Virus record (IMG/VR): IMGVR_UViG_3300046506_000206
Location: 1 to 26,995 of that record
Length of the DNA: 26,995 nt
DNA from: a virus
Direction: 5' to 3' (one strand)
Below the pieces are notes generated by a model. It saw only the letters and a program-made list of their open reading frames with translations. It was not told where the DNA came from and made no database searches. Of the stretch, positions 1-26,995 are shown one piece after another. The position numbers were made by a program, and so were the translations under genes. How positions within the stretch are numbered: position 1 is the first letter of the stretch; every line of letters starts with the position of its first letter.

Positions 1-698
1 CCGGGCCAGAAGTAGTTGAGACCGAACACCCCGGCAACCGAGACCGAGCACCAGCAGCCGCCGCGGACGAGCGCATGGCCCGACCAATCGCTGCCAGCCT
101 TCGGATACCAGCCCACGCCGCGCTCCATCGAGGGGAACGGCGCGCTGGTGACCGACGGCGAGTCAGCCGCGAAGGCGCGGGCCACCAGGCCGTTTTCGTC
201 GCCCTGCACATTGTCGAAAATCCACGAGTACAGGTTGCCGGCCGCGTCGCAGATGGTCTGGCCGTTCGACAGCACGAACATGCGGCGCTCGGCCGGATCG
301 CGTGACACGAAGTCGCCGGCGTAAGGCTCGTCGACGTCGTCCAGGTCGAGGTGCAGGCCATGCAGCAGCGAACCCTCGCCGACCTTGCCACCGGTCCAGT
401 TCGCGTCCTGCTGCGCCACGTTCACCGCGATGGCCAGCGCCTGCAGTTCGGTCAGCAGCGCGAAGCCGGCGTCGGCGCAGGCCTGGCGCGCGGCTGCATA
501 GTCGATGCTCACCCACGGCTTGGCGGTAGCGCTCACTGCCGCCTTGCCGTCGGCGCCCTGCGAGCAGAAGTACTGGCCCACCTGGAAGGCTTCGACGACG
601 GTGCCATTGGGCAGGGTGGTCGCGGGGACGGTGACGAACAGGTGCTGCGCGGTGCTGGCGATTGCCGCGGGTGCGACATCGATGATTTCAGAGGACAT
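1..698 (-). CDS. C-type-lectin/FGE-fold protein, probable DGR variable target (3' end cut off)
   Basis: The reading frame is open from ATG at 698 to the window edge, giving 232 codons and no stop. A Shine-Dalgarno AAGGGAG lies about 8 nt upstream. The C-terminal half has the style of formylglycine-generating-enzyme/C-type-lectin domains: GNLYSWIFDNVQG near residue 153, GVGWYPKAGSDWSG near 200, then LVRGG. The last 25 codons resemble the variable region of DGR target proteins: RGGCWCSVSVAGVFG followed by LNYFWPG. This is an RGG scaffold with scattered Cys, Tyr, Phe, Gly and Val codons mostly of NNC/NNT form, as expected where template AAY codons are randomised. Such domains usually display a ligand-binding surface. 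The reverse transcriptase and template repeat would lie left of position 1, so the DGR assignment is inference; an ordinary FGE-sulfatase-like protein is the alternative. It is the last visible gene of the leftward early operon. Confidence 0.7.
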   Translation of the reverse strand, partial: MSSEIIDVAPAAIASTAQHLFVTVPATTLPNGTVVEAFQVGQYFCSQGADGKAAVSATAKPWVSIDYAAARQACADAGFALLTELQALAIAVNVAQQDANWTGGKVGEGSLLHGLHLDLDDVDEPYAGDFVSRDPAERRMFVLSNGQTICDAAGNLYSWIFDNVQGDENGLVARAFAADSPSVTSAPFPSMERGVGWYPKAGSDWSGHALVRGGCWCSVSVAGVFGLNYFWP

Positions 699-1286
699 CT
701 GTGTTCTCCCTTGTTGTGGTTGGTGGGACTGCTGGATGTTGATGGTTGAAACCGCGTCCGGCGGACGGGGCTGGTTTGGGTAGGACCCGGTGTAGGTGCC
801 GTCCGGGAGCTGGAAGCAGCCGGACACGCCAAGCGGGATAGGCGGCCGGTCCAGCTTGCTGGCGGCGCTGGCTTCGGGGCAGCCGTCAGCGTGCATCTGG
901 CCGTCTTTCGCGAAGCAGATCGGGCAGTACAGGCCGGTGATCGCGGATGCGCGCCCACCGAGGATGCTCGGCGGGAAAACGGTGCCCGAGCGGCCGACCG
1001 GGCAGTAGGGTAGGTGCCGGTGCCCAGGCTCCACCGCGCAGCCGGGGCAGTTGCCGTCCTTGCCCGGGCAGCTGTCGGCGTGCGGCTGGCCCTGCGGCGC
1101 GCAGCACCCTGGGCAGGCGTCCGCGCCGTCCGGGATCTCTTCGGCCAGCAGGTCGAGCGCACGCTGGGTGTCCTGGCACAGCGGGCACAGGTGGGCGTGG
1201 TGCGAATTCATCCGCTGGTGGTCGTCGAGCAGGCGTGTGAGCAGCCGGTGCAGGGCGACGGGCGAGGTCTGTTCGTGCGCGCTCAT
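699..1286 (-). CDS. Cysteine-rich zinc-knuckle ORF, open into the downstream gene
   Basis: ATG at 1286 overlaps the rdgC stop as ATGA, which indicates translational coupling. The 196 codons contain three copies of exactly C-x2-C-x7-H-x3-C, at residues 58-73, 80-95 and 121-136, plus an extra C-P-L-C at 34-37 preceded by several His. This suggests three or four small zinc-binding knuckles; nucleic-acid or protein binding is likely but unproven. There is no stop codon before the next ATG at 698, which is in the same frame, so the ORF could form a 428-plus-residue fusion with the lectin-like protein. The segment just before 698 (residues about 165-196, rich in Pro, Gln and Ser) reads like an untranslated leader with its own ribosome binding site, so a lost stop codon is also possible. 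I do not recognise the family. Confidence 0.6.
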
Positions 1287-2197
1287 GCCGCTTCCTTCTG
1301 CGCTGCGCCGTCGCGCTCCTCGCCGCCCAGAGCCTCGACCAAGTCGGCCAGCAGCTTGGCCAGTTCGCCGCTCATCAGCGCGAAGTCGCTGTCGAGGCGA
1401 TCTTCCGCGTGAAGGCCGGCGGCGCCTTCCTTGAGCACGTCGAGCGGCCTGACCGATTTGATCGCCAGCGCATCATCGAGCACGAACGAAATCCGGCCCT
1501 GCCACGTCATGGCCAGGCGCGTGCACTGCTTGCCGGCGGCGATGTGGCGGCGCATGTCGTCCGGCTCGAGCGTGTGCCGCTTGTAGCCCACCTGCGCCCG
1601 GCTCTCGCCGCTGGCGCGCATCGTTGCGTCCTGGTCGATCGTGAAGCCGTGCGGCGCCTCGTCCGACTCCAGCCAGCCGGTCATTACCGCCACCGGCGAG
1701 CGCTGCACACGCAGGCTTTCCAGTGGCATGCGGTCGACCGCCTTGAACAGCAGCTTGACCACGTCGTCCGCCTTGCCGACGCTGGAGGTGTCCACCACCA
1801 GCCAGCCGTTGACCGGGTCGATCCAGACGCGCACGTCGCTGCGGATCGAAAAGGCGCGCGGCAGCAGCTCGTTGGCCACGCGTTCCTTCAGTTCCTTCAT
1901 CGCCTTCTTCCCGGGCGGGAAGCCCTGCTGCTCTTCCAGTTCGCCGGCGCGGGCCTTGGCGACCTGGTTGATCACGGAGGAGGGCAGCAGCTTCTTCTCG
2001 GTCGACAGCTGCAGCAGGTACTGGCCGCCAACGCTGTGCACGAGGGCGTCGGCGCGCGGCGCGGTCCAGCCCTGGCGCAGCAGCTCGTTGCTCGACGGCG
2101 GCGTGAAGGCGTGGCGCTGCAGCGCGCCGGCCAGCGCGTCGGCGCTCATCGCCCACGGTGCTGGCAGGCGGTACAGGTGAAGGTTCTTGAAGAACAT
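1283..2197 (-). CDS. rdgC: Recombination-associated protein RdgC
   Basis: The 304-residue protein matches the usual RdgC length of about 300. It has the family layout: an N-terminal [18 protein letters not shown] near residue 40, LLPSSVIN near 75, LLPRAFSIR near 110, [12 protein letters not shown] near 125, and a C-terminal [21 protein letters not shown]. RdgC forms ring-shaped DNA-binding dimers and in E. coli limits RecA loading and recombination. Prophage copies probably modulate recombination during phage replication. ATG 2197 was chosen because AAGGGAA precedes it and the family begins here; the longer in-frame extension upstream is compositionally non-coding. The stop overlaps the next start as ATGA. 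Placement in a PL-type operon resembles the position of recombination and host-inhibition genes in lambdoid phages. Confidence 0.93.
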
Positions 2198-2238
2198 GAG
2201 GTTCCCTTGGTGGTGGTTGAAGTCGTGGCGGCCGGCAG

Positions 2239-2433
2239 TCAGCGCGGGGCGGGCCCGAGTGCGATGCGGGCTTCGCGGTGCACTCCGAGCAGCGCATCGG
2301 CCTGCGCCGCACGCTCGGCCTTGCTGGCCCGCGCCTCCCGGGCGTCGATCAGGCTGCCGGCGCGCTGTACCTCGGCGATGACCAGCAGCAGGGCCGCGGT
2401 GAGCACCAGAGCCTGGGCGATGGTGCGCATCAT
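2239..2433 (-). CDS. Small membrane-anchored protein, unknown
   Basis: This 64-residue ORF starts at an ATGATG at 2433 that overlaps the preceding stop. Residues about 4-22 ([18 protein letters not shown]) form one hydrophobic segment. It is followed by a charged, Ala-rich helix of about 40 residues that could be a short coiled coil, suggesting a one-pass inner-membrane protein. The shape recalls small spanin-like or phage inner-membrane proteins, but the operon is early rather than lytic and no lipobox is visible, so I assign no function. Coupling to its neighbours on both sides makes it very likely to be expressed. Confidence 0.6.
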
Positions 2434-2522
2434 GCGAACACCCGGGCGATGGCGCCGGCAAGGGCCAGCAGCAGGGCGCCGGCCAGCTTGACCTTCATGA
2501 CGAACAGGTCGATCTCGTTCAT
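2430..2522 (-). CDS. 30-residue hydrophobic micro-protein
   Basis: ATG at 2522 overlaps the upstream stop as ATGA, and its own stop overlaps the next ATG. The product begins [16 protein letters not shown] and continues as a single hydrophobic helix, so it is a probable one-pass membrane micro-protein. Support comes only from the tight coupling and the transmembrane-like composition; the function is unknown. Confidence 0.5.
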
Positions 2523-2650
2523 GCCAGCACCATCGCCGTGACGCCCAGCGCTCCGGCGTCGTAGGCGGCGTCGAGCAGCGCGCCCAGATCGCCGATCGCG
2601 TCGTAGGTCTGGCTGCCGGTTGCGGTGCGTGCCTTGATGCGGTATTTCAT
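2519..2650 (-). CDS. Small hypothetical protein (43 aa)
   Basis: ATG at 2650 is preceded by a strong ribosome binding site, GAGGGAGG, about 6 nt upstream. The product starts MKYRIKARTATGSQTYDAIG and ends in an Ala/Gly-rich segment. The N-terminus looks like a beta strand followed by a short helix. I see no recognisable motif. It is coupled to the next gene through an ATGA overlap and belongs to the leftward operon. Confidence 0.6.
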   Translation of the reverse strand: MKYRIKARTATGSQTYDAIGDLGALLDAAYDAGALGVTAMVLA

Positions 2651-2685
2651 CGTGACCTCCCTCTGCAAGTGCGCCTGGGCGCGGG

Positions 2686-3286
2686 TTATCGAATGAAGTT
2701 GAGCGGCTCCAGCGCCAGCCGCCAGGCGCCACCGGCCAGGAGGGCAAGTGCGAGAGCCGCGCCGAAAGCCATCAGCCAGCGCCAGGTGGCCACGGCGCGC
2801 CACAGGTAGGCGAAGGTGGCGGCGGCGAGCAGCAGCATGGCGAGCGACAGCAGCGCGCCAACCAGCGCCGCGAAGTTGTCCAGCGCTGGGGCCAGTGCGA
2901 ACAGGAACACCGCGACCAGGCTGCCGAGCGCGAACATCATGGCAAACGCGCCGCCCAGCGCGGCGGCGGTGGCGCAGCAGGCGGCGCCGAGCAAGCGCTG
3001 GCGCGGCGCCGGAGGCATGCCATCCCGTTCGGCCAGTGCGCGGCGGATGGTGGTTTCCAGCGTCTCGCCCTGCCAGGACCAACAGCGGCGCGCCGCGCGG
3101 GCGCAGTTCGGCGAAGGCCGGCAGCTTGGGGCCCAGATCCTGCAGCACGTAGACCACCGCGCCGCGACGCGTGTACTCGTGACACTCCTGGGTGCCGTCG
3201 GCGTGGTCGGTGAAGACCAGCACATTGCCGTCGGCGAGGGTGACGAACCGGCGCACTGGCGCGGCTTGCCGCACTGGCGTGGTCAT
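2686..3286 (-). pseudogene. Multi-pass membrane protein interrupted by a +1-base frameshift
   Basis: The first frame, from ATG 3286, encodes a soluble N-terminus (RRFVTLADGNVLVFTDHADG, then ECHEYTRRG and ELRPRGAPLLVLAG). A different frame continues with ETLETTIRRALAERDG and about four hydrophobic segments, ending at 2686. Removing one base from the CCC run at 3068-3070 (GGG in the gene) joins them seamlessly as LLVLAG-ETLETTIRRAL and gives 199 residues. The gene is therefore either truly broken, mis-sequenced, or rescued by a +1 shift. ATG 3286 overlaps the upstream stop as ATGA. I do not recognise the family; a soluble beta-rich head on a membrane bundle is all that can be seen. Each half shows coding composition only in its own frame, which argues for one original gene. 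Confidence 0.6.
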
Positions 3287-3363
3287 TGCGGGCTCCCGGA
3301 GCCGGCTAGTTCGGATTCGCGAATGGCAGCGTCAATCGCCATGTGCAACTGCTTCTTGTTCAT
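3283..3363 (-). CDS. 26-residue micro-protein
   Basis: ATG at 3363 follows GAGGGACTT, and the stop overlaps the next gene as ATGA. The sequence is a short charged helix (MNKKQLHMAIDAAIRESELA) plus a flexible end. It is supported by ribosome binding site and coupling only. It may serve as a leader peptide that couples translation of the membrane protein gene. Confidence 0.5.
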   Translation of the reverse strand: MNKKQLHMAIDAAIRESELAGSGSPQ

Positions 3364-3437
3364 AAGTCCCTCGCTCGCCAATCCTGATCTCTTGCGTTTT
3401 TTCACTCGTCCGGCGCTGAAGCCCGGGCTCCGTTCCA

Positions 3438-3587
3438 CTAGCGCCGGACCGCCCGGCGTTCTGCCTCGAGCATCGGCCAGCCCAGCTGGCGGCGAATCTC
3501 GTCCAGCGGCGGGGGCGGGGTGCGCTCCGCCTGGCGCTGCTGCATGTACTGCCGGACTGCTTCCTTGCGTGGGTGCGTGGTGGGCAT
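3438..3587 (-). CDS. First gene of the PL operon, small basic protein (49 aa)
   Basis: ATG 3587 is preceded by a strong GGAGGTCG and lies about 35 nt downstream of the predicted PL start. The product (MPTTHPRKEAVRQYMQQRQA, then LDEIRRQLGWPMLEAERRA) is helical and basic. The motif LDEIRRQLGWPM is reminiscent of a short helix-turn-helix or peptide-binding segment. In lambda the first PL gene is the antiterminator N, a small basic protein; the position and charge fit, but there is no clear arginine-rich boxB-binding motif, so this remains a suggestion. Confidence 0.6.
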   Translation of the reverse strand: MPTTHPRKEAVRQYMQQRQAERTPPPPLDEIRRQLGWPMLEAERRAVRR

Positions 3588-3628
3588 TGCGACCTCCGGT
3601 GGGCGGGCCCTCGCCCGCTGATGGAGCA

Positions 3629-3657
3629 AGTATCACATATGTGTTTTGCCGAGTCAA
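3629..3657 (-). promoter_or_regulatory. Leftward early promoter PL
   Basis: On the minus strand, TTGACT (3657-3652), a 17-nt spacer and GATACT (3634-3629) form a near-consensus sigma-70 promoter. It has the same design as PR at 6666-6694: the spacers both carry AAACACrTATGT, so the repressor operator sits between -35 and -10. It drives the 3587-to-left operon. Confidence 0.75.
3632..3646. promoter_or_regulatory. Operator OL1
   Basis: ATCACATATGTGTTT is the reverse complement of the AAACACrTATGTGAT site found in PR, with one base difference from OR1. It contains the perfect palindrome CACATATGTG and overlaps the PL spacer and -10. Confidence 0.7.
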
Positions 3658-3670
3658 ACACAAACGTGAT
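3656..3670. promoter_or_regulatory. Operator OL2
   Basis: AAACACAAACGTGAT matches the operator pattern AAACAC-x3-xGTGAT and lies 24 bp from OL1, over and upstream of the PL -35. It is a weaker match than OL1. Confidence 0.55.
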
Positions 3671-3746
3671 GTTCGCGCGAAAAAATGTTAGGATGCTCCA
3701 TCGCAGAGAAAACGCGTCAGCATGATGTGTAACTTATGCGACATCG

Positions 3747-4038
3747 GGTCTAGAGGAGGGAGGGGAAACCGCCGACGCCTAGACCGTAGACGCCAAGGAC
3801 GACCGGAAGGGCAACGCGTGGGTGGATCGTAGAGCGCGCCGGGGGATCAAGCCGAAAGGCCTGAAAAGTCTGCGAACAAGCGAAAGTGTCCGAAGTGCGA
3901 AAGCAAGGGATGCAGTAGCCCACCACGAAGCCAGCTTTTTTGTTGGCCTCTAGGGAGGGTTACGCTCTGGAACCGAGGCTCTGCTGGGATAATTCAAAGC
4001 CAGTAACTTAGAAATAAGTTCTCAGAACAGCCGAGAAC
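3747..4038 (+). ncRNA. Unidentified structured RNA or long structured leader
   Basis: About 365 nt (3720-4087) carry no gene but many compatible helices on the plus strand: GGTCTAG/CTAGACC (3747-3753 with 3779-3785, 7 bp); GCC-GAAA-GGC (3851-3860); CTGC/GCAG (3870-3873 with 3912-3915) enclosing TGC-GAAA-GCA (3896-3905); GCCAGC/GTTGGC (3930-3947); GCCTC/GAGGC (3946-3950 with 3975-3979) with GGTT/AACC nested inside; AACTTA-GAAA-TAAGTT (4005-4020); and GTTCTC/GAGAAC (4018-4038). Repeated GAAA tetraloops are GNRA only on this strand, so transcription should be rightward. Some helices overlap, allowing alternative folds. There is no T-tract at the end, so it may continue into the gene at 4088. I could not match it to a known class or find a convincing promoter. 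Confidence 0.55.
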
Positions 4039-4087
4039 AGAACGTCAACAGTACCTATACAGGGTGCGCAACAAAAAAGGCCCGAAA

Positions 4088-4477
4088 ATGCCGAAAAAAT
4101 CGACCTTGACGGATTACCTGGCAGGTCGGGGAAAAGTAAAGGCACTGACGCGGATCGAGGCCGAGGCATTCGGCATCCCCTACCCGCTGATCTCGGGTTG
4201 GCCGGCGAAATACGGGACGATGGAAATCACTGCGGCCATGTTTGCGGATCTGACCAGCCGTATCGGGACCGCCCGACAGTCGACCGCGAGCAAGGCACTG
4301 CGCGGCCTGGAGAGTGTCGATGACTCGATGCCAGCCCGGGTGCTTCCGGTAGCGAGCCATCAGCATGTCGGCGCCGCGCCGCGCCCCGCAGCTGCACCTA
4401 CCGCCAAGGCATCGTTGTTTCCCGGTTTCGTGCTGCGCCCCGCTAGGCGCTGGCGTACGCGCAAGCCAGTGTCCTAG
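4088..4477 (+). CDS. Orphan small protein downstream of the structured RNA
   Basis: ATG 4088 is preceded by AAAAAGG with a 7-nt gap; a GTG at 4064 is the alternative. The 129-residue product has an ordered first half (KSTLTDYLAGRGKVKALTRI, AFGIPYPLISGWPAKYG, MEITAAMFADL) and an Ala/Pro/Arg-rich, probably disordered tail after about residue 80. I do not recognise the family. Codon composition in the first half is clearly coding. It starts about 50 nt after the last RNA helix at 4038, so the RNA could be its leader and control it. No transmembrane or catalytic motif is visible. Confidence 0.6.
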   Translation: MPKKSTLTDYLAGRGKVKALTRIEAEAFGIPYPLISGWPAKYGTMEITAAMFADLTSRIGTARQSTASKALRGLESVDDSMPARVLPVASHQHVGAAPRPAAAPTAKASLFPGFVLRPARRWRTRKPVS

Positions 4478-4576
4478 GCGTAAAAAAGCTCATGATAGAG
4501 CAGCGCAGCGGTGTCGCATTTCCCAGGATTCGCACTGCGGCAGGCCGGGGGCTACCGCCCGCGCAATCCTGCTGCT

Positions 4577-5137
4577 TCAGCCCTGGCATCGATCCTTCAT
4601 GTAATTAACCGCTTCGCTGAATCCGGCAAGGTCGATATCTTCAACAACTATACCGCTTACGAGCGTGTTAATTTGGATACGGAGTCTCTTTGCTTTAGTG
4701 GCTCGCTCAAAGTTGTAGCCTAAGATAATGGCGCTAATGTCCTTCTCCGTACTACTAGCGAATTGCATTTCGTCTGCAGGATCGTTGTCGAACCGTAATG
4801 TGTATCCCTGCACCCCGCCTCGACCTTTAAGGGACACGAATAGATTGTTCGAAACCCCCTGTATCGTCCAGTCATTCTTATAGAGGGCCGTGCACCTTTT
4901 CTTGTCGGTCATGGTGTCAATCGATTCGTCCACGAACCATGGCCCAGAATGAAACTTGCGCGAAGTATTCGGCTGGCCGCTGGAAGTTGCGGGCGAAGGC
5001 GGAGTCTTTGCGCCTGCCGCCTTATCAAAGCATGCCAAACGTTGCTTGTCCTGCTTTATCGATGAGCATTCTCCGCCCTCCGCAAATGCCGAGCTTGCGC
5101 ACAAAAGAGCTAGTATGGCGATAACGACCTTTTTCAT
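4577..5137 (-). CDS. Secreted/periplasmic protein, probable lysogenic-conversion moron
   Basis: The 186-residue protein starts with a classic signal peptide (MKKVVIAILALLCASSAFA, cleavage before EGGEC). After it comes C-SSIKQDKQRLACFDKAAG, a C-x(n)-RLACFD motif common to small exported bacterial proteins of unknown role. The mature part then resembles a beta-sandwich domain with a late Cys near the end (YMKDRCQG). GAGAGA precedes ATG 5137. The gene lies 40 nt behind the Arc-like gene and is AT-richer than the phage backbone. Both facts suggest an independently acquired cargo gene expressed from the prophage. Superinfection exclusion or envelope modification is plausible but not shown. Confidence 0.75.
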   Translation of the reverse strand: MKKVVIAILALLCASSAFAEGGECSSIKQDKQRLACFDKAAGAKTPPSPATSSGQPNTSRKFHSGPWFVDESIDTMTDKKRCTALYKNDWTIQGVSNNLFVSLKGRGGVQGYTLRFDNDPADEMQFASSTEKDISAIILGYNFERATKAKRLRIQINTLVSGIVVEDIDLAGFSEAVNYMKDRCQG

Positions 5138-5176
5138 TATTCTCTCTCAGGCGGCATCCAGGGCGTGCCGTAGCGC

Positions 5177-5416
5177 CTACTTCAACAATTCGATCGCATC
5201 GAGCACTTCGCGCATCATGGCTCGAAGCTCCGCATTCTCCCGCCTGAGCTCCCTAAACGAGACGACCTCATCCGCGCCGGCGATCCTGGCTATTAGCTCC
5301 GCGTTCATCGTTCTGCCAGCCTCTCGGGCAGACTTGTGGACTCTCTCATGCAGATCACGCGGCAAGCGCAGCGCGGTACGCACATAGTCCTCTTGAGACG
5401 TAGCAAGTTTCTTCAT
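5177..5416 (-). CDS. Arc-family ribbon-helix-helix regulator
   Basis: The 79-residue protein has the Arc layout: a short strand (YVRTALRLPRDLHERVHKSA, residues 11-30), a helix-turn-helix (REAGRTMNAELIARI) and a C-terminal coiled helix (SFRELRRENAELRAMMREVL). Such proteins bind operators as dimers or tetramers through the beta ribbon. The start at 5416 directly abuts a 17-bp inverted repeat that could be its own operator, and ATATTA at 5441-5446 gives a -10-like TAATAT on the minus strand. It is followed by the secreted protein gene 40 nt downstream, so it probably regulates that short operon and may also act on the immunity region. Confidence 0.85.
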   Translation of the reverse strand: MKKLATSQEDYVRTALRLPRDLHERVHKSAREAGRTMNAELIARIAGADEVVSFRELRRENAELRAMMREVLDAIELLK

Positions 5417-5433
5417 CGCGCAATTGTTGCGCG
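5417..5433. promoter_or_regulatory. Inverted repeat, candidate Arc-like autoregulatory operator
   Basis: CGCGCAA-TTG-TTGCGCG is a perfect 7-bp inverted repeat with a 3-nt centre. It lies between the probable -10 (5441-5446) and the start codon, touching the ATG. It also leaves no room for a normal ribosome binding site. Binding here would block transcription or translation of the 5177-5416 gene. Confidence 0.5.
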
Positions 5434-5884
5434 ATTTGCAATATTAGTGTTGTTTTCGGCTTCATGATGAAGCCTAGTGGCAATAAAAATTGTAAGCGCT
5501 GTTACACCTGAGGCACTTTTAGTATCTTACCGGAAACGCAACGAACTTAATGGAAAGTAATTGAACGAGAAAGCTAAAAATCACTGAAAGTAACCGCTAT
5601 GAAAAATAGAACGCAATCTCTGCGCAGTGCCAGACACAATGATTCCGTGGTGCAACTGAATTGCGCCACCGATAGGTTGTTTCACACTAACATGCTGAAA
5701 GCAATAGCTTTTTGGTTTTGCCGTGATAACTTTTACCAATTGTGTGCACCACGGAAGTGCATGGATAATCTATCAGGTCGAAACCAACTGTTACATTGCC
5801 TCATAGAACGGTGCGGCATTATTCTTGGACGACAGAGAGGTACCTCAATAGCCCAGTTGTAAGCTACGTGGAATGACGATACTA
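5434..5884. other. AT-richer intergenic region without a convincing gene
   Basis: About 450 nt are near 43% GC (counted over 5581-5640) against roughly 65% around them. An 87-codon ORF at 5599-5862 exists, but it has no ribosome binding site and its composition does not look coding. The region contains the promoter side of the Arc-like gene and a long imperfect inverted repeat (5643-5756). It looks like foreign or non-phage-backbone DNA. Confidence 0.5.
5643..5756. repeat. Inverted repeat pair enclosing about 90 nt
   Basis: TTCCGTGGTGCA (5643-5654) is perfectly complementary to TGCACCACGGAA (5745-5756). Further complementarity follows inside (AATTG at 5659-5663 with CAATT at 5737-5741). A small AAAGC-AATA-GCTTT hairpin lies within. 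It could be a large RNA stem or a remnant of a miniature mobile element. Confidence 0.5.
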
Positions 5885-6064
5885 ATGAACCGAGAAAAAT
5901 ACATGCAGGAGATACTTGCCGCGTGCGAGGCGATGGATGACCGCGCGCTGGAACAGCAGTTGCGGTGCGCCAAGGACGCGGCAATTCGGTTTCCGAGGGA
6001 GGTCCGCCAGGCGCCACTAAGGCTGGCCCCTGTTGTCCCACTTCGGAGACTTGCCAACGGGTAG
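5885..6064 (+). CDS. Small hypothetical protein converging on the repressor gene
   Basis: This 59-residue ORF from ATG 5885 (an in-frame ATG also lies at 5873) has a weak GTGGAA upstream. The N-terminal part (MNREKYMQEILAACEAMDDR, then ALEQQLRCAKDAA) is helical and coding-like; the Arg/Pro-rich end is less so. It ends 7 nt before the end of the convergent repressor gene. I see no known domain. It is real with moderate probability only. Confidence 0.4.
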   Translation: MNREKYMQEILAACEAMDDRALEQQLRCAKDAAIRFPREVRQAPLRLAPVVPLRRLANG

Positions 6065-6071
6065 GGCGTTT

Positions 6072-6617
6072 TTACGACTTGCGCCGGCGGGCGGATGGGC
6101 GGCCAACGCTGCTCAAAGTCGAAGGCTTATCTCCCGTCGCGCGGCGAATTCCGTCAGAATCCATCGGTCGAACCATCTCTTTGACGCCCCTAGCCAGAGC
6201 TGATATGTGCGTTTCTGCCTCCACTTTCCCTCGCTCATCGAGTTGCGCGATCAAGCCAAGTATGCGGCGCTCAAATTCACCAATCCCAAGCGGTGCGCCG
6301 GGACTTCTGGCCGGCACCTCCTGCCCCGTGTAGCTCTCCACGACCGATGCCACAACCTTGCGCTGCGCTTCGGTAAGTTTAGCAATCTGAGCGGTAAGCG
6401 GGTCGGTCCCGGCGCCAAGGCCCTCGCCCGTTTCAAGCCATAAGGCATCAACGTCTAGCACCTTGGCGATAACGGCCAGCTTGCGCGCACTAAAGCGAAT
6501 GCGTGACTCGAGATTGCCTATCGTCGACTGCGACACCCCGGCCGCCTTCGCCAACTCATCCTGAGTCATCCCTTTATCTGTCCGCGCTTTTATTAGCCGG
6601 TCCGCTAAATCTTTCAT
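6072..6617 (-). CDS. CI-like XRE-family phage repressor without a peptidase domain
   Basis: The 181-residue protein has an N-terminal helix-turn-helix of the XRE/CI type: LADRLIKARTDKGMTQDELA, AAGVSQSTIGNLE, then LAVIAKVLDVDALWLETGEG. It sits divergently from a Cro-like gene. The C-terminal half lacks the Gly-Ser and Lys motifs of S24/LexA peptidases and instead contains helical segments (LTAQIAKLTEAQRKVVASVV; FERRILGLIAQLDERGK) that probably mediate oligomerisation. ATG 6617 is preferred because the in-frame GTG at 6647 lies inside operator OR2; neither has a strong ribosome binding site. It likely binds the AAACACrTATGTGAT sites at PR and PL. Without a cleavable domain, induction probably uses an antirepressor or another route. 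Confidence 0.85.
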   Translation of the reverse strand: MKDLADRLIKARTDKGMTQDELAKAAGVSQSTIGNLESRIRFSARKLAVIAKVLDVDALWLETGEGLGAGTDPLTAQIAKLTEAQRKVVASVVESYTGQEVPARSPGAPLGIGEFERRILGLIAQLDERGKVEAETHISALARGVKEMVRPMDSDGIRRATGDKPSTLSSVGRPSARRRKS

Positions 6618-6641
6618 CTTTGGAATGGTATCGGAAACCGT

Positions 6642-6656
6642 AAACACGATGGTGTT
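6642..6656. promoter_or_regulatory. Operator OR2
   Basis: AAACACGATGGTGTT is a degenerate copy of the OR1 site, 35 bp away. It overlaps the start region of the repressor gene, so it is placed to autoregulate it. Confidence 0.5.
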
Positions 6657-6665
6657 GAAAATTGG

Positions 6666-6694
6666 TTGACCGCATCAAACACGTATGTGATGAT
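6666..6694 (+). promoter_or_regulatory. Rightward early promoter PR
   Basis: TTGACC (6666-6671), a 17-nt spacer and GATGAT (6689-6694) mirror PL base for base in layout. The predicted transcription start (about 6701) coincides with the ATG at 6702 of the Cro-like gene, implying a leaderless transcript. Confidence 0.7.
6677..6691. promoter_or_regulatory. Operator OR1
   Basis: AAACACGTATGTGAT lies between the -35 and -10 of PR. It shares 14 of 15 bases with OL1 in PL, read on the opposite strand. Confidence 0.7.
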
Positions 6695-6701
6695 GGCGGG
6701 T

Positions 6702-6893
6702 ATGGATACCCAAACAGAAGTCAAGCAAATCCTCGACACGGGGATTACCCAAGCCGCGCTAGCGGCCCGAATCCCCTGCAGCCAGGCGCTCATCAGTGCT
6801 CTTCTCCATGGCAAGCGCGGGAGGCGCCCGACCTACGACATTGCGGTGCGCCTCAAGGAGATCTACGTCGAGGTTGTCACGCCGAAGTCGTAG
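6702..6893 (+). CDS. Cro/YdaS-like antirepressor-type HTH protein
   Basis: The 63-residue protein (start MDTQTEVKQILDTGITQAAL) is a compact helix-turn-helix: ITQAALAARIPCSQALISAL, then HGKRGRRPTYDIAVRLKEIY. Small XRE/YdaS proteins in this position act as Cro, repressing the lysogenic promoter. I chose ATG 6702, although ATGs at 6690 and 6693 are in frame, because those lie inside the -10 of PR. Transcription should begin near 6701, giving a leaderless mRNA like that of lambda cI from PRM. The next large gene is YdaT-like, matching the known repressor-ydaS-ydaT order of lambdoid prophages. Confidence 0.75.
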   Translation: MDTQTEVKQILDTGITQAALAARIPCSQALISALLHGKRGRRPTYDIAVRLKEIYVEVVTPKS

Positions 6894-6962
6894 CCCACCG
6901 CCTCCGCCCCAAAGACACCCAGCATACAGAAGGTCGAATGCCCAGCCTTGCGGCACATCGAC

Positions 6963-7055
6963 ATGAAGGCAGCAGCGGCGCTGGCGAAGCAGGCGGAAAA
7001 CGAGGTAGCAGGCATTGCGGACTCCCTAAGTTGTTTTCGAGTATTGCCAGATTAG
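6963..7055 (+). CDS. Possible 30-residue ORF
   Basis: ATG 6963 opens a short helical ORF (MKAAAALAKQAENEVAGIAD and ten more residues) ending 20 nt before the next start. Its frame continues the frame of the Cro-like gene after that gene's stop. No ribosome binding site is evident, so this is weakly supported. The alternative is a non-coding spacer. Confidence 0.3.
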   Translation: MKAAAALAKQAENEVAGIADSLSCFRVLPD

Positions 7056-7075
7056 CTTTCAAAAAGGAAAAGATC

Positions 7076-7672
7076 ATGCGGAACGTGCCTCACACCCAAA
7101 CCCTCATCGCCACGCTGCGCAATGCCATCAATGGCGTGCGCAAGAGCCGCGGCTGGAGCCGGGAAACGGTGGTTCAGGAGGTCGTCGAGGCCCATGTCCG
7201 CATTGGCGCCGACAAGCTGACCGGCCTGACGTTCGAACTGTCGGGGCGTGATGCGGTCGCGCGCCTGAAGGTCAACGCCGAGCGCGTCTACCGCTGGCTG
7301 GACGACGAGGGCAAGGACAACAACCTGCTGCCGGCAAACATGCTGCCGTCCGTGCTGGCGTCGTTGCCTGGCGACGTGCGCCTGGGCGTGGTGAACGACC
7401 TGCTGCGCCCGCTGGGGATGGAGGCGCACGGCATCGAGCGCGACGAGGACGCCAGTTTCGACGCGTCGATCTGTGCCAGTGCAACGATGAAGGAAAGCGC
7501 CGAGGCGGCAGTGGCGATCCTGGCAGTCGGCTCGAATCCGACGCAAGTCTCGCTGCAGCAGGCGCTCAAGGAAGTGACCGAAGCCGAAGAGGCCATCGTC
7601 AAGGCCAAGCGCGCGCTGATCGCCCGCATCGAGCAGGGCGCTGCCGCGCAGCCGCTGCGCGTCGTCAGTTGA
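7076..7672 (+). CDS. YdaT-like phage regulator (CII-position)
   Basis: The 198-residue protein starts at ATG 7076 after a strong AAAAAGGAAAAG. The segment NAERVYRWLDDEGKDNNLLP (about residues 64-83), then MLPSVLASLPGDVRLGVVND and LLRPLGM, resembles the YdaT family found behind ydaS in lambdoid prophages. YdaT, first called a toxin, is known to take the genetic place of CII, a transcription activator of lysogeny genes. The N-terminus (RKSRGWSRETVVQEVVEAHV) is helical and could be the DNA-binding part. The C-terminal third is a long Ala/Glu/Lys helix. It is probably co-transcribed with the Cro-like gene from PR. Confidence 0.65.
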   Translation: MRNVPHTQTLIATLRNAINGVRKSRGWSRETVVQEVVEAHVRIGADKLTGLTFELSGRDAVARLKVNAERVYRWLDDEGKDNNLLPANMLPSVLASLPGDVRLGVVNDLLRPLGMEAHGIERDEDASFDASICASATMKESAEAAVAILAVGSNPTQVSLQQALKEVTEAEEAIVKAKRALIARIEQGAAAQPLRVVS

Positions 7673-7774
7673 TTTTTTCGCGCTCCGGGCCGCGGCGACA
7701 GACCGCCCCACGATTACAGAGTACGACCAGGGAAGTCCATCCGATTTGCCCAGCCTCAAGAAGGAGATAGCGCT

Positions 7775-7849
7775 ATGTCAAACACCACTCCTATCGCCAG
7801 CGCGGCGGCCGGCACCCCGAAAGGCCGGCCGGTAGTGGACTCGGGATGA
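7775..7849 (+). CDS. 24-residue micro-protein
   Basis: ATG 7775 follows a very strong AGAAGGAGATAG. The product is MSNTTPIASAAAGTPKGRPV plus four residues. The stop overlaps the next ATG as ATGA. The strong ribosome binding site suggests real translation, perhaps as a leader peptide; no function is visible. Confidence 0.45.
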   Translation: MSNTTPIASAAAGTPKGRPVVDSG

Positions 7850-7893
7850 GCAAGGAAAGCGACGCGCGCCTGGTGCGCGAGCAGCAGAAATGA
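7846..7893 (+). CDS. 15-residue micro-ORF coupled to the previous one
   Basis: ATGA overlap at 7846 opens MSKESDARLVREQQK, a charged helix, which stops 3 nt before a GC-rich hairpin. It could be a vestigial gene or part of a translational leader. Confidence 0.3.
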   Translation: MSKESDARLVREQQK

Positions 7894-7896
7894 GAA

Positions 7897-7916
7897 GGGC
7901 CCGTTGCAGCGGGCCC
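7897..7916 (+). other. Intercistronic GC-rich hairpin 1
   Basis: GGGCCCG-TTGCAG-CGGGCCC is a perfect 7-bp hairpin starting 3 nt after a stop and ending 26 nt before the next ATG. There is no T-tract, so it is probably not an intrinsic terminator. It is one of four similar hairpins in this operon. Confidence 0.6.
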
Positions 7917-7942
7917 GGTACAACGACAACTTAGGAGTCAAC

Positions 7943-8101
7943 ATGCTATCACAAGAGACAACCGAGGCCGCGCAGTTGTCCGCGCCTGCCGCGGCTGCGC
8001 CATTCGCAGAGCGCGCCCGGCACCTGGCGGCGGCACAGGCAGCCCTTGCCGCGCACGTGGCGGGCGTAGTGATCGAACGCGCCAGCCGAGTGCCGGCATG
8101 A
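7943..8101 (+). CDS. Small Ala-rich protein (52 aa)
   Basis: ATG 7943 is preceded by TTAGGAGTCAAC, a strong site. The product is a helical Ala-rich protein (APFAERARHLAAAQAALAAH and neighbours) with no known motif. Its stop overlaps the winged-helix gene as ATGA, so it opens the coupled chain 7943-12285. Confidence 0.6.
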   Translation: MLSQETTEAAQLSAPAAAAPFAERARHLAAAQAALAAHVAGVVIERASRVPA

Positions 8102-8553
8102 TCAGCGCCATCAATGACCGGCGCTCCGCCCAGCGCGCCGACAACCTGCGCCTGCTGATCGAGCAGTTCGGCCAGCGCGACCTGTCGCGCGACGACATCT
8201 GCGAGCTGCTCGGCGTGACCAATTCTGGCGTGCGCTACTACGTGCTGGACCTCGGCCCGCTGCTCGAGGTGATCGACTCCGGCCCCGCAGTGCAGCGCAG
8301 TTACCGGCTGACGAGCGATGCGGCCCGGGTCACGGCGTTCCTCGCCAACCTCGACGAGGTGCCCGCGCACCGCCAACAGCGCAACCGCATCCGCTCGAAA
8401 AGGGCGGCCACCCAGCGCGACCCGACGCGGCACATCCACGTCATGCAGCACGACGCTCACTACGCGATCCGCGTGCCCCGCTTTCCGGTCAGGCGCGATC
8501 CGCTGGTGGCGGCGTTCTTTGGCTCGGTCGCGGCGATCGAGGTGCGTGCATGA
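8098..8553 (+). CDS. Winged-helix DNA-binding protein
   Basis: The 151-residue protein contains a DeoR-like helix-turn-helix near residues 18-55 (NLRLLIEQFGQRDLSRDDIC, ELLGVTNSGVRYYVLDL) followed by a wing-like strand pair (RSYRLTSDAARV). The C-terminal part is basic (RQQRNRIRSKRAATQRDPTR). It is translationally coupled at both ends (ATGA at 8098 and 8550), directly upstream of the cytosine methyltransferase. It could regulate the operon or act with the modification enzyme. The exact family is not recognised. Confidence 0.7.
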   Translation: MISAINDRRSAQRADNLRLLIEQFGQRDLSRDDICELLGVTNSGVRYYVLDLGPLLEVIDSGPAVQRSYRLTSDAARVTAFLANLDEVPAHRQQRNRIRSKRAATQRDPTRHIHVMQHDAHYAIRVPRFPVRRDPLVAAFFGSVAAIEVRA

Positions 8554-10547
8554 AGCGCGACCTGATGACCCTGGCGCTCGACCTGGGTGACGAGCTGATC
8601 GTTGACAACTTCGCCGGTGGCGGCGGCACCAGCACCGGGCTGGAGGACGCATTCGGCCGTCCGGTCGACATCGCCATCAACCACGACCCGGAAGCGCTGG
8701 CGATGCACGCACTTAACCATCCGTTCACGCGGCACCTGTGCGAGAGCGTGTGGGACGTGGACCCGGTCAAAATCACCAACAACCAGCCGGTCGGCCTGGT
8801 GTGGCTGTCCCCGGACTGCAAGCACTTCAGCAAGGCCAAGGGCGGCAAGCCGGTCGAGAAGAAAATCCGGGGCCTCGCCTGGGTGACCATGCGCTGGGCC
8901 GCCAAGTGCAAGCCGCGCGTGATCATGCTGGAGAACGTCGAGGAGTTCCAGACGTGGGGCCCGCTGATGCGCAAGATGGTCGACGGCGTCGAGGTCTGGC
9001 TGCCGGATCCTGCCAAGAAGGGCGTGACCTTCCGCAGCTTCAAGCGCCAACTCGAGGGCCACGGCTACAAGATCGAATTCCGCGAGCTGCGCGCCAGTGA
9101 CCTCAACACGCCGACGATCCGCAAGCGCCTGTTCATGGTGGCGCGCCGCGACGACCTGCCCATCCTGTGGCCGGAGCAGAGCCACGCGGCACCGGACCAC
9201 CCGATGGTCCGGGCCGGGAAAATGAAGCCGTATCGCACCGCCGCCGAATGCATCGACTGGGCGCTGCCGTGCCCGTCGATCTTCGGCCGCAAGCGCCCGC
9301 TGGCCGAGGCAACCTTGCGCCGGATCGCCAAGGGGATCATGCGCTACGTGGTCGACAGTGCCAGCCCGTTCATCGTCGGCCAAGGCGGCCCGATTTATTC
9401 GGGAAAACCAGTCAGTGCCAACCAGCCAATGGGTACGCTGACGACCGAGAACCATCGGTCCATCGTCGTGCCGTCCATCGTGCCGGTCACGCATCAGGGC
9501 AGCGACCGTAGCGAATCGGTGCACGAGCCGTTCCGCACCATCACCTGCGCGAATCGCGGCGAGAAGGCGCTGGCGCAGGCGACGCTGCAGCCGGTCGGGA
9601 ACAACGCGCAGCTCGTCAGCGCTTTCCTGAACGAGCACGCGAACGCGAGCAACCAGCGCGTGATGGCAGTCGACCAGCCGCTGCGCACCCAATGCGCCGA
9701 GGTCAAGGGCGGCCACTTCAGTGTGGTCTCGGCTGCGCTGGTTGGCGTCGGTGGGCGCGCCGGCGACAGCCGCCCGCGAGGGGTCGATGAGCCGACGGCG
9801 ACCACGACGTCCAAGGGTGACGTCGCGCTCGCCACGGCGTTCCTCGCAAAGCACTACACCGGGGTGGTGGGTTCCGATCTGGAAGACCCGATCGGGACAA
9901 TCACGGCCAGCGACCATCACAGCCTGGTGTCGGCGCATCTGACGAAATTCCGTACCGGGTCGACCGGCAGCGACATGTCCGACCCGATGCCGACCATCAC
10001 GGCCGGGCCGAAGGAGAATCCGGCCGGCGCGGCGCACGCGCTGGGCGTGGTGTCGTCGCACCTCGTCAAGCTGCGCGGCACCAGCAGCACCGCCAGCATG
10101 GACGAGCCGCTGCACACCATCAGCGCGCAGGGCCAGCACCATGCCGAGGTGCGAGCCTTCCTGATGAAGTATTACAGCACCGATCAGGATCCTCGCATGG
10201 AAGAGCCGCTGCACACGATCACCACGAAGGATCGCTTCGGGCTGGTGACGATCCACGGCCAGGACTACCAGATCGTGGACATCGGCCTGCGCATGCTGGC
10301 GCCGCACGAGCTCTACCGCGCGCAAGGCTTCCCGAGCACCTATGTGATCAATGAAATTCCGGACCCCAAGCTGCTGTTCGTGAACGGCCGCCAGGTCGAC
10401 GGCGACCCGCGCCTGCTGCCGCGCATCCCGCTTCCCAAGTCGTCGCAGGTCCGGATGTGCGGCAACAGCGTCTGCCCGACCGTCGCCGCCGCCCTGGTCA
10501 GGGCCAACTTCAAGCACGAGCGCCAGATTGTGAGGGCTGCCGCATGA
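8550..10547 (+). CDS. DNA (cytosine-5)-methyltransferase with repeated target-recognition insert
   Basis: The 665-residue protein has C5-MTase motifs in order: motif I DNFAGGGGTSTGLE (19-32), catalytic Cys90 in SPDCKHFS (the usual PCQ is replaced), ENV (128-130), TPTIRKRLF (187-195), then ELYRAQGF and MCGNSVCPTVA (636-646). Between motif VIII and the end, residues about 290-566 hold eight degenerate repeats spaced 32-50 residues, each with a core such as EPLHTITTKDRFGLV or DPIGTITASDHHSLV. This region replaces the target-recognition domain and is far larger than in a 330-residue enzyme. The product methylates cytosine in DNA, probably phage DNA, to evade host restriction. No cognate restriction enzyme is nearby. 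It is coupled (ATGA) to the genes on both sides. Confidence 0.92.
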   Translation: MKRDLMTLALDLGDELIVDNFAGGGGTSTGLEDAFGRPVDIAINHDPEALAMHALNHPFTRHLCESVWDVDPVKITNNQPVGLVWLSPDCKHFSKAKGGKPVEKKIRGLAWVTMRWAAKCKPRVIMLENVEEFQTWGPLMRKMVDGVEVWLPDPAKKGVTFRSFKRQLEGHGYKIEFRELRASDLNTPTIRKRLFMVARRDDLPILWPEQSHAAPDHPMVRAGKMKPYRTAAECIDWALPCPSIFGRKRPLAEATLRRIAKGIMRYVVDSASPFIVGQGGPIYSGKPVSANQPMGTLTTENHRSIVVPSIVPVTHQGSDRSESVHEPFRTITCANRGEKALAQATLQPVGNNAQLVSAFLNEHANASNQRVMAVDQPLRTQCAEVKGGHFSVVSAALVGVGGRAGDSRPRGVDEPTATTTSKGDVALATAFLAKHYTGVVGSDLEDPIGTITASDHHSLVSAHLTKFRTGSTGSDMSDPMPTITAGPKENPAGAAHALGVVSSHLVKLRGTSSTASMDEPLHTISAQGQHHAEVRAFLMKYYSTDQDPRMEEPLHTITTKDRFGLVTIHGQDYQIVDIGLRMLAPHELYRAQGFPSTYVINEIPDPKLLFVNGRQVDGDPRLLPRIPLPKSSQVRMCGNSVCPTVAAALVRANFKHERQIVRAAA

Positions 10548-11773
10548 GCCAGATCGACATCTTCGCCGCCGGCGCCCGCCGCCTGCAAATGACCGAGTCG
10601 ATCGAACTGACGATCCAGTCGATGCAAGCCTACGGTGCCGACCACGACCATTGGGGCATCGCCTGGTCCGGGGGCAAGGACAGCAGTGCAACGCTGACCC
10701 TGATCATCTGGCTGCTCGACGCCGGCAAGATCAAGCGCCCGAAGTCGCTGACTGTGTTCTATGCCGACACCCGGCAGGAGCTGCCGCCGCTGGCCATCGC
10801 GGCGCGACAGATCATGGACGAACTGGAAGAGCGCGGCATCCGCGTCGAGGTCGTGACCGCGCCGATGGACAAGCGCTTCATGGTCTACATCCTCGGTCGC
10901 GGCGTGCCGCCGCCGAACAACAACACGCTGCGCTGGTGCACCCGCCAGATCAAGATCGACCCGATGGAGCAAGCGCTGCGCGACCGCCTCGATCAGCTCG
11001 ACGGCCAAATCCTGATGATCACCGGCGTGCGCCAGGGCGAGAGCGCGATGCGCGACCGGCGCATCGAGATGAGTTGCGGGAAGGATGGCGCCGAGTGCGG
11101 GCAGGGCTGGTATCAGCAGGTTCTGCCGAACGCGAAAGGCTTGCGCGGGAGGTTGGCCACGCTGGCGCCGCTGCTGCACTGGCGCGTGTGCCACGTGTGG
11201 GAATGGCTGCGCCACTGGGCCACCAGCGCCGAATTCGGCGACTGGAGCACCGCCACCATTGCCGACGCCTATGGCGGCGATGAAGCCGAGGAAGTCAACG
11301 CGCGCACCGGCTGCATCGGCTGCCCGCTGGCATCCGAAGACACGGCATTGGACAACATCCTGCTCAACCCGCAATGGGCCTACCTAGCGCCGCTCAAGGG
11401 CCTGAAGGTGCTGTGGCGCGAACTGCGCGAGCCGCATCACCGGCTGAAGAAGGCAGGGCTCGAGCGACTGCAGGACGGCAGCATCGCCAAGAACCCACAG
11501 CGCATGGGGCCGCTCACGTTCGAAGCGCGCCTGATGGGCCTCGAACGGGTGCTCGGCATCCAGGCGGAGGTCAACGCGGTCGCCCGCGCCACCGGCCGCC
11601 CGGAGATCGACCTGATCAACACCGAGGAGGAGGCGCGGATTCGCGATCTGATCGCGTTGCATACCTGGCCGCAGGGCTGGGACGGTGACGAGCCGCTCGC
11701 GACGACCGTCATGGACACCGTCTACCAGAACGGCGCCGTGCAGCCGCGCCTGTTCTCGGAGGCCGACCGATGA
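10544..11773 (+). CDS. DndC/PAPS-reductase-family PP-loop ATPase
   Basis: The 409-residue protein has a PP-loop, AWSGGKDSSATLTL (40-53), followed by FYADTRQELPP, then LRWCTRQIKIDP with Cys132, GVRQGESAMRDRR (161-173) and a C-x2-C, TGCIGC (257 and 260). Cys178 and Cys185 lie between. Four or more such Cys suggest an iron-sulfur cluster. The order is that of PAPS reductases and of DndC, the sulfur-transfer protein of DNA phosphorothioation. Here no DndA, B, D or E is present, and the gene is locked between a cytosine methyltransferase and a helicase-methyltransferase by ATGA overlaps. A nucleotide- or DNA-modifying role is inferred; phage PAPS-reductase-like proteins mostly have unknown substrates. 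Confidence 0.85.
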   Translation: MSQIDIFAAGARRLQMTESIELTIQSMQAYGADHDHWGIAWSGGKDSSATLTLIIWLLDAGKIKRPKSLTVFYADTRQELPPLAIAARQIMDELEERGIRVEVVTAPMDKRFMVYILGRGVPPPNNNTLRWCTRQIKIDPMEQALRDRLDQLDGQILMITGVRQGESAMRDRRIEMSCGKDGAECGQGWYQQVLPNAKGLRGRLATLAPLLHWRVCHVWEWLRHWATSAEFGDWSTATIADAYGGDEAEEVNARTGCIGCPLASEDTALDNILLNPQWAYLAPLKGLKVLWRELREPHHRLKKAGLERLQDGSIAKNPQRMGPLTFEARLMGLERVLGIQAEVNAVARATGRPEIDLINTEEEARIRDLIALHTWPQGWDGDEPLATTVMDTVYQNGAVQPRLFSEADR

Positions 11774-12285
11774 GCCGCGCCATTACCCGCAGCCCGAGCC
11801 GCTGCGTCGACTGCAGCTGGCCACTCGGCGAGCAGCACGCTCCCGGCTGCCGCTTCGCCCTGCTTCACGATGAGGAAATCAGCATGACCCAACCATTACC
11901 AAAACGAAGCTCGGCCGCCTACCTGGCCGGGGCACTGATCTACGAAGAGGGCTCGAAGATCGACGCCGACCTGTTCGGACGCGTGCACTTCGGGACCAAG
12001 CCGAGCGTGCGTGTGGCCAACCTCGAGCGCGACATCCAGTCCGGCTGGCTGCGCCGGCTGTCGTGCGGTCGCATCGCCTTGACCGACAGGTCCCTGCAGC
12101 ATTACGAGGGCGCCCAGACGCCGCCCGAGCCGAAATTCGTCGGCCAGGTCGCCGCGCCGCGCCAGATTGACCTGATGAACAGGCCACCGATCAGCAAGCG
12201 CTTCATCCCGAGTGTGCGCGGGATCCGGACGGACATCCCGGCGTGGTCGATCAAGACCGGCGCCGGCGCATCCTGCAAGGGCTGA
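11770..12285 (+). CDS. Zinc-knuckle plus winged-helix-like small protein
   Basis: ATG 11770 overlaps the previous stop as ATGA and gives 171 residues. The N-terminus carries CVDCSWPLGEQHAPGC (residues 12-27), the same C-x2-C-x7-H-x3-C spacing as the knuckle ORF at 699-1286. A second start at 11884 (MTQPLPKRSS) has its own GAGGAAATC and would drop the knuckle. The following part (SAAYLAGALIYEEGSKIDAD, then VANLERDIQSGWLRRLSCG and IALTDRSLQHYEG) looks like a winged helix. The C-terminus is basic and flexible. The role is unknown; DNA binding within the modification cluster is likely. Confidence 0.65.
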   Translation: MSRAITRSPSRCVDCSWPLGEQHAPGCRFALLHDEEISMTQPLPKRSSAAYLAGALIYEEGSKIDADLFGRVHFGTKPSVRVANLERDIQSGWLRRLSCGRIALTDRSLQHYEGAQTPPEPKFVGQVAAPRQIDLMNRPPISKRFIPSVRGIRTDIPAWSIKTGAGASCKG

Positions 12286-12295
12286 GAAAAACGAA

Positions 12296-12324
12296 GCCGC
12301 CGCCAGGTGCGAACTGGCAGCGGC
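12296..12324 (+). other. Intercistronic GC-rich hairpin 2
   Basis: GCCGCCGCCAG, a 7-nt loop and CTGGCAGCGGC pair over 11 positions with one mismatch. It starts 10 nt after a stop and ends 28 nt before the TTG start of the helicase-methyltransferase. There is no T-tract. Confidence 0.6.
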
Positions 12325-12352
12325 CTCTGACCAAAGACAACGGAGATCGAAA

Positions 12353-14968
12353 TTGGCTGACAATATTTTATCAAGGTATAACGACTTCCTGAGGGGGAAG
12401 ATCAAGCTTGCGCCGCGGCTCGGCTTCGACGTGCCGCTCGCGCAGATCAATCCGAACCTCAAGCCGCACACCCGCGACATCGTGCAGTGGGCGCTGCGCG
12501 GCGGTCAGCGCGCCGTGTTCGCCAGCTTCGGCCTGCACAAGACCAGCACCGCGCTGGAGGTGATGCGCCAGATCGGCATCCACCGGCCGTGCCTGCGCCT
12601 GATCGTGTTGCCGCTCGGCGTGCGTCAGGAGTTCAGTCGTGAAGTGGCCAAGCGCTTCACCGGCGAGCACGCGATCGACCTGAAATTCATCCGCTCCGAC
12701 GCCGAGGTCGACGGCGTGGACACCATCTACATGACCAACTACGAGACGGTCCGCGAGGGCAAGCTCACGGTCAGCCGCTTCGGCGCCGCCTCGCTCGACG
12801 AGGCGAGCGTGCTGCGCAGCTACGGCAGCAAGACCTACCAGGAGTTCCTGCCGCTGTTCGAGCAGGTCGAGTTCCGCTTCGTGTTCACCGCTACCCCAAG
12901 CCCGAACCGCTTCAAGGAACTGATCCACTACGCTGGGTTCCTCGGCGTGATGGACACCGGCCAGGCGCTGACCCGCTTCTTCCAGCGCGACAGCGAAAAG
13001 GCCGGCAATTTGACGTTGTACCCGCACAAGGAGCAGGAGTTCTGGCTGTGGGTGGCCAGCTGGGCTTGCTTCATCCGCAAGCCGAGCGACCTTGGGCACT
13101 CGGACGATGGCTATGACCTGCCGCCGATGGAAGTGCGCTATCACGAAGTGCCGAGCGACTACGACACGGCTGGCGCCGAAAAGAACGGCCAAGGCTTGCT
13201 GATCCCGAACGTCGCCATGGGACTATCGGCTGCGGCTGGAGAGAAGCGCGACAGCATGGCTGCGCGTGTTGCCAAGGTTGCGGAAATCATGGCCGCCTCG
13301 CCAGAAGATCATTTCCTGATATGGCACGACCTGGAGGATGAGCGTCACGCGATCCAGAAAGCGATACCGGACGTAGTGAGCGTATGGGGTACCCAGAACT
13401 TGGACGAGCGCGAGCAGCGTATTGCCGACTTTTGCGACGGGAAGATCAAATACCTGTCCACCAAGCCGGCCATCGCCGGATCTGGCACGAACGCGCAGGC
13501 GCATTGCCACCGCGAGATCTTCTCCGGCATCGGATTCAAGTTCAACGATTTCATCCAAAGCATCCACCGGGTAAAGCGGTTCGGGCAGACCAAGCCGGTC
13601 ATCATCGACATCATCCATACCGAAGTCGAGCGGGAAGTGCTCAAGACGCTGCAGGAGAAGTGGCGCCGCCACGACGAGATGCAGGCCACCATGGGCGAGA
13701 TCATCCGCACCTACGGGCTGGACCACCTGTCGATGCAGGACTCGCTGGCGCGCACCATCGGTGTCGAGCGCCAGGTGGTCAAGGGCGAGCGCTTCACGGT
13801 CGCCAACAATGACTGCGTGTTGGAGGCGCTCGCGCAGCCCGACAACTCGGTCGGCCTGATCGTGACTAGCATCCCGTTCGCCAATCATTACGAGTACACG
13901 CCCAGCTACAACGACTTCGGCCACACCCAGGACAACCACCACTTCTGGGAGCAGATGGATTTCCTGACCCCGCAGCTGCACCGGATCCTGCAGCCCGGCC
14001 GAATCTATGCCTGCCACGTCAAGGACAGGATCAACTTCGGCAACGTCACTGGCGCCGGGCTGCCGACCGTCAGCCCGTTCCATGCCGAGGCGCTGTTCCA
14101 CGGTATGAAGCACGGCTTCGACTACATGGGCATGATCACGGTGGTCACCGACGTGGTGCGCGAGAACAACCAGACCTACCGGCTCGGCTATTCCGAGGTA
14201 TGCAAGGACGGCACCAAGATGGGCGTTGGCTCTCCCGAGTACATCCTGCTGTTCCACAAGCCGCAATCGGACCGCAGCCGCGGCTACGCCGACGTCCCGG
14301 TCACCAAGGCCAAGCCGCTGTGCCAGGCCGACGACGGCGCCGCGGTCGGCTTCGACCGCCGTCTGGCGCCGATTCCCGGTACCGGTTACAGCGTCGCGCG
14401 CTGGCAGGTCGATGCGCACGCGTTCTGGCGCTCCAGCGGCAACCGTCTGCTCAGCGCTGCGGAGCTGGCCAGCTACGGCCCGGCCAAGCTGGCCAAGATG
14501 TTCACCGGAATGTCGATGGACAACGTCTACGACTACGAATACCACGTCGCGGTCGGCGAACAGATGCTGGCCAACAAAACGCTGCCGTCCGACTACCTGA
14601 GCCTGGCGCCGGGCAGCACCGACCCGATGGTCTGGCACGACATCGTGCGGATGCGCACCCTCAACGGCGAGCAGTCGTCGCGCGCCGTCGAAAAGCACGT
14701 GTGCCCGTTCCAGATCGACATCGTCGACCGCCTGATCAACCGCTACAGCAACCCGGGCGATACCGTCTACGACCCGTTCGGCGGCCTGGGCACAGTGCCG
14801 GTGCGCGCGATGAAGCTGGGCCGCTATGGCATGGCGTCCGAGCTCAACCCGGCCTATTTCGCCGACCAGGTGCATTACTGCCGGGCGATGGAGCGCGAGG
14901 TCAGCATGCCGACGCTGTTCGACCTGGAAGCGTTGGACGCGGTGCAGGAACGCAAGGAGGCGGCATGA
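12353..14968 (+). CDS. SNF2-like helicase fused to N4/N6-type DNA methyltransferase
   Basis: TTG 12353 (upstream ACGGAG, 8-nt gap) begins 871 residues. Residues about 40-440 form a superfamily-2 helicase: motif I FASFGLHKTSTAL (57-69, with GLHKT in place of GLGKT), motif II LDEAS (148-152), motif III FTATPSPN (178-185) and motif VI IQSIHRVKRFGQ (401-412). Residues about 475-850 form an amino-methyltransferase: TSIPFANHYEY (505-515) in the place of the catalytic (D/N/S)PP(Y/F) motif, and VYDPFGGLGTVPVRAM (805-820) as the SAM-binding motif. The C-terminal SAM motif gives the beta-class order. One polypeptide combining translocation and methylation recalls Type ISP and Type III enzymes but has no nuclease motif that I can see. 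It probably protects or remodels phage DNA. It couples by ATGA to the next gene. Confidence 0.85.
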   Translation: MADNILSRYNDFLRGKIKLAPRLGFDVPLAQINPNLKPHTRDIVQWALRGGQRAVFASFGLHKTSTALEVMRQIGIHRPCLRLIVLPLGVRQEFSREVAKRFTGEHAIDLKFIRSDAEVDGVDTIYMTNYETVREGKLTVSRFGAASLDEASVLRSYGSKTYQEFLPLFEQVEFRFVFTATPSPNRFKELIHYAGFLGVMDTGQALTRFFQRDSEKAGNLTLYPHKEQEFWLWVASWACFIRKPSDLGHSDDGYDLPPMEVRYHEVPSDYDTAGAEKNGQGLLIPNVAMGLSAAAGEKRDSMAARVAKVAEIMAASPEDHFLIWHDLEDERHAIQKAIPDVVSVWGTQNLDEREQRIADFCDGKIKYLSTKPAIAGSGTNAQAHCHREIFSGIGFKFNDFIQSIHRVKRFGQTKPVIIDIIHTEVEREVLKTLQEKWRRHDEMQATMGEIIRTYGLDHLSMQDSLARTIGVERQVVKGERFTVANNDCVLEALAQPDNSVGLIVTSIPFANHYEYTPSYNDFGHTQDNHHFWEQMDFLTPQLHRILQPGRIYACHVKDRINFGNVTGAGLPTVSPFHAEALFHGMKHGFDYMGMITVVTDVVRENNQTYRLGYSEVCKDGTKMGVGSPEYILLFHKPQSDRSRGYADVPVTKAKPLCQADDGAAVGFDRRLAPIPGTGYSVARWQVDAHAFWRSSGNRLLSAAELASYGPAKLAKMFTGMSMDNVYDYEYHVAVGEQMLANKTLPSDYLSLAPGSTDPMVWHDIVRMRTLNGEQSSRAVEKHVCPFQIDIVDRLINRYSNPGDTVYDPFGGLGTVPVRAMKLGRYGMASELNPAYFADQVHYCRAMEREVSMPTLFDLEALDAVQERKEAA

Positions 14969-15411
14969 AAGTCGACAACCCGCTCACCGTCCGGCGCGTC
15001 GCCGCCATCGAGGCCGCCACCACCGGGCGCATGCTGTCGGCGCGCGAGCTCGGCTCCGCCATCCACATCTGCCACCAGTCCGCGCTGCGCTATGTGCGCC
15101 ACCTGCTGGGCGACAATCCGGACGTCGGCGCGCAGATGCATGTCGGCGGCTGGCGCGACATCGGGCCCGGGAAGCGTGTTCCGCTGTACCTGTGGGGCCC
15201 AGGGCCGCACGCGCCCAAGCCGGTGCCGCAGACCAGGGTGGAAGCCGTGCGCGAGTACCGCAAGCGCGTGCGCAAGGATCCGGTGCGTAATGCGCTGTAC
15301 CTCGCGCGCCAGCGTGCCCGCGATCGCGCCGACCGGGCGGCCAAGCGCCCGCAAGGCTGGGCTGCGGCGCTGCTCGGCCCGGTACGGCGCGGGAGGGCGT
15401 CCCATGCGTGA
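14965..15411 (+). CDS. Helix-turn-helix protein with basic tail
   Basis: The 148-residue product has a helix-turn-helix at about residues 10-48 (VAAIEAATTGRMLSARELGS, HICHQSALRYVRHLL) and a wing (RVPLYLWGPG). It ends in a strongly basic helix (YLARQRARDRADRAAKRPQG). It sits between the methyltransferase fusion and the replication genes, coupled by overlap on both sides (ATGA at 14965, 8-nt overlap at 15404). It may be the DNA-binding half of a split replication initiator, since the next protein lacks one; transcriptional regulation is the alternative. Confidence 0.7.
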   Translation: MKVDNPLTVRRVAAIEAATTGRMLSARELGSAIHICHQSALRYVRHLLGDNPDVGAQMHVGGWRDIGPGKRVPLYLWGPGPHAPKPVPQTRVEAVREYRKRVRKDPVRNALYLARQRARDRADRAAKRPQGWAAALLGPVRRGRASHA

Positions 15412-15922
15412 TTACGCCGACCTGCGTTCTGCCGCCCAGACGCTGCCGATGGTGTCCGTCACGGCCGGGGTGCTGCTCGATCTACTCGATGAGCTGGACC
15501 GGCTGCGCGCCGCCGCCAAGCCCGGCAAGGCGAAGCGCAACGACTATCCGGCGCCATTCGAGGAGGTCTGGGCCGCCTACCCGGAGCGCCCGGGCATGAG
15601 CAAGCCGGATGCGTACAAGGCCTGGATCGCGCGTATCAACGCCGGCGCCACGCCGAGCGAGATGATGGCGGGGGTGCAGCGCTACGCCGCTTACGTCAAG
15701 GCAAACCGGACCGAGCCGCAATACATCAAGCAGCCGGTCACCTTCTTCGGGCCGGGCGAACACTACCGCGCCGCGTGGGCGGTGACTGCGGCGCCGCCAG
15801 GGCGGCCGGTGGTGGGCAAGTTCAGCTTCGCCGGCGCCGACCGGACGGGCGACCGGCAGGCGCAGTCGGCTGCCCTGCAGCGCCGCGGCGTGGTGATACC
15901 GGACGGGGAGATCGAACTGTGA
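15404..15922 (+). CDS. Replication protein O/DnaT-like C-terminal domain protein
   Basis: ATG 15404 follows GGGAGGG. The 172-residue protein contains the segment typical of the C-terminal part of phage replisome organisers: FEEVWAAYPERPGMSKPDAY, KAWIARINAGATPSEMMAGV, QRYAAYVKANRTEPQYIKQP, TFFGPGEHYRAAW (about residues 49-126). These domains link the initiator to the helicase loader. The usual N-terminal winged helix is missing and may be supplied by the preceding gene. It is coupled to the DnaC-like gene by a GTGA overlap, the standard initiator-loader order. Confidence 0.8.
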   Translation: MRDYADLRSAAQTLPMVSVTAGVLLDLLDELDRLRAAAKPGKAKRNDYPAPFEEVWAAYPERPGMSKPDAYKAWIARINAGATPSEMMAGVQRYAAYVKANRTEPQYIKQPVTFFGPGEHYRAAWAVTAAPPGRPVVGKFSFAGADRTGDRQAQSAALQRRGVVIPDGEIEL

Positions 15923-16671
15923 GCGACCTGCAGAAGGCCAGCGGCCTGGTCGAGGCGTTCGGCGCGCACGTGCAGTATGTCGAGGGGGAGTGTGCGGCGC
16001 ACGGCAGCAGCCGGGCGCTGGCGCGCACGGGGCTCGGCTGGTACTGCCCGGCCTGCATGGATCAGCAGATGCGGCCCGAGTTCGATGCCGCCTGGGCGCG
16101 TGACCGGCTGGCGACGTTGAACAACATTGCCGAGATACCGGCGCGCTTTCGCGGTCAACGGTTCAGGGCGAGCACGCTGGAGCAGAAGGAGGTACGGGCG
16201 ATGGCTGCATCGTTTCGCGACTGCCTCAAGGACGGCCGGTGCTGGGCGGCCCTGATCTTGTCCGGCGAAACCGGGACCGGCAAGACGCTGCTGGCGTGCG
16301 AGTTCGCGGAGTCGTACATCAGCAAGTTCGGTCGCTCGGTCCGGTACATCACGGCGAAAGGCATGATCAGCGAAATCCAGTCCTCCTACGGCAAGGAGGG
16401 CAAGTCGGAGGACGTCGAGATCGACCGCTTCGTGCAGTACGACCTCTTGATCCTCGACGAGATCGACGCGGTGCCGGACCGCGACAACGCCAAGCTGCTG
16501 CTCACCGAGATTATCAATCGCCGCTACGGCGGCCACCGGCCGGTGATCGTGATCACCAACCAGACGCTGGAAACCCTGGGGCAGTACGTGGGCGACAGGG
16601 TGCTCGACAGGCTGCACGACAACGCGTTCCCGTGCTCGTTCACCTGGCCCAGCTTCCGGAGGAGCATGTGA
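15919..16671 (+). CDS. DnaC-like helicase loader ATPase
   Basis: GTG 15919 overlaps the previous stop. The 250-residue AAA+ protein has Walker A GETGTGKT (116-123), Walker B LLILDEID (176-183), sensor-I VITN (211-214) and a late Arg pair (VGDRVLDRL). The N-terminus carries C-x2-H at 25-28 and C-x2-C at 43-46 (WYCPACMD), a possible zinc site. It loads the replicative helicase at the phage origin together with the preceding initiator-like protein. The length is normal for the DnaC/IstB-like group. Helicase itself must come from the host, since none other is seen here. Confidence 0.92.
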   Translation: MSDLQKASGLVEAFGAHVQYVEGECAAHGSSRALARTGLGWYCPACMDQQMRPEFDAAWARDRLATLNNIAEIPARFRGQRFRASTLEQKEVRAMAASFRDCLKDGRCWAALILSGETGTGKTLLACEFAESYISKFGRSVRYITAKGMISEIQSSYGKEGKSEDVEIDRFVQYDLLILDEIDAVPDRDNAKLLLTEIINRRYGGHRPVIVITNQTLETLGQYVGDRVLDRLHDNAFPCSFTWPSFRRSM

Positions 16672-16901
16672 GCCGCGGCGAGATCTGCGCCCGGTGCGAG
16701 CACTTCACGTTCACCGGCCGTCCGGAGCAGGCCGCAGAGGGCAGCGGCCGCTGCACGGGGTACGGCGATAGCCCGGTCGAACCGTTTGTGGCCTGGGACA
16801 AGCGCTTCTGTGTGCTGTTTGGCCCCGCGCCGGACATGAAGCCGCGCGAGCGGTGGATCAAAGCGCAGCAGAACAAGACCGAAGCCAGGGAAGAAGACTA
16901 G
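16668..16901 (+). CDS. Four-cysteine small protein
   Basis: GTG 16668 overlaps the DnaC-like stop (GTGA) and has GGAGGAG upstream. The 77 residues contain CARCEHFTF (Cys7, Cys10), GRCTGYG (Cys29) and KRFCVLFG (Cys48), a likely zinc-binding fold. A charged C-terminal helix follows. It is probably part of the replication gene set, with function unknown. Confidence 0.7.
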   Translation: MSRGEICARCEHFTFTGRPEQAAEGSGRCTGYGDSPVEPFVAWDKRFCVLFGPAPDMKPRERWIKAQQNKTEAREED

Positions 16902-16910
16902 GAGGATGTG

Positions 16911-17336
16911 ATGGGACGATCAACCAAGCCGCGCAAAGCGTACCGACCGAAGGCGGTGGTCAAGCCGCTCGGCATCCGCAACGAACAGGACTTTGAATTT
17001 CCGGGCTACGCGGCGAGCATGGCGCTCGGCAAGGGCCATTTCGAGGAACAGCACGCCTACGACCTGCTGCAAAGCGCCGACCTGGCCCGCCGCATCGCGC
17101 CGAACGGGCACGCGATTCTGCCGATCGCTCAAGACATGGTGAATGCGGTCGCGGCGATCCAGCAGCGGGCGCAGCGCACCGGGCGCTATGGCGCCAGTGG
17201 CGACGAGATGCGCATCCTGCGCGATGGCATCGGGCGTACGACGGACTACCTGCGCTCGGTGCCGAACGCCGACATCTGGCGCGCGTCGAAGGCGGCGCTG
17301 GACGAGTTCAACCGCACAGGAGTGCTACGAGTGTAA
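16911..17336 (+). CDS. Conserved-looking phage protein of unknown function (141 aa)
   Basis: AGGAGG lies 5 nt before ATG 16911; a GTG at 16908 is in frame. The protein starts basic (MGRSTKPRKAYRPKAVVKPL) and is then mostly helical (HAYDLLQSADLARRIAPNGH, ILPIAQDMVNAVAAIQQRAQ, EMRILRDGIGRTTDYLRSVP). There is no known catalytic motif. It is the last gene of the replication stretch before hairpin 3, and its codon usage matches the phage backbone. Confidence 0.7.
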   Translation: MGRSTKPRKAYRPKAVVKPLGIRNEQDFEFPGYAASMALGKGHFEEQHAYDLLQSADLARRIAPNGHAILPIAQDMVNAVAAIQQRAQRTGRYGASGDEMRILRDGIGRTTDYLRSVPNADIWRASKAALDEFNRTGVLRV

Positions 17337-17342
17337 CGGCAA

Positions 17343-17364
17343 GCCGCGCGCCGATTTGCGCGGC
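17343..17364 (+). other. Intercistronic GC-rich hairpin 3
   Basis: GCCGCGC-GCCGATTT-GCGCGGC is a perfect 7-bp hairpin. It starts 6 nt after a stop and ends 19 nt before the next ATG, with no T-tract. Confidence 0.6.
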
Positions 17365-17383
17365 ACAAAACGAAGGGAAGAAC

Positions 17384-18328
17384 ATGAAGCGAATGATCGT
17401 TGCAATTGTCCTGAGCCTGATGGCGTGCGTGGCGCTCGCGCTGCCCAAGCCGTCGCAGATCGAGGACGCGTTGGCGGCGCAGCATTACGCGGAGGCGCGC
17501 GGCATGGTGGCCGAGGTGTTGCGCGAGAAACCGGAATCCGCTCGTGCGCACCTGCTGAGCGCCTACCTGCTGGCGCACGTCGACCGCAACAGGCAGGCGG
17601 CGAACGCCGAATTGCAAAGCGCGACCGGGCTCGATAAGCGTGGCGATGTCAAGTCGTCACCGTTGTTCGGGCGGGTGGTGGCGGAGATCGACATGCTGCC
17701 GTCGGCGCGCGCTGCCGATGCGGCAGCGCCTCCGCAAGCGCCCATCCATACGTCCACCACCGCGAAGAACTGGAGCACCGTTGCATGGTTGCTCGTGCTA
17801 ATCGCGGCGTGCCTGGCGATGCTCTACATAATGGTCCGACCCAAGCGTGGAATCATCGCCATTGCCTACGAGACGCCAGCCGCGCCGCCACACACGTGGG
17901 CATCATTCGGCGGATCGCCATCACCGGACCGCGCCATGCCGCAGCCAGTCTATGCCCGTGAGCAATACGCCGCAGCAGCAGTGCAACCAGGTTCGGCGAT
18001 GGGGGCCTTCGGCATGGCAGCTTCGGTGGCGGGCGGGGTGGTTGCCGGGAACATGATCAGCGACGCGCTGCACCATCGTCGCGATGACACCGAGATCACG
18101 CGCAGCCGGCGTGCACAGGACGAGGATGACGAGCGTCGTCGTCGCGATTCCTCTTCGAGCACGTACAGCGACCCATCGCCGGTATCGACCGCGGCCGAGC
18201 GATCGTCGTTCTCGTCATCGTCCAGTGGTAGTGATTCATGGTCGAGCAGCTCGTCCTATAGCTCGTCGGACAGCGGCTCCAGCTCGTCGTCGTTCGATAG
18301 CGGATCCAGTTCCTCCAGCGACTGGTAA
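17384..18328 (+). CDS. Exported single-pass membrane protein with TPR-like head and Ser-rich tail
   Basis: ATG 17384 follows GAAGGGAAG. The 314 residues show a signal peptide (MKRMIVAIVLSLMACVALAL), a helical TPR-like region (residues about 24-105, with HYAEARGMVAEVLREKPESA), a transmembrane helix (TVAWLLVLIAACLAMLYIMV, near 126-145), and a glycine-rich hydrophobic stretch (AMGAFGMAASVAGGVVAGNM). It ends with a charged block and about 60 residues of mostly Ser. Similar TPR/Gly/Ser-rich membrane proteins occur as bacterial chromosomal genes, so this may be host-derived cargo. It lies between replication genes and integrase, a usual place for morons. The function is unknown; an envelope role is inferred. 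Confidence 0.75.
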   Translation: MKRMIVAIVLSLMACVALALPKPSQIEDALAAQHYAEARGMVAEVLREKPESARAHLLSAYLLAHVDRNRQAANAELQSATGLDKRGDVKSSPLFGRVVAEIDMLPSARAADAAAPPQAPIHTSTTAKNWSTVAWLLVLIAACLAMLYIMVRPKRGIIAIAYETPAAPPHTWASFGGSPSPDRAMPQPVYAREQYAAAAVQPGSAMGAFGMAASVAGGVVAGNMISDALHHRRDDTEITRSRRAQDEDDERRRRDSSSSTYSDPSPVSTAAERSSFSSSSSGSDSWSSSSSYSSSDSGSSSSSFDSGSSSSSDW

Positions 18329-18341
18329 CGTTTCGCGCCAC

Positions 18342-18363
18342 GCCGCCCGGCGCTGCGGGCGGC
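18342..18363 (+). other. Intercistronic GC-rich hairpin 4
   Basis: GCCGCCCG-GCGCTG-CGGGCGGC is a perfect 8-bp hairpin. It lies between the Ser-rich gene stop (13 nt upstream) and the integrase start, with no T-tract. Confidence 0.6.
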
Positions 18364-18374
18364 ATCGGAAAAGG

Positions 18375-19466
18375 ATGCCCTGCACGATGGGAGCCAGTCT
18401 GTTTAAGGTGGGAGATGTCTGGCATTACCGGTTCCAGGTGGCCGGCCGTCGCCAGCAGCGCAGCACGCGCGAGACGCGCAAGGGCCGGGCCGAGGAAATC
18501 GCCGACAAGGCATACGAGGACGAGGTGGTGCGGGTCAACGGCGGCCACCCGGTCCCGACGCTGCGCGAACTGATCAAGATGTGGCTGGACATCCACCGCC
18601 CGGTCGCTAGTACACACCACATCCGCAGCGTCGAGCGATTCGCACGCCTGCACCTGTATGGGCTGGGCGACAAGCGGCTCACCGATATCACCACGGGCGA
18701 CGTCGAGCTGGCGCGCATCGAGCACCTCAAGGATCGCCAGCCGGCCACGGCCAACCACTGGCTGCGGGTTTTGAAGCTGCTTACCCTGTGGGCAGTCAAG
18801 CGCGAAATGATCATGGCGGCGCCCTGGAAGGTGGCGATGCTCAAGGTGCAGAAGAGGCCACGGGCCATGCTTCCAATCGATGCCGCCAAGAGCTGGTTCG
18901 ATGAGCTCGACAAGGCATCGCCGCGGTCACCGGCTGTCCGCACGGCGGTGCTCCTGATGTTCGGCTTGGGCCTCCGTGAGGGAGAGTCGGTCTCTGCACG
19001 CTGGGAGTGGGTCGACTGGGAGCGAGCTACTTATACGCCTGGCATCACCAAGGGTAAGGAGGCCGAGCCGGTGCCGATCGCCGGCTGGCTGCTCGAATAC
19101 CTGGCGCCGCTGCGCCAGACGGAAGGGCTGATCGCCTGCCGGGAGGATGGCCAGCCGTTCGCGGCAGGCTTCGCGCGCCACGCCATGCGCAAGGCCAACG
19201 CCGCCTGCTCGCTCAAGGGCATCACCCCGCACCGCTTGCGCGGTACGTACGCCACCCTTCTGTCCGAGGAGCGCGTGCCGATCCAGACCATCCAGAAGGT
19301 GCTGCGGCACAAGAGCCACAACACGACGATGGGTTACCTCGAGAAGAACCTTGAGACCGCCGCCCATGCACAGAACGTCATCGGCGGGAAAATCGGGTTT
19401 AACTGGCGCAATAGTGGCGAACGAAATGCAGGAAAGCCCGTAGATTCAAGCGCTACAGATGATTAG
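18375..19466 (+). CDS. int: Tyrosine-family site-specific integrase
   Basis: The 363-residue protein has an N-terminal arm-type domain (SLFKVGDVWHYRFQVAGRRQ), a core-binding domain (residues about 60-160, LRELIKMWLDIHRPVASTHH onward) and a catalytic domain. Catalytic residues in order are Arg201 (GLGLREGESVSARW), a Lys in TKGKEAEP, His286-x2-Arg289 (TPHRLRGTYATLL), His312 (VLRHKSHNTTMGY) and nucleophile Tyr321. It would catalyse integration and excision at attP. Start 18375 has AAAAGG too close; the in-frame ATG at 18387 is an equally good candidate and keeps hairpin 4 at the usual distance. Unusually, the gene is embedded between the early operon and the late switch on the same strand and overlaps the Q-like gene by 8 nt. 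Confidence 0.93.
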   Translation: MPCTMGASLFKVGDVWHYRFQVAGRRQQRSTRETRKGRAEEIADKAYEDEVVRVNGGHPVPTLRELIKMWLDIHRPVASTHHIRSVERFARLHLYGLGDKRLTDITTGDVELARIEHLKDRQPATANHWLRVLKLLTLWAVKREMIMAAPWKVAMLKVQKRPRAMLPIDAAKSWFDELDKASPRSPAVRTAVLLMFGLGLREGESVSARWEWVDWERATYTPGITKGKEAEPVPIAGWLLEYLAPLRQTEGLIACREDGQPFAAGFARHAMRKANAACSLKGITPHRLRGTYATLLSEERVPIQTIQKVLRHKSHNTTMGYLEKNLETAAHAQNVIGGKIGFNWRNSGERNAGKPVDSSATDD

Positions 19467-20145
19467 CAGTCATCCGGTAAATCCCCACCGTGCCCTCCGC
19501 GATGCCCTCAGCGTTGTATTGCAGGAAACTGTTTGCGCAGCGAAAAATATTTCGCCTGTGCTACTCTCAGCCGTGAAAATCACCGCCCGGGAGTCTGCCT
19601 TGTTCGTCGAAAAATACGTCGCCGCCGTCAACTCCTGCAACCTGCAGGATGACGAATTCCACCGCGCCACGCATGTGCTCACCGCCGCCGCGCTGGCCGA
19701 CCTGTCCGGCGGGCGCGGAGCCATCCTCGGCTCAATGCTGGCCCGGGTGAAGTACGCCGACGGCCCGGCGCACCAGACATTCGAGTCCGGCAGTCGCAAC
19801 CTGGCGCAGCTGGCCCGGGTTTGGGAGGCGGTGGTCGTCGAGAAGGGCTTGGCGCGCGGCTGGCTGAAGATCAGGGCCGAGTGGGATATCGCGGCGGCGC
19901 ACGCGATGTACAAGAAGATCGCCGCGCGCTCCCTGGCGCACTGGCTCGGCGGCGAATGCGAGACCTGCCATGGGACCAAGCTGCATCAGCATCGGAGTTG
20001 CAACCCGTGCGGCGGCACCGGCCGCGCGCCGGTCGATGGAGGCAGGCTGGAGGTGGAGCGGATCAAGGATATGATCAGCGAACTCGAAGGGCTGTTCCAG
20101 GCGCATGCCGGCCGGGCCGGCGCGAGGATACGCCAGGCTGCGTGA
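19459..20145 (+). CDS. Q-like late antitermination protein candidate
   Basis: ATG 19459 lies within the end of int. A GTG at 19573 is an alternative that would shorten the product from 228 to 190 residues. The protein is helical with one zinc-finger pattern, ECETCHGTKLHQ then RSCNPCGGTGRA (Cys167, 170, 181, 184), near the C-terminus. Lambda-type Q proteins (about 207 residues) likewise have a four-Cys zinc finger in the C-terminal half. The strongest support is position: it ends just before a promoter, short leader and intrinsic terminator that precede all late genes, the Q-PR'-tR' arrangement. Q binds DNA at the late promoter and makes RNA polymerase ignore terminators. Overall sequence similarity to lambda Q is not obvious, so the call is inference. 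Confidence 0.6.
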   Translation: MISSHPVNPHRALRDALSVVLQETVCAAKNISPVLLSAVKITARESALFVEKYVAAVNSCNLQDDEFHRATHVLTAAALADLSGGRGAILGSMLARVKYADGPAHQTFESGSRNLAQLARVWEAVVVEKGLARGWLKIRAEWDIAAAHAMYKKIAARSLAHWLGGECETCHGTKLHQHRSCNPCGGTGRAPVDGGRLEVERIKDMISELEGLFQAHAGRAGARIRQAA

Positions 20146-20180
20146 TGCGCTGGTCAGCTGCATAAATCGTTGGGTAGCTG

Positions 20181-20210
20181 TTGAACATTGGAACTGATGT
20201 GTAGTACACT
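20181..20210 (+). promoter_or_regulatory. Late promoter PR'-like
   Basis: TTGAAC (20181-20186), an 18-nt spacer and TACACT (20205-20210) make a good sigma-70 promoter. It lies in the 316-nt gap after the Q-like gene and is the first promoter before the late operon. Transcription should start near 20217. Confidence 0.65.
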
Positions 20211-20216
20211 GCAGTC

Positions 20217-20461
20217 CTCAACCAAATTCCTCCGGCCCGCGTAATGATCGCTTAGGCGACACCGCTCACCGGAGCAGGCGAACACCCCGACCCGCGTTAC
20301 AGCCGTCGCTCGCCTGTAAAAATCGTTTGCTCACCACGCAGATAGCATGGGAGCCACCAAGCCCGCCCCGAAAGGTCAGCGGGCTTTTCTCATTGGGCCG
20401 CAAGATCGCAAGCCAACCGCCCTATAACCGCGCCCGATCGGGCAACATAGGGAGTATCACC
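20217..20461 (+). other. Late leader RNA region, no ORF
   Basis: This segment between the late promoter and the first late gene has no ORF with a ribosome binding site. It has a CAGGCGA/TCGCCTG pairing at about 20273-20318 and the tR'-like terminator at 20359-20388. A transcript stopping there would be about 170 nt, comparable to the 194-nt lambda 6S RNA. Confidence 0.5.
20359..20388 (+). terminator. Intrinsic terminator tR'-like
   Basis: AAGCCCGC (20359-20366) pairs perfectly with GCGGGCTT (20379-20386), followed by TTCT. It sits about 140 nt downstream of the late promoter start and upstream of every late gene, as expected for a terminator that Q must override. Confidence 0.75.
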
Positions 20462-20707
20462 ATGGTCGACAAAGTCGTTGCCAAGATGCGGTGCCACAGC
20501 ACCGAAACCACCAAGTACAACGAAACCTTCCAGACGCACAAGATGAAGCTTGGCCCGATCTACGGCAAGGAAGGCGAGAACAAAGACTTCAACGACGCAA
20601 CGCCTTCGGGCGAGTGCTGGATGCAGATCAGCGATGGTCGCCCAGCTGCCGACTTCTTCAAGCCCGGCAAGAGCTACTACGTCACCTTCACTGAAGCGCC
20701 GGACTGA
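20462..20707 (+). CDS. Small phage protein at the head of the late operon (81 aa)
   Basis: ATG 20462 follows ATAGGGAGTATCACC. The product is beta-rich (VAKMRCHSTETTKYNETF, LGPIYGKEGENKDFNDATPS, DFFKPGKSYYVTFTEAPD). The ending FFKPGKxYYVxFTEAP is familiar from short proteins in siphophage genomes whose role is not established to my knowledge. It is probably virion- or assembly-related given the late position, but no function is assigned. Confidence 0.75.
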   Translation: MVDKVVAKMRCHSTETTKYNETFQTHKMKLGPIYGKEGENKDFNDATPSGECWMQISDGRPAADFFKPGKSYYVTFTEAPD

Positions 20708-20751
20708 TTGCCGGGCACACGAATCTCCTCCTCAACATCTTTGGGGCTTTG

Positions 20752-20790
20752 GCCGCCTGCCGCAGAAATGCGCGGGCGGCTCTCTTTATT
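20752..20790 (+). terminator. Hairpin with T-rich tail, possible terminator
   Basis: GCCGCC (20752-20757) pairs with GGCGGC (20775-20780), enclosing an inner CGCA-GAAA-TGCG stem, followed by TCTCTTTATT. The late genes continue downstream, so it must be read through or attenuate expression. Confidence 0.5.
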
Positions 20791-20802
20791 CTAGGTGGGC
20801 AC

Positions 20803-20892
20803 ATGACCAAGCAAGCGCTCGGCACATGGAAGCTGATTTGCCTCCAGCTGCATCGCCTCCAGCGCCACACCGCCGAGACGAGGAAAGCATGA
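20803..20892 (+). CDS. 29-residue ORF
   Basis: ATG 20803 follows TAGGTGGGCAC, and the stop overlaps the next gene as ATGA. The product is basic and helical (MTKQALGTWKLICLQLHRLQ, then RHTAETRKA). Support is the ribosome binding site and coupling only. Confidence 0.45.
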   Translation: MTKQALGTWKLICLQLHRLQRHTAETRKA

Positions 20893-21092
20893 AGCCATCC
20901 CACTACCGCGCCATGCTCGACCGCGCCATCCGCGACGGCAACGGTGAGGTGCTGGATTCGATGTGCAACGTCCTCGCTGAGAACGAGAGCGCCAAGGCGA
21001 TGCTGATCCAAAAGGGCTACGGCCCGGCGCGTGCACCGATTGACACCATCGTCCGGCAGGTGCCGTTGCGGCATGCGCCTAAAGACGCTTAA
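20889..21092 (+). CDS. Small hypothetical protein (67 aa)
   Basis: ATG 20889 is preceded by GAGGAAAGC and overlaps the upstream stop. The product is helical (MKPSHYRAMLDRAIRDGNGE, VLDSMCNVLAENESAKAMLI). Its 3' end overlaps the HNH gene start by 20 nt. It has no recognised domain; the position between late promoter and packaging genes suggests a minor packaging-related role. Confidence 0.55.
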   Translation: MKPSHYRAMLDRAIRDGNGEVLDSMCNVLAENESAKAMLIQKGYGPARAPIDTIVRQVPLRHAPKDA

Positions 21093-21399
21093 GCCGCGGC
21101 TGCAGGCGGCCAACCTCTCTCGCTTGCAGTCGCTTCCAACTGGGGCGGTCGAGCGTAAGCGGGGAAGTGCCGGTGTGCGCGATCGCCAGCGCATCAAGGA
21201 TCGTGACTGCGGCCTGTGCCAGCAGTGCCGGCTCGATGGCAAGGTGACCTTGGGCGACGCGGTCGATCACAAGGTCCCGCTCTGGGCTGGCGGGTCCGAC
21301 GAGGACGCGAACAAATGGCTGCTCTGCGATCCCTGCCACGATGCCAAGACCGCCCTGGAGGCCGCTCAGCGGGCCTCGGGCGGGCTCGGCATGGGGTAG
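21073..21399 (+). CDS. HNH endonuclease
   Basis: The 108-residue protein has a zinc-bound HNH fold: CGLCQQC (Cys46, 49 and 52), the DH motif AVDHKVPLWAGG (His66), Asn80 in DEDANKWLLC, and CDPCHDAKT (Cys85, Cys88, His89). HNH proteins of this size lie directly upstream of terminase genes in many HK97-like cos phages, where gp74-type enzymes act with terminase in cutting concatemers. Gene order here (HNH, cos-like sequence, small terminase, large terminase, portal, protease, capsid) is exactly that. The basic N-terminus (MRLKTLKPRLQ) would assist DNA contact. Confidence 0.9.
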   Translation: MRLKTLKPRLQAANLSRLQSLPTGAVERKRGSAGVRDRQRIKDRDCGLCQQCRLDGKVTLGDAVDHKVPLWAGGSDEDANKWLLCDPCHDAKTALEAAQRASGGLGMG

Positions 21400-21480
21400 G
21401 GGAGGGTCAAAGTCTGGGGCTTCTTGGCCCTGGACACCACTAGGTTCCTCACGCACAGAAAATATCCCCCTCCAAGGAGT
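21400..21480. other. Candidate cos packaging site
   Basis: The 87-nt gap between HNH nuclease and small terminase has no gene. It contains a GGGTCAAAGTCTGGGGC block, a GGACACCACTAGG block, then CCTCACGCACAGAAAAT and a C-run. This resembles, from memory, the cos regions of HNH-terminase phages and prophages. The exact nicking position cannot be seen from sequence. Confidence 0.5.
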
Positions 21481-21486
21481 TGTTAA

Positions 21487-21975
21487 ATGGCTTTAACAGG
21501 CAAGAAGCGAGCCTTCGCCAATGCCGTGTTGGCCGGGCTCTCCAACAAACAGGCGGCCGTCAAGGCCGGGTACAGCATCAAGACCGCGGGGCCGGCAGGT
21601 TCGCGGCTGGCGAAGGATCCGGACGTCGTTGCGCATCTGGCGGCGCTGCGCAAGAAGGGTGGCAAGGAAGTTGAGCAGCGGATGGACAAGGCGGCACCGG
21701 TTGTCGTCGAGCCGCCGCCGAAGCCGACCTTCGACATCAACTTGGCGCTGATGCACACGGATCCTCGGGCATTCCTGATGGCGGCGATGAACGACGGCGC
21801 GCTCGAGCCGAGACAGCGCATTGATGCGGCCAAGGCGCTGATGCCGTTTATGCACCAGAAGCTGGGCGAGGGCGGGAAGAAGGACCAGAAGCAAGCTGCG
21901 GCCGAAAAGGTCGCGAGCCGGTTTGCTGCCGGCGCACCGCCTAAGCTGGTGGCAGCTGGCGGCAAGAAGATCTGA
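21487..21975 (+). CDS. terS: Phage terminase small subunit
   Basis: ATG 21487 follows CAAGGAG. The 162-residue protein begins with the Terminase_2-type DNA-binding helix-turn-helix (KKRAFANAVLAGLSNKQAAV, KAGYSIKTAGPAGSRLAKDP, DVVAHLAALRKKG). A central linker rich in Pro and a helical oligomerisation region (LMHTDPRAFLMAAMNDGALE, QRIDAAKALMPFMHQKL) follow. It recognises the cos region and recruits the large subunit. Its stop overlaps the large-subunit start (TGATG). Confidence 0.9.
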   Translation: MALTGKKRAFANAVLAGLSNKQAAVKAGYSIKTAGPAGSRLAKDPDVVAHLAALRKKGGKEVEQRMDKAAPVVVEPPPKPTFDINLALMHTDPRAFLMAAMNDGALEPRQRIDAAKALMPFMHQKLGEGGKKDQKQAAAEKVASRFAAGAPPKLVAAGGKKI

Positions 21976-23660
21976 TGATGGAATGGACCACCGCTTGCCT
22001 AGACTGGGAGCAAAGGCTGATTGGCGGGCATTCGATCATCCCGGCCCCGATCTTCGCCGACCAGGCAGCGCAAGCCGTCGCCATTTTCAAGGAATTGCAT
22101 GTCGTTGACCTGCCTGGCAAGCCGACCTTTGGCGAGTGCTCCGAAGAATGGGTATTCGACTTCGTGTCGGCCATCTTTGGCGGCTACGATGCGGATACCG
22201 GCAAGCAGCTGATCCGCGAGTACGGACTGCTGATCAGTAAAAAGAACACGAAATCGACGATCGCGGCCGGCATCATGCTCACCGCCCTGATCCTGTGCTG
22301 GCGCGAGGAGGAAGAGCACCTGATCCTGGCGCCGACCAAGGAAGTGGCTGACAACAGCTTCAAGCCCGCCGCGAGCATGATCCGCGAGGACGACGAGCTC
22401 AAGGCGCTGTTCCACATTCAGGACCATATCCGCACCATCACGCACCGCGTGAACCGGAACAGCCTGAAAGTGGTGGCCGCCGATACGGATACGGTGTCCG
22501 GCAAGAAATCGGGCAAGATCCTCGTCGATGAGCTGTGGCTGTTCGGCAAGCGCTCCAACGCCGAAGCGATGTTCATGGAAGCGCTGGGCGGGCAGGTATC
22601 GCGCGACGAGGGGTGGGTCATCTACCTGACCACACAGAGCGACGAGCCGCCGGCCGGGGTGTTCAAGGAGCGGCTGGATTACTGGCGCGACGTGCGGGAC
22701 GGGAAAATCGAGGACCGCAAAACCCTCGGCATCCTGTACGAGTTCCCGGCTGCCATGGTGAAAAGCAAGGCCTACACCGATCCGGCAAACTTCTACATCA
22801 CGAATCCGAACATCGGCCGCTCGGTCAGCGCCGAATGGCTTGAAGACAACCTTCGCAAGAACCAGGCGAAGACGGACGGCGCCTTCCAGCAGTTCCTGGC
22901 GAAACACCTCAACATCGAGATCGGCCTGAACTTGCGTTCGGACCGCTGGGCCGGCGCGGACTTCTGGGAGGAGGCCGGCGACGAGAACGTCACACTCGAC
23001 TACCTGCTCGAGCGCAGCGAAGTGGTAGTCCCGGGCATCGACGGCGGCGGATTGGATGACCTGCTGGGCCTGAGCCTGGTTGGGCGCGAGCGCGATACCG
23101 GCCGCTGGCTCACCTGGAGCCACGCCTGGGCTCACGAGATCGTGCTCGAGCGCCGCAAGGAAATCGCGCCGATGCTGCTCGACTTCGAGGCTGCAGGGCA
23201 TCTGACGATCGTGAAGATGCCGGGCGACGACGTGGAAGCGCTGGCCGACATCATCTGTCGTGTGCGCGACGCCGGCTTGCTGCCGGAAGAGCATGCGATC
23301 GGGGTCGATGCCGCCGGCATCACCGACATCGTCGACGAGCTGGTGTCGGACGAGCGCGGAATTGATATCAAACAGATCGTCGCGATCCAGCAGGGCTGGA
23401 AGCTCAACGGTGCAATCAAGACCACCGAGCGCAAGGTCGCAGGCAAGACCCTGGCGCACGGCAAGCAGCCTTTGATGGCCTGGTGCGTCGGCAATGCCCG
23501 CATCGAGGACCGCGGCAACGCGATCTCGGTGACCAAGCAGGCATCCGGCAAGGCCAAGATCGATCCCCTGATGGCACTGTTCGACGCCGTGTCACTGATG
23601 ATGCTGAACCCGGTCGCGATGTCAGCCACCTCAATCTACGAGCAAGGGGTAACCATATGA
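21975..23660 (+). CDS. terL: Phage terminase large subunit (HK97/Terminase_1 type)
   Basis: The 561-residue protein is the expected length. The ATPase part has a Walker A variant ISKKNTKST (87-95), Walker B KILVDELWLFG (181-191) and the coupling segment VIYLTTQSDEPPAGVF. The nuclease part begins near 350 with VPGIDGGGLDDLLGLSL, supplying acidic metal ligands, and continues through AIGVDAAGITDIVDELV. It packages DNA into proheads and cuts concatemers at cos. It is coupled to the next gene by ATGA. Confidence 0.95.
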   Translation: MMEWTTACLDWEQRLIGGHSIIPAPIFADQAAQAVAIFKELHVVDLPGKPTFGECSEEWVFDFVSAIFGGYDADTGKQLIREYGLLISKKNTKSTIAAGIMLTALILCWREEEEHLILAPTKEVADNSFKPAASMIREDDELKALFHIQDHIRTITHRVNRNSLKVVAADTDTVSGKKSGKILVDELWLFGKRSNAEAMFMEALGGQVSRDEGWVIYLTTQSDEPPAGVFKERLDYWRDVRDGKIEDRKTLGILYEFPAAMVKSKAYTDPANFYITNPNIGRSVSAEWLEDNLRKNQAKTDGAFQQFLAKHLNIEIGLNLRSDRWAGADFWEEAGDENVTLDYLLERSEVVVPGIDGGGLDDLLGLSLVGRERDTGRWLTWSHAWAHEIVLERRKEIAPMLLDFEAAGHLTIVKMPGDDVEALADIICRVRDAGLLPEEHAIGVDAAGITDIVDELVSDERGIDIKQIVAIQQGWKLNGAIKTTERKVAGKTLAHGKQPLMAWCVGNARIEDRGNAISVTKQASGKAKIDPLMALFDAVSLMMLNPVAMSATSIYEQGVTI

Positions 23661-23818
23661 AATCGCTCGATTGGGCAACACTACTCGCTGGCGTCGCCGG
23701 GCTGGGCCTGCTCACCGTCGGTGCCGCCATGATCTATCGCCCGGCCGGTTTTCTCGTGTCCGGCGTCGGCTTGCTGGCCTGGTCCTACGTCGTTGCGCGC
23801 GCCGCCAGCAAAGGGTAA
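23657..23818 (+). CDS. Small two-helix membrane protein
   Basis: ATG 23657 overlaps the terminase stop. Two hydrophobic segments (LLAGVAGLGLLTVGAAMIY and GFLVSGVGLLAWSYVVARA) fill most of the 53 residues. Small membrane proteins are often encoded between terminase and portal; the role is not known. Confidence 0.65.
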   Translation: MKSLDWATLLAGVAGLGLLTVGAAMIYRPAGFLVSGVGLLAWSYVVARAASKG

Positions 23819-23821
23819 CGG

Positions 23822-25066
23822 ATGTTCACCAGACAGTTTTTTAGCTCGCAGCCAACAGGCGGCAGCGGCGGCTGGCTGTCCGGGCTGGGAGGCACCCGGT
23901 CCGAGGCCGGCCCGCTGGTAACCATCCAGTCCGCGCTATCGCTGACGGCCCTGCAGGCCTGCGTGACGCTGCTCTCCGAGAGCGTGGCGCAGCTGCCGGT
24001 GGAGCTTTTCCGGCGCAAGGGCGATGGCCAGCGCGAGCCGGCGCGCGACCACAAGCTTTATCGGGTCGTCGCCTGGGAGCCGAATGAATGGCAAACGGCG
24101 TTCGAGTACCGCGAGCAAAGCCAAGTCTCGGCCGGCTCGCGCGGGAACTCCTACAGCCTGATCTCGCGCGACTCGGACGGAACGCCCAACGCGCTGTACC
24201 CGGTTGCGGCGGAAACTGTTCAGGTGCTGAAGGGCCCCGACCTGCGTCCGTATTACCGTATCGACGGCGGCGAGCCGCTGCCGCAGCGAATGATCCACCA
24301 CGTGCGGTGGATGGGCCTGAACAGCTATGTCGGCCTGTCGCCGATCATGTTGCACGCAAACGCGATCGGCCACGCCCAGGCGATCCAACAGTACGCCGCC
24401 AAGTCGTTCCTCAACGGGACCGCGCTGTCGGGCGTAATCGAACGCCCGCGGGAGAGTGCGCCGATCAAGGATCAGGCCGTCATCGACCGGCTGATCGACC
24501 AATGGGCGCAGCGCTACAGCGGCAGCACCAACGCCAAAAAGGTCGCCATGCTGCAGGAGGGCATGACGTTCAAGGCGCTGTCGATGACCAACGTCGACGC
24601 CGAGCTGATCGGTGCGCTGAAGCTGACCTCGCTCGAGATCGCCAGGATCTACAAGGTCCCGCCGCACATGATCGGCGAGCTCGACAAGGCCACGTTCTCG
24701 AACATCGAGCACCAGGCCATCCAGTTCGTTATCTACACCCTGCTGCCGTGGATCAAGCGGCACGAACAGGCAATGATGCGCGACCTGCTGCTGCCGAGCG
24801 AGCGGGCGGAATACTACATCGAGTTCAACGTCTCCGGCCTGCTGCGCGGCGACCAGAAATCGCGCTACGAGGCCTACGCGGTCGCGCGCCAGTGGGGCTG
24901 GCTGTCGGTCAACGACATCCGTCGACTCGAAAATCTGCCGCCCGTGACTGGTGGCGACGTCTATCTGCAACCACTGAACATGGTCGACGCGGCCAAGCCG
25001 TTGCCCACCGTGCCGCCGCAGGCCAGCGCCGAGCAGCTGGCCGAAATTAAAGGGATCCTCGCATGA
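23822..25066 (+). CDS. HK97-type portal protein
   Basis: The 414-residue protein has the family hallmarks: SALSLTALQACVTLLSESVA near residues 38-57, LPVELFRR, WEPNEWQTAFEYREQ, MGLNSYVGLSPI, and late IARIYKVPPHMIGELDKATF with NIEHQAIQFVIYTLLPWIKR. It ends with RLENLPPVTGGD. It forms the dodecameric ring at the capsid vertex through which DNA enters. Neighbours are terminase and protease as expected, with an ATGA-type overlap to the protease. Confidence 0.95.
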   Translation: MFTRQFFSSQPTGGSGGWLSGLGGTRSEAGPLVTIQSALSLTALQACVTLLSESVAQLPVELFRRKGDGQREPARDHKLYRVVAWEPNEWQTAFEYREQSQVSAGSRGNSYSLISRDSDGTPNALYPVAAETVQVLKGPDLRPYYRIDGGEPLPQRMIHHVRWMGLNSYVGLSPIMLHANAIGHAQAIQQYAAKSFLNGTALSGVIERPRESAPIKDQAVIDRLIDQWAQRYSGSTNAKKVAMLQEGMTFKALSMTNVDAELIGALKLTSLEIARIYKVPPHMIGELDKATFSNIEHQAIQFVIYTLLPWIKRHEQAMMRDLLLPSERAEYYIEFNVSGLLRGDQKSRYEAYAVARQWGWLSVNDIRRLENLPPVTGGDVYLQPLNMVDAAKPLPTVPPQASAEQLAEIKGILA

Positions 25067-26022
25067 AAAACCGTTTCCGCATCACGAGCATGATCTTCAA
25101 TCAGCCGCTGATGGTCACTGAAGCGATGCTCGACCAGGCCGCGCAGTGGGCGAACCAGCAGATGAGCCTCAACATCGTCAACCTGAGCATCAACGGCGCG
25201 CAGCCGCAGATGATGGAGGACGACGGCCCGATCGTGACCGAGGCCGCGCGCGCCGACGAGGCCCGTCGCCAGGCCGTCGCGGAGACCGGTGTATCGGTCA
25301 TCCCCATCCACGGCGTCCTGGTCAGCCGCAGCATGCAGATGAACCCCTGCGAGACGATGACCAGCTACGAGCAGGTCCGGGCGCAGGTCAGCGCCGCGCT
25401 GGCGGATCCTGCCGTCGAGCACATCGCTTTCGATATCGACAGCCCGGGCGGCAGCACGACCGGCGCGTTCGAGCTGGCCGACTTCCTGTTCGAGGCCCGC
25501 GCCGTCAAGCCGATGAGCGCGATCGTCAACTTCAGCGCCTATTCGGCCGGCTACCTGCTCGCCTCGGCCATCGGCGACGTCTCGATGTCGCGCACCTCCG
25601 GCGTTGGTTCGGTTGGCGTGATTGCCAAGCACCTGGACCAGTCCGCCCGCAACGAGCAGATGGGCGTCAAGGTGACCACCGTCTACGCCGGCGCCCACAA
25701 GAACGACATGACCCCGCACGAACCGTTGTCGGAACAGTCGCTACAGTTCCTGACCGATATGGTGCAAAGCTACTACACCCAGTTCGTCGATGCGGTAGCC
25801 AAGTACCGCGGGGTCGGCGCCGACGCCGTGCGCGGCACCGAGGCCGGCATCTTCCTCGGCCAGAAGGGCGTGGACATCGGCTTCGCCGACCGCATCGAAA
25901 CGCCGCAGGCCGCCGCTGACCGCATCGCCGCCCAAGCGCGCCAGGCCCGCGCCGCGCGCACTGCAAAGCATTCTTCCGTCGGCGCTCGAGCGCGTGCGAT
26001 GGCACTTCAGACCCAAATTTGA
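25063..26022 (+). CDS. S49-family prohead protease (SppA/ClpP fold)
   Basis: The 319-residue protein contains GVSVIPIHGVLVSRS (76-90), FDIDSPGGSTTGAFELADFL (123-142), NFSAYSAGYLLASA (156-169), where Ser161 is the likely nucleophile, and TSGVGSVGVIAKHLD (178-192) with a possible catalytic Lys. Phage S49 proteases cleave the capsid delta domain and themselves during head maturation. The capsid protein downstream has such a delta domain. No separate scaffold gene is seen, consistent with the delta domain acting as scaffold. Confidence 0.92.
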   Translation: MKNRFRITSMIFNQPLMVTEAMLDQAAQWANQQMSLNIVNLSINGAQPQMMEDDGPIVTEAARADEARRQAVAETGVSVIPIHGVLVSRSMQMNPCETMTSYEQVRAQVSAALADPAVEHIAFDIDSPGGSTTGAFELADFLFEARAVKPMSAIVNFSAYSAGYLLASAIGDVSMSRTSGVGSVGVIAKHLDQSARNEQMGVKVTTVYAGAHKNDMTPHEPLSEQSLQFLTDMVQSYYTQFVDAVAKYRGVGADAVRGTEAGIFLGQKGVDIGFADRIETPQAAADRIAAQARQARAARTAKHSSVGARARAMALQTQI

Positions 26023-26044
26023 CCGCGTTCGCGGACAAGCAACC

Positions 26045-26068
26045 AAAGCCGCCTCCGGGCGGCTTTTT
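26045..26068 (+). terminator. Intrinsic terminator between protease and capsid genes
   Basis: AAAGCCGCC-TCCG-GGCGGCTTT forms a perfect 9-bp hairpin running into a TTTTT tract. It probably tunes transcription or mRNA ends so that capsid is made at a different level; late antitermination could let polymerase pass. Confidence 0.8.
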
Positions 26069-26088
26069 CCATTCTAGGAGAGGCAAAT

Positions 26089-26995
26089 ATGCCAACCATC
26101 AACGAGCTCCGCAGCGAACGCGCCAAGGTCAATGACCGCGTCCAGGCTCTGGCCAAGGTCGAAGCGGACGGCGGTCAACTGAACGCCGAGCAGCTGCAAG
26201 AGTTCACCGGCCTGCAAGCCAAATTCGACGACCTGACCGCCCAGATCGGCCGCATGGAATCCGCCGAGCGCCTGGCCGCCACGGCCGCCGTGCCGGTCGA
26301 TCGTGCGCACGCCAGCGCCCACCAGCCGAACGCGCCGCCGGCGTCCGCCAGCGTGCCGGCTACCCCGCGCGCCCCGGACATGCCGGGCGCCAAGATGTCG
26401 CGCATGGTCCGCGCCCTCGTCGTCGCCCAGGGCAACCAGCAGGCGGCCGCCAAGTTCGCGATGGACAACCAGTTCGGCGAAGACGTGGCGATGGCGCTCA
26501 ACACCCTGACCCCGGGCGCCGGCGGCGTGTTGGTTCCGGAGAACATGGCGCGCGAAGTCATCGAGCTGTGGCGCCCGAAATCGGTTGTGCGGCGCCTGGG
26601 CGCGCGCTCGATCCCGCTGAATAACGGCAACATCACCCTGCCGCGCCTGAAGGGCGGCGCGGTGGTCGGCTACATCGGTACCGAAACCGACATCCCCGTC
26701 ACTGGCCAGCAGTTCGACGACCTGAAGCTGACGAGCAAAAAGCTCGCGGCGCTGGTCCCGATCTCGAACGACCTGCTCGCGTACTCGGGCTCGAACCAGA
26801 ACGTCGACCGCATCGTCGTGGACGACCTGACCGCGTCGATGGGTGCGCGCGAAGACAAGGCCTTCATCCGCGACGACGGCACCAACAACACGCCGAAAGG
26901 CCTGCTGTTCTGGGCGCTGGCGGGCTTCAAGATCGCCGCCTCCGCCGGCGACACCCTGCAGAAGATCGAGACCGACCTGAACAAGGTCATCCTGG
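26089..26995 (+). CDS. HK97-type major capsid protein (3' end cut off)
   Basis: ATG 26089 follows AGGAGAGGC. The visible 302 codons contain an N-terminal coiled-coil delta domain (residues about 1-70, INELRSERAKVNDRVQALAK and LTAQIGRMESAERLAATAAV), a linker, then the HK97 fold (LNTLTPGAGGVLVPENMARE, VIELWRPKSVVRRLGARSIP, GYIGTETDIPVTGQQFDDLK, NDLLAYSGSNQNVDRIVVDD). The delta domain is removed by the S49 protease after assembly. The gene continues beyond the window. Confidence 0.95.
   Translation, partial: MPTINELRSERAKVNDRVQALAKVEADGGQLNAEQLQEFTGLQAKFDDLTAQIGRMESAERLAATAAVPVDRAHASAHQPNAPPASASVPATPRAPDMPGAKMSRMVRALVVAQGNQQAAAKFAMDNQFGEDVAMALNTLTPGAGGVLVPENMAREVIELWRPKSVVRRLGARSIPLNNGNITLPRLKGGAVVGYIGTETDIPVTGQQFDDLKLTSKKLAALVPISNDLLAYSGSNQNVDRIVVDDLTASMGAREDKAFIRDDGTNNTPKGLLFWALAGFKIAASAGDTLQKIETDLNKVIL

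Follow-up and report, generated by a model that had tools for sequence, protein, structure and literature searches.

A probable target gene of a multi-target diversity-generating retroelement at the truncated edge of a phage genome fragment

A target gene at the left edge of the record

Positions 1-698 of IMGVR_UViG_3300046506_000206, a linear IMG/VR fragment, almost certainly represent the first target gene of a phage-borne diversity-generating retroelement (DGR), truncated by the contig end inside its variable repeat (VR). The whole stretch of 26,995 bases was analysed and is referred to below as the window. A variable DGR target protein at this edge had been proposed in a preliminary description, and the proposal is supported both by the adenine-specific changes in the VR and by the cassette present in three syntenic viral records (L047-L049). 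The system is of a known kind, namely a multi-target DGR with an Avd protein fused to a MutS-I-like domain (the known accessory 'MSL'), with some uncommon features. By analogy with the syntenic records, we infer that this phage's own cassette lies just beyond the edge; the diversified protein is presumably a binding protein.

The target gene occupies positions 3-698 of the minus strand as a frame of 232 codons, which starts with an ATG at 698 preceded by AAGGGAG and remains open to the record's edge, with the C-terminus cut off, in agreement with the frame originally described. The truncated protein had no match in Pfam and matched phrog_2889 and phrog_9572 ('sulfatase-modifying factor enzyme'). 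Its full-length relatives match PF03781 (FGE-sulfatase, E 2.5e-7), the homologues in L002 with 31.1 and 27.2 bits (cut-off 23.3) and other homologues below the cut-off or not at all. The best fold matches are nearly all FGE/EgtB-like, but with E>0.01, and the structure was modelled with low confidence over the VR. The FGE/C-type-lectin domain previously recognised in the frame is thus confirmed through the PF03781 matches of full-length relatives and the two PHROG families. Orthologues with 80% identity and a complete VR were found in L002 and L003, no match to the window gene was found among GenBank phages, and a search of the target for tail domains detected none.

The visible 5' part of the VR extends over positions 1-85 (minus strand), as aligned to the template repeats (TRs) of relatives. 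Its first base is the one aligned with TR 'GGTCGAGCAATG', and the 3' end of the repeat falls beyond the edge together with the homing site and the hairpin. The comparisons are with the TRs of relatives, the phage's own TR being outside the record. Relative to the TR of the syntenic L049, 14 of 17 template adenines are changed, against 6 of 68 other bases (Fisher p 5e-9); relative to the TR of G005, the changes amount to 13/17 adenines and 4/64 other bases. The six non-adenine differences from the L049 TR are best read as divergence between two templates. The impression that the C-terminal codons form a DGR variable region, and that the window is cut within it, was therefore correct, with two amendments. 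The repeat, placed at 1-90, does lie at the left edge and is visible over 1-85, and from the fixed scaffold suggested earlier (RGG, AGVF and WPG), RGG-W-AGVF-WP stands, whereas the Gly of 'WPG' corresponds to a variable codon (GAC in the TR). Both here and in relatives with complete VRs, the repeat is located at the 3' end of the target gene.

The record encodes a number of phage genes, including those for RdgC, a C5 methylase, a DndC-like protein, an N6/N4 methylase, an integrase, terminase subunits, portal, protease and capsid. Neither a reverse transcriptase (RT) nor Avd was found in its 26,995 bases, which is as expected from a contig break inside the repeat. Two further contigs, G006 and G011, likewise terminate in or shortly after FGE-type target genes, an indication that assemblies break because of the variable repeats themselves. 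As a separate observation, the DndC-like/PAPS-reductase-family protein (10457-11773; 82% DNA match in L010) is flanked by the C5 methylase and by a helicase-like N6/N4 methylase. A 918-aa protein (12212-14968) is composed of a weak SNF2-helicase-like part and a split N6/N4 methylase.

Genomic setting and the role of the target

Directly upstream of the target gene lies rdgC (recombination-associated protein; 1283-2197, minus strand; PF04381, E 1e-106; phrog_724), whose stop codon overlaps (ATGA) the start of a Cys-rich ORF (699-1286, minus strand) with the motif CPxCxAKxxQxHAxxC. In both the window and L049 this ORF is in frame with the target gene with no stop between them, and it is either translated on its own or extends the target at the N-terminus; the motif is also present in L049, and a similar one in G005. 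A CI-type repressor (6072-6647, minus strand; HTH_3, 8e-13; Phage_CI_repr, 7e-9) is found upstream of the rdgC/target block on the same strand, and in G008 and G012 the repressor is likewise on the DGR strand. The placement of rdgC beside or between DGR target genes was seen in at least six loci of this family (the window, L049, L009, L013, L045 and L046), and rdgC is adjacent to the DGR cluster or within it in L049/L048, G008, G012, L045 and L046. The DGR neighbours in other relatives are a RecE-like exonuclease, HNH and a DNA-polymerase exonuclease. The late genes of the window are on the opposite strand, from 21.5 kb.

Because of the repressor strand and the early neighbours, with late genes on the other strand, the targets are probably expressed apart from the tail operon. 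There is, all the same, almost an even chance that the target is a tail-associated receptor-binding protein of the virion, and not a protein of the lysogen or of early infection, since tail proteins make up most of the viral DGR targets published for several clades (PMC8144416). Against such a role stand the repressor strand shared with rdgC, the exonuclease and HNH genes adjacent in relatives, the distance from the late genes and a target with no detected tail domain. Compared with published tail targets, the early/repressor placement is a lead and not a demonstration; the target could still be packaged. Tentatively, and with well under even confidence, we propose that the DGR diversifies non-virion proteins from a repressor/early operon (for lysogen surface display, exclusion or sensing), that it is genetically coupled to RdgC and that its template doubles as the translated N-terminus of its RT. 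No report of the rdgC linkage or of a template inside an RT frame was found in the literature searched. The question raised is how a phage benefits from hypermutating proteins that are encoded beside repressor and recombination genes, and not tail fibres.

The cassette in relatives

A protein search for relatives yielded 11 viral loci and one locus of Pseudoduganella rivuli, and an RT is present in seven of these 12 records. With an exact-DNA probe we detected L047-L049, the closest relatives syntenic with the window, which possess rdgC and the same target gene and carry the full cassette on the side that the window lacks. Positions 2-735 of the window match L049 12340-13101 (79%; base 2 of the window corresponds to L049 12340), and 1318-2662 (rdgC) match L049 13290-14620 (77%). 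On the missing side, L049 encodes a second target gene (11380-12006), the MSL-Avd (11257-10406), the TR (near 10296-10379) and the RT (10406-9105), all within 3.3 kb of the equivalent of the window edge. The preliminary description had called for a leftward search for an RT, an Avd-like gene and an adenine-specific template, and had regarded a lack of the RT within about 5 kb, or of such a template, as contrary evidence; in the relatives with the same gene order all of these elements are present and neither deficiency was encountered. In addition, four more cassettes were found in bacterial genomes of the P. rivuli family group, and Avd in 5 of the 394 genomes searched, P. rivuli included.

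These records make it very unlikely that the window holds an orphan target, i.e. an FGE-like gene once diversified by a DGR of which the RT, Avd or template has since been lost. The machinery is indeed not visible in the record, but the record simply stops at the VR, the target frame is open and the VR scaffold retained; furthermore, relatives that extend far enough, syntenic ones included, keep an intact RT in every case except G010, where none was found in 22 kb.

The RTs of the relatives belong to RVT_1, with the nearest solved relative being 8ub7 (E 4e-31), which we take to be the RT of phage BPP-1. Their motifs are IGxLSSQ and YVDD, the former standing in place of the QGxxxSP usual in DGR RTs. 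The 284-aa accessory protein has a C-terminal Avd domain (phrog_3206, 'Avd protein of DGR'; NF033474; PF22296 in 5/5), which was found in all relatives tested with bit scores below curated cut-offs, and an N-terminus with weak matches to MutS domain I (PF01624; best E 0.0059, in L049). Its structure model was poor (pLDDT 47), and only the helical C-terminus was used; no match to the protein was found among GenBank phages. A GC-rich hairpin with a loop of 3-4 nt follows nearly every target, approx. 35-55 nt past the VR end, and is absent after the TR in the relatives examined.

The arrangement is similar to that of the Bordetella phage BPP-1 DGR (mtd-avd-TR-brt) in its target-avd-TR-RT order on one strand, in the adenine-specific TR/VR differences, in an RT related to 8ub7 and in the GC-rich hairpin downstream of the VR, an element known for BPP-1 and other phages (PMC3240598). 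However, BPP-1 has one tail fibre target, whereas two or three FGE-like targets occur here; the Avd has an N-terminal MutS-I-like domain, the hairpin loops are GTAA, GCAA, GTGA or 3 nt and not strictly GRNA, the cassette resides in the early/repressor region beside rdgC, and the TR is inside the RT reading frame. MutS-like 'MSL' accessory proteins are already known in DGRs according to PMC10053308 (citing Wu et al. 2018); the likeness consists of MutS domain I in an accessory protein (weakly matched here), and in the present protein the MutS-like part is fused in front of the Avd domain. DGRs with multiple VRs account for 28.6% of 948 (PMC6642488) and likewise have several target genes served by one TR, but here the targets of one cassette have dissimilar N-termini, and rdgC or RecE-type genes are interspersed among them.

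In six records (L002:9198-10526 and five homologues), an ATG that overlaps the avd stop (ATGA) begins a frame that crosses the TR in a shifted frame before it runs into the RT without a stop. This frame is free of stops in 6/6 and its net indels come in multiples of three, while 1-6 stops interrupt the other two frames; codons 27-127 in L002 contain no ATG, GTG or TTG start. Translation through the TR is for these reasons likely, although not proven, and the template may also be translated as the Thr-rich N-terminus of the RT. Matches to RTs in phage records begin at about residue 100. The TR-RT spacer has no codon-position periodicity (0.26/0.26/0.27, against 0.20/0.20/0.33 in the RT), which would fit a structured RNA that ribosomes traverse.

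If the window follows L049, its missing part would comprise the remainder of the VR and a GC-rich hairpin, then a second target that likewise has a VR and a hairpin, and finally the 284-aa MSL-Avd, the TR and the RT, the frame of which would start at the avd stop codon and pass through the template. The RT would copy the TR transcript and insert random bases opposite adenines (chiefly those of AAC/AAT codons), and the resulting cDNA would take the place of the VR, beginning from the 3' end at the conserved CTG/hairpin site. Approximately ten surface residues of the lectin-like domain would be randomised in this process and the RGG-W-AGVF-WP scaffold kept.

Adenine specificity and natural traces of homing

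Adenine-specific differences, anticipated in the preliminary description, were found in every relative with a template. Among 13 TR/VR pairs from six records with a TR, the repeats differ at 227 of 344 TR adenines and at 3 of 1112 other bases; ten further pairs from four more genomes differ at 157/260 and 1/890, respectively. Pooled over the ten relatives, this gives 384/604 adenines against 4/2002 non-adenines. In L049, the two VRs have 15/24 and 19/24 adenines changed, with zero other changes. It should be noted that a paralogous VR, initially the best repeat partner, looked non-adenine-specific and was replaced by the true TR.

L048 and L049, which are separate IMG/VR records, differ at eight positions in 3,987 aligned bases (L048:3594-7580, L049 reverse strand). 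All eight are in VR1 (orthologous to the window VR), at template adenines and within its 3' half. We read this pattern as a natural footprint of mutagenic homing, as would be expected for partial conversion from the 3' end. The known DGRs of proteobacterial phages are extended here by a lineage in which such before/after pairs occur naturally. G006 and G008 are identical over the 654 nt upstream in each of two target genes, with 20 and 17 differences between their VRs; template adenines account for 34 of these 37. One VR differs between G007 and G008 at two positions, both adenines. Recent homing is thus evident in the relatives, from comparison of natural sequences (L048/L049 and G006/G008) and not from experiment.

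That the target is a working formylglycine-generating enzyme (FGE) whose variable codons reflect ordinary divergence is, despite the FGE-sulfatase and FGE/EgtB-type fold matches, extremely improbable, as the last ~110 bases differ solely at template adenines, near-identical phages differ only there and the catalytic cysteines of FGE presumably fall within the very stretch that is randomised.

In L011, a record in which an RT was looked for and not found, units of 20 nt and 11 nt are repeated in tandem (239-439 and 1261-1513) upstream of a DGR-like target.
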